From assembly GCA_024635795.1 (NCBI GenBank), contig JAGXIH010000005.1, forward strand, positions 34,483-98,482: a stretch of DNA of 64,000 bases. Direction: 5' to 3'. Under the pieces are notes generated by a model that saw only the letters and a list, made by a program, of their open reading frames with translations, was not told where the DNA came from and did not search any database. Positions 1 through 64,000 of the stretch are shown piece after piece (position 1 is the stretch's first letter; every line of letters begins with the position of its first letter). Source of the stretch: Salegentibacter sp. Lineage in GTDB: Bacteria > Bacteroidota > Bacteroidia > Flavobacteriales > Flavobacteriaceae. Position numbers and translations under genes: made by a program.

Positions 1-2018
1 GTAATAAGTTTGAACTGGATGGAATAAGCTTTCCAGAACCAAATGTTCATCTTTTCAGTTTTAATAACCCCTACGGGGCTTGTTCAAAATGCGAAGGTTA
101 CGGAGATGTAATAGGGATTGATGAAGACCTGGTTATTCCAAACACCGGCCTCTCTGTATATGAAAATGCTATATATCCATGGCGAGGTGAAAGTATGAGC
201 TGGTACCGCAATCAGTTGGTAAATAACTCTCATAAATTTGATTTTCCTATACACAAGCCCTGGTTTGAACTTTCAGAAGAACAAAAAGAACTGGTCTGGA
301 CGGGGAATGAATATTTTGAAGGTATTAACGAGTTCTTCGAATTCCTGGAGAGTAAGGCTTATAAAATCCAGAACAGGGTAATGCTAAGCCGCTATCGGGG
401 TAAGACCAAATGCAGCGCCTGTAAAGGTAAAAGACTTAGGCCTGAAGCTGAATATGTAAAGATAGGCGGCCATAGCATCACCGATCTTGTAGAAAAACCC
501 TTGCATAAGGTAAGAGCGTTTTTCAATGACCTGGAGCTAAATGAATATGATACTCAAATCGCTAAAAGGTTATTAACCGAAATAAGAAACCGCCTGGACT
601 TTCTCTCCCAGGTAGGCCTGGATTATCTCACCCTAAACCGGAAATCCAATACCTTATCGGGAGGAGAATCCCAGCGAATAAACCTGGCAACATCCCTTGG
701 GAGTAGTCTCGTAGGATCGATGTATATACTGGATGAACCTTCAATAGGCTTGCACCCGAAAGACACTGAAAATCTAATAGAGGTTTTAAAAAATCTTCGT
801 GATTTAGGTAATACCGTCATCGTTGTAGAGCACGATGAAGACATAATGAACGCCGCCGATGAAATTATAGACATTGGTCCCGAAGCCGGAACGAATGGCG
901 GTGAAGTTGTTGCGGTAGGTAAAATGAAAGATATTTTAAAGTCCACCTCCCTTACGGCACAATATCTTAATGGCACCGAAAAGATAGAATTGCCAGAAGA
1001 AAGGCGTAAAACCAAGAGAAACATAAAAATCACCGGAGCCAGAGAGAATAATCTTAAAAATATAGATGTTACCTTCCCGCTAGGTGTTTTCACTGCGATA
1101 ACCGGGGTTTCCGGAAGTGGAAAAAGTACGCTTGTTAAGAAAATCCTTTATCCTGCTGCCCAAAAGAAAATTGGAGGTTATGGAGAGAAAGCAGGTCAGT
1201 TTACGGCCATAGAAGGAAATTTTGATAACCTGGGCAGCATTGAATTTGTTGACCAGAATCCCATTGGCCGAAGTTCCCGCTCCAACCCTGTAACCTATAT
1301 AAAAGCTTACGACGACATTAGAAACTTATTTTCGAATCAGAAATTGTCTAAGATAAGGGACTATACCCCAAAATATTTTTCATTTAATGTGGATGGAGGC
1401 CGCTGTGAAGTTTGTAAAGGAGAAGGGGAAGTTACCATAGAGATGCAGTTTATGGCTGATGTGCACCTGGAGTGTGAAGCCTGCAACGGAAAACGCTTTA
1501 AAAAAGAAGTCCTGGAGGTAACATTTGGCGATAAGAACATAGATGATGTTTTAAAAATGACTATCGATGATGCTACAGAGTTTTTTCACGAGCACAAGCA
1601 AGAAAAAATAGTCAGAAAATTAAAACCTTTACAAGATGTAGGCCTCGGCTATGTGCAATTAGGCCAGAGCTCCTCTACTCTTTCCGGAGGGGAAGCACAG
1701 CGTATTAAACTGGCTTCTTTTCTGGTAAAAGGAAACACCAAGGAAAAGGCCCTGTTTATTTTTGATGAGCCTACCACCGGATTGCATTTTCATGATATTA
1801 AAAAGTTGCTGAAGTCATTCAACGCCCTGATTAAAAAAGGGCATTCTGTGATCGTAATTGAACACAATATGGACCTGGTTAAATGCGCCGATTATGTGAT
1901 CGACCTTGGCCCCGAGGGAGGAGAAAACGGAGGCCATCTTGTTGCCTTCGGCACTCCGGAAGAGGTTGCTAAAAACAAGAAGTCCTATACCGCAAAATAC
2001 CTGAAGGAAAAATTATAG
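1..2018 (+). CDS. uvrA: Excinuclease ABC subunit A (UvrA), 5' part outside window
   Basis: DNA-damage recognition ATPase of nucleotide excision repair. The reading frame is open from the first complete codon (base 3), so the gene enters from the left edge and about 670 of the usual 900-950 residues are seen. Visible in order: CSKC zinc pair (about residue 28), CSAC zinc pair, first ABC signature LSGGESQRINLA with Walker B YILDEPSIGLH, second Walker A GVSGSGKST, the second zinc finger (CEVC and CEAC), second signature STLSGGEAQRIKLA and FDEPTTGLH. The first Walker A lies off the window. All visible catalytic motifs are intact. Many Bacteroidota have two UvrA paralogues; which one this is cannot be told here. 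Confidence 0.95.
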   Translation, partial: NKFELDGISFPEPNVHLFSFNNPYGACSKCEGYGDVIGIDEDLVIPNTGLSVYENAIYPWRGESMSWYRNQLVNNSHKFDFPIHKPWFELSEEQKELVWTGNEYFEGINEFFEFLESKAYKIQNRVMLSRYRGKTKCSACKGKRLRPEAEYVKIGGHSITDLVEKPLHKVRAFFNDLELNEYDTQIAKRLLTEIRNRLDFLSQVGLDYLTLNRKSNTLSGGESQRINLATSLGSSLVGSMYILDEPSIGLHPKDTENLIEVLKNLRDLGNTVIVVEHDEDIMNAADEIIDIGPEAGTNGGEVVAVGKMKDILKSTSLTAQYLNGTEKIELPEERRKTKRNIKITGARENNLKNIDVTFPLGVFTAITGVSGSGKSTLVKKILYPAAQKKIGGYGEKAGQFTAIEGNFDNLGSIEFVDQNPIGRSSRSNPVTYIKAYDDIRNLFSNQKLSKIRDYTPKYFSFNVDGGRCEVCKGEGEVTIEMQFMADVHLECEACNGKRFKKEVLEVTFGDKNIDDVLKMTIDDATEFFHEHKQEKIVRKLKPLQDVGLGYVQLGQSSSTLSGGEAQRIKLASFLVKGNTKEKALFIFDEPTTGLHFHDIKKLLKSFNALIKKGHSVIVIEHNMDLVKCADYVIDLGPEGGENGGHLVAFGTPEEVAKNKKSYTAKYLKEKL

Positions 2019-2122
2019 GTTCCACCAAACCAACTTAAAATACTGAAAATCAAAATATTTGGTTGTTTCGCAACAAATATTAATAAGCTCACTAGCGGCT
2101 CCTAACCTGGCTTTACGGACTT

Positions 2123-2138
2123 TGGCACGTAGTTTGTA
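2123..2138 (+). promoter_or_regulatory. Sigma54-like -24/-12 promoter
   Basis: TTGGCACG-TAGT-TTGT matches the RpoN consensus TTGGCACG-N4-TTGC except for the last base (T for C). The GG and the final G-pair position are 10 nt apart as required. It ends 57 nt before the start of the basic-tail secreted protein. Assignment rests on the motif alone. Confidence 0.45.
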
Positions 2139-2195
2139 ACTTTTAAGTCGTAACCCACTCCTATCATAAGGGTTTCAGAACTTAAAACCTTACAA

Positions 2196-3443
2196 ATGAA
2201 AAATATTCTCCTCATCTTTAGTCTGCTTTTCTTCGGAATTTCAGGTTCCGCCTCGGAAGCTTCAGATCTTCGCAGGAATGCCTATACAGATTCATTTATC
2301 TTCATCGAAGACGGTGTTGAATTTGCCATTTATCCTAATGGAGAATTCGACTTCTACTATAACCCAAATTTCAGAAGAACGAATGTGGTCAACATCTCAA
2401 CTCCAAATGTAAATATCAGTTATAACTCCGGTTATAATTATGATCCCTATATTCAATATGATGATTATGGAGCGGTTATCCAGGTGGAGAATGTTCCAAT
2501 CTATTATGATTACTACGGAAGAATAATCCAGGCTGGAGATGTATTGATCGACTATAACCGCAACGGCAGAGTGGCCCGTGTTGGAAACTTATATGTTAGG
2601 TACAACAGGTTTAACCAGTTTGCTCATTTTTCAGGATATATTAATCATTATAACAGACAATACGTATACAGACCATGGCACAGGTATTACAGCAGGCCAT
2701 ACAGCCACGTAAGCATCGTATTCAATAGACCGTACAGGGCTTACTATCAGCCAAACCGATTAACCTATGTGCAACACAACACATATTATACAAACAACTA
2801 TAATACCTACGTAAATAAGAATTTTTATCGTCCTGACCAGAAAGTAGTTTCCTACAATAACGGAAGAAGAACTTCTGATAAAAGGGATTTACAAAAAATA
2901 AATACACGCAGATCCAGCCAGGTTGTCTCTGAAAATAACACCCGAAGAAGTGCTCAAAACAGTACCAGAGCTAATGCTTCAAATAATGAAAAAGCTGTGA
3001 TCTCCAGAAGACAGTCAAGCAGTAATTCTGCTGGAAAAGCGATCCGTGGGAACACCAGTAGAAGTTCTGATACCAGAGCTACTAAAGCGCCAACAAGAAC
3101 AAGAGCAAACACCCAGGCCACAGGTAGCAGAACACAGGCTAGAACTGCGCAGGTAAAGAATACAAGGAATGCCAGAGCTCAGCAAAGTACGCAGAGAAAA
3201 GCCACTGTTAAAAAGCAGGCAACTCAGCAAAGAAGAAGTAATGTAACAAAGTCTACCCCGACTAACAGAAACACGCAGGCAAGATCTTCAGGAAGATCAA
3301 ATACAAGAGTTCAAAGCAGTGCCCCGGCTTCAAGAAAACCGGCAGCGGTTAAGACTCAGAGAAACACACGCTCAGGTGCCGTAAGAGGAAAAACTTCTAC
3401 CCGAAATAACACTTCGGCACGAAATGTGAATGGTAGAGGTTAA
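2196..3443 (+). CDS. Secreted protein with Tyr/Asn-rich body and long basic disordered tail
   Basis: Function unknown. Residues 1-20 form a signal peptide (hydrophobic stretch LLIFSLLFFGISGSASEA). Residues 25-160 contain repeated Tyr-rich segments of the type YDDYGxxIQxxNxxIYYDYYGRIIQ, probably short beta units around a conserved flavobacterial domain. From about residue 215 the protein becomes low complexity, dominated by Arg, Ser, Thr, Asn, Gln and Ala with almost no acidic residues, giving a roughly 200-residue strongly basic tail. No catalytic motif is visible. The gene stands alone between a sigma54-like site and a hairpin terminator. The tail could bind polyanions such as extracellular DNA or polysaccharide; that is inference. 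Confidence 0.8.
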   Translation: MKNILLIFSLLFFGISGSASEASDLRRNAYTDSFIFIEDGVEFAIYPNGEFDFYYNPNFRRTNVVNISTPNVNISYNSGYNYDPYIQYDDYGAVIQVENVPIYYDYYGRIIQAGDVLIDYNRNGRVARVGNLYVRYNRFNQFAHFSGYINHYNRQYVYRPWHRYYSRPYSHVSIVFNRPYRAYYQPNRLTYVQHNTYYTNNYNTYVNKNFYRPDQKVVSYNNGRRTSDKRDLQKINTRRSSQVVSENNTRRSAQNSTRANASNNEKAVISRRQSSSNSAGKAIRGNTSRSSDTRATKAPTRTRANTQATGSRTQARTAQVKNTRNARAQQSTQRKATVKKQATQQRRSNVTKSTPTNRNTQARSSGRSNTRVQSSAPASRKPAAVKTQRNTRSGAVRGKTSTRNNTSARNVNGRG

Positions 3444-3479
3444 AAGTTCATAATTTAAATTTTTTTGGTTGGTTAGTTG

Positions 3480-3525
3480 GAAACCCCTTTGGGCATCACA
3501 AATGTCCTGGGGGTTTCTCTTTTTA
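3480..3525 (+). terminator. Rho-independent terminator
   Basis: Stem GAAACCCC / GGGGTTTC with an inner GGGCA/TGTCC extension, followed by CTCTTTTT. It ends the basic-tail gene and overlaps the stop codon of the convergent flippase gene. Confidence 0.8.
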
Positions 3526-4986
3526 TGTGCTTTTTCTCCTTACAAATTTTTCAATTAGATTTCTTATTTCAGGAGAAAAATTCATTCTATATGCAAATAT
3601 TAAAAAGAGCCCTATGATCAGCAGAGACTTGAGGGATATGTTTATTAAAGGATGAAAAGGAAACTCCCAATAATAGAAGCTTAAACTAAACACGACTGTA
3701 AAGGCCATTACCAACCAGGTTTTTGAAACAAAAGGCACCAACCGGAATTTGGTATAAACAAGGTAAATTTTCGAGGTGTTATAGATCCCAAAGGCCAGGA
3801 AACTTGCAATCGCTGCGCCTTCAATCCCATAAAGCGGTATAAAAATAATATTAAAGACAAAAGCCAAAACTGCCAGAAAAACTCCAATGGCAAGCACAAT
3901 GCGGTAATAATCTGAGTTGAATAAAATACTGTTATTGTTTCCGAGAAAATTATCATAAAGCTTAACCAGAGAAATAAGCAGAACTACCAGGATACTCAGT
4001 TCATATTCTTCAGGAATCAGTTCATAGAGCTGTTGCACATTACTAATTATCAGAATAAAGATCAAGCCGCTAACTATAAGAAGATTTATCGAGCTTTTCT
4101 TATATAGATTTCCCAAGCCTTCTATATCCTTTAAATTCAGCATTTCTGCCGTCATGGGGTGAGTTATCTGATTCATTGCTTTTTGTGGCACCGAAATCAC
4201 CGTAGCAATGTAAACCATTATTCCGTAGATGGCCACATTTTCTATAGGCAGGTAATATTCAATCATCACCTTGTCCAGGTCCAGCAAGACCATAGCCACA
4301 GAGGCTGCAATAAGAATAAGTGAAGTATATTTCAAGACACTGGAAAGGTTTTCAGGAAACAAGAAATTTATCTTTGGCCTATACAAGCTGAAGGCATATA
4401 CGGCCATTATCAAGCTTCTGATCACAAAAACAAAGGCTATCCCATAAATAAACCAAGGTATGCTCAAGATTTGGAAATAGACCGCGAAGAGCAGCAGGCT
4501 GATGCAAGTTCGGTGAAAAACCTCCTTCATCACATTTCCGAAGACACTCCGGAAATGCACCTTAGACCAGGCAAAGAATACCTCAAAATAGGCTATAGCC
4601 ACCGCAATGAGAAATATTAACCAGATATAGGGCTTTACCAGGGTATTTCCATCAGAAAAATAATTCAGTAAAAGATCGTAGCCCATAACCCCTACAAAGC
4701 CTAAAAAAGCAGAAACCACCAAGGGTAAGAATAACACCAGGTTGAGCAACCGGTCTTTCTCCTCTCTGGTTTTATAAAAACTAAAGAATTTCACTAAGGT
4801 ACTATGTACGCCAAAAGCCATAAATGGCCAGATCAAATTAGCTGCCGAAAGCAGGAAACTTACAAGACCATAATATTCCTGTTCTAGAAAATAAGTAAAA
4901 AGAAAAAGGGTATTGATGGCTCCAATCCCAAAACCGACATACGTAGTAACCAGGTTTTTAAAAGACTGATTTAAAATTACACCCAT
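3523..4986 (-). CDS. Polysaccharide/lipid flippase, Wzx-like (MOP superfamily)
   Basis: Integral membrane protein of 487 residues with roughly 12-14 hydrophobic segments from residue 10 to the C-terminus. The N-terminus LVTTYVGFGIGAINTLFLFTY and following segments are typical of lipopolysaccharide/O-antigen flippases of the MATE/MVF superfamily, which move lipid-linked oligosaccharides across the inner membrane. Length fits the family (about 450-500). The next gene upstream on the same strand is a glycosyltransferase only 9 nt away, so the two are probably co-transcribed with YfhO in an envelope-glycan operon. The transported substrate cannot be read from sequence. Confidence 0.85.
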   Translation of the reverse strand: MGVILNQSFKNLVTTYVGFGIGAINTLFLFTYFLEQEYYGLVSFLLSAANLIWPFMAFGVHSTLVKFFSFYKTREEKDRLLNLVLFLPLVVSAFLGFVGVMGYDLLLNYFSDGNTLVKPYIWLIFLIAVAIAYFEVFFAWSKVHFRSVFGNVMKEVFHRTCISLLLFAVYFQILSIPWFIYGIAFVFVIRSLIMAVYAFSLYRPKINFLFPENLSSVLKYTSLILIAASVAMVLLDLDKVMIEYYLPIENVAIYGIMVYIATVISVPQKAMNQITHPMTAEMLNLKDIEGLGNLYKKSSINLLIVSGLIFILIISNVQQLYELIPEEYELSILVVLLISLVKLYDNFLGNNNSILFNSDYYRIVLAIGVFLAVLAFVFNIIFIPLYGIEGAAIASFLAFGIYNTSKIYLVYTKFRLVPFVSKTWLVMAFTVVFSLSFYYWEFPFHPLINISLKSLLIIGLFLIFAYRMNFSPEIRNLIEKFVRRKST

Positions 4987-4995
4987 AGCGTGATT

Positions 4996-6276
4996 TTACT
5001 TTAGCAAGTTAGCCAATTTACCGGTAAGCATCTTGCGGCTATATTGCGCTATATTCTTCGGTTCCGAATTTAAATTCCCTTTCTTAAATTCTGAAAAAAG
5101 TTTTCTAAGCTGAACTTTCACTGCTTCTTTATCTGAATAATCAAAGCACTCCCCTGCTCCTGTTACCTCTAAAATTTTCTGAACATCCCAGTTTTCGGGC
5201 CCGATAGCCAGGATAGGTCTTTTAGCGTTCAGGTATTCAAATATTTTCCCTGGAATGATGCCCCGCGTTTCTATACTATCTATTTCCAACAGCAGTAATA
5301 CCTGGCTTTTACGCTGAAACCTCAAGGCTTCTTGGTGGCTCACATAAGGTATCAATTCCAAATGCACTTCCAGTTTATTTTCTTTTATACTTTTTATGAC
5401 TTCAGAGCTCACCTTGCCTACCAGACGAAGCTGGAAGGAATTCTTGAATTCAGCATCTTCTTCGATCAATTCCTGAAAACATTCCCAGAGGAATTTCGGG
5501 TTTCTCCCGGAAAGAAGGGAGCCAATATGAGAAAAACTGAATTTTTCATCGGGGACGATAGGTTTTAAAAAGTTCACTTCATCATATCCGTTGGTGATAA
5601 GGAAAACCGGCTTTTGGGTTTTACTTTCAAATTCGGCTTTGGTAGTATGGCTGGTCGCTATAATCTTATCAGCAGCATTTAAAACCTCTCGCTCAAATAA
5701 TTCATGTTTTTTCTGAGCACTTTTAGTGAGTTTTAATTTAGAGTGATAACCAATTTGGGTCCAGGGATCCCTGAAATCGGCAATCCATTGTATTGGCAAT
5801 TCCTTTTTTAAATTTAAGCCGATAAGATGAAGGCTATGTGGTGGGCCGGTAGTGATCACGATATCGATATCTTCCTTTTTTAGAAAATTTATCAGATACT
5901 TAACCGAAGGCTTTATCCAGAATTTTCTTGCATCGGGAATGAAGAAATTTCCTCTTATATATAACATCAGGCTTTGCAACCAAGCCTGGTTTTTTTTTTC
6001 TGCAATTATGCCGGAACTTATAGTCTCTGTTTCCTTTTTTGAAAACAAACCAGCGAGACTATAAGGTTCGAATATTTTTCGTCTTAAAATTTGAAGGTTT
6101 TCGGGAACCTCACTTTCCAGATTCTTATCGGTTATGGGATAGGTAGGGTTTTCTGGAATAAATAGTACGGGTTCAATCTCAAACTCCCTGAGGTATTTCA
6201 CGAATTTCAACCAACGTTGTACCCCGGGACCACCGGCCGGGGGCCAGTAATATGTTATGATAAGAACCTTTTTCAT
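4996..6276 (-). CDS. Glycosyltransferase, GT4-like (GT-B fold)
   Basis: Transfers a sugar from a nucleotide donor, presumably in envelope polysaccharide assembly. The N-terminus MKKVLIITYYWPPAGGPGVQR is the characteristic acceptor-domain start of this flavobacterial glycosyltransferase family. A central WIADFRDPW motif (about residue 165) and a C-terminal donor-domain stretch ending EYLNAKRPILAIGPE (about 345) are visible; 426 residues is normal length. It lies 9 nt upstream of the flippase and 5 nt downstream of the YfhO gene, a compact three-gene unit. Donor and acceptor sugars are unknown. Confidence 0.87.
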   Translation of the reverse strand: MKKVLIITYYWPPAGGPGVQRWLKFVKYLREFEIEPVLFIPENPTYPITDKNLESEVPENLQILRRKIFEPYSLAGLFSKKETETISSGIIAEKKNQAWLQSLMLYIRGNFFIPDARKFWIKPSVKYLINFLKKEDIDIVITTGPPHSLHLIGLNLKKELPIQWIADFRDPWTQIGYHSKLKLTKSAQKKHELFEREVLNAADKIIATSHTTKAEFESKTQKPVFLITNGYDEVNFLKPIVPDEKFSFSHIGSLLSGRNPKFLWECFQELIEEDAEFKNSFQLRLVGKVSSEVIKSIKENKLEVHLELIPYVSHQEALRFQRKSQVLLLLEIDSIETRGIIPGKIFEYLNAKRPILAIGPENWDVQKILEVTGAGECFDYSDKEAVKVQLRKLFSEFKKGNLNSEPKNIAQYSRKMLTGKLANLLK

Positions 6277-6281
6277 AGCTG

Positions 6282-8699
6282 TTATTCCTTACGGCGAATA
6301 CCGTAAAATATACCTCCCAGAATTGCCAAAACAAGAACTATAGAACTCGCAAGGGCAATACTACTTCCTGTATTTACGACTTCCGGTTCAAACCTAAAGG
6401 TAATTTCGTGTTCTCCGGCAGGAATTTCCATAGCCCGCAACACATAATTTACCCGGAAGTGTTCTACTGTTTGACCATCTATATAAGCCTGCCAACCCGG
6501 ATTATAATACATCTCTGAAAAAACCGCCAGCTGCTCGCTATCCGATTGGAAATCATAGATCATTTCATTAGGCGACGCGCTTATCAAACTTATTTCCCCA
6601 ATGGCATTCCATTCGGTATTACCGGAAACTATTTCCCTGAATTTTTCATCTGCAATTGCAGTATTTTGAAGATCTGTTTCCTCCAGTTCAAGAATTTCCT
6701 CATTGGCATCAGCAACATATTCCAGTTCATTCACAAGCCACGCATTCCCATAAGCCCCGGGATTTTGCTGAACTTGGGGGCTTCCATCTTCAGAAGGAAC
6801 TATGAAATATTTTACATTCAGCATATTCAAAATATCCATATTGTTCTGCGAAATATAGAAATCAAAAAGATCCTGCATACGTCCCGGTTTGGCCGCGTGG
6901 TAGCCACCAATGCTGTTATGGAAATAAGAAGTTCTTCCGGTGTTAAATGGACTGCCGCTCACATCAAACACCCGATAATGCGATTCATCCTGAAGGATTT
7001 GTTCATCGGCCTGAGTAGGCTGAAATGGTTGTTCCATTTGCCTGGCGTTCACAAAGTCATCATTATTTACATAGCGACGGTCTACGCCAACCAGATCGAA
7101 TAGAATTAAGATTGCAAAGGCCCCAACAAGCAGATTTTTCCGTAGTTTTCCTTTAAGATAAAACCAAATAAGGGAAACACACAATCCAACCAGGATAAGG
7201 CTTCTAAGGGCATCGGCAGTAAAAATTGCCTTCCGGTCTTCTTTAAGTGCCCGCACAAAATCCATCCCGAGTTGTTGTCTTAATGCAGCATCAGAACCAC
7301 CGCTAAAATCAAAAAGCACCGATTTAAATAAAAGAAAAACCAGGGCCAAACCTCCGGTAATGATCCCTGCCCATTTAAGTGCATATTCCTTTTTATCCGC
7401 TGAAATTTCTTTAGAGAATAAGCGGGAAAGTCCTACTACAGCTAAAACAGGCACACATAATTCAATAATTACCTGAATTGATGATACCGCCCTGAATTTA
7501 TTATAGAGTGGCACATAATCGATGAACAATTCGGTTAAAAAGCCGAAGTTTTTACCCCAGGATAACAACAGTGCCAGAATACTTCCACCTACTATCCACC
7601 ATTTAAGTCGGCCTCTTATTAAAAATAGCGCAAAAACGAAAAAGAATAAAACTGTAGCGCCAATGTATGCCGGGGCTCCTACAAAGGGTTGATCGCCCCA
7701 GTATGTGGGCGCGTTATTAACAAAATCGGCAGCCTGAGCCGGTGAGGCCCCAAGTTCCATTATTGCCTGGTAAACATTTGAATCTTCATCTAGTTTTTCA
7801 GCATTGGAGCCTCCCATAAACCTTGGGATAAACAAGTTAAAAGTTTCAACGATGCCGTAACTGTATTCAGTTATATAGTTATAATCAAGGCCGCTACCAC
7901 TCTTCTCAGATCCATCGGGTTCAATAGTGAGGCCGGTATCCCCTCTCGTGCTAAACTGGGTATATTCCTGCGTTGCCAATAAATTGGTTGCATTGGCTCC
8001 TATGGCCAGAATTACAGCTATAACCATTACTCCCAGGGCTTTAAAATACTGCGGAACCAGGCCTTTTCTATAAGCATCAACCAGATAAGCAATACCGAGT
8101 ACGATAACGAGCAGCAACAGATAATAAGTCATCTGGAAATGGTTTGCACCAATTTCAAGAGCCATGGCGATGGCCAGTAAAATTCCTCCAAGCCAGAATT
8201 TTTGCCTGAAGGTTAAGATTATTCCGCCCAAAACCATGGGCATATAGGCAATAGCGTGAGCCTTGGCATTATGCCCCACGCCAAGTATTATAATGAGATA
8301 CGTTGAAAATCCAAATGCAAGAGCTCCTAAGAAGGCAAGCTTAAAATCGAGTTTCAAACAAAGAAGGAGGATGTAAAAACCCAGAAAATAAAGAAATAGG
8401 TAATCCGCCGGTCTTGGAAGAAAACGCAGCACAGAGTCCAGCTTTTTCACATAATTATGAGGATAATTAGCTCCCAGTTGATAGGTAGGCATTCCGCCAA
8501 ATGCGGCATTGGTCCAGTAGGGTTCTTCGCCTGTTTGAGCTCTGAAATCGTTCTGCTCTTTGGCCATCCCCGTATATTGAACGATATCACTCTGGAAGAT
8601 CATTTTACCCTGAAGTACAGGACTAAAATATAACAGGGAAATTACAATGAAACTAAATAAAACAAGAATATGAGGAAGATACCGCTTGTACTGAGCCAT
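6282..8699 (-). CDS. YfhO family membrane protein
   Basis: Large polytopic inner-membrane protein (805 residues from the ATG; the preceding in-frame codon is TTG). The N-terminal two thirds has many transmembrane helices with the family motif FxSDIVQY near residue 35 and AxAHAIAYMPMVLGG near 150. A periplasmic C-terminal domain (about 560-770) follows, then one last helix and a basic end GIRRKE. YfhO proteins resemble GT-C glycosyltransferases and in Firmicutes take part in glycosylating lipoteichoic acid; the role in Bacteroidota is not settled. First gene of the YfhO-glycosyltransferase-flippase set. Confidence 0.88.
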   Translation of the reverse strand: MAQYKRYLPHILVLFSFIVISLLYFSPVLQGKMIFQSDIVQYTGMAKEQNDFRAQTGEEPYWTNAAFGGMPTYQLGANYPHNYVKKLDSVLRFLPRPADYLFLYFLGFYILLLCLKLDFKLAFLGALAFGFSTYLIIILGVGHNAKAHAIAYMPMVLGGIILTFRQKFWLGGILLAIAMALEIGANHFQMTYYLLLLVIVLGIAYLVDAYRKGLVPQYFKALGVMVIAVILAIGANATNLLATQEYTQFSTRGDTGLTIEPDGSEKSGSGLDYNYITEYSYGIVETFNLFIPRFMGGSNAEKLDEDSNVYQAIMELGASPAQAADFVNNAPTYWGDQPFVGAPAYIGATVLFFFVFALFLIRGRLKWWIVGGSILALLLSWGKNFGFLTELFIDYVPLYNKFRAVSSIQVIIELCVPVLAVVGLSRLFSKEISADKKEYALKWAGIITGGLALVFLLFKSVLFDFSGGSDAALRQQLGMDFVRALKEDRKAIFTADALRSLILVGLCVSLIWFYLKGKLRKNLLVGAFAILILFDLVGVDRRYVNNDDFVNARQMEQPFQPTQADEQILQDESHYRVFDVSGSPFNTGRTSYFHNSIGGYHAAKPGRMQDLFDFYISQNNMDILNMLNVKYFIVPSEDGSPQVQQNPGAYGNAWLVNELEYVADANEEILELEETDLQNTAIADEKFREIVSGNTEWNAIGEISLISASPNEMIYDFQSDSEQLAVFSEMYYNPGWQAYIDGQTVEHFRVNYVLRAMEIPAGEHEITFRFEPEVVNTGSSIALASSIVLVLAILGGIFYGIRRKE

Positions 8700-8726
8700 C
8701 AAAAAAATAATTTAGTAGGCTCGAAA

Positions 8727-9002
8727 TTAATCAATTTCTTCGTAATCGATGTATTCTCCTACTTTTTTGTTGGATCTGGGCTTAGCCTTAGATTTTTTAT
8801 CTACGTTAACCTTAGGTTCTTTTTTCTGAGAATTATAAGGTTGCTGCTGATTGAATTGCTGCTCAAATTGTTTGCCCACTTTCCGCATAAAATATTTAAG
8901 GATCAATGGACCAAACCAACGAACTAATAATTTAAATCCGAAGTATACTAACAGGATTATTAAAATCGTTTTCAGAACAGCTGTAAAAGAAGCTTCAAAC
9001 AT
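8727..9002 (-). CDS. DUF4834 family small membrane protein
   Basis: 91 residues: one N-terminal transmembrane helix (about 8-28), then a basic Gln-rich cytoplasmic part and an acidic end EYIDYEEID. This is the layout of DUF4834, a small conserved protein of Bacteroidota with no assigned function. It lies 27 nt upstream of the yfhO-like gene on the same strand, the common neighbourhood for this family, and a TAnnTTTG promoter element lies just upstream of its start. Confidence 0.8.
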   Translation of the reverse strand: MFEASFTAVLKTILIILLVYFGFKLLVRWFGPLILKYFMRKVGKQFEQQFNQQQPYNSQKKEPKVNVDKKSKAKPRSNKKVGEYIDYEEID

Positions 9003-9016
9003 TTAATGGCTTTTTG

Positions 9017-9024
9017 CAAAAATA
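9017..9024 (-). promoter_or_regulatory. TAnnTTTG (-7) promoter element
   Basis: Reads TATTTTTG on the minus strand. Transcription would start about 10 nt before the DUF4834 gene. No clear TTG -33 element. Confidence 0.5.
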
Positions 9025-9080
9025 AAAATTAGGCTTAACAAATGCGAGGTTTTCAATCCTAAATTAATAATAAATTCTCC

Positions 9081-9088
9081 TATATTTG
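9081..9088 (+). promoter_or_regulatory. TAnnTTTG (-7) promoter element
   Basis: TATATTTG, 20 nt before the ATG of the outer-membrane transporter-like gene; it predicts a leader of about 16 nt. Confidence 0.5.
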
Positions 9089-9108
9089 ATTTAATAAAGA
9101 CAATTGCT

Positions 9109-10062
9109 ATGCTAAAAACAACGGTCTCTTTACTTTTTATTTTTTCTGTGATATTTCAAACCAGGGCTCAGTATACCGAGACTATCAATTCCAATAGACC
9201 AGGCGAATCCCAGGGTGCCTTTGCGGTTGGTAAAAATGTTCTTCAACTGGAAGCCGGCGTATTTATGGGCAACGACAATCATTCTCTTTATTATACAGAT
9301 ACCGACATCCTGGGCGCAAGTTATGGCCTAAGATTCGGATTCCTGACCGAGATCCTGGAGTTAAACTTTTTCGGATCTTTTCAGCAGGAAAAAACATTAC
9401 TCTCCAGGGGAGTAGTTGAGGAAGAATTTGAAAGAGCTAATTTCAAACAAAATACAATTGGTGCGAAATTCCTGCTTTTTGATCCATACCGAAGCTTAGA
9501 AGAAGATAAGCCCAACTTATACAGCTGGAAGGCAAACCAGGGTTTTAAATGGAAGACACTAATTCCCGCTATTTCTGTTTATGCGGGCGCAAATTTCTCC
9601 TGGTGGGATAACCCTTATATGTTCGAGGGAGAGTCTGTTATTAGCCCAAAAGCTACTATAATCACCCAAAATAATTGGGGACGCTGGGTTTTAGTGATCA
9701 ATATAATTGGCGATAAATTCACTGAAGAATATCCTACTTATGCCGGCATAGCTACCCTAACTCACGCCATCACTCCAAAGTTTGCAGTATTTGGTGAATA
9801 CCAGGGTTTGGTAAGCGACATCTACGCCGACGACCTTTTTAGAGGCGGCGCTGCCTATCTTTTCGGAAAAGATTTCCAGTTGGATATATCTGGACTAATC
9901 AATGTTAAGGACACTCCCTCCCGCTGGCAGGTAGCAGCAGGGATTTCTTATAGAATGGATATGCATAAAGATGAGGAATATATCGAGGAAGATGAGGAAA
10001 CCAGATTGCGGTATGAAGAAGGAGAATTCATCGAGAAAGGCGAAAGCGAAGAGCAAAAATAG
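9109..10062 (+). CDS. Outer-membrane beta-barrel protein, phenol-degradation (MetA-pathway) transporter-like
   Basis: Signal peptide at residues 1-20 (LLFIFSVIFQTRAQ, cleavage after RAQ). The mature part begins TINSNRPGESQGAFAVGKNVLQLEAG, the typical start of the PF13557-like outer-membrane family, followed by alternating strands with aromatic residues. The C-terminus (about 285-317) is an unusual run of Glu and Lys (EEYIEEDEETRLRYEEGEFIEKG), probably periplasmic. The name MetA-pathway is only a family label; the substrate is unknown. Monocistronic: its own promoter element upstream and a perfect palindromic terminator downstream. Confidence 0.75.
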   Translation: MLKTTVSLLFIFSVIFQTRAQYTETINSNRPGESQGAFAVGKNVLQLEAGVFMGNDNHSLYYTDTDILGASYGLRFGFLTEILELNFFGSFQQEKTLLSRGVVEEEFERANFKQNTIGAKFLLFDPYRSLEEDKPNLYSWKANQGFKWKTLIPAISVYAGANFSWWDNPYMFEGESVISPKATIITQNNWGRWVLVINIIGDKFTEEYPTYAGIATLTHAITPKFAVFGEYQGLVSDIYADDLFRGGAAYLFGKDFQLDISGLINVKDTPSRWQVAAGISYRMDMHKDEEYIEEDEETRLRYEEGEFIEKGESEEQK

Positions 10063-10080
10063 ATTAGAATACTTACCGGG

Positions 10081-10118
10081 AATATAAAAGGTGGCTGAGA
10101 TCAGCCACCTTTTATATT
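10081..10118. terminator. Bidirectional terminator between convergent genes
   Basis: Perfect 18-bp inverted repeat around a 2-nt centre; outer arms are A/T (AATATAAAA ... TTTTATATT) and the core is GGTGGCTGA/TCAGCCACC. It serves the barrel gene on one side and the acyltransferase-like PLP gene on the other. Confidence 0.85.
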
Positions 10119-10136
10119 GAAATATTTAAACGTTCC

Positions 10137-11399
10137 TTATTTTCTGGCCATAGCAGCCTCAACTGAAGCAGATAATCTTTTGTAAGTACCATTTTCAAGC
10201 CGCTCCCGTATCGCAGTAAAAGCAACTAAGGTCTCTTCCACATCCTGAAGGGTATGACTAGCTGTAGGGATCATTCTTAAGAGGATCATTCCTTTAGGAA
10301 TTACCGGATACACAACAATTGAGCAGAATACCCCGTGGTTTTCCCTAAGGTCTTTTACCAGGGCCATAGCCTCAGGAATACTACCTTTAAGATATACCGG
10401 GGTTACACAACTTTGGGTAGTTCCAATATCAAATCCGCGTTCTTTTAAGCCATTTTGAAGGGCATTTACATTTTCCCAAAGCTTATCCTTAAGTTCGGGC
10501 ATGGTGCGTAGCATATCCAAACGTTTCAATGCTCCAACCACAAGTTGCATTTGGAGAGATTTGGCGAACATCTGCGAACGCAGGTTATATTTTAAATAAT
10601 CTATTATTTCTTTATCGGCAGCAATAAATGCACCTGTACTGGCCATAGCTTTGGCGAAAGTAGCGAAGTAAACATCTATTTCATCCTGTACGCCCTGTTC
10701 TTCACCGGCTCCTGCACCGGTTTTCCCAAGGGTTCCGAAACCGTGAGCATCGTCAACAAATAAGCGGAAGTTATATTTTTTCTTCAGCTCAACTATTTCC
10801 CTAAGTCTTCCTTGCTCCCCGCGCATTCCAAAAACACCTTCTGAAATAAGCAAAATTCCTCCTCCGGTTTGCTCAGCTATTTTGGTAGCACGTTGCAAAT
10901 TCTTTTCGATACTTTCCATATCGTTATGCTTGTAGGTAAATCGCTGCCCAAGGTGTAGCCTTACTCCATCTATAATACAAGCGTGTGCATCTACATCGTA
11001 AACAATAACATCGGATTTGGAAACAAGGGCATCGATGGTAGAAACCATTCCCTGATAACCAAAATTAAGAAGGTAGGCAGACTGTTTATGTACAAAGGAG
11101 GCTAGCTCATCCTCCAGGCGCTCGTGCAAGCTGGTATGCCCACTCATCATTCTGGCACCCATAGGATATGCAGAACCGTATTCGGCGGCAGCTTCAGCGT
11201 CTACCTTTCGAACTTCAGGGTGATTAGACAGCCCTAAATAATCGTTTATACTCCAGGTGATTACATCTTTTCCTCTAAACTTCATCCTATTGGAAATCGG
11301 GCCTTCCAGCTTTGGGAAAACAAAATAGCCCTCAGCTTGCTCTGCCCATTTTCCTAGTGGTCCTTTATCTTTATAAATTTTATCAAATAAGTCTTTCAT
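10137..11399 (-). CDS. Alpha-oxoamine synthase family PLP enzyme (SPT/KBL-like); candidate cysteate fatty-acyltransferase of sulfonolipid synthesis
   Basis: Condenses an amino acid with an acyl-CoA with loss of CO2 in families of this type (serine palmitoyltransferase, KBL, AONS). Visible: substrate-entry segment SINDYLGLSNHPEV, FGYQG, DAHACIIDG, FVDDAHGFGTLGKTG (PLP-contacting Asp and His) and the Schiff-base lysine in ATFAKAMASTG. Start taken at the ATG giving MKDLFDKIY; the longer in-frame start is a TTG lying close to a -7 promoter element. The neighbouring gene upstream is a cysteine-synthase-type enzyme. That adjacency is what is expected for cysteate synthase plus cysteate acyltransferase, which make the capnine base of gliding bacteria. 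Serine palmitoyltransferase is the main alternative. Confidence 0.8.
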   Translation of the reverse strand: MKDLFDKIYKDKGPLGKWAEQAEGYFVFPKLEGPISNRMKFRGKDVITWSINDYLGLSNHPEVRKVDAEAAAEYGSAYPMGARMMSGHTSLHERLEDELASFVHKQSAYLLNFGYQGMVSTIDALVSKSDVIVYDVDAHACIIDGVRLHLGQRFTYKHNDMESIEKNLQRATKIAEQTGGGILLISEGVFGMRGEQGRLREIVELKKKYNFRLFVDDAHGFGTLGKTGAGAGEEQGVQDEIDVYFATFAKAMASTGAFIAADKEIIDYLKYNLRSQMFAKSLQMQLVVGALKRLDMLRTMPELKDKLWENVNALQNGLKERGFDIGTTQSCVTPVYLKGSIPEAMALVKDLRENHGVFCSIVVYPVIPKGMILLRMIPTASHTLQDVEETLVAFTAIRERLENGTYKRLSASVEAAMARK

Positions 11400-11449
11400 C
11401 GATGATTTTTTAACTAGCCGCAAAAATACTTAAAATAGAATCAACTGTA

Positions 11450-11457
11450 CAAAGTTA
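11450..11457 (-). promoter_or_regulatory. TAnnTTTG (-7) promoter element
   Basis: TAACTTTG on the minus strand, about 50 nt before the ATG of the oxoamine-synthase-like gene. It lies after the terminator of the upstream gene, so the two PLP genes probably have separate promoters. Confidence 0.5.
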
Positions 11458-11479
11458 TTTTTTGGCCTTTATTTTTTAT

Positions 11480-11513
11480 AAAAAACAAAGGCATCCCGTG
11501 CTCCGGGATGCCT
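11480..11513 (-). terminator. Rho-independent terminator
   Basis: 10-bp stem AGGCATCCCG/CGGGATGCCT with a 5-nt loop. On the minus strand it is followed by TTTGTTTTTTATAAAAAA. It ends the cysteine-synthase-like gene before the next PLP gene begins. Confidence 0.8.
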
Positions 11514-11542
11514 TGATATTTCTGCTGTATGTAATCAAAATT

Positions 11543-12583
11543 TTACTTTATAAATTCTATCTCTTGAGCAGCGGCTTCATTTTGAGTATCAAAAAAGCCT
11601 TGCTCCTGCATCCAGTTATCGTTATAGATCTTACTCATATATCTTGAACCGTGATCAGGGAAGATAAGCACTACATTGCTGTTCTCATCAAATTCACCAT
11701 CCCGGGCAAGTTGTTTTAGTCCCTGCATTGCAGCACCGCTGGTATAGCCAACAAACAAACCTTCTGTTTTTGCAAGTTCACGGGCAGTATGTGCACTTTC
11801 CTCATCGGTAACTTTTACAAATTTATCGATGGCATCGAAATCTGTAGCAGTTGGGATAAGGTTTTTCCCAAGTCCTTCAATGCGATAAGGATAGATCTCC
11901 TTAGCATCAAATTCCCTGGTTTCGTGGTACTTTTTAAGAACTGAGCCATAAGCATCAATTCCAATTACTTTAACCTCAGGGTTTTGTTCCTTCAGATAAC
12001 GCGCGGTTCCGGAAATTGTACCTCCTGTACCACTACAGGCTATCAGGTGAGTGATTTTTCCTTCTGTTTGTTTCCATATCTCAGGGCCGGTACTGCTAAA
12101 GTGAGCATCAATATTCAGCTCATTAAAGTACTGATTGATATAAACCGAACCTTTTATTTCCTGATGTAACCTCTTAGCCACTTCATAATAAGACCTGGGA
12201 TCGTCAGCCGCTACGTGAGCCGGGCAAACATAAACCTTAGCTCCCATAGTCTTCAGCATATCAATCTTATCGTTAGAAGATTTTGAGCTAACTGCCAAAA
12301 TACATTCATATCCCTTAATGATACTCACCATTGCAATACTAAAACCGGTATTTCCGGAAGTGGTTTCAATAATGGTATCACCCGGTTTCAAAATGCCTTT
12401 TCTTTCAGCTTCTTCGATAATATATAATGCGATGCGATCTTTGGTGGAGTGTCCCGGATTAAAGCCTTCTACTTTCGCGAAAATATCGCCTTTAATTCCT
12501 TTAGTGATTTTTTTAAGTTGAATGAGGGGCGTATTACCTATTAATTGTAACACGTTATCATAAACTTGCAATTCTTCTTTCAT
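11543..12583 (-). CDS. Cysteine synthase / cystathionine beta-synthase family PLP enzyme; candidate cysteate synthase
   Basis: Fold-type II beta-replacement enzyme of 346 residues. Start [12 protein letters not shown]; the PLP lysine is K48 in [15 protein letters not shown] at 75-80 binds the cofactor and substrate carboxylate, and SGTGGTISG (about 186) holds the PLP phosphate. The motif around the lysine differs from the common cysteine synthase form (NPxxSVKDR). There is no CBS regulatory domain. Next downstream on the same strand is an alpha-oxoamine synthase, as expected for a sulfonolipid pair in which this enzyme would make L-cysteate using sulfite. A plain cysteine synthase or CBS remains possible. 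Confidence 0.8.
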
Positions 12584-12598
12584 AAATGAAGTTCTTTA

Positions 12599-12606
12599 CA
12601 AAATTA
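12599..12606 (-). promoter_or_regulatory. TAnnTTTG (-7) promoter element
   Basis: TAATTTTG on the minus strand, 15 nt upstream of the cysteine-synthase-like start codon. Confidence 0.5.
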
Positions 12607-12675
12607 ATATACTGATTTTTCAAAATTGAAAAAGTTCAGATTGCAAACCGGCCAAAGTTAAGGCAAATTTTTTAA

Positions 12676-14802
12676 TTATTCAGTTATTCCTTCTAAATCC
12701 AAAAGAAAAGCATACTCCTCTGCGACTTCTTTCAAAGCTTCAAATCTTCCTGAAGCTCCCCCGTGCCCTGCTTCCATATTGGTGTGGAACAACAACTTAT
12801 TATTATCTGTTTTCATGTCCCGCAATTTAGCCACCCATTTTGCCGGTTCCCAATATTGTACCTGGGAATCGTGAAGTCCGGTGGTAACCAGCATATTTGG
12901 ATAGTCCTGTGCCGTTACATTATCATACGGGGAGTAAGACTTCATATACTCGTAATATTCCAGGTTATTAGGATTCCCCCATTCATCATATTCCCCGGTA
13001 GTTAGTGGGATACTGTCATCCAGCATCGTTGTCACAACATCTACAAATGGTACTGCAGCGATCACTCCGTTATAAAGCTCAGGAGCCATATTCACAACTG
13101 CCCCCATCAATAATCCACCGGCAGAACCTCCCATGGCGTAAAGATGCTCTTCGGAAGTATATTTTTCTTCGATTAGATGTTTAGAAACATCAATAAAATC
13201 GGTAAAGGTGTTCTTTTTCTTGAAGAGTTTTCCATCCTCATACCAGTTGCGGCCAAGGTACTCCCCTCCTCTTATGTGTGCAATAGCATAAATAAAGCCT
13301 CGGTCAAGCAAACTTAACCGAACAGAAGAAAAGTAAGGGTCTATTGTAGAACCATAAGAACCATAGGCGTACTGAAGCACAGGATTTTTACCGTTTTTCT
13401 CCATTCCTTTCCGATAAACCAAAGAAACCGGCACTTTTGTGCCATCGGCAGCGGTAGCCCAGATCCTTTCAGAAGTATAATTGTCTTTATCGAAATTTCC
13501 GCCTAAAACCTCCTGTTCTTTAAGGACGGTCTTTTCACCGGTTTTCATATTGAAATCTATCACCGAAGTTGGAGTTGTAAGCGAATTATAAGTATACCTT
13601 AATATCTCTGTATCAAACGATGGATTTATTGAAGTATATGCCGTGTAGGTTTCATTATCAAAAGGAATATAATATTCCTTGTCGCCATCCCATCTGCTTA
13701 TTCTTATTTTATTAAGCCCGTTATTGCGTTCACTCACCACAAGATATTCCTTAAAAATATCGATGTCTTCCAGAAGAAAATCTTCCCGGTGTGGAATTAC
13801 ATCGGTCCAGTTTTCACTTGAGGTAGCATCTACCGGGGTTTTCATCAGTTTAAAATTGGTCGCATCATCTTTATTGGTGAGGATATAAAAATGATCTCCA
13901 AAATGAGAGATGCTATATTCCATCCCCCGTTCACGATCCTGGATAACTTTAAATTCCCCATTAGGATTGTCGGCTTTTAGAACCCGATATTCCGTAGTTA
14001 AGGTACTGGCGGAACCAATAATTATATAATCCCAGGATTTTGACTTATAGACATAAGTATTGAAGGTTTCGTCCTCTTCTTCATAAACCAGTTCATCTTC
14101 AGAAGCATCGGTGCCTAAAACGTGTTTATAGATCCTGAAAGACCTAAGCGTCTGGTCGTCCTTTTTGGTATAAAAAAGTGTTTTATTGTCACTGGCCCAG
14201 GTAGAGCCTCCGGTGGTATTGTCTATTTTATCTGATAGGATCTCGCCGGTTTCCAGATTTTTAACCTGAATGGTATATTTCCTTCGGCTAACGGTATCTA
14301 CCCCAAATGCGACGAGTTTATTGTCCTCGCTCACATTGAGTCCTCCAAGGCTGTAATAATCATGACCTGCGGCCTTCTCATTTACATTGAACATCACCTC
14401 TTCAGGAGCATCAAGGCTATCTTTCTTCCGGGAATAAATCGGGTAATCATAACCCTTTTCAAAACGAGTTAAATACCAATAGCCGTTTAACTTATATGGC
14501 ACCGACTTATCATCTTCCTTAATTCGGGATTTCATCTCCTCAAAAAGTTTCTCCTGAAACTCTTTGGTGTGTGCTGTCATCTTCTCGTTATATTCATTTT
14601 CACGTTTCAGATAGTCAATTACATCAGGGTTTTCCCTGTTATTCATCCAGTAATAATCGTCTATCCTTACATCTCCATGAAATTCCAATTTCTCAGCTAT
14701 TTTCTTAGCTTTAGGAGGTAAAATTTCCTGTTTCAATTCACTAGTGTTTTGGGCGGTGGCAAAGGTAAGGCTTCCAAATAAAATAAATAATAATGTTTTC
14801 AT
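12676..14802 (-). CDS. S9A prolyl oligopeptidase family serine peptidase (oligopeptidase B-like)
   Basis: Exported peptidase cutting short peptides, probably after basic residues if oligopeptidase B-like. Signal peptide MKTLLFILFGSLTFATAQ, then the S9 start VRIDDYYWMNNRENPDVIDYL, a seven-blade beta-propeller (about 80-430) and the alpha/beta hydrolase domain. Catalytic Ser is in GGSAGG (about residue 560), Asp in TTGLHDSQV (about 645) and His in EAGHGG (about 680). FAYxYGSYG-type motif QYAYGSYGSTIDPYF is present. 708 residues, normal length, all active-site residues intact. It stands alone on the minus strand, divergent from ybaB. Confidence 0.92.
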   Translation of the reverse strand: MKTLLFILFGSLTFATAQNTSELKQEILPPKAKKIAEKLEFHGDVRIDDYYWMNNRENPDVIDYLKRENEYNEKMTAHTKEFQEKLFEEMKSRIKEDDKSVPYKLNGYWYLTRFEKGYDYPIYSRKKDSLDAPEEVMFNVNEKAAGHDYYSLGGLNVSEDNKLVAFGVDTVSRRKYTIQVKNLETGEILSDKIDNTTGGSTWASDNKTLFYTKKDDQTLRSFRIYKHVLGTDASEDELVYEEEDETFNTYVYKSKSWDYIIIGSASTLTTEYRVLKADNPNGEFKVIQDRERGMEYSISHFGDHFYILTNKDDATNFKLMKTPVDATSSENWTDVIPHREDFLLEDIDIFKEYLVVSERNNGLNKIRISRWDGDKEYYIPFDNETYTAYTSINPSFDTEILRYTYNSLTTPTSVIDFNMKTGEKTVLKEQEVLGGNFDKDNYTSERIWATAADGTKVPVSLVYRKGMEKNGKNPVLQYAYGSYGSTIDPYFSSVRLSLLDRGFIYAIAHIRGGEYLGRNWYEDGKLFKKKNTFTDFIDVSKHLIEEKYTSEEHLYAMGGSAGGLLMGAVVNMAPELYNGVIAAVPFVDVVTTMLDDSIPLTTGEYDEWGNPNNLEYYEYMKSYSPYDNVTAQDYPNMLVTTGLHDSQVQYWEPAKWVAKLRDMKTDNNKLLFHTNMEAGHGGASGRFEALKEVAEEYAFLLDLEGITE

Positions 14803-14828
14803 ATTAAGCTGTTAAGTTGGTAATTTAG

Positions 14829-14836
14829 TAAATTTG
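14829..14836 (+). promoter_or_regulatory. TAnnTTTG (-7) promoter element
   Basis: TAAATTTG, giving a predicted leader of about 24 nt for the YbaB gene. Confidence 0.55.
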
Positions 14837-14864
14837 CGGATAAAAAAATTAAAAATCAGAATTT

Positions 14865-15188
14865 ATGTTTGGAGATATGATGGGTATGATGAATAAGATC
14901 AAGGAAACCCAGGAGAAAGTTGAAGCAACCAAAGAGAGACTTAAAACGGTAAGTTTTGAGGAGAAATCCAGCGATGGTTTATTACAAGTTACCATTACTG
15001 CGGCAAGGGAAATTAAAAATATCAGCATTGCCGATGAGTTACTGGAAGATAAGGAGCAACTGGAAGATTATCTTGTGCTTACTTTAAATAAGGCCATTGA
15101 ACGCGCTTCTAAAATGCACGAAGTCGAAGTCGCTGCCGTTGCGAAAGACGGTATGCCGGATATTCCGGGCCTTGATATGTTTAAATAG
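14865..15188 (+). CDS. YbaB/EbfC family nucleoid-associated protein
   Basis: Small homodimeric DNA-binding protein that coats the nucleoid. 107 residues: Met/Gly-rich start [20 protein letters not shown] leading into a long helix, the strands [18 protein letters not shown] (about 40-57), a second helix with [13 protein letters not shown], and a Gly/Pro/Met-rich end [12 protein letters not shown], all characteristic of the family. In many bacteria ybaB lies beside dnaX-recR; here it stands alone with its own promoter element and a strong terminator. Confidence 0.93.
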
Positions 15189-15204
15189 GTGTCGTTTAAG
15201 TTTT

Positions 15205-15246
15205 ATAAAACAACGCCCCCGCTACTTAGCGGGGGCGTTGTTTTAT
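15205..15246. terminator. Bidirectional terminator
   Basis: 19-bp inverted repeat with a GC core (AACGCCCCCGCT / AGCGGGGGCGTT) and A/T flanks giving a U-tract on either strand; it separates convergent ybaB and the threonine aldolase gene. Confidence 0.92.
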
Positions 15247-16271
15247 AGTTCAATCTGCTCGAGAACTCCCAGAAACTTCTTGTGCATTTCTTCTGAATAG
15301 TCAAGATGAGTGACAATTCTAAGTTTTCCCTGTCCCATATTACTTATACGGATGTTTTTCTTCTGAAGTTCTTTCATAAAATTTTCCTCCTTTGAGGCAT
15401 CACGAAGATAAAAGATCACGATATTAGTTTCTACCTCTTCCACAAGCCTCACATAATTCTGACTATCCAGGGTTTTACCAATAGCTGAAGCTCTTTTATG
15501 GTCTATTGCCAATCGGTCTATATGATGATCCAGAGCATACACCCCGGCAGCAGCCATAAAACCAACCTGCCGCATTCCGCCACCAAGCACTTTCCTAACA
15601 CGCATAGCACCTTTCATTAATTCCTTGTTACCAATAAGCACCGACCCCATCGGAGTTCCCAGCCCCTTTGACAAACAAACCGAAATGGTATCAAACAATT
15701 TCCCATAATCTTTAGGATCTTCATTTTTTGCTACAAGTGCATTAAAAAGTCGGGCGCCATCCAGATGAAGTCCTAAGCCGTGCTTGTTGCAAAGCTTACG
15801 AATCTCTTTGATCTCATCCATGTTGTAACAGGCACCGCCACCTTTATTGGTAGTGTTTTCCAAACAAACGAGGCTTGTTAGCGGACTATGATAAAAATCG
15901 GGCGGATTGATATTTTCCTCAATCTGTGCCGCCGTTATCATGCCGCGGTCTCCATCAACAAGTTTACAGGAAACACCACTATTAAAGGATGCTCCGCCGC
16001 CTTCATAGTTAAAAACATGTGCCCATTTATCGCAAATTAACTGCTCTGCCGGTTGGGTATGTAGTTTTATTGCGGCCTGATTGGCCATACTTCCGGTAGG
16101 AAAAAACAAAGCCTCATCCATCCCGAACATCTTAGCCAGCTTTGCTTCCAGGGCATTAACCGTTGGGTCTTCCTTATAGACATCATCCCCAACTTCGGCA
16201 CTCATAATCGCTTTCAACATCCCGCTGGTAGGTCTTGTAACCGTATCGCTTCTTAAATCAATTTCTTTCAT
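15243..16271 (-). CDS. ltaE: Low-specificity threonine aldolase
   Basis: PLP enzyme splitting threonine/allo-threonine to glycine and acetaldehyde. Start MKEIDLRSDTVTRPT is the family hallmark (an ATG two codons earlier is also in frame). FPTGSMANQAA, HLDGARLFNA and the Schiff-base lysine in SVCLSKGLGTPMGSVLIG (about residue 200) are present; 342 residues is standard. It lies about 50 nt downstream of the metalloprotease gene on the same strand with a small palindrome in between. Confidence 0.92.
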   Translation of the reverse strand: MKEIDLRSDTVTRPTSGMLKAIMSAEVGDDVYKEDPTVNALEAKLAKMFGMDEALFFPTGSMANQAAIKLHTQPAEQLICDKWAHVFNYEGGGASFNSGVSCKLVDGDRGMITAAQIEENINPPDFYHSPLTSLVCLENTTNKGGGACYNMDEIKEIRKLCNKHGLGLHLDGARLFNALVAKNEDPKDYGKLFDTISVCLSKGLGTPMGSVLIGNKELMKGAMRVRKVLGGGMRQVGFMAAAGVYALDHHIDRLAIDHKRASAIGKTLDSQNYVRLVEEVETNIVIFYLRDASKEENFMKELQKKNIRISNMGQGKLRIVTHLDYSEEMHKKFLGVLEQIEL

Positions 16272-16286
16272 AAACATTCCTTTGTC

Positions 16287-16306
16287 ATTTCCGTGCAGAC
16301 GGAAAT
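16287..16306. repeat. Short intergenic palindrome
   Basis: ATTTCCGT-GCAG-ACGGAAAT, a perfect 8-bp stem without a following T-run. It resembles the GTCATTyCCG...CGGrAATCC type of dispersed intergenic palindrome rather than a terminator. Confidence 0.5.
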
Positions 16307-16325
16307 CCTATTATTACCTATTCAA

Positions 16326-18737
16326 TCAAATTTCATTACTAAAACACTGAAAACTCCCAATAGGGCTACCGTCAGGAATTTTAGGTGCTGTACTTTCAAT
16401 TTTAAAATCTTCCGGATTTTCTCTGAATTGCTTAATCTCCCGGAGCATTTGTTTTTCCATAGCAGTTTCCCGTCCAGATAGCCATTTTCCCAGATCATCT
16501 ATTGCTGAATTTGTTATCGCTTTCACCTGGGGAGTGGCCTTCTTATTCACGGCTAATGCAAGCAAGTGCTCGAATACAGTATAATTTACAGCCTCCTGCA
16601 CAGTTTTTTGATAATTATCCCGATGAGTGGATCTTATTGTCCCTGAAATAAGTTCCTCCAGCACGTCCTGCAATCCCAGCTGGTTATTATCTACAGCTTT
16701 TTGTTGGACGAGCCTTGCTGCTCTTTCAGGGTGTAATAAAAGGCTAAGGCTCATTTCTGCCGCAGTAACCGGGGCGCCTAAAACATCAAAAGCGACTCCT
16801 GTATTGCTTTTGAAAGATTCCCTGCTTCGGTTAAAACCGAAGGCACGTGGCGGGAAAAGACCTAGTTTAGACTCAGGAATACTAAGAGTTTCAGCTTTAA
16901 GCGTGTTTAAAAATCCATCCAGGGCTTTTTTCTGGGCACCAGGATTCAGGGTTTCCCAAATTTTCTCATTCCCACCTTTAACAGCATAATTATAATCCAT
17001 ACCACCAATCAGCTTCACGGCAGCTTCGGTTTGATACCTGTGAAAGAAATAGAGCGGCACAAATACATCTTCCAAAACCGAATAAGGCTCATCGGTACGA
17101 ATATTATCTTCAGAAAAATTCTGAATAGCCTTTTTCCTAATTTCTAGAACCTTCTCAAGTTCTTCGGTTGCATCTTTACCATTATCCCATAAATGAGCTC
17201 TCACGTGGGCTCCACCCTGTGCCCGGGCATCAGCATCAGAAATAAACTGAATGCCTTTATTATGGGCTTCAGCAATAACCGAATTCAGAAATTCTCTCTC
17301 TGAGGTGTTTTCAGGAATATCGGCATAGGAATATTTTACCGTGATCTTATCCCACGCCCCCATTCCGGTGGCATAAGCATTACTGAAATCAATTTCTCCA
17401 TTATTTAAACTGAATTGCGGATGCGGATAATCCATCACCGAGCTTCTTCCCGATGGGCTGGCCGCAAAATTATGAGTAAAACCAAGGGTATGTCCAATCT
17501 CATGAGCCGAAAGCTGGCGGATTCTGGCAAGAGCCATTTCCATCATCTTTTGGTGATTCTGGTCGTTTTCGGCAAAAGGCCTGTTCATAAGGGCTTGGGC
17601 AATCATAAAGTCCTGGCGAATGCGTAAACTCCCCAGGCTCACGTGGCCTTTAATAATCTCTCCCGTTCTGGGATCTACCACGCTCGCACCATAGCTCCAG
17701 CCGCGGGTAGATCTATGCACCCACTGGATTACATTATAGCGTACATCCAGGGGATCGGCATCTTCGGGCAGCATTTTAACCTGAAATGCATTTTTATAAC
17801 CTATTTCTTCAAAAGCTTCATTCCACCATTTTGCTCCGTCCAACAAAGCAGATCTTACCGGCTCCGGAGTTCCTGGATCCAGGTAATAGACAATAGGTTC
17901 TTCAGCCTCGCTGATCTCTGCCTGGGGATCCTTCTTCTTCAATCGGTGTCTTATGGCAAAACGTTTTTCGATGGGTTCATACACCGGACTGGCATAGTCC
18001 AGGTAAGAAATATGTATAGCGCCACTTCTGGGATCAAAAATCCTTTTCTCATAGCCTTCATCAGGAAGTTTTACAAAAGAGTAATGCTGTATCACACTAA
18101 TATTTTTTGAATCGGGAACCACCGTTTGCAGTGTTCTTCCTTTGGGTTCCCCTTCAAAAGTAAGCAAAGCTTCAAATTCCACATTTTCAGGGAAAGCTTT
18201 TGTGCGCTCCATAGAAAGTGCACTTTTCTTTTTTTCCAGTTTATAGGTGCCGTATTCTCCTTTTTTTAACCGTTCTGAAACGCCGAAGGCATCCTGCATT
18301 AAAAAAGGGGTGAAATCAATAATATAAACCCCATCCTTTTGCTCTTTGATCTCAAAACCAAAGATCACTGAGTGGGCAAAGGCCTGCTCCACACTTTTTC
18401 TTTCGAGAGAATTATCGGTTTCTGCACGGTATTTTTGATTGGGTTGGATAAGCAGAAGTTTGTTCCCCGCTTTCAAAAATTTAACCACAACTCCGCCACC
18501 TAGTTTTCCGCGGTCCAGGCCAACATCATTGGAGCCTATTCCGCTGGTGAGAAAATGGGTATATAAAAATTCGGTATCTAACTTATCTACCTCGAGATAA
18601 ATCTCATCTTCCTTTTCATTATAATGAAAATCAAAAAAACCATCATACGATTCTAAATTTTCTTTTTCTGATAAAAACTGGGCAATACCAAATTGTGAAA
18701 TACTGAGGAACAACAAAGTAATGAGAAGTCGATGCAT
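16326..18737 (-). CDS. Zinc-dependent metalloprotease, exported (DUF5117/DUF4953 type)
   Basis: 803 residues with signal peptide MHRLLITLLFLSISQFGIAQ. The N-terminal third (about 30-260) corresponds to the DUF5117-type region with FLYTHFLTSGIGSNDVGLDRG. The catalytic zinc site HEIGHTLGFTHNFAASP lies near residue 412, an extended HExxHxxGxxH metzincin-like motif. It is followed by SSVMDYPHPQ, resembling a Met-turn. Large Bacteroidota families with this architecture are secreted or periplasmic peptidases of unknown substrate. It is divergent from prfB; no promoter motif was clear. Confidence 0.88.
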   Translation of the reverse strand: MHRLLITLLFLSISQFGIAQFLSEKENLESYDGFFDFHYNEKEDEIYLEVDKLDTEFLYTHFLTSGIGSNDVGLDRGKLGGGVVVKFLKAGNKLLLIQPNQKYRAETDNSLERKSVEQAFAHSVIFGFEIKEQKDGVYIIDFTPFLMQDAFGVSERLKKGEYGTYKLEKKKSALSMERTKAFPENVEFEALLTFEGEPKGRTLQTVVPDSKNISVIQHYSFVKLPDEGYEKRIFDPRSGAIHISYLDYASPVYEPIEKRFAIRHRLKKKDPQAEISEAEEPIVYYLDPGTPEPVRSALLDGAKWWNEAFEEIGYKNAFQVKMLPEDADPLDVRYNVIQWVHRSTRGWSYGASVVDPRTGEIIKGHVSLGSLRIRQDFMIAQALMNRPFAENDQNHQKMMEMALARIRQLSAHEIGHTLGFTHNFAASPSGRSSVMDYPHPQFSLNNGEIDFSNAYATGMGAWDKITVKYSYADIPENTSEREFLNSVIAEAHNKGIQFISDADARAQGGAHVRAHLWDNGKDATEELEKVLEIRKKAIQNFSEDNIRTDEPYSVLEDVFVPLYFFHRYQTEAAVKLIGGMDYNYAVKGGNEKIWETLNPGAQKKALDGFLNTLKAETLSIPESKLGLFPPRAFGFNRSRESFKSNTGVAFDVLGAPVTAAEMSLSLLLHPERAARLVQQKAVDNNQLGLQDVLEELISGTIRSTHRDNYQKTVQEAVNYTVFEHLLALAVNKKATPQVKAITNSAIDDLGKWLSGRETAMEKQMLREIKQFRENPEDFKIESTAPKIPDGSPIGSFQCFSNEI

Positions 18738-18835
18738 TTGCCTGATTTTTTTGAAAAGCTAAAACTATAAAATTATCGTTAAATACTTTCCTGTAGCTGC
18801 CTTTAATTCTATTTTTACGCTAAAATTATTACTAC

Positions 18836-19934
18836 ATGATCTCAACAGAACAGGTTAAAGATCTTAGGGAGCGCCTTGGTGCGTTAAGGAGGTATCTTTG
18901 ACATTGATGCCAAGCAAATAGAAATCACTAATCTTGAAGAAAAAACCTTTGCCCCCGATTTTTGGAATGATCCAAAAAAGGCTGAGCTTCTTATGCAGGA
19001 ACTCAACGCTGAAAAAAAATGGGTGAAGGATTATAAGAAGGCCGAAACCCTGGTTGACGATCTGGAAGTGATCTATGAATTCTACCAGGAAGACGAAGCT
19101 TCTGCTGAAGATGTTGAGGAAAAAAATTCCCAGGCAATCGACCTGATTGAAGACCTGGAATTTAAAAATATGCTTTCTGAAGAGGGAGACAAACTGAGCG
19201 CGGTACTGCAAATCACAGCCGGAGCCGGAGGCACCGAGAGCTGCGACTGGGCAGAAATGCTAATGCGTATGTACCTTATGTGGGCCGAAAAACGCGGCTA
19301 TAAGATCAAGGAACTGAACTACCAGGCAGGAGATGTTGCAGGGATAAAAACGGTCACTTTAGAGATTGAAGGCGAGTTCGCCTTTGGCTGGTTAAAAGGA
19401 GAGAACGGCGTCCACAGGTTGGTTCGTATTTCCCCGTTTGATAGCAATGCGAAACGCCACACTTCTTTTGCCTCCGTTTATGTATACCCGCTGGCTGATG
19501 ATAGCATTGAAATAGACATCAATCCATCCGAAATATCCTGGGAAACCATGCGATCATCTGGTGCCGGAGGGCAAAATGTAAACAAAGTGGAAACAGCAGT
19601 AAGATTGCGCCACGCCCCTACCGGAATTGTTGTCGAAAATTCTGAAACCCGCTCACAGCTGGAGAATAAAACCAAAGCTATGCAGCTTTTAAAGAGTCAG
19701 TTATATGAGATTGAACTTCAGAAGCAACAAGAACAAAGACGGGAAATCGAAGATTCCAAGATGAAGATAGAATGGGGCTCACAGATAAGAAATTATGTAA
19801 TGCACCCATATAAATTGGTGAAAGATGTTAGAACCGGAGAGGAAACCGGTAATGTAGACGACGTCATGAACGGTGGAATCAACGCTTTTCTCAAAGCTTA
19901 CCTGATGATGATGGGACAACGGAGCGAAGATTGA
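18836..19934 (+). CDS. prfB: Peptide chain release factor 2, with programmed +1 frameshift
   Basis: Terminates translation at UGA and UAA. The true start is the ATG at 18836: 21 codons end in AGG AGG TAT CTT TGA C, the classic RF2 shift site. Reading CTT then slipping one base gives GAC at 18900 and a 365-residue protein, the same length as E. coli RF2. The anticodon-like tripeptide SPF (SPFDSNAKRHTSF, about 199) and the hydrolysis motif GGQ (SSGAGGQNVNKVETAV, about 243) are intact. Autoregulation follows: when RF2 is scarce the UGA at 18899 is read slowly and shifting increases. Scanning for single-frame ORFs gives a truncated product starting at an internal Met. Confidence 0.96.
18887..18902 (+). 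promoter_or_regulatory. RF2 recoding site (internal SD plus CTT-TGA slip)
   Basis: AGGAGG at 18887-18892, spacer TAT, slip codon CTT and in-frame stop TGA at 18899-18901 followed by C, the poorest stop context. This controls prfB expression. Confidence 0.93.
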
Positions 19935-20002
19935 TAGAAATGCGTGAGCTGTTTTAATTTTAAAATTAATTGTTTATTTTAATATCAGAAAAATCAGTTA
20001 TA

Positions 20003-20344
20003 ATGATTACTATTTATCACAATACCAGATGTAAAAAATCCCGTGAAGGCCTTCAAAAAGTAGAGGCTTCAGGAAAAGGATATAAAATTAGGGAATATTT
20101 AAAAGATGAGCTTTCAGAAGATGAGCTTAAGGCCCTTTTGGAAAAGATGAACATCGCGCCCATACAGCTGGTTAGGAAGAACGAAAAAATTTGGAAAGAA
20201 AATTATAAAAACAAAGATCTAAGCGACAGGGAATTAATCACTGTAATGGTAAAGAACCCTAAACTCATTGAAAGACCTGTTGTAGAGACTGAAAAAGAGG
20301 CGGTTATCGGCCGGCCTGTCGAAGAGATCGACAAGTTGCTTTAG
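20003..20344 (+). CDS. ArsC/Spx family protein (arsenate reductase-like)
   Basis: Thioredoxin-fold protein of 113 residues. The ATG giving MITIYHNTRCKKSREGL is preferred; an upstream TTG would add 11 unlikely residues. Redox cysteine C10 lies in NTRCKKS. The ArsC family arginine context is seen in LVRKNEKIWKE and RPVVETEKEAVIGRP. In flavobacteria this product is usually annotated arsenate reductase, but there is no ars operon here, so a glutaredoxin-type reductase role is equally likely. It follows prfB by 68 nt. Confidence 0.85.
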   Translation: MITIYHNTRCKKSREGLQKVEASGKGYKIREYLKDELSEDELKALLEKMNIAPIQLVRKNEKIWKENYKNKDLSDRELITVMVKNPKLIERPVVETEKEAVIGRPVEEIDKLL

Positions 20345-20379
20345 CTAAGCACCTAATATTAAGCATAAACTGACCTGAA

Positions 20380-20748
20380 ATGAAATCACAAGAAAGAATT
20401 GCAATTATCGGCGTTGCCGGATTACTGGTCGCCGGTTTTGTGTATTCACAAATCTATATTCATAAAAAAAACAGAGAGGAATTAGAAGATATAGCCCGGG
20501 AACTGGCCTATACCTGGAAGCAGGAACTAAACCTGGACCACGAGCAAACTTTACTAATGGAAGATGTAATCGTCGCCTATACCATCCGGAAAAACGAGGT
20601 ACTCAACTCGGGCGTAAATGAAGATTCCCTAATTAGAAAATTGCAGGCAATTCAGCGAAACGAACACAAGAAACTCAGGAAGTTTTTAACAGACGAGCAG
20701 TTCGAAAATTATATCAAAGTAAATAAAAATTTAACCCGAAAGGCTTAA
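20380..20748 (+). CDS. Small membrane-anchored protein with LTxEQ motif (Spy/CpxP-like)
   Basis: 122 residues: N-terminal transmembrane anchor (IAIIGVAGLLVAGFVYSQIYI, about 7-27), then an all-helical periplasmic part ending in LRKFLTDEQFENYIKV. The LTxxQ motif and helical hairpin recall CpxP/Spy periplasmic chaperone-like sensors, but similarity is only at motif level. It lies between the ArsC-like gene and the outer-membrane receptor, on the same strand. Confidence 0.7.
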   Translation: MKSQERIAIIGVAGLLVAGFVYSQIYIHKKNREELEDIARELAYTWKQELNLDHEQTLLMEDVIVAYTIRKNEVLNSGVNEDSLIRKLQAIQRNEHKKLRKFLTDEQFENYIKVNKNLTRKA

Positions 20749-20804
20749 AAACTGATTCCCAGGCCTGAACTTAAAATTCATTAAGTTTAAATGTCAAAAA
20801 GCTT

Positions 20805-20833
20805 GTTTAACGCAAGTTTAACCAGTGTTTCAT
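20805..20833 (+). promoter_or_regulatory. Three direct half-sites, 11-bp period (response-regulator-type operator)
   Basis: GTTTAAC at 20805, GTTTAAC at 20816 and GTTTCAT at 20827, each 11 bp apart, upstream of the outer-membrane receptor gene. The spacing is that of OmpR/PhoB-family tandem half-sites on one DNA face. Confidence 0.4.
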
Positions 20834-20876
20834 TAAACCATTTGGAGATTTAAAAGTCATAGAACAAAAATTTTAT

Positions 20877-23375
20877 ATGACCTCCAAAAATCTAATGTCG
20901 CTTACAGCGCTTTTATTATTTTTAAGCCTGAGTACCCAGGGCTATTCTCAACGTAATTCTGAACATACTATTTCCGGGACCGTTATTGATAACGATCTTG
21001 AAGTTCCTTTGGAATATGCAACCATCTCCATTGTTAATACCAATGACCCTTCAGACATTAACGGCGGGGTGACCGATGTTGATGGAAATTTCTCGATTGA
21101 AATCGCTGAAGGTACTTATAATATTCTCGTAGAATTCATTTCTTACGAGCCCAAACGTTTCAATAATCGCAAGATAGATTCAGACCTCGAACTGGGTACA
21201 ATCCAATTAGGTATTTCCTCTTCTAGTCTGGACGAAGTTGTTGTTCGCGCTGAAACCACTCAGGTTGATGTTAGACTGGATAAAAAAATATATAATATAG
21301 GTAAAGACCTAACCACTGCTGGTGGTACCGTGAGCGATGCTCTTAACAATGTACCTTCGGTTACTGTCGATATTGACGGCGGCATAAGTCTAAGAGGTAA
21401 TGAGAACGTAAGAATTCTTATTAATGGTAAACCATCTGCAATGGCTGGATTTGGCGATACAAACGTCCTTAACCAGTTACCGGCCGAAGCTATAGAGCGG
21501 GTTGAAGTGATTACTTCCCCCTCCGCCCGGTATGATGCTGAAGGTACTGCTGGTATTCTGAATATAATCCTAAGACAAAAAGAAACTTTAGGGTTTAACG
21601 GATCCTTAAGCTTAACTGCAGGAACCCCTGCAAATGCTGGTATTTCAGCAAATGTTAATTACCGTACTGAAAAATTCAATCTTTTTACCACCACAGGTTT
21701 CAGGTATTTTGATGCTCCCGGAGGAGGTTTCTTTGATACCAGGTATAATGAAAACAGCATGGTGGAATTTGACAGGATTGTGGAAGACCGGGATATAGAT
21801 CGTTTAAATAGAAACTTCAATACCAATGTAGGAATGGAGTATTTCCTTACCGAAAAATCTTCTATTACCGGTAGTGTTTTTTATCGCTACGGGGAGGACG
21901 AAGATCTTACCACCAATGTTACCGATAACTACATTAACGGCACCCAGGTTTTAGGAACAACCCGTGAGGAAAAACAAACCGAAAATGATGACAGCTGGCA
22001 GTTTTCCTTAAATTACATAAATAATTTCGATAATAAGGGCCATAAACTTACTGCCGATTTCCAATTTGAAACCGATAAAGAAACTCAGTTCACCACCATC
22101 GGCGAAAAGGAAGATTACAATATTGAAAATCGGGAACTCCAATTAATTGGAGAGGATATCAATACCACAGAAGACCAGACAGAGTATCTTATTCAGGCAG
22201 ATTATGTTCGCCCTTTTGCGGAGGATTCGCAATTCGAGGCTGGTTACCGCGGAAACTTTGAAAATGAGATTACCGATTACAGGCTTTTTCAGGAAAATCC
22301 GGAGACCGGAAATTTAGAACTCAATGAAAGCCTTACCAATGTATTTGATTATACTGAAAATGTAAATGCACTTTATACCCAATACGGATCAAAATTTGGT
22401 CAGTTTTCTTTCCTTCTTGGGTTGAGATTAGAAAACACTCAGTTAAAAGGGCAGATTGACAGTGAACTTACTGATGCTGAGCTGGAAGAAGTATTTGGGT
22501 TCCCAATCGATACAGATTTTGACAATAATTACCTTGGCCTGTTCCCCACCGTGAATTTCATTTATGAACTGGCAGAAGAAGAGAATATCACCTTAGGCTA
22601 TAACAGAAGGATCAATCGCCCACGAGGTTGGTATATTAATCCTTTTCCTTCCCGTAGCAGTAATAACAATGTATTCCAGGGAAATCCTAATTTAGAACCG
22701 GCCTATTCCAATGCTTTTGACCTTGGTTACCTGAAAAGATGGGAGAAATTAACGCTAACATCTTCTATCTATTACCAGCACGAAACCGAATCTTTTGAAA
22801 GGATAGAAGAAAATATTCCAGGCACTAACGTGATAAGGACAATTCCTGTAAACCTGGCCAGCAATAAAAGAACCGGAGCGGAATTAGGCTTGCTTTACAA
22901 TCCGGCAGACTGGTTAAGATTAAACGGAAGTTTCAACTTTTTTAAATTTCAGACAGAAGGTGAATTTAATGGAAGAGATTATGATGCCGAAAATACCAGT
23001 TGGTTTGCACGTTTCAGCTCTAAGGTCACTTTACCGGCTAAAATTGATTGGCAAACTAATGCCTTTTATCGTGGTGCCGCTGACGGAATACAAGGAAGAA
23101 GAGAGGGCTATCTATCTATAGATCTTGCCCTAAGCAAAGATATTTTTAATGAAAATGCTACTCTATCCTTAAATGTACGAGACCTTCTGAATTCCCGAAA
23201 ACGCGAATCTTATACTTCTACCGATACTTATGACAGTTATAGTGAGTTTCAATGGAGACAGGGTCAGAATTTTACAGTATCGCTTATTTACAGATTTAAT
23301 CAGCAAAAAAGAGATCAGGAAAGACGAAGGAACGGTGAGAACGGAGATATGGATGAAGGAGATTTTGAAGGATAG
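20877..23375 (+). CDS. Outer-membrane receptor, carboxypeptidase-like domain plus TonB-type plug and PF14905-like barrel
   Basis: Signal peptide (SLTALLLFLSLSTQGYSQ, 1-25), a CarboxypepD-regulatory-like domain (HTISGTVIDNDLEVPLEYATISIV, about 29-110), then a plug domain with GTVSDALNNVPSVTVDIDGGISLRGNENVRILINGKP (about 155-195) and a long beta-barrel ending in aromatic-terminated strands (FTVSLIYRFNQQ). No clear TonB box was seen. 832 residues. The last 20 residues are highly charged (RDQERRRNGENGDMDEGDFEG). Substrate unknown. No SusD-like partner adjoins it. Possible control by the 11-bp half-sites upstream. Confidence 0.87.
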   Translation: MTSKNLMSLTALLLFLSLSTQGYSQRNSEHTISGTVIDNDLEVPLEYATISIVNTNDPSDINGGVTDVDGNFSIEIAEGTYNILVEFISYEPKRFNNRKIDSDLELGTIQLGISSSSLDEVVVRAETTQVDVRLDKKIYNIGKDLTTAGGTVSDALNNVPSVTVDIDGGISLRGNENVRILINGKPSAMAGFGDTNVLNQLPAEAIERVEVITSPSARYDAEGTAGILNIILRQKETLGFNGSLSLTAGTPANAGISANVNYRTEKFNLFTTTGFRYFDAPGGGFFDTRYNENSMVEFDRIVEDRDIDRLNRNFNTNVGMEYFLTEKSSITGSVFYRYGEDEDLTTNVTDNYINGTQVLGTTREEKQTENDDSWQFSLNYINNFDNKGHKLTADFQFETDKETQFTTIGEKEDYNIENRELQLIGEDINTTEDQTEYLIQADYVRPFAEDSQFEAGYRGNFENEITDYRLFQENPETGNLELNESLTNVFDYTENVNALYTQYGSKFGQFSFLLGLRLENTQLKGQIDSELTDAELEEVFGFPIDTDFDNNYLGLFPTVNFIYELAEEENITLGYNRRINRPRGWYINPFPSRSSNNNVFQGNPNLEPAYSNAFDLGYLKRWEKLTLTSSIYYQHETESFERIEENIPGTNVIRTIPVNLASNKRTGAELGLLYNPADWLRLNGSFNFFKFQTEGEFNGRDYDAENTSWFARFSSKVTLPAKIDWQTNAFYRGAADGIQGRREGYLSIDLALSKDIFNENATLSLNVRDLLNSRKRESYTSTDTYDSYSEFQWRQGQNFTVSLIYRFNQQKRDQERRRNGENGDMDEGDFEG

Positions 23376-23394
23376 ATCCTGAAAAAACAGGCAC

Positions 23395-23426
23395 AAAAAA
23401 AGGGACTCCAATAAGTCCCTTTTTTT
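23395..23426. terminator. Bidirectional terminator
   Basis: AAAAAAGGGACT / AGTCCCTTTTTT with a 6-nt loop; separates the receptor gene from a convergent small gene. Confidence 0.88.
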
Positions 23427-23601
23427 ATGCTTTTTTTTCTTTAGCTTTTCTCCTGGCCTCTTTTTTCTCTTTAAGCAGTTCCATAACCGAACCACCTATC
23501 CAGTAAGGCACAATAGCCGTTAAAAAGATCATTAACCAGAATCCAATCGTTAAAATAACAAGGAAAGCCAAAAAACCGAGGTACTGATCGAATTCGAACA
23601 T
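23425..23601 (-). CDS. Small membrane protein, function unknown
   Basis: 58 residues from the ATG (MFEFDQYLGFLAFLVIL). One or two transmembrane segments (about 8-36), then a strongly basic tail LKEKKEARRKAKEKKA. The longer TTG start would lie inside a TAnnTTTG promoter element, which supports the shorter form. Possibly a phage-shock-like or scaffold peptide; nothing recognisable. Confidence 0.6.
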   Translation of the reverse strand: MFEFDQYLGFLAFLVILTIGFWLMIFLTAIVPYWIGGSVMELLKEKKEARRKAKEKKA

Positions 23602-23628
23602 AATTTTCAAAAATTTTTGTGTCGGCTT

Positions 23629-23636
23629 CAAAGATA
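23629..23636 (-). promoter_or_regulatory. TAnnTTTG (-7) promoter element
   Basis: TATCTTTG on the minus strand; places transcription start near 23624, just before the ATG of the small membrane protein. Confidence 0.45.
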
Positions 23637-23753
23637 TGAACTCTCGGGACTAATTCATAAATAAAATTCAAATTTTAGGTCACAATAGGCATTTTGAATG
23701 ATTTTGCAGCTTAAATTTTCCCATAATTTAGGCTAAAGAAAGCGCTTAACTTG

Positions 23754-23761
23754 TAAATTTG
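23754..23761 (+). promoter_or_regulatory. TAnnTTTG (-7) promoter element
   Basis: TAAATTTG, predicting a leader of about 19 nt for fumC. Confidence 0.5.
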
Positions 23762-23784
23762 TAAGTGAACTAATTTTAAAAATT

Positions 23785-25182
23785 ATGGAATACAGAATAG
23801 AAAAAGATACCATAGGAGAAGTTAAGGTTCCGGCCGACAAACTCTGGGGAGCACAAACCGAACGCTCCAGAAACAATTTCAAAATAGGTCCGGCAGCGAG
23901 TATGCCCCTGGAAATTATCTACGGATTTGCCTACCTTAAAAAAGCGGCTGCTTACACCAACTGCGAATTGGGAGCACTCCCTGTAGAAAAGAGAGACTAT
24001 ATCGCACAGGTATGCGATGAGATCCTGGCAGGGAAACATGACGACCAGTTCCCTCTGGTGATCTGGCAAACCGGGAGTGGTACCCAAAGCAACATGAACC
24101 TTAACGAAGTGATCGCCCACCGCGCCCATCAGTTGGCCGGAAAAACCATTGGTGAAGGAGAGAAAACCCTTTCTCCTAACGACGATGTGAATAAATCGCA
24201 ATCTTCCAACGATACCTTCCCTACCGGAATGCACATTGCGGCTTATAAAAAGATAACCCAGACAACCCTTCCGGGAGTCAAGAAATTAAGAGACACTCTT
24301 AAAAAGAAATCTGAAGAATTTAAAGAGGTTGTAAAGATTGGACGCACCCACTTTATGGACGCCACTCCCCTCACACTTGGGCAGGAATTCAGCGGTTATG
24401 CGGCTCAACTTGATTATAGCATAAAGGCCCTTGAAAACACCCTGCCACACCTTTCTGAACTGGCTCTTGGAGGTACTGCAGTTGGAACCGGCCTTAACAC
24501 GCCGAAAGGATATTCGAAAAGAGTGGCAGAATTTATCGCTAAATTCACCGAGCTTCCATTTACCTCTGCTCCAAATAAGTTTGAAGCCCTGGCAGCTCAC
24601 GATGCTTTTGTAGAAACCCACGGAGCTTTAAAGCAACTTGCGGTGTCGCTTAACAAAATTGGTAACGATATAAGAATGCTGGCCTCAGGACCACGTAGCG
24701 GAATTGGAGAAATCAATATTCCTGCTAATGAACCGGGTTCATCTATTATGCCCGGAAAAGTAAATCCTACCCAGGTAGAAGCCTTAACTATGGTTTGTGC
24801 CCAGGTTATAGGGAATGATGTTGCTCTTAGCGTTGGAGGAATGCAAGGCCAGTTTGAGCTGAATGTATTTAAGCCTGTGATGGCTGCCAATTTGCTTCAA
24901 AGCGCACAACTTTTAGGTGATGCCTGCTTATCTTTCAATGATAATTGTGCAGCAGGTATTGAAGCTAATACCCCACGTATCAATGAGCATCTGAATAACT
25001 CCCTGATGCTGGTTACCGCTCTTAATACAAAGATCGGGTATTACAAGGCGGCAGAGATAGCAAACGAAGCCCATAAAAACGGTACTACCTTAAAAGAAGA
25101 GGCCGTTAAATTAGGTCACGTAACCGCTGAACAGTTTGACGAGTGGGTACAGCCTAAAGATATGGTGGGAGGTTTGAAATAA
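23785..25182 (+). CDS. fumC: Class II fumarate hydratase
   Basis: Interconverts fumarate and malate in the TCA cycle; iron-independent homotetramer. 465 residues. Signatures: [17 protein letters not shown] near the N-terminus, [13 protein letters not shown] (about 93), [11 protein letters not shown] (about 137), the conserved [20 protein letters not shown] (about 187) and the superfamily signature [13 protein letters not shown] (about 318). All active-site segments are intact. Monocistronic, own promoter element and a strong terminator. Confidence 0.97.
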
Positions 25183-25200
25183 ACCTTGCCTTTTAAAACA

Positions 25201-25230
25201 AAAAATCCTGCCAATTGGCAGGATTTTTTT
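25201..25230. terminator. Bidirectional terminator
   Basis: Perfect inverted repeat AAAAATCCTGCC-AATT-GGCAGGATTTTT between convergent fumC and the cytochrome c assembly gene. Confidence 0.9.
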
Positions 25231-25247
25231 ATTATCAGTTTAAAATA

Positions 25248-28200
25248 CTATTTCTTCTTTGCGTAGAATTTCTGGAATCTCCAATAGGAAACAGCCCCCA
25301 GTAGAGCAACAACCGCTACAGCATAATATATAAAGGTTGGCGTGATCACCTTATCACCACTGGCATAAGAGTGTAAACCTGCAAGATAGAAGTTAACCCC
25401 GAAATAAGTCATCATAATACTGGAAAAGGCAACTATCGCCATAAGGTTAAAGAACCAACGGCTTCTAAGACCGGGTATCAATCGCATATGGATCACAAAA
25501 GCGTAAACCATAATACTGATTAGTGCCCAGGTTTCTTTGGGATCCCAGCCCCAGTAACGTCCCCAACTTTCATTAGCCCATTGCCCACCCAGAAAGTTAC
25601 CAATGGTTAACATAACCAAACCTACGGTTAAGGCCATCTCGGTAATAATCGTGATTTCCTTTATTGTAAGGTCCATCTTCTTTTTATTTTTAGAAGTAGT
25701 CATTATCATAAGAAGTAAGGCTACAACACCCAGGATCATTCCTAAGGTAAACGGACCATAACTTCCAACGATCACAGATACGTGAATCATCAACCAGTAG
25801 GAATCCAATACCGGTTCAAGGTTGGCAATTGAAGGATCCATCCAGTTCCAGTGGGCGATCATCAGGATCATAGAGGTGACAAAAGCCGTAGAGGCAATAG
25901 TAAGATTACTATTCCTTCCGAAGGCAAGTCCGAAGAACATCGTTGCCCAGGCCACATAGATCATGGATTCGTAGGCATCACTCCAGGGAGCGTGACCGGA
26001 AATATACCAGCGTGCGGCAAGGCCCAATGTATGCGCTACAAATAACAAACTTATAATTACAATACTCGATTTTATAAGAATCCTGATAGGCTTATTATCT
26101 GAAAAGATTTGAACGATCACCACCACCAACATAAAAAGGCCGGCCACCATATACATCCAGAACAGGTTTCTGAAAACATCATATTTATTGTAAGTGATCT
26201 CGGCATTAATTCTTTCTTCTGAAGGAAGTACCTCTGAGCCAAATTTCTTCTGAAAACCTTTAATACTGCTTAAAAACTCCTCAGCCCGGGTATAATCTCC
26301 GCTTTTTCGTGCATCCTGCAAGGCATTCATATAAAGAGGGAGAATTTGTTGGGTATATACCGAATCCATCCCTTTAAACCCGGCTTCTTCCACCTCGGGA
26401 TAGGAAACCCATTTATTATTTTCATGCTCCGGAATCGGGAATATTTTCAAAATTTTACCCTGAAGTGCCTGGTACATCAAATTCACCTTTTTATCGGTTT
26501 CGATAAAATCCTTCTGAAACTGGTTTGGCACAGCTGCCTGATAAGCTTCCTCCAGATAAGGCGAGAGTTTGTACGAACCATTATTATCAAAAAAATCGGT
26601 TAAAGCAAGGTATTCTTTATCTTCCTTCACCCCTGCGATATGCCGAATACTGTCATTCTTCGGTTTTACATAGATTAGCGGGACAGTATACCAAATTGTT
26701 GGATTTTCGGTGATAGAGACCAGTACCTGGTCTGAACTCAGGCCTTTATATGAATCTTTTTTGCTGAGTTTTCTTAATAATTCTGAAGAATAGGTGTTGG
26801 CAGGTTTCATCCTCCCCCCAGCATCCTGAATAACAAGTTTCCCAAATTTGGCGGCGTGTTCTTCACTTATGGCATTCTTCTGTAAAATAGAATCTATTTG
26901 CTTCTGCTGAGCTTCTATATGTGCGTGATCTTGTTCTTCCTGAGTGGTATCCTGTGCAAAGCCTCCCAGAGGGAGCAATAAAAATGCGAGAATACCAGCC
27001 AGGTTCTTCTTTTTAGTCTTTACTTTTTCAAGCATAACTTTCAGGTTACCAAAACGCGAGCCCGGAGCAAACAGTACCCACATTAAGCCAATATAAAGCA
27101 GAGTATATCCAATATAAGTAATCCAGGTTCCCCAATAATCATGATTTACAGATAGTACGGTTCCTTTCTCATCGGGGTGAAAACTTGCCTGGAAAAATCG
27201 GTAGCCTTTATGATCAAGTACGTGATTCATATATATCTCGTAAGGAAAATTACCTGTTTCTTCGTCTATAACTTCTACCTTACTTTTAAACGCGGAATAA
27301 CTCTTTTCAGTTCCGGGATATTTATCGGCGATAAAGTCATTAAGCTTAATACTAAAAGGCAATTCTACTTCTTTACTTCCGTAGTTCAGAAAGATATCAA
27401 GACCTGCCAGCTCCACTTTTTTCGGTTCATTAACGATTCCCTTACCACCCAGTAATTTTACGATTTCAGATTCGCCCTGGGAAGTCACCTTTAGGATCAC
27501 TCCATCGGTTTGCCCATCGGTTTTTTGTTTGGTTTGAACAACATCGTATTTGCCTTTCACCACCGGTTCCGGGATCACAAACTGCATATTCCCAATATTA
27601 TACAAGGAGCGCAGCATCAGAGTTTGAGTAGAATCTTTAACCAGATTTCCTTCTAATTGATCGGCCATCCTCATAAAATCCCCTTCAAATGGTGAAGTAA
27701 TAAAATACTCGCCGCTGGCTTCGTCAAACTCAATATTTATTGCCCCTTCTGTAGGATTATTCAGTGAGATCAGGACGTTGTGAATATTCTCAACTTCGCC
27801 TTCCTTTAAAAAATGTTCGTGGCGCTCCCCGGCACCGGCTTCCACAATTTTCAGGTAATTTTCACCATCTACAGCAGGAACAAGGGTTTCTTCAGCCCCG
27901 TGGATAAAATCCAGCGCTTCCACCGTAACCGGCTGCCCTTTAAAATCGGTATTGAGTTCATAATTGTTTTCGGTCTCCGGAGCAAAAAGCACATCTTCCT
28001 GTAGCATTCGTCTTCTGGGCTCTCCGTCAATCTCTCCATCGATAAAAGTGGTAAGAAATGTTTTTTCTGAAAGGAATACATTAGTGGTTTCCCCTTCCCT
28101 GATGGGCATTACCCCTTCGTAGCTTATATATCTTGTAACAAAAGCTCCCAAAAGAATTAAGATAAAAGAAAGGTGAAGTAATAAGGATGACCATTTTTCG

Positions 28201-28421
28201 CGTTTATAAAGCTGGTATCTCTTAATATTTCCTAAAAAGTTAATCACGAAAAGCACCATAATCCCTTCAAACCACCAGGTATTATAGATCATAACACGTG
28301 CGGTTTCTATAGTGTACCAGCTCTCAATAAAGGTCCCCAGGGCAAGGGATATTGCGAAAACGATAAATAAAACTGCTAAAATTCGGGTTGAAAAAAGGAC
28401 AGAGGCTATTTTATTCTGCAT
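25248..28421 (-). CDS. Cytochrome c biogenesis fusion protein, ResB-like plus CcsA (system II)
   Basis: Delivers and attaches haem to periplasmic c-type apocytochromes. 1057 residues from the ATG (a TTG precedes it in frame). The N-terminal ResB-like half has helices near 10-30, 45-60 and 70-90 followed by a large periplasmic domain to about 420. A hydrophobic segment with signal-like end LLLPLGGFAQDTTQEE (about 480) leads into a second periplasmic region, and the CcsA half (about 740-1050) carries the haem-handling WWD-type motif WGWDPKETWALI (about 963). Fusion of the two is known in Bacteroidota and epsilonproteobacteria. A -7 promoter element precedes it. Confidence 0.92.
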   Translation of the reverse strand: MQNKIASVLFSTRILAVLFIVFAISLALGTFIESWYTIETARVMIYNTWWFEGIMVLFVINFLGNIKRYQLYKREKWSSLLLHLSFILILLGAFVTRYISYEGVMPIREGETTNVFLSEKTFLTTFIDGEIDGEPRRRMLQEDVLFAPETENNYELNTDFKGQPVTVEALDFIHGAEETLVPAVDGENYLKIVEAGAGERHEHFLKEGEVENIHNVLISLNNPTEGAINIEFDEASGEYFITSPFEGDFMRMADQLEGNLVKDSTQTLMLRSLYNIGNMQFVIPEPVVKGKYDVVQTKQKTDGQTDGVILKVTSQGESEIVKLLGGKGIVNEPKKVELAGLDIFLNYGSKEVELPFSIKLNDFIADKYPGTEKSYSAFKSKVEVIDEETGNFPYEIYMNHVLDHKGYRFFQASFHPDEKGTVLSVNHDYWGTWITYIGYTLLYIGLMWVLFAPGSRFGNLKVMLEKVKTKKKNLAGILAFLLLPLGGFAQDTTQEEQDHAHIEAQQKQIDSILQKNAISEEHAAKFGKLVIQDAGGRMKPANTYSSELLRKLSKKDSYKGLSSDQVLVSITENPTIWYTVPLIYVKPKNDSIRHIAGVKEDKEYLALTDFFDNNGSYKLSPYLEEAYQAAVPNQFQKDFIETDKKVNLMYQALQGKILKIFPIPEHENNKWVSYPEVEEAGFKGMDSVYTQQILPLYMNALQDARKSGDYTRAEEFLSSIKGFQKKFGSEVLPSEERINAEITYNKYDVFRNLFWMYMVAGLFMLVVVIVQIFSDNKPIRILIKSSIVIISLLFVAHTLGLAARWYISGHAPWSDAYESMIYVAWATMFFGLAFGRNSNLTIASTAFVTSMILMIAHWNWMDPSIANLEPVLDSYWLMIHVSVIVGSYGPFTLGMILGVVALLLMIMTTSKNKKKMDLTIKEITIITEMALTVGLVMLTIGNFLGGQWANESWGRYWGWDPKETWALISIMVYAFVIHMRLIPGLRSRWFFNLMAIVAFSSIMMTYFGVNFYLAGLHSYASGDKVITPTFIYYAVAVVALLGAVSYWRFQKFYAKKK

Positions 28422-28443
28422 CAAAGTGGGCTTTAAACGGCTG

Positions 28444-28451
28444 CAAATTTA
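28444..28451 (-). promoter_or_regulatory. TAnnTTTG (-7) promoter element
   Basis: TAAATTTG on the minus strand, 22 nt before the start of the cytochrome c assembly gene. Confidence 0.45.
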
Positions 28452-28534
28452 AGGAAATTTAAACACTTAGCAGATTAAATTCAAATCATTCTGCTCTGGT
28501 TTAAAAGCAGATAATTTTTTAATAATTTAGCAAA

Positions 28535-29296
28535 ATGATAAACCTGGTAATTTTAGGAGCCGGCAATGTAGCTACTCATCTGGCAAAGGCCTTTTCCAAT
28601 GCAGAAAATGTTAAGCTGAAACAGGTATATAATCACAGGCCGGAGAGTCTTCTTTCCTTTAAAAACTTTGTTCCAACCACCACAGACATAAATCAATTGG
28701 AAAAAGCCGACGTCTATCTTATCGCGCTTAAAGATGATGTTATTTCAGATGTTGCAGACCAACTGAAAGATAATGACGCCCTGGTTTTACATACATCTGG
28801 AAGTGTGCCTTTAGAAGCTTTGAACAGGTTTAAAAACCACGGTGTTTTTTACCCGGTTCAAACTTTCTCCAAAAAGAAAGAAGTTAATTTTAGGGAAATT
28901 CCAATTTGTCTGGAGGCTAATACGGCCAAAAATCTGGAAGTTTTAAAGGAACTTGCTGCAAAGATCTCCAATAAAATTTACGAAATAGATTCTGAACAGC
29001 GAAAGGCCCTTCATCTGGCTGCAGTCTTCGTCAATAACTTCACGAATCATCTTTACAATCTGGGCGCAGAAATTTGCAGGAAAAATGAAATCCCTTTTGA
29101 TATTTTAAAGCCACTCATACGAGAGACCGTAGATAAGCTGGAGAGCTTAACTCCACAGGAGGCCCAAACCGGGCCGGCTCTTAGAAACGACAAGCAAACA
29201 ATTTCCAGCCATCTGGAGATGCTGGAACCAGAGCGCCAGCAACTATATAAAATACTAACTCAATCTATCCAGGAATTCAATGGAAAAAAATTATAA
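28535..29296 (+). CDS. Rossmann-like and DUF2520 domain protein
   Basis: 253 residues. NAD(P)-binding start MINLVILGAGNVATHLAKAF with GxGxxA, LHTSGSVPLEAL and HGVFYPVQTFSK in the Rossmann half, then the helical DUF2520 domain (KALHLAAVFVNNFTNHL, about 163, and LTPQEAQTGPALRND, about 208). The two-domain layout parallels ketopantoate or pyrroline-carboxylate reductases, but the substrate is not known. First gene of a tight plus-strand set; its end overlaps the next start by 17 nt. Confidence 0.9.
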   Translation: MINLVILGAGNVATHLAKAFSNAENVKLKQVYNHRPESLLSFKNFVPTTTDINQLEKADVYLIALKDDVISDVADQLKDNDALVLHTSGSVPLEALNRFKNHGVFYPVQTFSKKKEVNFREIPICLEANTAKNLEVLKELAAKISNKIYEIDSEQRKALHLAAVFVNNFTNHLYNLGAEICRKNEIPFDILKPLIRETVDKLESLTPQEAQTGPALRNDKQTISSHLEMLEPERQQLYKILTQSIQEFNGKKL

Positions 29297-29789
29297 AGAA
29301 CACCTTAACGATATCACCACCTTTGTTTTTGATGTAGACGGCGTCCTAACCGACGGGACCATACAAATAAGCACTCAGGGCGAACTTCTTCGCACTATGA
29401 ATATGAAAGACGGCTATGCGCTTAAAGCAGCCCACCAGGCCGGGTATACCGTTTGTATTATTTCCGGAGGAAAAAATGAAGGCGTAAGGAGCAGACTGCG
29501 CGGGCTCGGTCTTACCGATATTTACCTCGGAATTCAGGACAAAGTAGAACAGATGGATGAATTCTTTGATATCTACAGCATTAAGCCTGAGCAGGTCCTG
29601 TATATGGGCGACGATATTCCCGATTACTACGCGATGCAACAGATCGGACTCCCCTGCTGTCCCCAGGATGCAGTAGCTGAGATCAAGAATATTTCAAAAT
29701 ATGTATCCCATAAAAAAGGCGGTAAAGGTTGTGTTCGTGATGTTATAGAACAGGTTATGAAGGTTCAGGGAAAATGGATAGAAGACTAA
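29280..29789 (+). CDS. kdsC: HAD phosphatase, KdsC-like (KDO 8-phosphate phosphatase)
   Basis: 169 residues. HAD motif I FDVDGVLTDG (about 14-23), motif II IISGG (about 60) and motif III/IV GDDIPDYYAM (about 107) are all present. There is no cap domain, typical of the small tetrameric KdsC class. It would remove phosphate from 3-deoxy-manno-octulosonate 8-phosphate for LPS inner core. Overlaps the DUF2520 gene and is immediately followed by the SMR gene (stop TAA then ATG). Confidence 0.85.
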   Translation: MEKNYKEHLNDITTFVFDVDGVLTDGTIQISTQGELLRTMNMKDGYALKAAHQAGYTVCIISGGKNEGVRSRLRGLGLTDIYLGIQDKVEQMDEFFDIYSIKPEQVLYMGDDIPDYYAMQQIGLPCCPQDAVAEIKNISKYVSHKKGGKGCVRDVIEQVMKVQGKWIED

Positions 29790-30116
29790 ATGAACTGGCT
29801 AATACTATTAATCGCCGGATTATTTGAAGTTGGATTCGCTTTTTGTCTGGGAAAGGCTAAATTCAGCAGCGGAAGCACCGCTACCTGGTGGATGCTTGGC
29901 TTTCTTGTATGTTTATTTCTAAGCATGTTCTTGCTTTATAAAGCCACCCAAACCCTACCCATTGGAACCGCCTACGCCGTATGGACAGGAATTGGAGCTG
30001 TAGGCACTGTGATTCTGGGAATTCTTGTTTTTAAGGAACCTATACATTTCTGGCGCATCTTCTTTTTAAGTACCCTAATCATTTCTTTGGTAGGTCTAAA
30101 ACTCGTGACTAAATAA
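29790..30116 (+). CDS. sugE: SMR family exporter, SugE/Gdx-type
   Basis: 108 residues, four transmembrane helices. The essential glutamate sits in AGLFEVGFAF (E13-14 region) and loop 3 reads LPIGTAYAVWTGIGAVGTVILG, which matches the SugE/Gdx branch (guanidinium export) better than the EmrE branch. It functions as a dual-topology dimer in that family. No guanidine riboswitch can be present because the start abuts the previous stop codon. Shares 1 nt with the next gene. Confidence 0.87.
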   Translation: MNWLILLIAGLFEVGFAFCLGKAKFSSGSTATWWMLGFLVCLFLSMFLLYKATQTLPIGTAYAVWTGIGAVGTVILGILVFKEPIHFWRIFFLSTLIISLVGLKLVTK

Positions 30117-31036
30117 TGACTCTACTTAAATTCTTAAAACTCATACGTTTTGGAAACCTGATTTTTGTAGCCGTTTGCTTATTGCTTATCAGGTATGCCT
30201 TTTTTGAAAGCACTTCAGCGGCTGTTTCTCTAAGCGATTTTGGGTATGCGCTATTGATTATCGCCAACCTTTCTCTGGCAGCAGCTGGCTATATCATCAA
30301 TGACATTTATGACGTTACCACTGATAGGATCAACAAGCCGAAAAAGTTATACATCGGCAACGGAATTTCTGAAAAAACAGCATTCAACTGGTTTATAGGC
30401 TTTAATGTAATTGGAGTGGGGATTGGGTTTTATTTGGCCAATGTCATTGGTTTACCGGCTTTCTCGGCGCTCTTTATTTTTAGCTCTGCCTTGCTTTACA
30501 TTTACTCCTCTTATCTAAAGAATGTCCCCCTGGCGGGTAATATCGCGGTAAGTTTTTTAGTGGCGGGGGTTGCGGCCCTGCCGGGGATTTTTGATCTGCT
30601 TCCAGCCATTAATGCTGTAAACCGGGAACAACAGGCCATGTATTTTTCAATTTTACTGGATTATTCCTTTTTCGGTTTTTTCATCAATTTGCTAAGGGAA
30701 ATGGTTAAGGATCAGGAAGACCAGCAAGGAGATTATAATTCCGGCGGAAACACTCTTCCGTTAATACTGGGAACGGCACGCACCAATAAAGTAATCTTTG
30801 CAATTGGTCTTATTCCTTTAGTGGCCATAGTATATTATGTTTATTCCTATTTATTCGAAAATACCGCTGCAGTTCTGTATGTCCTATTCCAAATCCTTGC
30901 ACCTTTGCTGTTTTTTATGGTGCAGATCTGGACGGCTTCAGAAAAAAAAGACTTCACGAGGCTAAGCCTAATCCTTAAAATAATCTTATTTTTCGGGTTG
31001 ATATCTATTGGTTTTCATCAAATATTATTGAGATAA
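30116..31036 (+). CDS. UbiA family prenyltransferase (geranylgeranylglycerol-phosphate geranylgeranyltransferase-like)
   Basis: Integral membrane prenyltransferase, 306 residues, about nine helices. First Asp-rich motif NDIYDVTTDRINKPKK (about 61-76) and second motif REMVKDQEDQQGDYNSGGNTLP (about 193) bind the prenyl diphosphate through Mg2+. The flavobacterial members are often annotated as archaeal-lipid-type DGGGP synthases by similarity, but their real acceptor is not established. Translationally coupled to the SMR gene (TAATG). Confidence 0.87.
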   Translation: MTLLKFLKLIRFGNLIFVAVCLLLIRYAFFESTSAAVSLSDFGYALLIIANLSLAAAGYIINDIYDVTTDRINKPKKLYIGNGISEKTAFNWFIGFNVIGVGIGFYLANVIGLPAFSALFIFSSALLYIYSSYLKNVPLAGNIAVSFLVAGVAALPGIFDLLPAINAVNREQQAMYFSILLDYSFFGFFINLLREMVKDQEDQQGDYNSGGNTLPLILGTARTNKVIFAIGLIPLVAIVYYVYSYLFENTAAVLYVLFQILAPLLFFMVQIWTASEKKDFTRLSLILKIILFFGLISIGFHQILLR

Positions 31037-31041
31037 ATATT

Positions 31042-31632
31042 ATGCTGAAAGATTTTTTAAAGGACAAAGAGATCATCCTGGCTTCAGGTTCGCCGAGAAG
31101 ACAACAGTTTTTCAGGGAGCTTGATATTCCGTTTACCAGCGATGTTCGTCCGGTAAAAGAAGTTTATCCCCCATCTCTTGAAAATGAGGAGATCACCGAT
31201 TTCCTCGCAGAGCTTAAGGCAGAAGCTTTTCAGAAGGAAATAAAACCAAACCAGATTTTGATCACCAGTGACACCATAGTTTGCCATAAAGGAAAAGCGC
31301 TGGGAAAACCCGAAACCCCGGAAGAAGCCAAAGCAATGCTAAGCTCTCTTTCCGGTCATTCCCACGAAGTGATCACCTCGGTTTGTTTTACTACTTCCAA
31401 AATACAACGTACCCTCAATGCAAAAACCAGAGTGAGCTTTAAAGAGCTTACCTCGGACGAAATCGATTATTATGTAGACAATTTCAAACCTTTCGATAAA
31501 GCCGGAGGTTATGCCATACAGGAATGGATAGGACTTATAGGAATAACAAATATTGAAGGGAGCTATTTTAATGTTGTTGGTCTTCCCACGCATCTGGTTT
31601 ACCACACGCTTTTAGATATCGGAAGACTTTAA
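31042..31632 (+). CDS. maf: Maf family nucleotide pyrophosphatase
   Basis: Hydrolyses non-canonical or modified nucleoside triphosphates (dTTP/UTP or m7GTP branches). 196 residues. Motif 1 LASGSPRRQQFFRELDIPF (about 13-31), ITSDTIVCHKGKALGKPETPEEA (about 73) and the later DKAGGYAIQEWIGL (about 152) are all present. Lies 5 nt after the UbiA gene. Confidence 0.93.
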   Translation: MLKDFLKDKEIILASGSPRRQQFFRELDIPFTSDVRPVKEVYPPSLENEEITDFLAELKAEAFQKEIKPNQILITSDTIVCHKGKALGKPETPEEAKAMLSSLSGHSHEVITSVCFTTSKIQRTLNAKTRVSFKELTSDEIDYYVDNFKPFDKAGGYAIQEWIGLIGITNIEGSYFNVVGLPTHLVYHTLLDIGRL

Positions 31633-31695
31633 TTTTTCAAAATACTGATTTTAAGTTAATTAAACAACTATAATTAAACTAACTATTTAAAATAA

Positions 31696-32235
31696 ATGTA
31701 CGAGATTCTCAGTTCATACCGCAACGAAATCGCTTACACTATAATTACCGTAATCGTGTTGCTTATAATTCAGTTTATACTTCGGAAAGCGGCACACCGG
31801 GTGGGGCAAAGAGGAGAAATTCATATTACCCGCACCCGACTGATGTTTCAGTACATCAACATCCTTATTTTGCTCATTGCCGCTTTTCTGCTTTCCCTGG
31901 CCTGGGGTGTTGGTTTAGCTGAGCTTTCCCTGGTGTTTTCCTCTGTATTTGCAGTGTTGGGGGTAGCCCTGTTCGCTATTTGGTCCATCCTCAGTAATAT
32001 AACATCAGGAATTATATTATTTTTTAGCTTCCCCTATAAGATAGGTGATAAAATAAAAATACACGATAAAGACCTTCCTATTGAAGCTATTATTGAAGAC
32101 ATAAAGGCTTTTCACTTGCATTTAAGGACATTAGAGGGGGAGTTAATCACCTATCCCAACAACCTGATCCTGCAAAAAGCAGTTTCTTTAGTGGAAAAAG
32201 GTGATCTGATAGATGAAGGAAAAGATGCGCTTTAA
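31696..32235 (+). CDS. Small mechanosensitive channel family protein (MscS-like)
   Basis: 179 residues: three hydrophobic helices (about 12-30, 52-68, 75-112) with the pore-lining Ala/Gly-rich helix, then the beta domain start FPYKIGDKIKIHDKDLPIEAIIEDIKAFHLHLRTLEGELITYPNNLIL, the family core. It lacks the large C-terminal vestibule of E. coli MscS, as in many short members. 63 nt after maf. Confidence 0.88.
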   Translation: MYEILSSYRNEIAYTIITVIVLLIIQFILRKAAHRVGQRGEIHITRTRLMFQYINILILLIAAFLLSLAWGVGLAELSLVFSSVFAVLGVALFAIWSILSNITSGIILFFSFPYKIGDKIKIHDKDLPIEAIIEDIKAFHLHLRTLEGELITYPNNLILQKAVSLVEKGDLIDEGKDAL

Positions 32236-32278
32236 AAGTTAAACCAAAAGCCTCCCGTGTATTAGCCGCTAAAGTTAT

Positions 32279-32286
32279 TATATTTG
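32279..32286 (+). promoter_or_regulatory. TAnnTTTG (-7) promoter element
   Basis: TATATTTG, about 20 nt before the ATG at 32311. It overlaps the alternative upstream TTG start, which is therefore rejected. Confidence 0.5.
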
Positions 32287-32310
32287 AGAAAGACCATAAT
32301 TTTACATTCC

Positions 32311-34797
32311 ATGCCAAAAGTTTTAAGCCTTCTTCTATTTTTAGTTCTGGGATTTACGCAGGCACAAACTCCCGAAAAACTCAATGCTTCAGAAATTCAT
32401 CAGGAAATAAAAAAATTAAATTTCCTGGGTTCGGTCTTATATGTTGGGGCTCATCCCGATGATGAAAACACCAGGCTCATTTCCTACTTTGAAAATAAGA
32501 AAAAAGCCCGCGTGGGCTATCTATCTTTAACGCGTGGAGATGGAGGACAGAATCTTCTAGGTCCTGAAATTCGCGAACAACTCGGGTTAATACGTACCCA
32601 GGAATTGCTCGCTGCCAGAAGTATTGATGGCGGCGAACAATTCTTCACCCGCGCCAACGATTTTGGTTATTCTAAAACCCCGGAAGAAACTCTGCAAATC
32701 TGGAATAAAGACAAGGTTTTAAGCGATGTTGTTCTAACTATAAGGAAGTTCAAACCCGATGTGATCATTAACCGCTTTGATCACCGCTCTCCAGGGAGCA
32801 CTCATGGGCATCATACCTCATCGGCCATGTTAAGCCTGGAAGCTTTTGAACTTGCTGCCAAGCCAACCGCTTATCCGGAGCAATTGAAATATACTTCTGT
32901 TTTTCAGCCAAAAAGAGTATTCTTTAATACCTCCTACTGGTTTTACGGAAGCAGGGAGGCCTTTGAAAAAGCCGATAAATCTGCTATGCTCTCGCTTGAT
33001 GTGGGGGTTTACTTCCCGGAACTCGGACTCTCAAATTCTGAAATCGCAGCTATAAGTCGAAGCCAGCACCAATCTCAAGGCTTTGGAAGCACAGGGACCC
33101 GTGGGGAGTCCAAAGAATATCTTGAGCTAATTAAAGGGAACATGCCACAAACAGATATATTTGAAGGCATAGACACCAGCTGGAGCAGGATTGAAGGAGG
33201 AGAAGAAATCGGAGAAATTCTTGAGAAGGTTGAATCTGAATTTAATTTCAGGGATCCCTCGCAGAGCCTTCCGCAGCTTATTGAAGCCTACAAACTTATA
33301 AGGGAGTTGGAGAATGACCACTGGAGAGAGTTAAAATCTCAACATATCAAAGAAATTATCGTAGCCTGTTCAGGGCTTTTCCTGGAAGCCGTAGCGGAAA
33401 GTCCTTCGGCTACCGGGGGAGAACAGGTTCCGCTGGAACTGGAAGCCATAAATCGCAGTAGTTTTCCCATTAGTCTGACTTCCGTTGAGTTAAGTCCGAA
33501 TAATTCCCAAATCCAGGTAAACAAATCCCTGGATAATAACCAAAGCTGGACAGAGGAACTTATGCTCAGGCTTCCCGAAGAGGCAAAAAACACCAGCCCT
33601 TACTGGCTTAAGGATATGTCCACCAACGGAATGTACAAAGTGGCAAATCCTGAACTCATAGGACTTCCGGAAACTCCGGTCCAAACCCGGGCCGGTTTCA
33701 GGATGGATTTTAATGGAACCGAAATAGAAATTGAAAGACCCATAATTCACAAATTTAATGATGCGGTTTTTGGAGAAACCTATCGTCCCTTCATGATCAT
33801 TCCAGAAATATCGGTATCCTTTGAAAAGGATGTAGAAATATTTGAGAAAGCTGAACCTCGTTCAATTTCGGTGGTAATAACGGCCGGAAAAGATAGTCTG
33901 AAAGGCTCCCTGAGACTGGAAGCAGGTAAGAACTGGAAAATTCTTCCTGAAGAGGCTTCTTTTAAAATAAACCAAAAAGGAGGCACGGCAATACGCACCT
34001 TCGAGATCATTCCGCCCGAAGATCAGGATGAAACCTTTATCAAACCCATTGCAAAAGTTGGAGGTAAGGAATTTTCAGATAAATTAATACAGATTGATTA
34101 CAAACATATTCCGCTTCAGAATCTTGTTATTCCTGCTCAATTGAAGGCGGTGCGCATTAAGATTCAGAAGAAAGGAGAATATATTGGATATATTGATGGT
34201 GCCGGAGATGCTGTACCTCAAAGCCTGGAACAGATCGGGTATCGGGTGGAGCACCTGGAACCGGCAGAAATCTCCAGTGAATCCCTTAAAAAATTTGATG
34301 CCGTTGTTACCGGGATAAGAGCCTATAATGTTGTAGAAGAGCTCAAATATCGACAGAAAGACCTTCTTGAATACGTTAAGAACGGTGGGAACCTTATCGT
34401 GCAGTATAATACCAACCGCGGGTTGATTGTAGATAACCCCGCCCCCTACCCGCTTAATATTTCACGCGATCGGGTAACCGATGAAAAAGCATCGGTTAAT
34501 TTTGTGACCAAAGACCATCCTGTTTTAAATAAGCCTAATAAAATAACCGAAAAAGATTTTCAAAACTGGGTACAGGAACGCGGACTGTATTTCCCTGACC
34601 AGTGGAGCGAGGAATTCATTCCGATTCTGTCGATGAGCGATGAAGGTGAGGAACCATTACAGGGCAGTTTGCTGGTTGCAAAATATGGCGAGGGCTATTT
34701 TATATATACCGGCTTAAGCTTTTTCAGGCAGTTTCCTGAAGGTGTTCCCGGGGCTTATCGTCTGTTTGCAAATATGGTTTCAATAGGAAAAGAATGA
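32311..34797 (+). CDS. PIG-L family deacetylase, exported
   Basis: 828 residues from the ATG giving MPKVLSLLLFLVLGFTQAQ (signal peptide). The metal-binding PIG-L domain is at the N-terminus: GAHPDDEN (about 46-53) and HGHHTSS (about 165) supply the zinc ligands, with TRGDGGQN between. Family members deacetylate N-acetylglucosamine-type substrates. The remaining 500 residues form beta-rich domains including a galactose-binding/ThuA-like end (KNGGNLIVQYNTN). Start overlaps with a small membrane peptide and then a sodium:solute symporter, suggesting uptake of the sugar released. Confidence 0.88.
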   Translation: MPKVLSLLLFLVLGFTQAQTPEKLNASEIHQEIKKLNFLGSVLYVGAHPDDENTRLISYFENKKKARVGYLSLTRGDGGQNLLGPEIREQLGLIRTQELLAARSIDGGEQFFTRANDFGYSKTPEETLQIWNKDKVLSDVVLTIRKFKPDVIINRFDHRSPGSTHGHHTSSAMLSLEAFELAAKPTAYPEQLKYTSVFQPKRVFFNTSYWFYGSREAFEKADKSAMLSLDVGVYFPELGLSNSEIAAISRSQHQSQGFGSTGTRGESKEYLELIKGNMPQTDIFEGIDTSWSRIEGGEEIGEILEKVESEFNFRDPSQSLPQLIEAYKLIRELENDHWRELKSQHIKEIIVACSGLFLEAVAESPSATGGEQVPLELEAINRSSFPISLTSVELSPNNSQIQVNKSLDNNQSWTEELMLRLPEEAKNTSPYWLKDMSTNGMYKVANPELIGLPETPVQTRAGFRMDFNGTEIEIERPIIHKFNDAVFGETYRPFMIIPEISVSFEKDVEIFEKAEPRSISVVITAGKDSLKGSLRLEAGKNWKILPEEASFKINQKGGTAIRTFEIIPPEDQDETFIKPIAKVGGKEFSDKLIQIDYKHIPLQNLVIPAQLKAVRIKIQKKGEYIGYIDGAGDAVPQSLEQIGYRVEHLEPAEISSESLKKFDAVVTGIRAYNVVEELKYRQKDLLEYVKNGGNLIVQYNTNRGLIVDNPAPYPLNISRDRVTDEKASVNFVTKDHPVLNKPNKITEKDFQNWVQERGLYFPDQWSEEFIPILSMSDEGEEPLQGSLLVAKYGEGYFIYTGLSFFRQFPEGVPGAYRLFANMVSIGKE

Positions 34798-34901
34798 ATA
34801 AACCTGAAAAACACATCTGGAAAAAGTCCTATACCTTAGTATTGATTGCCAATGCTATTTACATCATTCTGTTTTATTTTGTAATGAAGACCTTCTCCTG
34901 A
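34794..34901 (+). CDS. 35-residue membrane peptide between PIG-L and symporter
   Basis: The reading frame MNKPEKHIWKKSYTLVLIAN... has a basic N-terminus, one transmembrane helix (about residues 14-31) and a short tail ending KTFS. Its ATG overlaps the stop of the PIG-L gene (ATGA) and its stop is 1 nt before the symporter ATG. Perfect packing on both sides and the one-helix design argue for a real small protein, perhaps a symporter accessory subunit. Not recognised as a named family. Confidence 0.6.
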   Translation: MNKPEKHIWKKSYTLVLIANAIYIILFYFVMKTFS

Positions 34902-34902
34902 T

Positions 34903-36609
34903 ATGGAAATTATAGATTGGATAGTTCTTTCCGGCACGCTTGCTTTTATAGTTATTTACGGGGTTTATAAATCACGTGGCAGTAAAAATGTCCATGATTA
35001 TATTCGCGGAGGGAACGAAGCCCAGTGGTGGACTGTTGGCCTCTCGGTAATGGCAACCCAGGCCAGTGCTATTACTTTCCTTTCTACGCCGGGTCAGGCT
35101 TTTCACGACGGGATGGGTTTTGTACAATTCTACTTTGGTTTACCCATTGCGATGGTGATCATTTGCCTGGTATTTATCCCCATTTATCACAGGTTAAAAG
35201 TATTTACAGCCTACGAATACCTGGAAACACGTTTCGACCGGAAAACCAGAACCCTAACGGCCCTGCTTTTTTTAATTCAGCGCGGACTCGCAGCAGGGAT
35301 TACCATCTTTGCCCCGGCCATTATCCTTTCAGCGGTTTTAGGCTGGAACCTTAACGGACTAACGATTCTAATTGGAGTTTTAGTGATTATTTATACGGTT
35401 TCGGGAGGTACCAAAGCTGTAAACGTTACTCAAAAACAACAAATGGCGGTGATCTTTACCGGTATGATCGCAACTTTCATCATTATCCTGAATTACCTCC
35501 CGGAAGATATAAACTTCAGCAATGCCCTGGAGATCGCCGGTGCTAGTGGAAAAATGGATGTTCTTGATTTCTCTTTCGATCTTGAAAACCGCTATACGGT
35601 CTGGACAGGAGTTATTGGTGGGACATTTCTGGCCCTCTCCTACTTCGGAACAGATCAAAGTCAGGTGCAGCGTTATTTAAGCGGAAGATCGCTCAGGGAA
35701 AGCCAGATGGGAATGATCATGAATGGCTTTTTAAAGGTACCTATGCAGTTTTTTATCCTTTTGGTAGGGGTTATGGTCTTTGTATTCTACCAATTCAATA
35801 CAGCGCCTTTAAATTTTAATCCGGCAGCAACACAAAGTGTTTTGGAATCAGAATATTCTGAAGAATATAGAGAGTTGGAGACGAACTATAACAAGATCCA
35901 GGAAGAGAAACAACAACTCAGTCTCCAATTCGGGGAATCACAAGAGCTTTCTTCCGCAGAAAAAACAAGGCTGAAAGAAGCTATAGTCAACCTAAATCTC
36001 GCTGAAGCTAATGCGCGGGAGTTAGGCCGGGAGTTTATTCAGGCAGGAGATATAGATGCAGAAACCAACGATAAGGATTACGTATTCATACATTTTATCC
36101 TTAATAACCTGCCACGGGGTTTGATAGGGCTTTTACTGGCGGTAATCCTTTCGGCAGCGATGTCTTCTACCGCTTCAGAACTCAATGCCCTGGCTTCAAC
36201 AACGGTGATCGACATTTACCGCCGAGGAATAAAAGCCGACAGATCTGAAATGCATTTTCTCAATGCCTCTAAATGGTTCACCTTGCTTTGGGGACTTATC
36301 GCCATAACTTTCGCAAGTCTGGCCAGTTTATTTGATAATCTGATTCAACTGGTAAATATTATAGGATCCATTTTCTATGGAAATGTGCTGGGCATTTTTC
36401 TGCTCGCGTTCTTTATAAAAACGGTAAGGAGCAATTCTGTTTTTATCGCGGCAATTATCACTCAAATTGTTGTCATAGTCCTTTATTTTATGGAATTTAT
36501 GCCTTATTTATGGCTTAACCTGGTGGGCTGTCTTCTGGTTATGGGAATTGCACTTTTTCTTGAAATCTTTATTAAAACACCTATGAAAAAACGACTCAGC
36601 AATGAATAA
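34903..36609 (+). CDS. Sodium:solute symporter (SSS family)
   Basis: 568 residues, about 13-14 helices. SSS hallmarks: GGNEAQWWTVGLSVMATQASAITFLSTPGQAF (about 37-68, Na+ site region), GGTKAVNVTQKQQM (about 168) and LLAVILSAAMSSTASELNALASTTVIDIYRR (about 410). A charged coiled-coil insertion (about 308-385, ELETNYNKIQEEKQQL) lies between helices. Context with PIG-L and a Gfo/Idh/MocA oxidoreductase suggests sugar or sugar-acid uptake. Overlaps the next gene by 8 nt. Confidence 0.92.
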   Translation: MEIIDWIVLSGTLAFIVIYGVYKSRGSKNVHDYIRGGNEAQWWTVGLSVMATQASAITFLSTPGQAFHDGMGFVQFYFGLPIAMVIICLVFIPIYHRLKVFTAYEYLETRFDRKTRTLTALLFLIQRGLAAGITIFAPAIILSAVLGWNLNGLTILIGVLVIIYTVSGGTKAVNVTQKQQMAVIFTGMIATFIIILNYLPEDINFSNALEIAGASGKMDVLDFSFDLENRYTVWTGVIGGTFLALSYFGTDQSQVQRYLSGRSLRESQMGMIMNGFLKVPMQFFILLVGVMVFVFYQFNTAPLNFNPAATQSVLESEYSEEYRELETNYNKIQEEKQQLSLQFGESQELSSAEKTRLKEAIVNLNLAEANARELGREFIQAGDIDAETNDKDYVFIHFILNNLPRGLIGLLLAVILSAAMSSTASELNALASTTVIDIYRRGIKADRSEMHFLNASKWFTLLWGLIAITFASLASLFDNLIQLVNIIGSIFYGNVLGIFLLAFFIKTVRSNSVFIAAIITQIVVIVLYFMEFMPYLWLNLVGCLLVMGIALFLEIFIKTPMKKRLSNE

Positions 36610-37570
36610 AATCAAATGGGGAATTATTGGCCTCGGAAAAATCGCAGCTAAGTTTTGTGCTGATTTAGAAACGCTTAAAGATGCCGAGCTTTATGCTGTG
36701 GCCAGCAGAAATCTCCAAAAAGCAGAAGAATTCGCGAAAGAACACAATGCAACTAAAGCTTATGGCTCTTATGAGGAGATGCTAAAGGATAAAGATGTTG
36801 ATGTGGTGTATATCGCTACTCCCCACGTTTTTCATCTTGAAAACACCTTGCTTTCTCTGAGTTATAAAAAGGCGGTACTCTGTGAAAAACCTTTCGCGAT
36901 AAATAAGAGTCAGGTGCAGAAAATGATCGCAGCCGCAAAAAAGGAAAACGTCTTCTTAATGGAGGCGATGTGGACACAGTTCCTACCCCACTTCGAATCT
37001 TTAATGGAAATCGTGGAATCAGGAAAGTATGGAGCAATTAAAAATATAAGGGCCGATTTTGGTTTTGCTCCAAAATTTGATGCTGATGGCCGGCTTTTCA
37101 ATAAAGCTCTGGGTGGAGGAAGTTTACTGGATATTGGTATTTACCCCGTTTTTCTTGCTTTAAGCCTTTTAGGTGATCCCCGGAAAATTTCGGCAACAGC
37201 GAGTATTGGCAAAACAGGTGTGGACGAAGAATGCCATATCACTTTTGAATATCCCGATAATGTTTTAGCGCATTTACACAGTACCGTCCAGAAAAATACG
37301 CCCACTACTGCTGATATCGAGTTAGAGAAAGCAACAATTGTTGTGAATACACGTTTCCACGAACCTTCCAGTCTTACTATAATTAGTGGAAGGAAGGAAA
37401 TAACAAAGGAATTTGGTGTAACTACCCATGGTTATAATTTTGAAGCTGCTCACGTTCAAAAAATGCTAAAGCAGGGGCGAACTGAAAGCGATGAAATGAC
37501 TTTTGAGAAAAGTCTTCAGCTCATAGAATTACTGGATAAGGTAAGAGCAGATATCCAGCTGGAATATTAG
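36602..37570 (+). CDS. Gfo/Idh/MocA family oxidoreductase
   Basis: NAD(P)-dependent sugar-type dehydrogenase, 322 residues. Rossmann start KWGIIGLGKIAAKFCADL, DVVYIATPHVFH (about 66), the conserved CEKPFAIN (about 95-102) with the catalytic-region lysine, and GGGSLLDIGIYPV (about 172) of the C-terminal sheet. Last gene of the PIG-L/symporter unit; ends before a strong terminator. Substrate unknown. Confidence 0.92.
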   Translation: MNKIKWGIIGLGKIAAKFCADLETLKDAELYAVASRNLQKAEEFAKEHNATKAYGSYEEMLKDKDVDVVYIATPHVFHLENTLLSLSYKKAVLCEKPFAINKSQVQKMIAAAKKENVFLMEAMWTQFLPHFESLMEIVESGKYGAIKNIRADFGFAPKFDADGRLFNKALGGGSLLDIGIYPVFLALSLLGDPRKISATASIGKTGVDEECHITFEYPDNVLAHLHSTVQKNTPTTADIELEKATIVVNTRFHEPSSLTIISGRKEITKEFGVTTHGYNFEAAHVQKMLKQGRTESDEMTFEKSLQLIELLDKVRADIQLEY

Positions 37571-37586
37571 GTAGACAGCCTAAAAC

Positions 37587-37624
37587 AAAAAAGCTTCGGA
37601 ATTGAATCTCCGAAGCTTTTTTTA
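37587..37624. terminator. Bidirectional terminator
   Basis: AAAAAAGCTTCGGA / TCCGAAGCTTTTTT with an 8-nt loop, between the convergent oxidoreductase and trxB genes. Confidence 0.9.
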
Positions 37625-37644
37625 ATTATTAAATTATTGTCGGT

Positions 37645-38637
37645 TTAAGCTTCCACCTTTTTAGTGGTTTTCACTTCTTCTCCTTCTTCGCTTTCAACCT
37701 CAGCCAAATAACGCTCGGCATCCAGGGCGGCCATACAACCGGTACCGGCTGCAGTTACTGCCTGGCGATAGATCTTATCCTGAACATCTCCTGAAGCATA
37801 TACTCCGGCGATATTGGTTTTCGTAGATTTGGCTTTAGTGATTAAATAACCGGTTTCATCCATATCAAGTTTCCCTTTAAAGATATCGGTGTTTGGTTTA
37901 TGACCAATAGCAATAAACATTCCGGTGATCTTGATCTCTTCTTTTTCGCCGGTTTGGTTATTCACCATTCTAAGCCCTTCAACAACCTGATCTCCCAGCA
38001 CCTCATCAACTTCAGTATGATAACGAAGATCAATATTCTTTGTATTGGTTACGCGGTGCTGCATTGCTTTTGAAGCACGCATTTGGTCACCTCTTACCAG
38101 CATAGTCACTTTATTACAGATATTAGCAAGGTAAGTTGCTTCTTCAGCAGCTGTATCTCCACCTCCAACTATAGCTACGTCCTGACCTTTGTAAAAGAAT
38201 CCGTCGCAAACGGCACAGGCAGAAACTCCACCTCCACGCAGTCTTTGCTCGCTCGGCAAGCCAAGATATTTAGCGGTAGCACCGGTAGAGATAATGATAG
38301 TTTCAGCTTCCACCCAGGTAGAATTATCTACACAAGCGCGGTGAATCCCACCTACTTTATCACTAAATTCTACTTCGGTCACCATTCCTATTCTCACCTG
38401 GGTTCCAAAACGTTCGGCTTGTTTCTGAAGGTCGACCATCATCTGCGGCCCATCGACGCCATCGGGATATCCCGGGAAGTTATCAACTTCAGTGGTTGTG
38501 GTTAATTGACCTCCGGGTTCCATTCCCGTATACATAACAGGTTTTAGATCGGCACGGGCGGCATAAATTGCTGCAGTATATCCTGCTGGACCCGAACCTA
38601 TGATAAGACACTTTATTCTTTCTATTTTATCGCTCAT
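37645..38637 (-). CDS. trxB: Thioredoxin-disulfide reductase
   Basis: FAD/NADPH enzyme keeping thioredoxin reduced. 330 residues: FAD site CLIIGSGPAGYTAAIYAARA (about 10-29), GGQLTTTTEVDNFPG, the redox pair CAVC (about 140-143) followed by DGFF, NADPH site VAIVGGGDTAAEEATYL (about 154), and the second FAD motif GVYASGDVQDKIYRQAVTAAGTGCMAA. The tail (EVESEEGEEVKTTKKVEA) is a variable acidic/basic extension. Confidence 0.97.
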   Translation of the reverse strand: MSDKIERIKCLIIGSGPAGYTAAIYAARADLKPVMYTGMEPGGQLTTTTEVDNFPGYPDGVDGPQMMVDLQKQAERFGTQVRIGMVTEVEFSDKVGGIHRACVDNSTWVEAETIIISTGATAKYLGLPSEQRLRGGGVSACAVCDGFFYKGQDVAIVGGGDTAAEEATYLANICNKVTMLVRGDQMRASKAMQHRVTNTKNIDLRYHTEVDEVLGDQVVEGLRMVNNQTGEKEEIKITGMFIAIGHKPNTDIFKGKLDMDETGYLITKAKSTKTNIAGVYASGDVQDKIYRQAVTAAGTGCMAALDAERYLAEVESEEGEEVKTTKKVEA

Positions 38638-38773
38638 TTTTCTTACTTTTTATTGACATGATAAAGGTAGTAACTTTAATTAAAACCTTACTTTATTATT
38701 GATTAAGTTTAACTATTCGCCCATAATCGGGAGGTATTAAAAATCTAAAAAAATAACTGCTTCTCAAAATTAA

Positions 38774-38805
38774 TTGTTAAAGCTTCCTTTAAAAACATAA
38801 CTTTG
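38774..38805 (+). promoter_or_regulatory. Complete Bacteroidota promoter, TTG-N21-TAnnTTTG
   Basis: TTG at 38774-38776 and TAACTTTG at 38798-38805, spacing 21 nt. The start point would fall at about 38810, one base before the ATG, so the TRIC transcript is likely leaderless. Confidence 0.65.
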
Positions 38806-38810
38806 CCTAA

Positions 38811-39443
38811 ATGGAGCTAAGCATTTTTAATATTCTCGACATCCTGGGGACCATCGCCTTCGCAATTTCCGGGGCGTTAGCCGCAATGGACCGCCGATTG
38901 GATCTCTTCGGTATTTTTATCGTCGCCTTTGTAACAGCCAGTGGTGGGGGAACTTTAAGGGATATCTTAATTGGTGACACCCCGGTGAACTGGATGCAAA
39001 ACACTATTTACATATATCTTATTGGCGGGGTTACTGTCTTAGCTATAATCTTCCGAAACAAGATCAATTACCTCAAAAAATCCCTCTTCCTTTTCGATAC
39101 TATCGGGTTAGGTGTTTTTACCATTACCGGCGTAGAGATAGGAATAAGAAACGGGCTCGATCCCATTATTTCTATTGCCCTTGGTGCGATGACTGGAACC
39201 TTTGGCGGGGTGCTTCGGGATATCCTTTGTAATGAAATTCCCGTGATCTTCAGAAAAGAGATCTATGCCACCGCCTGCATTGTTGGCGGCCTCGTATTTG
39301 TGATCATGCATTCCCTGGGGGCAAAATTGGATGTGATCTACATCACCACCTCAATTATCGTCATTGGAATCAGGCTTGCAGTAGTAAAATTCCACATCTC
39401 CCTACCATATTATTATATTTCAGAAGAACGTAAAAGTCAATAA
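38811..39443 (+). CDS. TRIC family cation channel (YadS/UPF0126-type)
   Basis: 210 residues, seven helices. Internal duplication is obvious: FAISGALAAMDRRLDLFG...GGGTLRDILIGD (about 15-60) and FTITGVEIGIRNGLDP...FGGVLRDILCNEIP (about 101-145), each with the kinked GG-rich pore helix and ARG/LRDIL motif. Prokaryotic TRIC channels form trimers conducting monovalent cations. Single gene, with a complete promoter and a weak terminator. Confidence 0.92.
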   Translation: MELSIFNILDILGTIAFAISGALAAMDRRLDLFGIFIVAFVTASGGGTLRDILIGDTPVNWMQNTIYIYLIGGVTVLAIIFRNKINYLKKSLFLFDTIGLGVFTITGVEIGIRNGLDPIISIALGAMTGTFGGVLRDILCNEIPVIFRKEIYATACIVGGLVFVIMHSLGAKLDVIYITTSIIVIGIRLAVVKFHISLPYYYISEERKSQ

Positions 39444-39476
39444 AGAAAAAATCCCACCGGGAAAGGCGGGATCTTT
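39443..39476. terminator. Probable terminator between convergent genes
   Basis: ATCCCACC/GGCGGGAT stem with one mismatch, flanked by AAAGAAAAA and TCTTTATT. Confidence 0.55.
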
Positions 39477-39491
39477 ATTATACTGAAAATT

Positions 39492-39905
39492 TTAGTGAGG
39501 CAATTTGTCTCTTAACAAGCCATAAATGTAGGTTCCTATAAGGGCTCCTACAAATACAACTAAAATAGGCAGATATCCTGCACCAATAAGAGTGAAAATC
39601 GGGCCTGGACATGCACCTGCAAGCGCCCAACCAAGTCCGAAAGCAAGTCCGCCATAGGCGTAACGGCTAAAGCTCACATCTTTATCGTTGAACACAATTG
39701 GTTCTCCATCTACAGATTTTAATTTTTTTCTTTTAATGATCTGGACTCCTATAATTCCGAGAATTAAAGCTGATCCTATAATTCCATACATATGAAAAGA
39801 CTGGAACTGGAACATCTCATAGATCCTAAACCAGGAAGCGGCTTCAGACTTAAACATTACAATTCCGAAAAATATTCCTATAAGTAAATATATAATTGAT
39901 CTCAT
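39492..39905 (-). CDS. YeeE/YedE (DUF6691-type) sulfur transporter half, second component
   Basis: 137 residues, four helices; motif FGLGWALAGACPGPIFTLIGAG (about 93-114) with the conserved cysteine of the YeeE/YedE family. Members of the family import thiosulfate or related sulfur species with cysteines along the path. 9 nt downstream of the partner half, so the two form one transporter operon. Confidence 0.85.
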   Translation of the reverse strand: MRSIIYLLIGIFFGIVMFKSEAASWFRIYEMFQFQSFHMYGIIGSALILGIIGVQIIKRKKLKSVDGEPIVFNDKDVSFSRYAYGGLAFGLGWALAGACPGPIFTLIGAGYLPILVVFVGALIGTYIYGLLRDKLPH

Positions 39906-39914
39906 ATTCTATGT

Positions 39915-40472
39915 TTAAAAGATTAATGGAAATAACAGGTGAATCATAATCAAGCCACCTACAAAGAATCCGATAACGGCGATAAGCGACGGCAACTGCA
40001 AGTTACTAAGACCTGAGATTGCGTGGCCTGAGGTACAACCTCCCCCGTAACGGGCACCAAAACCAATTAGAATTCCACCAATAAGTAAAATTACGAGGGC
40101 TTTAATTCCCCCGATCGCTTCCCAGCTATAAAGCTCGGTAGGCAGGTAAGCCTCACCGGCACTATCAAATCCAAGATCTTCAAGAATGGCAATAGTATCA
40201 GGATTAATCGCTACAGAAGGATCATCAGTAAGCACGTTGGCGCCAATAAACCCTCCGATAATTGCACCAAGCACAACCATCAGGTTCCAGCGTTGGGATT
40301 TCCAATCGAAATTGAAAAACTCAATATTTTTACCTGCTCCACACATGGAGCACATGGTCCTTAGGTTAGAAGACATACCGAAGTCTCTACCCACAAAAAG
40401 CAGGATAAACATAATTAACGCGATAAGCGGACCCGCAACATACCAGGGCCATGGTTCAAAAATCCATTCCAT
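39915..40472 (-). CDS. YeeE/YedE family sulfur transporter half, first component
   Basis: 185 residues from the ATG giving MEWIFEPWPWYVAGPLI; the longer frame has a polar, unlikely N-terminus. Cysteines in RTMCSMCGAGKNIEF (about 46-55) and the conserved GARYGGGCTSGHAISGLS (about 143-160) mark the family's sulfur-handling sites. Together with the next gene it forms a split YeeE/YedE transporter as is common in Bacteroidota. No sulfurtransferase or rhodanese gene is adjacent. Confidence 0.86.
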   Translation of the reverse strand: MEWIFEPWPWYVAGPLIALIMFILLFVGRDFGMSSNLRTMCSMCGAGKNIEFFNFDWKSQRWNLMVVLGAIIGGFIGANVLTDDPSVAINPDTIAILEDLGFDSAGEAYLPTELYSWEAIGGIKALVILLIGGILIGFGARYGGGCTSGHAISGLSNLQLPSLIAVIGFFVGGLIMIHLLFPLIF

Positions 40473-40589
40473 ACTGTGTTTTTTAAATTGCTTGCAAATT
40501 AAGTCTAATTTAAGAAAGTTTTCAGTAACAAAGGTTACAGGAAACACTAAATTGTTCCTCTTCAACCGGTTCTAGGAAAATCAAAAGAA

Positions 40590-41489
40590 TTAACTTTCAA
40601 CGAAATTCTTTAAATTCTTTAGCACTTTTTCTGAAAGTCTCTTGCGGGTCTCTTCACTCCAGCCCGCACTTTTACGGTAAGAGATAAGGTTTTCTTTTTC
40701 CAGGCTTCTACCTGAAAGCCCTGCCCGGGAATCTCCGTCAAAGATTCCAAAAGTTCCTTCTTTTTCAAGCCATTCCTGAAAAGCTGTCTCTTCAAAAGGA
40801 ATTCCAAGCGAAGTGCTGATCAAAATCTTTCCTTTTCCAAAAACTTCAAATTCCTTTTTCTTTAGCAATTTTGTGTTCTTTGGAAGATGCAGGGAAATAA
40901 TTTCGGTTTTCTCCAGGAGTTCCTCAAGGGGAAGATATTTAACTCCTCTTTCCTCCCACTTCTTTTTCCGGGTTCTGCTGAAGTAATAAAGATCAGCCCC
41001 AAAAGGCAAGAGGCATTCCGCCAGCATTTGGCCGGTAGTTCCAAGCCCGATGACCCCGATCTTGCGTTTGGTAAGTTCCACAGGCATTTCCCGCCACTGC
41101 TGATCACCAAAGCCGTGCAGCAGCCTTATCAATTCGGAAACAATAAACTCCACCACTCCGGGATCGCCGTAATCAAAGATTCCTTTAACGCTTATCCCGC
41201 GATCCCTGGCAAAGTCCACCGCCACATTCGCCGACTCATCGTCATAAAGGCTGCAGGCCATCCCTATGTATTTCAGGTTTGGACATTGCTCAATGATAGA
41301 TTCAGTGAGTTGGGTTTTCCAGGAAACCAATACGGCTTCAGCATCGCCTATGCGCTTTATAACCTCAGCTTCCGATTCTGGGTAATCTTTATGATTATCT
41401 ACGCTGTTTTTGCTGTATTGCCGCAATTCTTCAATTGCGTGGTCTGTAAGTTTAGTATTATCTACACAAACTATTTTATTGAATTTCAT
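40590..41489 (-). CDS. D-isomer-specific 2-hydroxyacid dehydrogenase family protein
   Basis: NAD-dependent dehydrogenase, 299 residues. Nucleotide-binding GVIGLGTTGQMLAECL (about 147-162), catalytic-domain ISLHLPKNTKLL (about 199) and the C-terminal part GKILISTSLGIPFEE. The usual catalytic His near the end is replaced in this region by KSAGWSEETR and could not be assigned, so enzymatic activity is uncertain. Preceded 11 nt upstream by a small acidic protein gene in what looks like an operon with the carboxylase. Confidence 0.8.
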   Translation of the reverse strand: MKFNKIVCVDNTKLTDHAIEELRQYSKNSVDNHKDYPESEAEVIKRIGDAEAVLVSWKTQLTESIIEQCPNLKYIGMACSLYDDESANVAVDFARDRGISVKGIFDYGDPGVVEFIVSELIRLLHGFGDQQWREMPVELTKRKIGVIGLGTTGQMLAECLLPFGADLYYFSRTRKKKWEERGVKYLPLEELLEKTEIISLHLPKNTKLLKKKEFEVFGKGKILISTSLGIPFEETAFQEWLEKEGTFGIFDGDSRAGLSGRSLEKENLISYRKSAGWSEETRKRLSEKVLKNLKNFVES

Positions 41490-41500
41490 GAGGCTAAAGC

Positions 41501-41644
41501 TTATTCCCAGTCCGGAAGCTCGGTCTCATCAAAAACATGATTCAGGAGCAATTCATTTTCCCTGAGCTTTCGCTGGCTGGCAAATTCGAATTCCAGGTCT
41601 TTCCTTTCAAATTTAAGTTTAGAATTTTGGTAATTGTCAGTCAT
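41501..41644 (-). CDS. 47-residue acidic protein, unknown
   Basis: The frame reads MTDNYQNSKLKFERKDLEFE... and ends in ETELPDWE. It is Glu/Leu/Lys-rich and probably helical. It fills the space between the carboxylase subunit gene (34 nt upstream) and the dehydrogenase gene (11 nt downstream), all on the minus strand. Codon choice and packing look genuine. No family recognised. Confidence 0.55.
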   Translation of the reverse strand: MTDNYQNSKLKFERKDLEFEFASQRKLRENELLLNHVFDETELPDWE

Positions 41645-41678
41645 AATTTGAGTTAATTTAGTAATTGCTATTAAATTT

Positions 41679-43220
41679 TTAAAGTGGAATATTCCCGTGT
41701 TTTCTATCTGGTCTAAGCACTTCCTTATTTTCCAGCATACTGAATCCTTTCAGGAGTTTTCTACGGGTTTCCCGCGGCATTATCACTTCATCTATAAATC
41801 CGCGCTGGGCTGCCTCAAACGGATTGGCAAACTTTTCGGCATATTCTGCTTCTTTTTCCGCGAGTTTAGCTGCCGGGTCTTCTGCCTCCTTAATTTCCTT
41901 CCGGAAAATGATCTCACTGGCTCCTTTTGCTCCCATCACCGCGATCTCGGCTGTTGGCCAGGCAAAGTTAAGATCGGCGCCAATGTGCTTCGAGTTCATC
42001 ACGTCATACGCCCCTCCGTAAGCTTTTCGGGTAATCAGGGTCACTTTAGGCACTGTGGCCTCGCTAAGGGCGTAGAGTAATTTCGCACCGTTAAGAATAA
42101 TTCCGTTCCACTCCTGATCGGTTCCCGGCAGGAATCCCGGCACATCTACCAGCACCAATAATGGAATATTAAAACAATCGCAGAAACGGGTAAAACGGGC
42201 CGCTTTCTTGGAAGAATCTACATCCAGCACCCCGGCCAGACTCATAGGCTGATTGGCCACGATCCCAATGCTACGTCCGCCAAGTCTTGCGAATCCTACA
42301 ATTATATTATCGGCATAATCCTTATGAATCTCAAAAAAGCTTTCCTCATCGATAATCCCGTTTATCACTTCGTGCATATCATAAGGTTTACTGGAGCTAT
42401 CGGGCACAATGCTTTCTAACTGATCCCTGAATTCGTCTCCGGGATTAAAAGGAAGTTTTTCAGGGGTTTGCTTATTGCTTTGCGGCATATAGCTGATAAG
42501 TTCCTTGATATCTTCAAGGCAGCCAATATCGTTAACCGCGGTGCGGTGGGTCACTCCCGATTTGGTGGCGTGCGTACTCGCGCCTCCCAGTTCTTCTGAA
42601 GTCACTTCTTCATTGGTAACGGTTTTCACCACGTTAGGCCCGGTCACGAACATATAACTGGTATCCTGTACCATGAAGGTAAAGTCTGTCATCGCAGGCG
42701 AATAAACCGCTCCTCCGGCACAGGGCCCCATAATGGCAGATATCTGCGGAATAACTCCCGAAGCTTTTACATTCCGGTGAAAAATATCGGCATATCCACC
42801 AAGAGATTTTACCCCTTCCTGGATACGTGCTCCCCCTGAATCATTAAGGCCAATCAAGGGCGCACCAACTTTCATCGCGAGGTCCATCACTTTGCAAATC
42901 TTTTCGGCGTGGGTTTCAGAAAGAGAACCTCCAAAGACCGTAAAATCCTGGGCGAAGACATATACCAGGCGACCGTTTATAGTTCCGTAGCCGGTAACCA
43001 CGCCATCCCCGTAAAATTTCTGTTTTTCCATTCCGAAATCGGTGGTACGGTGAGTAACTAAAATACCAATTTCCTCAAAGGACGATTCATCGAGCAGGTA
43101 ATCTACACGCTCACGGGCTGTAAGTTTCTTTTTTGAATGCTGACTTTCTATGCGTTTTTTACCGCCGCCCAGGTGGGCTTGCTCAATTTTATCGTTAAGC
43201 TTTTCTATATTCTGGCTCAT
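41679..43220 (-). CDS. Acyl-CoA carboxylase beta subunit (propionyl/methylmalonyl-CoA carboxylase type)
   Basis: Carboxyltransferase subunit moving CO2 from carboxybiotin to an acyl-CoA. 513 residues from the [27 protein letters not shown] (a TTG precedes it). Features: [16 protein letters not shown], the acyl-CoA oxyanion site [16 protein letters not shown] (about 117), [17 protein letters not shown] (about 150), and the biotin-side [17 protein letters not shown] (about 365) and [11 protein letters not shown] (about 400). No biotinylated alpha subunit is next to it, so the holoenzyme must be completed from elsewhere. Confidence 0.94.
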
Positions 43221-43519
43221 ATTTTTCAAATATTGGATTGGTTATCCGCTTGAATTTTGGATTATCAATATTATGTAAATTAAATTATTTAAAAAAGCAA
43301 GCACAGGCTAATATGCGAATCTTAATTAAAACCCGTTTCGGTAGGATTTTTTCTATATTATAATGATTACCTCGATGCAGTAATATGAGGTGTCCAAAAA
43401 GAAAAATTAAACCACTGATTTTAATTAGTTTACATCAGGTTTTAACAATCAATTGGATATATAAAAATCGAAAATTCGTAATTTAGATAAGAGTCATTGT
43501 TTTTTCTGATAGCAGGATT
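43221..43519. other. Intergenic region with one imperfect hairpin
   Basis: Divergent spacer of about 300 nt. An imperfect inverted repeat AAACCaCTGAT ... ATCAGGTTT spans 43409-43443. No promoter of the TAnnTTTG type and no ORF with coding character were seen. Confidence 0.5.
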
Positions 43520-44053
43520 ATGATACATATTAGTTACAGAAGACCTGTATTTGGAGGGATAATCTTTGCACTCGCTATGGGTCTTACCACCTATACCTTT
43601 GGAGAGATCTCTGGATTTCAGGCATGGGAATTGCTTGCTACTTCCTCCTCGGGAATAATCACTCTTTGCTATATCATCATTGTAGGCTCAATCTACATTT
43701 TGGTCATGTTGCTTCACCTTTTAAGTATAAAAGTACTAAAAATCAACCACTTAAGACTTAAATATTATAACGAGCTTTTGAATATTGCACGACTTGCTAC
43801 CCTATTGATAATAAGTTCTACAATCGTTCTCTTGTTACTTAATATCCCATTTACCGAAACAAAAATATTCTCTTATTCAGATTATTTTAAGATCTATTAC
43901 ACGATTATTACAACGGCATCAATTTTAGCAGGTGGATTTATAGCAGTGATAACTATGATCTATCAAAGTATTCGAAATATCATTAGCGACAAAAAGGGAG
44001 AGCAAAATAATAATGAGACCGAATTAACAACGGAAGAATCTATGGAAGAATAA
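43520..44053 (+). CDS. Four-helix membrane protein, unknown
   Basis: 177 residues with hydrophobic segments at about 10-30, 42-70, 88-110 and 122-150, and a polar acidic tail KGEQNNNETELTTEESMEE. Lower G+C than neighbours and no recognisable family motif. Stands alone between the carboxylase and cysteine desulfurase genes. Confidence 0.65.
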   Translation: MIHISYRRPVFGGIIFALAMGLTTYTFGEISGFQAWELLATSSSGIITLCYIIIVGSIYILVMLLHLLSIKVLKINHLRLKYYNELLNIARLATLLIISSTIVLLLLNIPFTETKIFSYSDYFKIYYTIITTASILAGGFIAVITMIYQSIRNIISDKKGEQNNNETELTTEESMEE

Positions 44054-44148
44054 TCTAATCTGATTATGAAAATCAAATAGAACGCTTATTTGAAATAATA
44101 ATTTTTTCTTCGTTAAGGGAACTAACTCCTAAAAGATTAAAATAAGCT

Positions 44149-45297
44149 TCAGGATTCGATGAATTCCTTCAGGGTGTTCACAACATAATCCAGCTCCTCT
44201 TTTGTGTTATAATGTGAAAAGGAAAACCTAAGTGAGGGCTTTGCAAGATCTTCTTCAGAAAGGAACTCGTTAAGAACGTGCGAACCTTTATCACTTCCGC
44301 TCTGGCAGGCACTCCCTTTGGAACAGGCAATTCCCTTGAGGTCAAGTTGAAAAAGCAGCATCAGGGCTTTTTGTGGAGGCACCGGCAAACAAACATTCAC
44401 CAGGGTGTAGGTACTGCCTTCCGAATCTTCGCAGTTCCCGTTGAATTTAGCTTCTGGAATCTCCTTTTTGATCTTTTCTATAAAATAATCTTTGAGTTCT
44501 GAAACATAAGCCTTTTCCTCTTCAAGGTTCTCCAGAGACAGTTTCAAAGCTTCTTCCAGGCCAACGATATTGTGCACACTTTCCGTTCCGGCGCGGTGAC
44601 CACGTTCCTGTTCGCCTCCAAAAATAAGCGGTTTCAATCCGGTGTTCTTTCTTACAAATGCAAATCCCACACCCTTGGGCCCGTGAAATTTATGGGCGCT
44701 CACCGCGGTGAAATCTACCGGGATATCACTGAAATCAAGGTCGTAATGCCCTACCGATTGTACGGTATCAGAATGGAAAAGCGCATTATGGGCGTGAGCA
44801 ATCTCACCTGCTCTTTTAATATCCAGCCGGTTTCCTACCTCATTGTTAATATGCATCAGACTCACCAGAGATTTCTTCTCTGAATTCTTCAGAAGTTCTT
44901 CCAGTTGGTCCAGGTTAGCATTTCCGCAGGAATCCAGTTCAAGATAATCTACCTCAATATCATAACATTGCTTAAGCTGATCGATGGTATAAAGCACCGC
45001 GTGATGCTCTATTTTGGTGGTGATGATGCGTTCAACGCCCAGATCGCGCACGGCAGAATTCAACGCGAGGTTATCGGCTTCGGTACCACCGGAGGTGAAA
45101 ACGATCTCGGCTGGTTTAACATTCAGATATTTCGCTACGGTCTTTCTGGCCTGTTCCACAAGGGATTTGGCAGATCTTCCGAAGCTATGGGTGGATGAAG
45201 GATTCCCGTAAACCTCGTTCATTACGTCGGTCATTCGGGTGATCACTTCCTCACGCATTTGCGTGGTTGCGGCAGAGTCTAAGTATACGTTTTTCAT
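44149..45297 (-). CDS. Cysteine desulfurase (NifS/IscS-like)
   Basis: PLP enzyme releasing sulfur from cysteine as enzyme-bound persulfide. 382 residues from the ATG MKNVYLDSAATTQ; the longer form starts at TTG inside the promoter element. GNPSSTHSFGR (about 33), TSGGTEADNLA (about 72), Schiff-base lysine in VSAHKFHGPKGVGF (about 200) and the sulfur-accepting Cys in SKGSACQSGSDKGSHVL (about 325) are present. No iscU or sufB genes adjoin, so its acceptor pathway is not clear. Confidence 0.92.
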   Translation of the reverse strand: MKNVYLDSAATTQMREEVITRMTDVMNEVYGNPSSTHSFGRSAKSLVEQARKTVAKYLNVKPAEIVFTSGGTEADNLALNSAVRDLGVERIITTKIEHHAVLYTIDQLKQCYDIEVDYLELDSCGNANLDQLEELLKNSEKKSLVSLMHINNEVGNRLDIKRAGEIAHAHNALFHSDTVQSVGHYDLDFSDIPVDFTAVSAHKFHGPKGVGFAFVRKNTGLKPLIFGGEQERGHRAGTESVHNIVGLEEALKLSLENLEEEKAYVSELKDYFIEKIKKEIPEAKFNGNCEDSEGSTYTLVNVCLPVPPQKALMLLFQLDLKGIACSKGSACQSGSDKGSHVLNEFLSEEDLAKPSLRFSFSHYNTKEELDYVVNTLKEFIES

Positions 45298-45303
45298 TGA
45301 ATA

Positions 45304-45311
45304 CAAAATTA
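45304..45311 (-). promoter_or_regulatory. TAnnTTTG (-7) promoter element abutting the start codon
   Basis: TAATTTTG on the minus strand, ending 6 nt before the desulfurase ATG; predicts a leaderless or 2-nt-leader transcript. Confidence 0.5.
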
Positions 45312-45364
45312 AACGAAATAAAAATAATTTTAAGGATGAAGGGGTTAAAAATCCTTATTTCCGC

Positions 45365-45372
45365 TATTTTTG
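45365..45372 (+). promoter_or_regulatory. TAnnTTTG (-7) promoter element
   Basis: TATTTTTG, 15 nt before the ATG of the calcium-repeat lipoprotein; overlaps the rejected TTG start. Confidence 0.5.
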
Positions 45373-45387
45373 TTGAAAAGCGCACTA

Positions 45388-46383
45388 ATGAAAAAGTTTT
45401 TTTTAATTTTCATCATTTTTCTGGGATTGAGTTCCTGTGATAACGGGGAGATCATAGTCACCACTTTTGACCTGGAAAACAGCCAGCTCAAACTATGTGG
45501 GTTAGGAGACCAGAAAGTGCTTTATGTAATCAATAACAATGACGTATACGAAACTATGTCGTTGCAATTAACTTCCCGGCAATTGGATGAAAACCAGCTG
45601 CTTTTAAGCCGAAACACCAACCAGCCGATAGAAATTGAATTAACCGGAGACAACAAAATGATCTATAGACTTTATGACGGCGAGATCCCCAGCGATTACT
45701 TCTGCAAGGCAGTGCCCTCTAAAGATCCAAGGGTAATAGAGGAATATATTACTACGGAAGGAACCGTAGTGATAAGCACCCGCTTTAATGATATAGGCCC
45801 ACAGGATGATGCCGATAAAGACGGAATCAAAAATATAGATGAGGGAATGGACCCGGATGAGGCGCAAAATCCCGGAAGCGATACGCATGTGGATACCGAC
45901 GAAGACGGAATTCCCAATTACCTGGATATTGATGACGACGGAGATAATGTGCGCACAAGTATAGAGATAAGAACCGGCGATGGCGATCCCACGGCAGAAG
46001 GTTACAGAGATACCGACGAAGACGGAATTCCCAATTACCTGGACCCTGATGATGATGGGGACGAAGCTATAACCAAATATGAAGTAAGCAGCGACGACTT
46101 GCTTAATCCACAAAGCCTGCAACTTGCCGACAGACCTAATTACCTCAACCCCGAATTAACCGAGCCTTATAACGAACACGATGAAGCTATAGACCATGCG
46201 ATTAACCGCAACTACCGGTCTGAGGTGGTGATCAGGAATTTCAATTTCGTAAAACAGGATGGCAGCGGGGAAGAAATAAGGTTTGATGAGTATAACCTGG
46301 GATACTATAGTGTTTCTGGGGTCAGTAGTGGGGAAACTGAAGAGGAGATTCCGGAGGAAGAAAATAATACGGAACCGCAGTAA
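45388..46383 (+). CDS. Lipoprotein with thrombospondin type 3-like calcium repeats
   Basis: 331 residues. Lipoprotein signal MKKFFLIFIIFLGLSSC with the lipobox cysteine at residue 17. Residues about 135-240 contain Asp-rich TSP3-like calcium repeats: DADKDGIKNIDEGMDPDE, DTDEDGIPNYLDIDDDGD and DTDEDGIPNYLDPDDDGD. The two latter are encoded by an identical 35-nt DNA repeat. The C-terminus is acidic (EETEEEIPEEENNTEPQ). Likely surface or periplasmic; function unknown. Convergent with the Smr gene, 8 nt apart. Confidence 0.85.
   Translation: MKKFFLIFIIFLGLSSCDNGEIIVTTFDLENSQLKLCGLGDQKVLYVINNNDVYETMSLQLTSRQLDENQLLLSRNTNQPIEIELTGDNKMIYRLYDGEIPSDYFCKAVPSKDPRVIEEYITTEGTVVISTRFNDIGPQDDADKDGIKNIDEGMDPDEAQNPGSDTHVDTDEDGIPNYLDIDDDGDNVRTSIEIRTGDGDPTAEGYRDTDEDGIPNYLDPDDDGDEAITKYEVSSDDLLNPQSLQLADRPNYLNPELTEPYNEHDEAIDHAINRNYRSEVVIRNFNFVKQDGSGEEIRFDEYNLGYYSVSGVSSGETEEEIPEEENNTEPQ
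45892..46044 (+). repeat. 35-nt exact direct repeat inside TSP3 region
   Basis: Copies at 45892-45926 and 46010-46044 are identical, 118 nt apart, encoding DTDEDGIPNYLD. Perfect identity suggests recent duplication or gene conversion. Confidence 0.85.
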
Positions 46384-46391
46384 TTTTATCG

Positions 46392-46937
46392 CTAATTATT
46401 CTGAAAGAAATAAACTTCAGTGGCTCCCTGCCCGTATTTCTGGTAATCGGCGTCGTAAAATTTTAGGTTATCGTAGCGGCCAAGCAGGTAATCCAGTTCA
46501 GCCTTTAAAACACCTTCTCCTATTCCGTGAATAAATACAATCTTTTGAATACGTTTTCTCATCGCAAAGTCCAGCTGCCTTTTAGCAGTTTCCATTTGCA
46601 GATTGAGGATATCAAAATTGCTCATCCCCCGGAAATTATTCACCAGTTTTTCGATATGCAGGTCTACCTCCATAGGCGGAGCATTCCGTTCTTTGGGTTT
46701 AATGCGTTTTGACTTAGGTTTTTTAGGCAGGCTTTTTTCTTCCAGTACCCGGTTAAAATCTATATCTATAGGCAGGTCTTCAATAGGCGTCTCGATCTTC
46801 ACCAATTCTGAAGGGGAAAAATCCATTTCAAAGCCGTCTGATGTTTCTATGGTCACCGAAGATGAATCGGCTTTCACCACCACTCCTTCCAGATCATCAT
46901 CAAGAGCTGCTACTTTATCTCCGCGTTTGAATTCCAT
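46392..46937 (-). CDS. Smr domain protein (DUF2027/MutS2-like C-terminus)
   Basis: 181 residues. N-terminal KOW/DUF2027-like beta part (FKRGDKVAALDDDLEGVVVK), a Lys/Pro linker (about 70-88) and the Smr domain (MEVDLHIEKL, about 89, and KIVFIHGIGEGVLKAEL, about 132). The DLH and HGxG motifs are those of Smr nucleases or RNA-binding domains. Probably a nucleic-acid binding protein. Overlaps the upstream gene by 1 nt. Confidence 0.88.
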   Translation of the reverse strand: MEFKRGDKVAALDDDLEGVVVKADSSSVTIETSDGFEMDFSPSELVKIETPIEDLPIDIDFNRVLEEKSLPKKPKSKRIKPKERNAPPMEVDLHIEKLVNNFRGMSNFDILNLQMETAKRQLDFAMRKRIQKIVFIHGIGEGVLKAELDYLLGRYDNLKFYDADYQKYGQGATEVYFFQNN

Positions 46938-47146
46938 TACTGCTTATCTTCTTTGTTTTCGTTATCTTCTTTATGGTCATCTTTAGTAACTACCCAGAAA
47001 TTCGTTGCTCTAAAGAGTCCGAACATAATAATAACCAGGCCGGTTATCTTGATATATTGGCTAGCATTTTCAACGGCTATGGCATAAAGCAGCAATCCGC
47101 CTCCCAGGACAATAAGAATCGTATTTATTAACTGTGTATTCTTCAT
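46937..47146 (-). CDS. Small two-helix membrane protein, unknown
   Basis: 69 residues: helices about 6-24 and 31-50, then a charged tail DDHKEDNENKEDKQ. Translationally coupled to the Smr gene. A minus-strand TAnnTTTG element lies 68 nt upstream. Confidence 0.75.
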   Translation of the reverse strand: MKNTQLINTILIVLGGGLLLYAIAVENASQYIKITGLVIIMFGLFRATNFWVVTKDDHKEDNENKEDKQ

Positions 47147-47213
47147 TTCAGATCAATTTTACCAGAAACCCCTTATTCTAAATTCAATATTTTCAGGGGA
47201 ACTTGTAGAGTTA

Positions 47214-47221
47214 CAAAGTTA
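47214..47221 (-). promoter_or_regulatory. TAnnTTTG (-7) promoter element
   Basis: TAACTTTG on the minus strand, predicting a leader of about 60 nt for the two-gene minus-strand unit. Confidence 0.4.
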
Positions 47222-47229
47222 AAGTAATT

Positions 47230-48972
47230 ATGAGGCTTTTATACTTCTTGTTCTTGTTTTTCTGTTTTCATCCGGTTTCAGCCCAGTTAAGTGTTTCACC
47301 TTCCAAGGCGGGAAGCAGTTTTCTGTATGCAAAAAACCTGGTCTTATATGTAGACGGGGGAATCCACCTCGAAAAAAATCCTGATCCCACTACCGAAGCC
47401 AGCATTTACCTAAGACAGGAGGCACAACTCATCCAGGGTGATAAAAGCAATAATTTAAATTCAGGTAATGGTCTGCTCTCTGTTTTCCAGGAAGGCCGGG
47501 CCAATGCCTTCAACTACAATTACTGGGGTTTACCGGTTTCAGATAATTCGGGGGCTGCAAAAACTGCCGACAGGATTATTTATGAACCTATGAGCAAGAC
47601 CGAAAGCAGGCCGGCTCAGCTTTCTTCAGCATTAGACGGGAAAGCAAATCCGCTAACGATCTCCCGCAGATGGCTCTATAAATTTGAGGGAGGTACTTAT
47701 GCTGACTGGGAATATATAGGTGATGATTTTTATCTTGATCCGGGACTGGGTTTCACGATGAAAGGTGTAAATGGCACCAATCTTACCACTGTAGAAGGGA
47801 TCTCAAATAATCCGGGAAATCGGCAGCGTTACGACTTTCGCGGATTGCCAAATGATGGAAATATTAATATGAATATTCAGAAAGACCAGGTTTTGCTGGT
47901 GGGGAACCCATATCCTTCAGCTTTAAATCTCAAAGATTTTCTTATTCAGAATATAGCGACCACGGGAATAGCCTATTTCTGGGATCATTCAGACCATACT
48001 TTCTCACATTATCTGAAAGATTATGAAGGTGGCTATGGTGCATATTCCCCCGGAGCAAGTGCCTATGTTCCGGCGGTCTTTCAGTATTATGATGAATCGG
48101 CAGAACCAACAGGAAATACAGGAGAAACAGGACAAATTTATGGCCGGGAATTCAGCCCTATCGCACAGGGCTTTATGATCATGGGAAAAACAAACGGACA
48201 GGTTAGTTTTAAGAATTCTCAACGGGTTTTTAAAAGGGAAAACAGCACAAGCTCAAGCTTCAGGACACAACAGGAGGTTATTCCCAGGTTAAGACTAAAT
48301 ATTGCTTTTGATGATCTTTATGTAAGACAATTGCTTCTGGCTTTTAGGGATGATGCCAGCCCGGGAGTAGACCACGCGATGGATGCCAGGGCTTTTGGCG
48401 CCCTAATTACCGATGCGGCCTGGATAATAGACCGGGAACCCTACCTGATAAACGTTTTACCTTTCGACAAAGAAGAAAAGATTCCGCTCCTTATCTCGGC
48501 AAAAGAAAATACAGTCTTAAAAATAAGCATTGAAATCCCGGAAAATTTCTCTCCTGAAGCGATTGTACTTTTTGATGCTGAATCAGAACATTCCCATAAT
48601 CTCTACAAATCTGATTTTGAGATTGAATTGCCCGCCGGAAATTATGAAAACAGGTTTTATTTAGGCTTCAGAGAAGAAATTCCGGAAGCACCGGAACTTT
48701 CCGAAGAAGATGAAGATTACTTTAGAGTTCCCGGAACTGCCGATATTATTTACAATAAAAGCTTAAGACAGGTAGAAGTGATAGCCGGGGAAATGTTGGC
48801 GGAAATTCAGGTATTCGATCTCACGGGAGGAATGATTTTTAACAAAAAGATTTACGAGAACAAACAATATGATTATTTTTATACAGGAAACCTGCGGGAA
48901 GCAGTGTATATCGTTAAGGTTAAAACCCGGGATAATCGTATTACAAACAAGAAAATACTGCTAAAAAAATAA
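47230..48972 (+). CDS. Secreted protein with type IX secretion C-terminal signal
   Basis: 580 residues. Signal peptide MRLLYFLFLFFCFHPVSAQ, a long beta-rich passenger without recognised catalytic motif, an acidic hinge (EAPELSEEDEDYFRVPGTADI, about 490) and a C-terminal sorting domain with VEVIAGEMLAEIQVFDLTGGMIF ... REAVYIVKVKTRDNRITNKKILLKK. The last 80 residues match T9SS sorting domains, probably the type C variant, so the protein should be exported across the outer membrane and anchored. Role unknown. Confidence 0.85.
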   Translation: MRLLYFLFLFFCFHPVSAQLSVSPSKAGSSFLYAKNLVLYVDGGIHLEKNPDPTTEASIYLRQEAQLIQGDKSNNLNSGNGLLSVFQEGRANAFNYNYWGLPVSDNSGAAKTADRIIYEPMSKTESRPAQLSSALDGKANPLTISRRWLYKFEGGTYADWEYIGDDFYLDPGLGFTMKGVNGTNLTTVEGISNNPGNRQRYDFRGLPNDGNINMNIQKDQVLLVGNPYPSALNLKDFLIQNIATTGIAYFWDHSDHTFSHYLKDYEGGYGAYSPGASAYVPAVFQYYDESAEPTGNTGETGQIYGREFSPIAQGFMIMGKTNGQVSFKNSQRVFKRENSTSSSFRTQQEVIPRLRLNIAFDDLYVRQLLLAFRDDASPGVDHAMDARAFGALITDAAWIIDREPYLINVLPFDKEEKIPLLISAKENTVLKISIEIPENFSPEAIVLFDAESEHSHNLYKSDFEIELPAGNYENRFYLGFREEIPEAPELSEEDEDYFRVPGTADIIYNKSLRQVEVIAGEMLAEIQVFDLTGGMIFNKKIYENKQYDYFYTGNLREAVYIVKVKTRDNRITNKKILLKK

Positions 48973-48975
48973 CCG

Positions 48976-49269
48976 ATGGAAGAATTTATGTTGCCGTGTA
49001 TGAACAAAAGCCTTTTAGGGATGGAATGCTTTGGCTGCGGGGGGCAACGTGCGGTAATTCTTTTCTTCCAGGGGAATTTCACCGAAGCTTTTTATATGTA
49101 CCCGGCTATCTATCCCATAATGCTGTTGCTTGGCTTTTTGGTATTTAATCTCTTTTTTAGGTTCAGGAGGGATTTCCAGGTAAAAATAGGCCTGATTATT
49201 TTTGCCGGGATAGTTATGGCAGTAAATTATGGCTATAAAATGTATGAATTCATTCAACTAACCAATTAA
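48976..49269 (+). CDS. DUF2752 family membrane protein
   Basis: 97 residues with two helices. The hallmark is MLPCMNKSLLGMECFGCGGQRA (family C-x-G-C-G-G-Q-R-A). 3 nt after the T9SS gene and 9 nt before the CCC-motif gene. Function unknown. Confidence 0.87.
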   Translation: MEEFMLPCMNKSLLGMECFGCGGQRAVILFFQGNFTEAFYMYPAIYPIMLLLGFLVFNLFFRFRRDFQVKIGLIIFAGIVMAVNYGYKMYEFIQLTN

Positions 49270-49278
49270 TACTTTTTT

Positions 49279-49605
49279 ATGGAACGCACACAATTACCCA
49301 ATTCCACGCTCATTTTAATTTTCGGAATCCTGTCTATCATCGGTTGTTGCTGTTACGGGATCTTAGGAGTCATCTTCGGAATAATCGCCCTGGTAATGGC
49401 CAATCGCGCCACCGAAATCTACAATGCTAATCCTGAATTGTATACCGGGTTTGAGAATGTAAAAACAGGAAGGATCCTGGCTATAATAGGACTCGTATTA
49501 AGCGGACTTAATCTTATCGCCTCCATTGTGATGCTATTTGTTTATGGCGGAATAGAAGGATACCAACAAGCCATGGAAGAAATTTTAAGATCGGTGCAGC
49601 AGTAA
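49279..49605 (+). CDS. CCC-motif membrane protein (DUF4190-like)
   Basis: 108 residues. Two helices, the first with SIIGCCCYGILGVIFGIIALVMA, which gives the NCBI name, and a second GRILAIIGLVLSGLNLIASIVMLFVYGG. Commonly found next to DUF2752 genes in flavobacteria, as here. Confidence 0.85.
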   Translation: MERTQLPNSTLILIFGILSIIGCCCYGILGVIFGIIALVMANRATEIYNANPELYTGFENVKTGRILAIIGLVLSGLNLIASIVMLFVYGGIEGYQQAMEEILRSVQQ

Positions 49606-49639
49606 AAGATCGGAGTTTACATAACTGTTATATAGGTTT

Positions 49640-49672
49640 TCCATAGGGTATCCATAGAGTATCTATAGGCTA
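49640..49672 (+). repeat. Degenerate 11-bp tandem repeat
   Basis: Three units: TCCATAGGGTA, TCCATAGAGTA, TCTATAGGCTA. Intergenic. Confidence 0.6.
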
Positions 49673-49735
49673 AGTATGGAGTATCTACGACATACAAGGG
49701 TGTTTACCAGTTTTAATATATTATACAACTCTTTT

Positions 49736-49765
49736 ATTGCTCACTCTAATATTGCTCACTCTAAT
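49736..49765 (+). repeat. 15-bp tandem duplication
   Basis: ATTGCTCACTCTAAT twice in immediate succession. Confidence 0.85.
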
Positions 49766-49767
49766 GA

Positions 49768-49871
49768 GACCCTGAATCATCCACTGATTTGAAAACTCAC
49801 CCGAATGAGATCCTGAATCAAGTTCAGGATGACGATGCTCTGAGGAGACCCTAATCACGTTAAGGGTGACG
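49768..49871. repeat. Degenerate palindromic intergenic repeats (GAccCTGAATCAaGTTCAGGgTGACG type)
   Basis: Best copy: ATCCTGAA-TCA-AGTTCAGGAT around 49810-49830. Partial copies GAGACCCTGAATCA (49766-49779) and GAGACCCTAATCACGTTAAGGGTGACG (49844-49870) flank it. Confidence 0.65.
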
Positions 49872-49916
49872 GCATTCTTACATGCGGCCATGAACCTAAT
49901 TCAGAGTGGCGAGCAA

Positions 49917-49948
49917 TAAAAAGCCCGCCTAAACAGGCGGGCTTTTCA
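49917..49948 (-). terminator. Terminator of rocD
   Basis: AAAAGCCCGCCT-AAAC-AGGCGGGCTTTT; on the minus strand followed by a T-rich stretch. Confidence 0.88.
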
Positions 49949-49968
49949 GTATAAAAACAATTCAGAAT

Positions 49969-51213
49969 TTATTTCTCGAATTCCTTTAGGGTTTTAGTAA
50001 TAATATCAACACAATCCCTTAGTTGTTCTTCGTTCATCACCAAAGGTGGCGCAAAACGGATGATGTTTCCGTGGGTTGGTTTTGCCAGGAGCCCGTTTTC
50101 CTTGAGGGCCATACAAATATTCCAAGCGGTATCCCCTTCAGGAGAATCGTTGATAACAATGGCGTTTAACAGACCTTTTCCGCGAACCAGGTCCACAATT
50201 TTTGAGTCCCTGATGTAATCATTAAGCAATCTCCGGAAGAGTCCGCCCATTTTTTCGGCATTTTCTTCAAGATTTTCGTCTCTTATTACCTCAAGGGCTG
50301 CAGTAGCTACCGCGCCGGCCAATGGGTTACCACCAAAGGTTGAGCCATGTTGCCCGGGTTTGATCACTTCCATCACGGTATCGTCAGCCAAAACTGCAGA
50401 AACAGGATATACTCCTCCAGATATGGCTTTTCCAAGAATAAGAATATCAGGTTTTACATCTTCATGATCTACCGCCAGTAATCTTCCGGTACGGGCGATC
50501 CCTGTTTGTACCTCATCAGCGATGAACAGTACATTGTGTTTTTCACAAATCTCCTTAGCGCGTTTCAGGTAACCTTCAGAAGGCACAAAAACTCCGGCCT
50601 CACCCTGAATAGGCTCAACCATAAATCCGGCGATATTTTTATTGCTCTTAAGCGTTTCTTCCAGGGCTTCCAAGTTATCGTAAGGAATCTTCAAAAATCC
50701 GGGAGTATAAGGCCCAAAGTTTTTCCTGGCTCCTTCATCATTGGAAAAAGAGATAATGGTAGTTGTTCTTCCGTGGAAATTATTCTCGCAAACCACGATC
50801 TGAGCCTGGGTTTCCTCTACACCTTTTTTCTCATAAGCCCATTTCCTGGCTATCTTGATAGCGGTTTCAACCGCTTCTGCGCCTGTATTCATTGGCAGAA
50901 GCTTGTCGAAATTAAAATATTCCGAAGCAAATTTCTCGTAAGGCCCCAGCACATCGTTATGAAACGCGCGGGAAGTAAGCGTAAGTTTAGCAGCCTGATT
51001 GCAAAGCGCCTCAACTATTTTTGGGTGACAATGCCCCTGGTTTACCGCAGAGTAAGCTGAGAGAAAATCGTAGTATTTATTTCCTTCAACATCCCATACA
51101 TGCACACCTTCGCCACGGGTTAAGACCACTGGTAGTGGGTGATAATTATGTGCTCCGTACTTGTCTTCTAGTTTAATAGCTTCTTCTGAAGATGAAATTT
51201 TGGTTAATGGCAT
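49969..51213 (-). CDS. rocD: Ornithine--oxo-acid transaminase
   Basis: Class III PLP aminotransferase converting ornithine to glutamate semialdehyde in arginine/ornithine breakdown. 414 residues from the [34 protein letters not shown]; the longer form begins with TTG and is implausible. [33 protein letters not shown] (about 105), [26 protein letters not shown] (about 225) and Schiff-base lysine in [17 protein letters not shown] (about 257) all present. Monocistronic. Confidence 0.94.
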
Positions 51214-51367
51214 TTTCAATAATTTTATATTACTTTTTTGCAATTCCTTCTTTAAGCTGAAAGCCTTCAGGTTTGGAGAGAAATCATCCAAAATTTGAAT
51301 TCCTGCAAATTACTAAATGTTTCCTGAATTTTTCAAAGGCCGGGCTAATAAATCTTAGCAATTATCC

Positions 51368-51375
51368 TATTTTTG
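51368..51375 (+). promoter_or_regulatory. TAnnTTTG (-7) promoter element abutting rlmD start
   Basis: TATTTTTG ends 5 nt before the ATG, so the transcript would begin at or next to the start codon. Confidence 0.5.
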
Positions 51376-51379
51376 CGCT

Positions 51380-52810
51380 ATGGCAAGAAGGAATAAAAAC
51401 AAGCTCTTTGAAGCTGTTGAAGTTATAGATGCCGGTGCTAAAGGCAAGAGTATCGCAAAAGCTCCGGACGGAAAAGTGATCTTTATAGACAATGCGGTTC
51501 CTGGCGATGTCGCCGATGTGCAAACCACCAAAAAGCGCCGTGCCTTCTACCAGGGCACCGCGGTTAATTTCCATACTTTATCTGATAAACGCACCGAGCC
51601 GGTATGCCAGCACTTCGGGGTTTGCGGAGGCTGCAAGTGGCAGAATATGGAATATAAGTACCAGCTGGAATACAAGCAGAATGAGGTACTCAATAACCTG
51701 CAACGCATAGGGAAAATAGAATTGCCTGAAGTTACTCCTATCCTGGGAAGCAAAGAGATCTACTTCTACCGTAATAAAATGGAGTTTTCCTTTAGTGACA
51801 GTAGATGGCTCACCATAGAAGAGATCCAGAGCGGCAAGGACATCCAGGACAAGAACGCTTTGGGCTTTCATATTCCGGGGATGTGGGACAAGATCCTGGA
51901 TATTGAAAAATGTCATTTACAGGAAGACCCCAGCAATGCCATTAGAAATTTCGTAAAGGAATTCGCTACGGAGCACGGACTTCAATTCTTCAACACCCGG
52001 GAACAGAGTGGCCTGTTGCGCACTTTGATGATACGCACCACTTCTACGGGAGAACTTATGGTGCTGATTCAGTTTTTTAAAGAAGACAAGGTTAAACGCC
52101 AATTGCTCCTGGATGCCGTTGCCGAAAAATTTCCGGAGATCACCTCGCTTCAGTATGTGATTAACGGAAAAGGAAATGATACCATCTACGATCAGGAAGT
52201 GGTTTGTTACAAAGGTCGTGACCATATCTTTGAAGAGATGGAAGGCCTTAAATTCAAAATAAACGCTAAATCCTTTTACCAGACCAACTCGGAACAGGCT
52301 TACGAACTTTACAAGGTTACGAGAAACTTTGCCGACCTAACCGGAGATGAACTGGTTTACGATCTTTACACCGGAACAGGTACTATCGCCCAGTTTGTGG
52401 CTAAAAATGCTAAAAAAGTAATTGGAGTTGAAGCAGTTCCGGAAGCTATTACAGATGCCAAAGAAAATGCTGACCGCAACGGAATTACCAACACAGAGTT
52501 CTACGTTGGGGATATGAAGAAGGTCTTTACCGAAAGCTTTATCAATGAACACGGCCACCCAGACGTTATCATTACCGATCCGCCGCGGGACGGGATGCAT
52601 AAGGATGTAGTAGCCCAAATAATTGGTATCTTGCCAAAGCGAATTGTTTATGTTAGTTGTAATTCGGCTACACAAGCGAGGGATCTGGCAATGCTGGACG
52701 AACATTACAGGGTGACGAAAGTTCAACCCGTAGATATGTTTCCGCAAACACACCACGTGGAAAATGTGGTGTGTTTAGAAAGCCGGCCGGGAAGCTCCCG
52801 GAAGCAATAA
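51380..52810 (+). CDS. rlmD: 23S rRNA (uracil-C5)-methyltransferase, RlmD/RumA-type
   Basis: SAM-dependent enzyme methylating a uracil of 23S rRNA. 476 residues: N-terminal TRAM domain (about 10-65), [4Fe-4S] cysteines C76, C82, C85 in CQHFGVCGGC plus a Cys in LDIEKCHLQ (about 180), SAM-binding VYDLYTGTGTIAQFVA, catalytic-region DPPRDGMHKDVV and the nucleophile in VYVSCNSATQARDLAML. The last codons and the stop lie inside the first unit of a 99-bp tandem repeat, which appears to supply the tail RPGSSRKQ. Confidence 0.94.
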   Translation: MARRNKNKLFEAVEVIDAGAKGKSIAKAPDGKVIFIDNAVPGDVADVQTTKKRRAFYQGTAVNFHTLSDKRTEPVCQHFGVCGGCKWQNMEYKYQLEYKQNEVLNNLQRIGKIELPEVTPILGSKEIYFYRNKMEFSFSDSRWLTIEEIQSGKDIQDKNALGFHIPGMWDKILDIEKCHLQEDPSNAIRNFVKEFATEHGLQFFNTREQSGLLRTLMIRTTSTGELMVLIQFFKEDKVKRQLLLDAVAEKFPEITSLQYVINGKGNDTIYDQEVVCYKGRDHIFEEMEGLKFKINAKSFYQTNSEQAYELYKVTRNFADLTGDELVYDLYTGTGTIAQFVAKNAKKVIGVEAVPEAITDAKENADRNGITNTEFYVGDMKKVFTESFINEHGHPDVIITDPPRDGMHKDVVAQIIGILPKRIVYVSCNSATQARDLAMLDEHYRVTKVQPVDMFPQTHHVENVVCLESRPGSSRKQ

Positions 52811-53097
52811 GGGGTAAAGTTTAGGCTAATATTTAAAAGCCTGTGTCAAATTCCCGGGTTTGGGTTAATATGTGAATGGCTGAAGCCGGGAAGCTCCCGG
52901 AGGCAATAAGGGATGAAGTTTAGGCTAATATTTAACAGCCTGTGTCTAATTTCCGGGTTTGGGTTAACATGGGAATGGCTGAAGCCGGGAAGCTCCCGGT
53001 AGCATAAATGAGGGAAGCTCAGGCTAATAATTAAAATCTGTAGCAAATTCCCGGGTTCGGGTTAATATGTGAATAGAAGAATCCGGCACGCTGCCGG
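52786..53097. repeat. 99-bp tandem repeat array, about 3.2 copies
   Basis: Units begin at 52786, 52885, 52984 and a partial, diverged one at 53082 (periods 99, 99, 98). Each begins with the hairpin CCGGGA-AGC-TCCCGG (last: CCGGCA-CGC-TGCCGG) and carries AGGCTAATA and ATTCCCGGGTTTGGGTTAA. The first unit overlaps the end of rlmD; the array ends just before the DUF6452 gene. Confidence 0.9.
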
Positions 53098-53145
53098 AAG
53101 AAAAAACAGATAAACCTCAACCTAATAAGGTTAATATATGTTTAA

Positions 53146-53676
53146 ATGAAAAAGGTCTTTTTAAAAATCATTCTTGTTAGCTTCGGAATCTTTTTATTTT
53201 CCGGGTGCCAGCGTGATGATCTTTGTCCTGCCAGCACTGATACCACTCCCCTGCTTATCATTAAATTCTTTGATATCGAGGAACCGGAAGAAACCAGGTC
53301 TCCTACTAATTTACGCGTTTGGGACCAGGAAAGAGATACTATTCTTCTCAACAGGGTAAATGTTGATAGTATTGCCATTCCGCTGAAAACCTTTGAAGAT
53401 AACACCGAATATGCATTTACCATAAATGCCCGGGAGATCGATGAAGACGAGGACGAGGAGGATCCAAATATTCTTATCCCAAACACCGATATTTTAAGGT
53501 TCACCTATGGCCGGGAGCAGGTGTATGTAAACCGAGCCTGTTCCTTTAAGGTGATCTATTCCGGGCTTAGGCTGAATATAGATGCCGGCGACGATGAACC
53601 CTGGATTCAAACTTATACTATAGAACAAACCGAAGTTGAAGATGAAACAAACCGTCATATCTCTATTTTCTATTAG
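53146..53676 (+). CDS. DUF6452 family lipoprotein
   Basis: 176 residues. Lipoprotein signal with lipobox LFSGC (Cys about 21), followed by QRDDLCPASTDTTPLLIIKFFD, the conserved DUF6452 start. The body is beta-rich with an acidic loop EIDEDEDEEDP. Always seen with DUF6048 downstream of rlmD in flavobacteria; function unknown. Overlaps the next gene by 35 nt. Confidence 0.88.
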   Translation: MKKVFLKIILVSFGIFLFSGCQRDDLCPASTDTTPLLIIKFFDIEEPEETRSPTNLRVWDQERDTILLNRVNVDSIAIPLKTFEDNTEYAFTINAREIDEDEDEEDPNILIPNTDILRFTYGREQVYVNRACSFKVIYSGLRLNIDAGDDEPWIQTYTIEQTEVEDETNRHISIFY

Positions 53677-54346
53677 CCTGATTTTCCTACTGTCAACAGG
53701 TTGTTTGTTCGCTCAGGAAACAACAGCTCTTGATACTATAGACCAGCGGGTGAAATACGGCATTCGGGTAGGAACCGATATAAGTAAACTGGCACGTAGT
53801 TTTTTCCAGGATGATTATGATGGTTTTGAGATCATGGGCGATTACCGGGTGTATGATAATTTCTATGCTGCCGCCGAAATTGGTACGGAAAGCCTTCCTT
53901 TTTCAGAAGATAATATCAGGGTGGTTTCCATCGGGCAATATGCCAAAGTTGGTGTAGATTACAACGCCTATGAAAACTGGACGGGGATGGAGAATATGAT
54001 CTTTGCCGGCTTGCGGTATGGATTTTCTACTTTCACCCAGGAGCTCCACGAATACACTATTTACAACACTTCCCAGTTTTTCGGACCCGATGTGCGGGAT
54101 GAAATGATAGAAAACAGCGGCCTTAACGCCAGCTGGATAGAACTGATTGGAGGCTTGAAGGTAGAGATCCTGAATAATCTTTATCTCTCGGCTAATGTTC
54201 AGATAAAACGCAGACTATTTCAGAAGACGCCAAATAACTTCGATAACCTCACTATTCCGGGGTTTAACCGCACTTATGACGACAGCAACTTTGGGGTGGG
54301 TTATGGTTATGGCATTTCTTATCTCATTCCCATTTATAAGAAATAG
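53642..54346 (+). CDS. DUF6048 family outer-membrane-like protein
   Basis: 234 residues from the ATG MKQTVISLFSISLIFLL (signal peptide to about 25, with GCLFAQE). Contains KYGIRVGTDISKLARSFFQDDYDGFEIMGDYRVYDNFYAAAEIGTE, repeating amphipathic strands and a C-terminal GYGYGISYLIPIYKK typical of a barrel end. Partner of the DUF6452 lipoprotein by conserved adjacency and overlap. Confidence 0.87.
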   Translation: MKQTVISLFSISLIFLLSTGCLFAQETTALDTIDQRVKYGIRVGTDISKLARSFFQDDYDGFEIMGDYRVYDNFYAAAEIGTESLPFSEDNIRVVSIGQYAKVGVDYNAYENWTGMENMIFAGLRYGFSTFTQELHEYTIYNTSQFFGPDVRDEMIENSGLNASWIELIGGLKVEILNNLYLSANVQIKRRLFQKTPNNFDNLTIPGFNRTYDDSNFGVGYGYGISYLIPIYKK

Positions 54347-54376
54347 TCGGTAGTCTTTTGTCTGTAGACGGTTTTC

Positions 54377-54446
54377 GGTTTTGGGTTCTCGGTTGTGGGT
54401 TCTCGGTTGTGGGTTTTCGGTTGTGGGTTGTCGGTTGTGGGTTTTC
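54377..54446 (+). repeat. 14-bp G/T-rich tandem repeat, five units
   Basis: Consensus GGTTGTGGGTTYTC, five contiguous units, then another 40 nt of TTGTTTG-type G/T repeats. No A at all on this strand in the array; G-tracts recur every 14 nt. Lies in the 273-nt spacer after DUF6048; no other feature seen there. Confidence 0.85.
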
Positions 54447-54619
54447 GGTCGTTTATTGTTTGTGGTTTGTTGTTTGTTGTTTGTGGTGAGTTTTGACGAA
54501 ATTAAACAGAAAGCGGTGCTTCAACCATATGGAAATAGGAAGAGATAAATTTTAAATAGTGTAGACCAATTCCCAAAAAAGAGAATTGACACAGCATCTA
54601 TACAAGGTTCTAAAAAAGT

Positions 54620-55774
54620 CTATTCTATCCGTTTCCGTTTCTTAGTGCCGGGGTAGATCTGGTATTTAAGGAGTTTAGATTCCAGGGCGCCGTTGTAGAG
54701 CTTTATTTTTCTTGAGGGTCGCAGGCCAACGTGTTTTATGGCTTCCAGGTTGGAGGTGATAAACCAGGCATCGGTATCGGTATAGCCTTGTTTGAGGGTA
54801 TCTCCTATAGCTTTGTAGAAAACCGGCATATCTATATCCAGTCTTTCGCCGTAAGGCGGATTAAATACCATATGAAGATGCCGCTCCCCTTCCTTTTCAG
54901 ACTCGAAAAAATCCTGTCTTTCCACTTTTATGAATTCTGAAAGATTGGCGTTTTCAATATTATCTATAGCCTTATGCACTGCGGAAGGTGCCTTATCATA
55001 ACCTTTTATGCTGAAGTGAAATTCCCTCACCTTTTTTAGCACCGAATCCTCTATTTGTTCAAACAGGGACTCATCCCAGTCTTTCCATTTCTCGAAGGCA
55101 AATTCCTTTCTATTCAGGTTTGGCGGAATATTACAGGCGATCATTGCCGCTTCGATGAGAATGGTTCCGCTTCCGCACATAGGATCCAGGAAATCACTTT
55201 GCCCATCCCAGCCTGAATGCAACAACATTCCGGCGGCAAGCACTTCATTGATAGGAGCGATATTAGTGGCAGTCTTGTAGCCACGTTTATGAAGAGATTG
55301 CCCCGAACTATCAAAAGAAACATTACAAAAGTTCTTTTCTATATGCACATTGATGCGCAGCGTAGGGAAATCGAGGTCTACATCGGGACGTTTTCCGAAT
55401 TTATCCCGAAACCTGTCTACAATAGCATCTTTGGTTTTAAGCGAAATATACTGGGAGTGCGTGAAAATTTCAGAGTGAACGGTAGCATCTATGGCCAGGC
55501 TATCGTCTACGCCCATAAATTCTTCCCAGGGCAGCGCATAGATATTTTTATAGAGTTCCTCTTCAGAATTGATCCTGAAGCTGCGATAAGGTTTAAGGAT
55601 CTTAATGGCGGTACGCAGGCAGAGGTTAGCTTTGTACATAAAGCCCAGGTCGCCGTAAAAACTTACGTTTCGGGTTCCTTCTTTAATATCCATCGCGCCA
55701 AGACTCAGCAATTCTTTAGCCAGAATTGGCTCAAAACCATACATGGTCTTGGCTATCATTTTAAAATTATCCAT
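54620..55774 (-). CDS. THUMP-domain class I RNA methyltransferase (RlmL/Trm14-like)
   Basis: 384 residues. N-terminal ferredoxin-like plus THUMP part (about 1-160), then a Rossmann methyltransferase with SAM motif FLDPMCGSGTILIEAAMIACN (about 195) and catalytic NPPYGERL (about 290), the N6-adenine/N2-guanine signature. It probably methylates a guanine in 23S rRNA as RlmL does. Basic end GTKKRKRIE. A -7 promoter element precedes it, sharing a 20-bp divergent region with the ZIP gene. Confidence 0.9.
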   Translation of the reverse strand: MDNFKMIAKTMYGFEPILAKELLSLGAMDIKEGTRNVSFYGDLGFMYKANLCLRTAIKILKPYRSFRINSEEELYKNIYALPWEEFMGVDDSLAIDATVHSEIFTHSQYISLKTKDAIVDRFRDKFGKRPDVDLDFPTLRINVHIEKNFCNVSFDSSGQSLHKRGYKTATNIAPINEVLAAGMLLHSGWDGQSDFLDPMCGSGTILIEAAMIACNIPPNLNRKEFAFEKWKDWDESLFEQIEDSVLKKVREFHFSIKGYDKAPSAVHKAIDNIENANLSEFIKVERQDFFESEKEGERHLHMVFNPPYGERLDIDMPVFYKAIGDTLKQGYTDTDAWFITSNLEAIKHVGLRPSRKIKLYNGALESKLLKYQIYPGTKKRKRIE

Positions 55775-55793
55775 ATCGCTTTTTTAGAGATGG

Positions 55794-55801
55794 CAAAAAT
55801 A
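55794..55801 (-). promoter_or_regulatory. TAnnTTTG (-7) promoter element, RNA methyltransferase
   Basis: TATTTTTG on the minus strand, 20 nt before the start codon; only 3 bp from the opposing promoter element. Confidence 0.5.
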
Positions 55802-55804
55802 CAT

Positions 55805-55812
55805 TAATTTTG
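55805..55812 (+). promoter_or_regulatory. TAnnTTTG (-7) promoter element, ZIP operon
   Basis: TAATTTTG on the plus strand; predicts a leader of about 136 nt before the ZIP gene, within which a 37-codon ORF is found. Confidence 0.45.
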
Positions 55813-55839
55813 GCGGATGTGCCGAAGAACGGGAGTGGA

Positions 55840-55953
55840 ATGAAAAGGCTGCATCTTTTACATTTAAAGCAGCAGTTAAAGGGGAAAATGGAGTCGGTGC
55901 CGTGTAATTTTCGGGAAAGAAGCCGACAAACATCTATCATATTCAGCAATTAA
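55840..55953 (+). CDS. Possible 37-codon leader ORF of ZIP gene
   Basis: The frame reads MKRLHLLHLKQQLKGKMES... and ends IIFSN with TAA overlapping the ZIP start (TAATG). Basic, no TM helix, no family. Could be a translational-coupling leader peptide or chance. Confidence 0.3.
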   Translation: MKRLHLLHLKQQLKGKMESVPCNFRERSRQTSIIFSN

Positions 55954-56621
55954 TGATCTACTTATTACCCTTAATCTCGGTTCTTATCGGTTATATTATT
56001 TCACGTTTTCTGAATCCGGGGACTTCTACGGGATTTAAATTACTGCTTAGTTTTAGTGGGGCCTACCTCCTATCGGTAACGGTTTTTGAATTGCTCCCCG
56101 AAGTTTATGCGGAAGCGATAGACGGGATTGGCATTTTCATAATGCTGGGCCTCCTGCTGCAGATCCTGCTGGAATTTGTTTCTAAAGGAGTAGAACACGG
56201 ACATTTACACACCACCGATAAAAGCACCACTTTCCCCTTAATGTTACTAGTCAGTTTAAGTATTCACGCGTTGCTGGAAGGTGTTCCTCTTGATGAGAAG
56301 GGACATTTATTGCACGGAGTGGTAATACACAAGATCCCGGTGGCCGCAATTTTATCGGTTTTCCTGATACACTCGAAGCTCGCTAAATGGAAGGTTTTTC
56401 TGTTTTTGGGGATCTTCGGGTTAATGACACCCCTGGGTAGCTTTTTAAAGATGAATGTTCCGCTTATTGAAGAGAGTTCGGTGTATCTTAATGCGATAGT
56501 GATAGGGATCTTTCTGCACGTCTCCACCACAATCCTTTTTGAAGCTTCAAGAAATCATAAGTTTAACGCCTCGAAATTGCTGGTGATCGTTGCCGGGATC
56601 CTGCTGGCTTATTTTATTTAA
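55953..56621 (+). CDS. ZIP family metal transporter
   Basis: 222 residues, seven or eight helices. ZIP signature helices IV-V: LLVSLSIHALLEGVPLDE (about 106-123) and HGVVIHKIPVAAILSVFL (about 128-145), with the metal-binding His and Glu. A His-rich loop EHGHLHTTD (about 88-96) precedes them. Probably imports zinc or iron. 2 nt upstream of the DUF4268 gene. Confidence 0.9.
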   Translation: MIYLLPLISVLIGYIISRFLNPGTSTGFKLLLSFSGAYLLSVTVFELLPEVYAEAIDGIGIFIMLGLLLQILLEFVSKGVEHGHLHTTDKSTTFPLMLLVSLSIHALLEGVPLDEKGHLLHGVVIHKIPVAAILSVFLIHSKLAKWKVFLFLGIFGLMTPLGSFLKMNVPLIEESSVYLNAIVIGIFLHVSTTILFEASRNHKFNASKLLVIVAGILLAYFI

Positions 56622-56623
56622 GA

Positions 56624-57052
56624 ATGTTCAGCAAGGAAGAAAGCAAAAAATTACGGCAGCAGTTCTGGACGAGTTTCGGGATAGTTTACAGGACGAAGTG
56701 GATACTTTATGATACCAAACAGAAGGAGATTCAGCTTAAATTCACCTTCAACCGCAAATTTGCCCAGGTCTCTCTGGACGTTATCGACCCCGATGAACTC
56801 GTTCGCGCCTATTATTTTGAAAAACTGCTTAGCCTAAAGCAGATCCTCAGGAATGAATACCTGCCGGAAGCTGTCTTCGAAGAATCTTATGAATTGCCCG
56901 AGGGAAAGGCGATCTCCAGGGTTTATGTGCAGCTGGACGGGGTGAATATTCACAACCGGCAGCAATGGCCCGAAGTGATGAAATTCTTAAATGAGCATAT
57001 GTTTCAGCTGGAAGCTTTCTTTGAAGAATACCGTGATTATCTTAGCGCGTAG
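56624..57052 (+). CDS. DUF4268 domain protein
   Basis: 142 residues: RQQFWTSFGIVYRTKWILYDTKQKEIQLKFTFNRKFAQVSLDVID (about 12-57) is the family start, with aromatic-rich end EVMKFLNEHMFQLEAFFEEYRDYL. DUF4268 occurs in restriction or nuclease-related contexts and as a free-standing protein in flavobacteria; function unknown. Co-transcribed with ZIP by spacing. Confidence 0.85.
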   Translation: MFSKEESKKLRQQFWTSFGIVYRTKWILYDTKQKEIQLKFTFNRKFAQVSLDVIDPDELVRAYYFEKLLSLKQILRNEYLPEAVFEESYELPEGKAISRVYVQLDGVNIHNRQQWPEVMKFLNEHMFQLEAFFEEYRDYLSA

Positions 57053-57292
57053 CAGATCTTAGTATAGCGGAGAAGAAATTAATCTCAGCTTGTACGCTTC
57101 AGAATTTTCAGAAATAATTCAGCCGGAAACTCACATTTTCTTCAGCAGCTTCATTTTCCTTCAACAAAAAATTTCCGTAGAAAAAAGAATCAGGCAAATT
57201 CAGCCCAAAATATTCGGCACTAAAAAGCAGGGATTTTCCGCAGTGAAAAAAGGGAACAGAATGTTTATGTTGAGGTTTATAAACTTTTTCGA

Positions 57293-58462
57293 ATGTTAGA
57301 AATCAAATTATATCCATTAAGACACCGTGGAGCCTTGCATATTGCGGTGTCTTTTCCTTTTAATATGGAGCTTAACCAGGAAGTAGGAAAGGTACCCGGG
57401 ATACGCTGGAGCAGGACTAAGCGCTGCTATTATTTGCCTTTTTCCCAACAAAACAAAAGCAAACTATTCAAGGTACTCAAAACTAAGGGCAGGTATATAG
57501 ACTACTCGGCGCTAGCGGGAGTTAAGCCGGAAGTGCCTGTTAAAAAAGCGATACCGTTGAATAAGCAAAACCAGGAATTGCTGGACACTTATCTTTCTTA
57601 TTTGAAGGGGAAGCGTTATAGCGGAAGCACCCTACGGACTTATAAAAGTTTTATAGAAAAGTTTTTGCTGAGCCTTAAAAAGCCGGTTGAAGAACTTACC
57701 AACCGGGACCTGGAGTTATACTTTGAGCGGGAGATCGCGGGGAGGAATTATGCAATAAGCACCCACCGGCAGTGCGTGAGCGCTCTAAAGCATTTTGCCA
57801 GCTTGCAGCAATTACCAGAGCTGGAGGCTGAAGTAATAAACACCCCCAGGAAAGACAATAGCCTTCCTACGGTTTTGTCTAAAGAAGAAGTAATAGACCT
57901 GCTGCGTGCCACACGCAACCTTAAGCACCGGGCTTTATTTGCCTTATTGTATGCATCGGGCCTGCGGGTTGGGGAAGCTTTAAACCTAAAATTAAACGCC
58001 ATAGATATAGATCGCCGGCAGATTATTATAAGAAATGCTAAGGGAAGAAAAGACCGTTTTGTGACGATGGCCGAAAGTTTTATACCCCTGTTGCTGAATT
58101 ACCTGGATACCTACCGGCCAAAGAGTTATTTCGTAGAGGGTGCCAATGGCGGTCAATATTCCGGGTCCAGTGTTAGGGCGGCTCTAAGGCAGGCATGCAG
58201 GCAGGCAGGTCTTAAAAAGCGTGTTACTCCGCATAGTTTGCGACATTCGTATGCCACGCATATGCTGGAGAACGGGATAGACATCAGGTATATCCAAAGC
58301 TTACTGGGTCATTCCAGACCGGAGACTACGATGATCTATACGCATGTTACTCAAAAAGACCTGATGCAAATAAGAAGTCCATTGGACGAGACTCTTAAAT
58401 CCTTAGCTAAGTCGGATAAAAATAAAAGCAATCCACGCCTATCCCGGAATAACCTGGATTGA
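57293..58462 (+). CDS. Tyrosine recombinase, IntI-like C-terminus with extra N-terminal domain
   Basis: 389 residues. An N-terminal domain (about 1-80, RWSRTKRCYYLPFSQQNKSKLFKVLK) typical of a Bacteroidota integrase group precedes the core-binding SAM-like domain (about 85-185). Catalytic residues: Arg in SGLRVGE (about 225), Lys in KGRKDR, HSLRH (about 313-317), GHSRPETTMIYTHV with Tyr about 350. The end IYTHVTQKDLMQIRSPLD resembles integron integrases (YTHV...RSPLD), but the IntI-specific extra helix before HSLRH is absent. All catalytic residues are intact. Followed directly by broken higBA and, 2 kb on, by cassette-like DNA on the same strand. Confidence 0.88.
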   Translation: MLEIKLYPLRHRGALHIAVSFPFNMELNQEVGKVPGIRWSRTKRCYYLPFSQQNKSKLFKVLKTKGRYIDYSALAGVKPEVPVKKAIPLNKQNQELLDTYLSYLKGKRYSGSTLRTYKSFIEKFLLSLKKPVEELTNRDLELYFEREIAGRNYAISTHRQCVSALKHFASLQQLPELEAEVINTPRKDNSLPTVLSKEEVIDLLRATRNLKHRALFALLYASGLRVGEALNLKLNAIDIDRRQIIIRNAKGRKDRFVTMAESFIPLLLNYLDTYRPKSYFVEGANGGQYSGSSVRAALRQACRQAGLKKRVTPHSLRHSYATHMLENGIDIRYIQSLLGHSRPETTMIYTHVTQKDLMQIRSPLDETLKSLAKSDKNKSNPRLSRNNLD

Positions 58463-58618
58463 AAGTGTATTACTTTGAAAGACAAAAGAATTATCTTTAA
58501 AATAAAAGAAAACAGTTACAGACTGATTGTAAAATTCAACTTTGAATACCAAATCGGTTGGATACGGTTTATAGGCACTCATGCAGAGTATGATAAAATA
58601 AATGCAAATACAATTTAA
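58463..58618 (+). pseudogene. higB: HigB toxin remnant (5' truncated)
   Basis: From the TTG at 58475 the frame encodes LKDKRIIFKIKENSYRLIVK... and then IRFIGTHAEYDKINANTI, the C-terminal half of HigB-family mRNA interferases. The first 45 or so residues are missing; the sequence before it is the end of the recombinase gene, in the same frame and without a gap. This looks like a recombination junction within 58462-58475. Confidence 0.8.
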
Positions 58619-58619
58619 A

Positions 58620-59072
58620 ATGAAAATAAAACCAATTAGAAACGAAGACGATTATCAAAATGCTCTTATGCGACTAGAGGAAATTTTTGATGCAAAAAGA
58701 GGAACCGATGAGGGTGATGAATTGGAAATATTATCCATTTTAATTGACAATTACGAAGACGAACAGTTTCACATAGAAATGCCGGATCCTATTGAAGCAA
58801 TTAAATTCAGGATGGAACAATTAGGATGAAACCAGCAAGCTGCTGGACCCAAACAAGGATAAATGCAGTAGTATGATTATAAATTCAGGCCTGATTCCCA
58901 AATTTCAGTGAAAATTAATGCAGATAAAACAAAAGACCTGGCAGAAATCTTTGGTTTCAAAAGCAGAGTGAGTGAGATCTTAAATAAAAAAAGGAAACTA
59001 ACCCTGGAAATGGTAAGAAAACTAAATACCACACTACATATTCCAACAGAAGTTCTGATCCAGGATTATTAG
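58620..59072 (+). pseudogene. higA: HigA antitoxin, split by a ~100-bp insert
   Basis: First part 58620-58829 encodes MKIKPIRNEDDYQNALMRLEE ... DPIEAIKFRMEQLG, the complete N-terminal HigA region, then a stop. The missing HTH resumes at about 58933-59072: KDLAEIFGFKSRVSEILNKK ... LHIPTEVLIQDY. Between them lie about 100 nt starting with hairpin CCAGCA-AGC-TGCTGG and containing several stops. Antitoxin presumably inactive; a 75-residue N-terminal product could still be made. Confidence 0.8.
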
Positions 59073-59245
59073 ATGAAATAAATTTAGAGTTTTACCCAGG
59101 CTTCAAACCTGTTTTTTTCCGAAGAAGGAAGATAAGCACACAATTATTTACCTGTGAGGAGCAGAAGCAGTAATGTGCGTAGGTATTTTAGAATATGGAG
59201 TAACTTGCTAATCATTATTCAAACAATTCACAACAAGCTGTAAAT
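59073..59245. other. Intergenic, no recognised feature
   Basis: Spacer between higA remnant and the glycosyltransferase gene; no ORF or clear promoter seen. Confidence 0.5.
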
Positions 59246-60262
59246 ATGAAAATCGCAATCCTCTCTCCTATCGCCTGGCGAACGCCCCCGGTAAAGTACG
59301 GGCCCTGGGAGCAGGTTGCTTCAAATATTGCCGAAGGTCTTGTAGAGCGTAACATAGACGTTACTTTATTTGCGACCGGAAATTCTATCACAAAAGGCAA
59401 ACTGGAAGCTGTTTCAGAAAATGCCTGGGCCGAGGATGCACAGATGGACCCCAAGGTTTGGGAATGTCTTCATATCAGCAATTTGATGGAACAGGCAGAC
59501 AAATTTGATTTAATACATAACCACTTCGATTTTCTTCCGCTTAGCTATTCCAGGCTCATCAAACCCCCTATGCTTACTACCATACACGGGTTTTCTTCAG
59601 AAAAAATACTCGAGGTATATAAAAAGTATAACACTACCGCTTATTATGTCTCCATCAGCAATTCAGACCGCAATAAGGCGCTGGATTATGTGGCTACGGT
59701 ATATAATGGTGTTGATGAGAATGAATTTAGCTTTAAGGAAAGATCAGAGGATTATTTGTTGTTTTTTGGCAGAATTCATCCCGAGAAGGGAACTCTTGAA
59801 GCTATTGAGATCGCCAAAAAATCGGGGCGAAGGCTGATCATTTCGGGCTTAATCCAGGACCAGGAATATTTTGACAGCAAGGTAAAGCCGTTGATTAACG
59901 ATGATGATATTGTATTTGTGGGTAATTCGGGGCCGAGAGAAAGAGATCAACTTATGGGGGGAGCTTATGCCCTGTTACATCCCATAAGCTTTAGAGAGCC
60001 TTTTGGGTTAAGCGTTGCAGAAGCTATGCTGTGCGGAACCCCGGTTATTGCATTCAACCTGGGCTCTATGCCAGAATTGATAATTCACGAAAAAACCGGT
60101 TTTCTCGTGGATAGCATTGCGGAAGCCGCAGAAGCAGTTGGTAACATAGCTTCGATAAGCAGAAAGTTTTGCCGGGAATGGGCGGTTTCTAAATTTAGCA
60201 GGAAAGAAATGATCGATGGCTATTTAGCGGTATATGAGCGCATATTAAACCCAGGGAATTAG
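59246..60262 (+). CDS. GT4 family glycosyltransferase
   Basis: 338 residues, GT-B fold. N-terminal MKIAILSPIAWRTPPVKYGPWEQVASNIAEGL with the glycine-rich acceptor loop, FDLIHNHFDFLPL (about 89), linker VYNGVDENEF, and donor domain LLFFGRIHPEKGTLEAIEIAKKSGRRL (about 170) and EPFGLSVAEAMLCGTPVIAFNLGSMPE (about 248) with the conserved E-x7-E. This subgroup is often beside mannosyl-oligosaccharide genes. Here it sits alone inside the accessory region; base composition still resembles the core genome. Confidence 0.9.
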   Translation: MKIAILSPIAWRTPPVKYGPWEQVASNIAEGLVERNIDVTLFATGNSITKGKLEAVSENAWAEDAQMDPKVWECLHISNLMEQADKFDLIHNHFDFLPLSYSRLIKPPMLTTIHGFSSEKILEVYKKYNTTAYYVSISNSDRNKALDYVATVYNGVDENEFSFKERSEDYLLFFGRIHPEKGTLEAIEIAKKSGRRLIISGLIQDQEYFDSKVKPLINDDDIVFVGNSGPRERDQLMGGAYALLHPISFREPFGLSVAEAMLCGTPVIAFNLGSMPELIIHEKTGFLVDSIAEAAEAVGNIASISRKFCREWAVSKFSRKEMIDGYLAVYERILNPGN

Positions 60263-60458
60263 CACCTGATACAGCGTATTATCTAGCTTCAGATACGGCG
60301 GGACCTGGCAGGTATTTAATGAATGATAAATAGCGTACTAAGATTTCGGCTAACGAGCTTCCCTAAATTCTTAAGGGAATCGTATAAAAATCAACAAAAC
60401 CTGCGTTTATCCCGAATTTATTTATGTTAAAAGTGTATATTGCTGCGGATATAACTAG
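60263..60458. other. Region left of first cassette; possible attI-like or old attC arm
   Basis: About 200 nt without genes. A hairpin TTCCCT...AGGGAA lies around 60359-60380. The end GGATATAACTAG before the TTGCCCAC boundary resembles the right arm of the attC-like site at 62580-62592 (CATATACGGAGCCG before TTGG). A full complementary left arm was not found. Confidence 0.4.
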
Positions 60459-60489
60459 TTGCCCACAATTAAACCAAACATTGAGAATT

Positions 60490-60900
60490 ATGAGAAAAAC
60501 ACTATTATTATTAACATTTATTACTTTAAATTCAATCTGTTATAGCCAAGTTGTTAAATTTAAAATATCTTCAGTTTCTTTTAAAAATTACGATGAAAAA
60601 ATAGGTCAATGGGAAGATTGGACAGAAATTGAAGAAGTTGATATTCTTGGAACTATTGATGTCGATAATGACCGAATAAGAATTTTTTCAAAATCAGAGC
60701 AGAATTATGATGTTATAGAAAATAAAGGAAAAAGAACTGATAATGATGGCGATGATATTATAGAATGGATTTGTGTTAATGAAGATGGAATGAAGTGTGG
60801 CGTAAGATTAGTAACATTAAATTCCCGCAACGGACGAAAACAGCTTTATGTAGATTTCAATAATTTTTACATACTTTACAATATTTATTTCCTTGATTAA
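60490..60900 (+). CDS. Secreted protein, unknown (cassette 1)
   Basis: 136 residues from the ATG MRKTLLLLTFITLNSICYSQ, a clean signal peptide; an upstream in-frame ATG would cross the cassette boundary and is rejected. Mature part VVKFKISSVSFKNYDEKIGQWEDW ... VDILGTIDVDNDRIRIFS ... EWICVNEDGMKCGVRLVTL is beta-rich with two cysteines, no family recognised. It starts 31 nt inside the cassette, as is usual for cassette genes. Lower G+C and A/T-ending codons suggest transfer. Confidence 0.7.
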   Translation: MRKTLLLLTFITLNSICYSQVVKFKISSVSFKNYDEKIGQWEDWTEIEEVDILGTIDVDNDRIRIFSKSEQNYDVIENKGKRTDNDGDDIIEWICVNEDGMKCGVRLVTLNSRNGRKQLYVDFNNFYILYNIYFLD

Positions 60901-60945
60901 TTATGCACGGCCAATAATTACTAATAAACTGTAAACCATTCGCAA

Positions 60946-62391
60946 ATGAAAAATATTTTATATCTTTTAATTATTTCTATTGTATTTGGATGCGCTGAAA
61001 AACCACCTGAACCGACTGAATTATACAATGATTACCGAAAGAGTGTTGCATTGATAAAAAACTCATACTATTTCCAAACTACGCTTGATAATGGTTTTGA
61101 ATTCTTTTACACAATTGAGAATAACGAACCGATTTTTTTCGATGAAGAAGAAGATGCTATTGCAAATGCTGGCGTTAGTTATGGTACAGGTTTTTTCATT
61201 TCATCAACTGGCGAATTAGCTACAAATCGACACGTTGTTTATCCAAGTCAAGAAACGACTTCAATTTCAGAAGGCATTAATAACTATCTGAACGATATCA
61301 AATACAAATTAAAAAAGTTAATCAATGAAACACAAAATGAGAATAGCAAATTAGCTGATGCTTATAATGAATATTATGATTACCTTGATTACGATAGAAA
61401 AACTGAATTAAAGGATGAATATGCAAATCGAAAAAATGAAATAATAGAATTAGAACAATATTTAGAGAATTTAGATTTCAATCCTAACAATACAACTACA
61501 GAATTAAAAAGAATATTTTTAGGTATTGCACTCGATGATACTCACGTTACATCAGCAAATGATTTCATTGAGTGTGTAGCAGTAAAAAAATCGGATGTAG
61601 AAGAAATCGATTTGGCAATTATTCAAATTAAAAATAAAACCACACCGTCTTCAGCCACAAAGGTTTTTAATTTAAAAGATATAACTTTAAAAAAAGAACT
61701 TGCTTTAAATGACAAAGTCTATATGATTGGCTTTAATCACGGAATTGAATTAGCTAATACTGGAAATGGAATTAAATCACAATTTACACAAGGAACTATA
61801 ACTCAAGACCCAGACCAAAATAAAATACTCTATTCTATACCAACATTACCAGGTTCGAGCGGAAGTCCAATTATAGACGAATGGGGAAATTTAGTTGCTG
61901 TCAATTTCGCTAAAACGGGCGATTTTCAAGGATTTAGTTTTGGAATTCCATCTTTAGCTTTAAACAATCTTTATTCAAATTCAAACTATTCCAATTCATA
62001 TAAAGAAAGTGTACCTGTTAACACAAACACCAACAGGACAGTTAAAGAAATAAATTATTCCCAAAACATACGAGATTTTTTAAAAGCAGAAGAAAAAAGA
62101 GATTTTGATATAATTTATGGCTATTTATCACCAAAATTTAGCCGGTATTATGACATAAATGACCCAAGCTATTCTAAACTTAAAAACCGCTATGAATACC
62201 TTTGGGGTTTTACTTCCAATTCAAAAAACTATGTGAAGTCAATCGAGAAAATTAACGATTTCATTTATGATTTGAACACTGAATACACATATTATAATCA
62301 TCGTAAGGAACAAGAATTTACTGTAAATAGTACTGTTCGATTTCTGTTCGATGATAATGGAAAAATCATTGAAACTTACGGCGTTGAATAA
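60946..62391 (+). CDS. Trypsin-like serine protease lipoprotein (cassette 1)
   Basis: 481 residues. Lipobox in LIISIVFGC (Cys about 16). Chymotrypsin-fold residues: His in ATNRHVV (about 95), Asp in EIDLAIIQI (about 221) and Ser in LPGSSGSPIIDEWGNLVAVNFAKTG (about 304), with GTGFFISSTGEL before the His. A charged helical insertion (about 115-175) separates strands. A further C-terminal domain (about 365-481, RDFDIIYGYLSPKFSRYYD) is an NTF2-like or unknown module. Probably a periplasmic, DegP-like or effector-type protease without PDZ. Its stop lies 6 nt before the attC-like site. Confidence 0.85.
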   Translation: MKNILYLLIISIVFGCAEKPPEPTELYNDYRKSVALIKNSYYFQTTLDNGFEFFYTIENNEPIFFDEEEDAIANAGVSYGTGFFISSTGELATNRHVVYPSQETTSISEGINNYLNDIKYKLKKLINETQNENSKLADAYNEYYDYLDYDRKTELKDEYANRKNEIIELEQYLENLDFNPNNTTTELKRIFLGIALDDTHVTSANDFIECVAVKKSDVEEIDLAIIQIKNKTTPSSATKVFNLKDITLKKELALNDKVYMIGFNHGIELANTGNGIKSQFTQGTITQDPDQNKILYSIPTLPGSSGSPIIDEWGNLVAVNFAKTGDFQGFSFGIPSLALNNLYSNSNYSNSYKESVPVNTNTNRTVKEINYSQNIRDFLKAEEKRDFDIIYGYLSPKFSRYYDINDPSYSKLKNRYEYLWGFTSNSKNYVKSIEKINDFIYDLNTEYTYYNHRKEQEFTVNSTVRFLFDDNGKIIETYGVE

Positions 62392-62397
62392 ATAACT

Positions 62398-62592
62398 GTG
62401 GGCAACATTGTATATAAAAAATAGCGCAAGTCTTTGCTAACACTAAGGTTTGGGAGTTTTTGGAAAGTCGCCAAATTTTTAAATTTGACGATTTCCAAGT
62501 AAAAAGATAAATAGTAAAATTTAAAAATTCGGCTTGTGTTAATCCGAAAAGTAACAGCTTATTTTCAGCGCTACTTTTCATATACGGAGCCG
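62398..62592 (+). other. attC-like recombination site of cassette 1 (about 200 nt)
   Basis: Left arm GTGGGCAAC (62398-62406), then ATT, GTATAT, A-rich, TAGCGC (62422-62427). Right arm GCGCTA (62568-62573), CTTTTC, ATATAC (62580-62585), GGAGCC and G at 62592. Arms pair: GTATAT/ATATAC and TAGCGC/GCGCTA. When circularised, GTGGGCAAC also pairs with GTTGCCCAC. The inside has a 16-bp hairpin at 62462-62496 and AACACtAAG/CTTGTGTT pairing. Core boxes do not follow the proteobacterial GTTRRRY beyond GTTG. Confidence 0.65.
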
Positions 62593-62629
62593 TTGGTAGC
62601 CATTTGACAACAATATAGCGTTAAAATTA

Positions 62630-62697
62630 AAGGTTCAAAAAAGAAAGATTGTAAATTAATACAATAAAAGCCACTCACTTAAAAGAGATAGAACCTT
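62630..62697 (+). other. Nested inverted repeats in cassette 2 leader
   Basis: Outer pair AAGGTTC (62630) / GAACCTT (62691) and inner hairpin ATTGTA-AATTAA-TACAAT (62648-62665). It could form an RNA structure or protein-binding site; no match to a known riboswitch. Confidence 0.4.
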
Positions 62698-62731
62698 AAG
62701 AGTAAACAAAATATTCAAATTAAATGACTAC

Positions 62732-62746
62732 TTAGGTCGAACCTAA
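62732..62746. promoter_or_regulatory. Operator-like palindrome
   Basis: TTAGGT-CGA-ACCTAA, a perfect 6-bp inverted repeat centred about 44 nt upstream of the predicted start of transcription of the cassette 2 genes. Confidence 0.4.
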
Positions 62747-62770
62747 CCGCCCAAGACCTTAATGGGGCAT

Positions 62771-62778
62771 TAATTTTG
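62771..62778 (+). promoter_or_regulatory. TAnnTTTG (-7) promoter element in cassette 2
   Basis: TAATTTTG, 8 bases before the ATG of the small secreted protein; predicts an almost leaderless transcript and shows the cassette brings its own promoter. Confidence 0.5.
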
Positions 62779-62785
62779 TATAATT

Positions 62786-62989
62786 ATGAAAAAGATTCTT
62801 TCTTCATTACTAATTGTTGTATTTATGCTTGCAAGTACACAAACATATGCTTGGAAGCTTTTTGGATCTGAAACGTATGAAATTGTAAGTTCAGACGGTT
62901 GTACCGTAACAACTTACAAAAAAACCTATTTTTTAGGAATTAGAACTTCAGTAGATCCACAAAATGTTGAATATGTATGCTTTGACTAG
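62786..62989 (+). CDS. Small secreted protein, unknown (cassette 2)
   Basis: 67 residues; signal peptide MKKILSSLLIVVFMLASTQTYA (cut after TYA), leaving a 45-residue mature peptide WKLFGSETYEIVSSDGCTVTT... with two cysteines (DGCTV and YVCFD) that could form a disulfide. No family recognised. Followed by a hairpin terminator. Confidence 0.7.
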   Translation: MKKILSSLLIVVFMLASTQTYAWKLFGSETYEIVSSDGCTVTTYKKTYFLGIRTSVDPQNVEYVCFD

Positions 62990-63002
62990 CTATACCTAAA
63001 AT

Positions 63003-63034
63003 GGGATGTGCTTTTAGCACATCCCTAATTTAAA
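63003..63034 (+). terminator. Hairpin terminator between cassette 2 genes
   Basis: GGGATGTGCT-TTT-AGCACATCCC, perfect 10-bp stem, followed by TAATTTAAAT (weak U-tract); may attenuate rather than stop transcription into the next gene. Confidence 0.6.
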
Positions 63035-63039
63035 TAATC

Positions 63040-63843
63040 ATGAAAAAATATATATTTCTACTATTTACATTTATAACAATTTCTGCTTTTAGTCAAAAGG
63101 AGATATTTATTTTAGATTCACTTTCTAAAAAACCAATTGAATATGCTAATGTAAACTTCATAGGTTCAGATAAAGGGACTTACTCAAATACAAATGGTAT
63201 TAGTAAAATACCCCTTGAGATTAAAAAAATTTCTATATCGAGTGTAGGGTATGAAAAAAAAATTATTTCTAAATTTAGTGATACTATTTTTTTAACCCCT
63301 AAGGTAATAGAGTTACCTGATGTTTTTATCAGACCTAACTCAAAATCAGTTTTAGGTAAAGAAAAAAGCAAATTATATATTGGTTTTAATTCAAATTCCA
63401 AAAGTGTGATTTTTGTTAAAAAAATTATCTTAAATGATAATGTAAATCTTCTTAAAGCACACTTTGATTTAATAAATAATAAGGTATCTAAAAAGTTTAG
63501 ATTATTAATTTTTGATGTAAATAAAAAGAATAAGCCAGGCAATAATATTTTGAATACAGATATAATTTCTGAAATTAAATCTAATGAAAAAAATATAACT
63601 ATAGAATTAAACGATTTTGATATCAGTTTGAGAAAAGGAATTTATTTTTTAGGTATTGAAATTTTTGAATTAACAAATGAAAATAAAGAACCACCTATTA
63701 AAATAGGATGTTACAAATCTTCAAATAAAAATAAAAGTTTTTTTAAGCCAGTATTTAATGATGATTCTGATTGGAATACAATTAAAACTTATAATGGAAA
63801 AAAAGATTACTCATTTAATTTTTACTTATCAATTCAAAAGTAG
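63040..63843 (+). CDS. Exported protein with carboxypeptidase-regulatory-like domain (cassette 2)
   Basis: 267 residues. Signal peptide MKKYIFLLFTFITISAFSQ; then IFILDSLSKKPIEYANVNFIGSDKGTYSNTNGISKIPLEIKKISISSVGYEKK (about 22-80), a CarboxypepD_reg-like/CnaB-type domain as found at the N-terminus of TonB receptors, but here no barrel follows. The rest (about 110-267) is a second beta domain with no match. Very AT-rich. Its stop is 10 nt before the attC-like left arm. Confidence 0.75.
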   Translation: MKKYIFLLFTFITISAFSQKEIFILDSLSKKPIEYANVNFIGSDKGTYSNTNGISKIPLEIKKISISSVGYEKKIISKFSDTIFLTPKVIELPDVFIRPNSKSVLGKEKSKLYIGFNSNSKSVIFVKKIILNDNVNLLKAHFDLINNKVSKKFRLLIFDVNKKNKPGNNILNTDIISEIKSNEKNITIELNDFDISLRKGIYFLGIEIFELTNENKEPPIKIGCYKSSNKNKSFFKPVFNDDSDWNTIKTYNGKKDYSFNFYLSIQK

Positions 63844-63853
63844 TAGTAAAAAC

Positions 63854-63862
63854 GGCTACCAA
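63854..63862 (+). other. Left core of cassette 2 attC-like site, cut by intron
   Basis: GGCTACCAA, complementary to the cassette's first nine bases. The next base should be C but is T, the last intron base read on the plus strand. Confidence 0.6.
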
Positions 63863-64000
63863 TCGAGTAGACGGCTCCGCCGTTAATTGACGGAGTGCGC
63901 CTCTCACACCACCGTACGTACGGGTCTCGTATACGGCGGTTCATAATCCATCTTTTCAATCGCTCTTTACACCAATTGAAACTATTTCATACTTTATGAA
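63863..64000 (-). mobile_element. Group II intron 3' end (class IIC-like), runs off window
   Basis: On the minus strand: domain V at 63940-63908 (ACCGCCGTA ... TACGGTGGT with a CG bulge and short upper helix TACG/CGTA) carrying a CGC triad, then a GTGTGAGAGG linker, domain VI hairpin (63902-63871, CTCCG.../...CGGAG) and the end CTACTCGA, followed by the exon TTGGTAGCCG. The minus frame from 64000 to about 63957 (FIKYEIVSIGVKSD then stop) may be the end of the intron-encoded reverse transcriptase; that is uncertain. The 5' part is outside. Confidence 0.78.

What the first reader, a model, noticed from the sequence alone, without database searches (positions are those of the whole stretch)
60459..63862. 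Integron-like gene cassettes in a flavobacterium, with ends complementary to their own attC-like sites
Cassette 1 starts G|TTGCCCACA and, 6 nt after its last stop codon, carries TGTGGGCAAC. Cassette 2 starts G|TTGGTAGCC and, 10 nt after its last stop, carries GGCTACCAA. In integrons this exact relation arises because the first bases of an inserted cassette come from its own attC. Two independent perfect 9-10 bp matches in the predicted places are very unlikely by chance. The core boxes do not fit GTTRRRY and the site is about 200 nt, so standard attC models may miss it. If correct this is a cassette system of Bacteroidota not captured by the classical definition.
Basis: partly seen in the sequence, partly recalled or inferred. 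Interest (0 to 1): 0.93.

Follow-up and report, generated by a model that had tools for sequence, protein, structure and literature searches.

The report
Unrecognised gene-cassette system of flavobacteria
Most sampled relatives of this bacterium (likely flavobacteria) carry the end sites of gene cassettes, often in rows and in many genomes with a recombinase that lacks the hallmark part of known integron enzymes yet is predicted to collect and shuffle the cassettes as integrons do, so a large route of gene exchange has likely been overlooked.

Summary
Cassette 1 (60459-62592) begins G|TTGCCCACA and carries the exact reverse complement in its own 3' hairpin site. Cassette 2 shows the same relation, but its site is cut by a group II intron at the contig end. 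The site belongs to a large family: a covariance model finds it in 172 of 199 same-family genomes and in 0 of 18 chosen non-Bacteroidota genomes. In 50 of 79 consecutive site pairs the cassette start matches its own site over 8 or more bases (2 of 79 match the preceding site; shuffles average 2.4). Relatives of the window's tyrosine recombinase (57293-58462) have an attI-like box just after the gene (39 of 43; control windows 10 of 1018); in 9 of 29 loci, the window included, the first cassette starts exactly there. Identical cassettes recur junction to junction at unlike places. The recombinase lacks the roughly 40-residue IntI insert (IntI model in 0 of 199 family genomes), and only 8 of 79 starts fit GTTRRRY. 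This works like an integron but is not an IntI integron: a new variant. Recombination itself is inferred, not shown.

The parts
57293..58462 (+). Tyrosine recombinase (389 aa): about 90-residue N-terminal extension, SAM-like domain, catalytic domain; predicted cassette integrase, lacks the IntI insert
   Evidence: PF00589 1.2e-39 and PF13495 4.2e-12; NF040815 227.8 bits over cut-off 220, TIGR02249 194.2 under cut-off 265; residues 210-246 of IntI4 unaligned; R225, K250, H314, R317, H340, Y349 invariant in 34 aligned relatives (their catalytic role is recalled)
58463..60363 (+). Segment between recombinase and attI-like site: small ORFs 58602-58829 (no family) and 58908-59072 (HTH-like, under the Pfam cut-off) and a GT4-type glycosyltransferase 59246-60262; in the sister genome G031 attI follows the recombinase directly
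60364..60458 (+). attI-like site; its upstream part is a remnant of a second recombinase 3' end, then AAAAGTGTATATTGCTGCGGATATAACTAG with junction G60458|T60459
   Evidence: 105-bp match 60364-60468 (80%, E 2e-21) to the recombinase 3' end plus attI-like box of G031; same kind of box after recombinase stop codons in relatives
60459..62592 (+). Cassette 1: two genes plus its own attC-like site
   Evidence: start equals the reverse complement of its own R'' over 10 of 10 bases
60490..60900 (+). Cassette 1 gene 1, 136 aa from this start, signal-like N terminus by eye; no family over cut-off
60946..62391 (+). Cassette 1 gene 2, 481 aa, trypsin-like peptidase domain (PF13365, 8e-16), lipoprotein-like N terminus by eye
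62397..62406 (+). R'' box TGTGGGCAAC of cassette 1
62410..62426 (+). L'' arm GTATATAAAAAATAGCG
62569..62585 (+). L' arm CGCTACTTTTCATATAC
62592..62595 (+). R' core GTTG with junction G62592|T62593
   Evidence: R1 match 62393-62606, 69.4 bits, E 3.1e-14
62593..63861 (+). Cassette 2 (left part): ORFs 62786-62989 (67 aa, no family) and 63040-63843 (267 aa, CarbopepD_reg_2 under cut-off) and part of its R'' box
63854..63861 (+). Interrupted R'' box GGCTACCA of cassette 2
63862..64000 (-). 3' end (domains V and VI) of a group II intron in the R'' box, opposite to the cassettes; runs off the contig
   Evidence: RF00029 39.3 bits, E 2.6e-6, gathering score 40; three copies in this genome, each next to an R''-like box

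Best explanation
This is the start of an integron-like cassette array: two gene cassettes lie behind an attI-like site and would be captured and shuffled by a predicted tyrosine recombinase encoded about 2 kb upstream that lacks the IntI hallmark insert. Shown here by sequence: the recombinase family, the attI-like box just after its gene in most relatives examined, rows of cassettes in the same direction with 3' hairpin sites, cassette starts that match their own site, and near-identical cassettes bounded by the junctions at unlike places. Inferred: the enzyme recombines the folded bottom strand of an incoming cassette's site with the attI-like site at G|TT, so that the first bases of the inserted cassette come from its own site; because it has no I2 helix, it probably tells the strands apart not by extrahelical bases but by the asymmetric spacers (3 against 6 nt) and by two A.C mismatches of the top strand that become G.T pairs in the bottom strand. 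Cassette genes are probably expressed by read-through from the recombinase gene or from a promoter near attI (untested).
For: Cassette starts match their own site in 50 of 79 pairs, the preceding site in 2 of 79. attI-like box within 250 nt of the recombinase stop in 39 of 43 distinct loci, 35 of them at 18-36 nt, against 10 of 1018 control windows (the box was read off these same loci). First detected cassette starts exactly at that box in 9 of 29 distinct loci with a downstream site, window included. Recombinase profile and sites in the 30 family genomes of the phylum sample: 22 both, 7 neither, 1 sites only, 0 recombinase only, p = 3.9e-6 (some of these genomes, G000 among them, gave rows to the profile). 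Same cassette at unlike places: 464 nt at 100% about 1.3 Mb apart in G168; 557-560 nt at four places in G014 (96.6-99.8%); 971 nt at 89% between G163 and G113, different genera; downstream flanks 37-50%, upstream flanks, which are ends of other sites, 43-83%. Longest ORF in site direction in 39 of 51 cassettes, opposite in 3, none of 50 aa in 9. Bottom strand folds better in 115 of 128 detected sites. Stem pairs with changes on both sides. No canonical IntI in 199 family genomes.
Against: No recombination was observed. 29 of 79 pairs do not reach 8 matching bases: 17 of them are over 2 kb apart, where a site may have been missed, and one (L072) is a one-base register slip, but several are short with mismatches inside the box. 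In 20 of 29 loci the first detected cassette does not start at the attI-like box; in 18 of these it follows CCG or ACG, like the R' end of an undetected site, and 2 look spurious. Sites are also found in 112 of 137 family genomes without a close homologue of this recombinase, so other enzymes or cassette-only clusters must exist. In the window itself recombinase and attI are 2 kb apart and only two cassettes are visible. R1 was built from sites first found with the arm pattern.
Confidence: 0.86

Rival explanations
1. Classical cassette cluster without integrase (CALIN): the sites are attC sites spread by canonical IntI enzymes living elsewhere in Bacteroidota, and the nearby recombinase is unrelated.
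For: R1 sites occur in some genomes of other classes that carry canonical IntI (for example G223, G234, G249). IntI1 recombined one of two tested sites of Polaribacter phage P12002L (PMC9892861, passages), a phage in which R1 finds matches (which of them is the tested site was not determined).
Against: Canonical IntI in 0 of 199 family genomes, yet 22-46 sites per genome in five named species. The attI-like box sits beside this recombinase, and 22 of 23 site-bearing family genomes of the phylum sample hold a relative of it.
Confidence: 0.08
2. Dispersed hairpin repeats or terminators, copied as small elements, that happen to flank genes.
For: Site interiors of one class are alike across genomes (mean column identity 70 and 82%), and some genomes show only one or two pattern hits.
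Against: Copying of the hairpin alone does not make a cassette's start match the site at its far end nor carry whole genes junction to junction to new places.
Confidence: 0.03
3. A peel-and-paste (IS200/IS605-like) single-strand transposase or another mobile element uses these hairpins.
For: Folded single-strand ends resemble such elements (recalled); roughly 95-nt palindromic inserts at the junctions of sites in L060, L061 and L063 show that other elements do land there (read by eye).
Against: A recombinase plus attI-like box accompanies the arrays and cassette ends behave as one crossover at G|TT. I did not search the arrays for transposases.
Confidence: 0.03

Closest known systems
Integrons (IntI / attI / attC), e.g. 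chromosomal arrays of Vibrio
   Same: Cassettes in one direction with a 3' hairpin site; junction G|TT; first bases of a cassette match its own site; attI-like site beside a tyrosine recombinase; bottom strand folds better; tens of sites per genome; a group II intron in R'' in the opposite direction
   Different: Recombinase lacks the IntI extra region and scores under the IntI cut-off; core GTTRNNNN rather than GTTRRRY; L arms long and nearly fixed without a one-sided base; attI lies 3' of the recombinase gene; N-terminal extension
Treponema-type integrons with intI transcribed towards attI
   Same: Recombinase gene and cassettes run in the same direction with attI between them (PMC3607928, passages)
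   Different: Treponema uses intI genes; here the enzyme is of the XerA-like type
Archaeal XerA recombinases (NF040815; PDB 5hxy, 4a8e)
   Same: Nearest by profile, by sequence and by predicted fold
   Different: N-terminal extension and a cassette array; three other genomes checked hold XerD over its cut-off and a second Xer-like gene besides, so a chromosome-dimer role is unlikely
Group IIC-attC introns
   Same: Insertion in the R'' box, opposite to the cassettes; the visible 3' side fits GT/T (bottom-strand consensus TTGT/T per PMC7923331, passages)
   Different: Only domains V and VI are visible; the 5' exon and the intron class are unknown
Polaribacter phage P12002L cassette cluster
   Same: Carries sites hit by R1 in a genome with several DNA methyltransferase genes; one of its sites was recombined with attI1 by IntI1 (PMC9892861, passages)
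   Different: Published as a cluster lacking an integrase; whether the tested site is of this class was not determined

Membership tests
Integron (IntI type) | Integrase with the extra IntI domain (alpha-I2 to beta-4,5 region) | tested here: not met
   IntI4 residues 210-246 unaligned; box I to box II 58 residues in the 29 of 34 family members where the motif was read, 100 in the 6 of 20 IntI where it was read; TIGR02249 194.2 under 265; separate clades in the tree
Integron (IntI type) | attI site beside the integrase into which cassettes insert | tested here: met
   Box in 39 of 43 loci; first cassette exactly at it in 9 of 29 loci; insertion itself not shown
Integron (IntI type) | Array of cassettes in one direction, each gene followed by an attC-like hairpin site | tested here: met
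   51 cassettes with matched ends: longest ORF in site direction in 39, opposite in 3, none of 50 aa in 9; 29 of the 39 stops within 15 nt of R''
Integron (IntI type) | R'' RYYYAAC and R' GTTRRRY consensus | tested here: not met
   8 of 79 cassette starts fit GTTRRRY
Integron (IntI type) | First bases of an inserted cassette derive from its own attC | tested here: met
   50 of 79 pairs; the two window cassettes
Integron (IntI type) | Extrahelical bases in the folded bottom-strand L box | tested here: not met
   Arms aligned without a one-sided base, with two opposed A.C positions in the top strand (32 and 12 aligned sites); real structure unknown
Integron (IntI type) | Integrase gene divergent from the cassettes | tested here: not met
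   Same direction in the window and in the loci; Treponema is a known exception
Integron (IntI type) | Site-specific recombination of folded attC bottom strand by the integrase | not testable with these tools
   Needs an assay
XerA-like tyrosine recombinase (NF040815) | Profile score over curated cut-off | tested here: met
   227.8 against 220
Group II intron | Domain V/VI covariance match | tested here: inconclusive
   39.3 bits, E 2.6e-6, just under the gathering score 40
Group IIC-attC intron | Insertion in the R'' box, opposite to the cassettes | tested here: met
   3 of 3 copies in this genome abut R''-like boxes on the visible side
Group IIC-attC intron | Class C ribozyme and intron-encoded protein | not tested
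   Intron runs off the contig; the other copies were not read through

The most novel reading that the evidence does not exclude
A second, independently specialised integron lineage: Bacteroidota recombinases without the I2 helix move cassettes by a folded single strand read through G.T pairs and spacer asymmetry instead of extrahelical bases, form chromosomal superintegron-like arrays in most Flavobacteriaceae, and represent the XerA-like stock from which IntI arose.
Probability: 0.4. Interest if true: 0.95.

Novelty: new variant of a known kind. Interest (0 to 1): 0.88.

Why it matters
The IntegronFinder 2.0 survey names one complete integron in Bacteroidetes proper (Salinibacter ruber; PMC9024848, passages), while sites of this type occur in 172 of 199 family genomes sampled here. 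If right, a large part of a phylum has its own cassette exchange system, with sites also in phage genomes and restriction-modification and other defence-type genes among the cassettes. It also makes an old question testable: how IntI gained the ability to act on folded single strands, since this family has the cassettes and the hairpins without the region that in IntI grips the extrahelical bases.

Tried and rejected
Rfam at gathering scores over the whole window: no match; no tRNA or tmRNA as an integration target. A first gapped arm pattern found nothing because its gap limit was too short for the site. Plasmid collection with the window site: no match. My first site regex was wrong and found only one site; corrected. 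TIGR02249 rang in none of the 14 control genomes, so its absence in the family rests on the phylum sample as positive control (84 of 296 over cut-off). XerC/XerD as the cassette enzyme: they fall outside the clade of IntI and this family (the label XerC is mine, the genes were found with the XerD model). pdb_via ranks XerA first and IntI4, XerH and others within a few Z units, so fold alone does not decide; the N-terminal extension was not searched alone. The tree is small (89 rows; the fork uniting this family has 94/77 support; midpoint root), so a sister relation to IntI is only suggestive. Paper searches for a prior description: for most hits I saw only titles and abstract starts, and none of these describes it; two papers whose passages I saw say in general that intI genes or integrons occur in Bacteroidetes/Chlorobi or Bacteroidota (PMC2426708; PMC8618304). 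Subscription papers and preprints are not covered. IntegronFinder and HattCI could not be run.
Full report
OBSERVATION. Cassette 1 is 60459-62592; its own site has R'' TGTGGGCAAC 62397-62406, arms 62410-62426 and 62569-62585, spacers of 3 and 6 nt, and R' GTTG at 62592. Cassette 2 starts at 62593; its R'' box GGCTACCA (63854-63861) is cut by a group II intron on the minus strand (RF00029, 39.3 bits, E 2.6e-6, gathering score 40). The window ends where contig C13 ends (98482 bases), so the rest is not readable. Copies of the intron end lie at two further places of this genome, C23 and C17; all 3 of 3 copies end next to an R''-like box (GGCTACCA, CCAGCAGGTA, ACTGGGTGCA).

SITE FAMILY. The left-arm pattern with at most one mismatch is in 64 of 199 genomes of the same family; the reversed control pattern gave one hit. 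Sites from these genomes fall into a class of about 122 nt and one of about 190 nt, AAC to junction, with the same arms. The consensus is R'' (NNNYAAC) n3 GTATATAAAAAATAGCG ... CGCTACTTTTCATATAC n6 GTTR NNNN(Y)AAT. Two L-arm pairs are kept through changes on both sides (columns 23/128 in 3 and 31/120 in 5 of 32 rows, probably few events). Two A.C positions of the top strand read G.T in the bottom strand; the bottom strand folds better in 115 of 128 detected sites and in 122 of 128 for the arms alone. The covariance model R1 finds sites in 172 of 199 family genomes at E <= 1e-3 (at most 15 candidates scored per genome), in 94 of 296 of a phylum sample at E <= 1e-4 (at most 10 scored), and, in 28 genomes that I chose from the loci, in 9 of 10 Bacteroidota and 0 of 18 others. 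With up to 113 candidates scored, Mesonia aestuariivivens has 30, Zunongwangia mangrovi 46, Algibacter onchidii 31, Winogradskyella ursingii 26 and Seonamhaeicola aphaedonensis 22 matches; the other Bacteroidota have 0-5.

CASSETTE LOGIC. A two-arm detector built from 43 sites gave no hit in 1.43 Mb of mononucleotide-shuffled loci, both strands counted. Of 79 consecutive site pairs 150-4000 nt apart (duplicates removed), 50 cassette starts match the reverse complement of their own R'' over 8 or more leading bases; 2 match the preceding R''; partner shuffles gave a mean of 2.4 and a maximum of 8. Of the 29 others, 17 are over 2 kb apart, where a site may have been missed; several are short with mismatches. 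Only 8 of 79 starts fit GTTRRRY. Of 51 cassettes with matched ends (median 926 nt), the longest ORF lies in site direction in 39, opposite in 3, and 9 have no ORF of 50 aa; 29 of the 39 stops fall within 15 nt of R''. Among these 39 proteins the family scans find an ApaLI-type restriction enzyme, DNA methylases, type IIG enzymes, an AbiGi-like protein, a Nudix hydrolase and a cation efflux protein (lists capped at 25 families).

MOBILITY. Among 70 cassettes with matched ends (overlapping loci not merged), whole-cassette copies with unlike flanks were found (16 rows, both directions): one of 464 nt, 100% identical, in two regions of G168 about 1.3 Mb apart; one of 557-560 nt at four places of G014 (96.6-99.8%); one of 971 nt, 89% identical, in G163 and G113, which are given as different genera. 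The match covers the cassette to within 6 nt of both junctions; the 60 nt downstream are 37-50% identical and the 60 nt upstream, which are ends of other sites, 43-83%. The window's cassette 1 has no DNA match in G031 (same genus), G111 or G007.

RECOMBINASE AND attI. The window protein 57293-58462 is a tyrosine recombinase of the XerA-like type. Relatives at E <= 1e-70 occur in 62 of 199 family genomes. In 39 of 43 distinct loci with at least 60 nt downstream, a box RTATAACn(A/C)G|TTR (one mismatch allowed) lies within 250 nt of the stop codon, 35 of them at 18-36 nt; 10 of 1018 control windows have it. The box was read off these loci first, so this is a count, not an independent test. In 9 of 29 loci with a detected downstream site (window included) the first cassette, defined by the match to its own R'', starts exactly there; in 18 of the other 20 it follows CCG or ACG like an undetected R' end, and 2 look spurious. 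In named genome loci found separately, 5 of the 6 with at least 43% identity have the box after the recombinase (L230-L234, among them Zunongwangia mangrovi and a Lutibacter MAG; not Mesonia), and none of three more distant ones has it with a TT behind. In the sister genome G031 the box directly follows the stop codon; in the window it lies 1998 bp downstream, directly preceded by a remnant of a second recombinase 3' end (60364-60468, 80% to G031), so a 1.9-kb segment with small ORFs and a glycosyltransferase gene separates the intact gene from attI.

CO-OCCURRENCE. In the 30 family genomes of the phylum sample, a profile of the recombinase (A3, E <= 1e-75) and R1 sites are both present in 22, both absent in 7, sites only in 1, recombinase only in 0 (Fisher p = 3.9e-6; some of these genomes gave rows to A3). 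In the 199-genome family sample the close homologue (E <= 1e-70) is less telling: 60 of 62 with it have sites, but so do 112 of 137 without it (p = 0.003; the 7 unlisted site-negative genomes were inferred by elimination). Some genomes hold shorter relatives that lie divergent from the sites (G001, G234, G242, G249, G319, G349, G365; coordinates).

NOT AN IntI. IntI model TIGR02249: window protein 194 bits under the cut-off 265; 0 of 199 family genomes at E <= 1e-50; 84 of 296 phylum genomes over the cut-off, one of them in the same class, the others only in the same phylum. IntI4 (PDB 2a3v) residues 210-246 are unaligned. That stretch holds Y210, W219, P232, H240 and H241, which contact the extrahelical bases G20'' and T12'' in the IntI complex (PMC3053210, passages; I take the alignment's numbering as the paper's). 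The sites here have no one-sided base in the L arms. The loss of the gripping region and of the bulged bases fits one mechanism, but this is inference. In a tree of 89 sequences IntI forms one clade (100/100) beside this family (94/77), with XerC- and XerD-like genes outside (96/95). The predicted fold (mean pLDDT 82, pTM 0.55, weak at residues 342-355 around the presumed catalytic tyrosine) is closest to XerA and then IntI4 by Foldseek. NCBI names several members 'site-specific tyrosine recombinase/integron integrase', like the NF040815 model.

LITERATURE. [quoted passage not shown] A phage study found a cassette cluster with DNA methyltransferases in Polaribacter phage P12002L; one of two tested sites recombined with attI1 under IntI1, with the bottom strand and not the top. 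R1 matches that phage genome, but I could not tell which match is the tested site. Treponema integrons have the same gene order with a true intI. Group IIC-attC introns insert in R'' at TTGT/T of the bottom strand. Of every paper cited I saw passages only.

MECHANISM. The most likely working: the recombinase binds the folded bottom strand of a cassette's site and the double-stranded attI-like box, cuts at G|TT, and inserts the cassette; reaction between two sites frees it. Shown: the traces such events leave. Not shown: binding, cutting, strand choice and expression.

Noticed in passing
63862-64000 (minus strand); G000 C23:62374-62513 and C17:69307-69447: Group II intron ends, 3 of 3 copies next to R''-like boxes of cassette sites; probably a site-targeting intron like group IIC-attC.
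   Followed up: partly
60364-60468: Remnant of a second recombinase 3' end fused to the attI-like site, leaving a 1.9-kb segment between the intact recombinase and attI.
   Followed up: partly
L079 (G072), sites ending 985 and 9788: Two sites of one genome whose R' is replaced by the same GTCAGACTGTCTAA, probably the end of an element that targets R' (L036 is the second of them).
   Followed up: no
L060, L061, L063: Palindromic inserts of about 95 nt (GATG...CATC) at the junction of otherwise normal sites in three genomes, seen by eye.
   Followed up: no
G001 C13, G234 C33, G242 C44, G249 C4, G319 C7, G349 C35, G365 C17: Short (about 280-335 aa frames) relatives of the recombinase lie divergent from sites of the same type, the classical integron order without a classical IntI beside them.
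   Followed up: partly
L002, L003 (viral contigs); L150 (Polaribacter phage P12002L): Phage contigs carry these sites; in L003 the next unit runs from GTTAGCC to GGCTAAC.
   Followed up: partly
59246-60262: Glycosyltransferase of the GT4 type (nearest NCBIfam model glycosy_Agl16, far below cut-off) between recombinase and attI.
   Followed up: no
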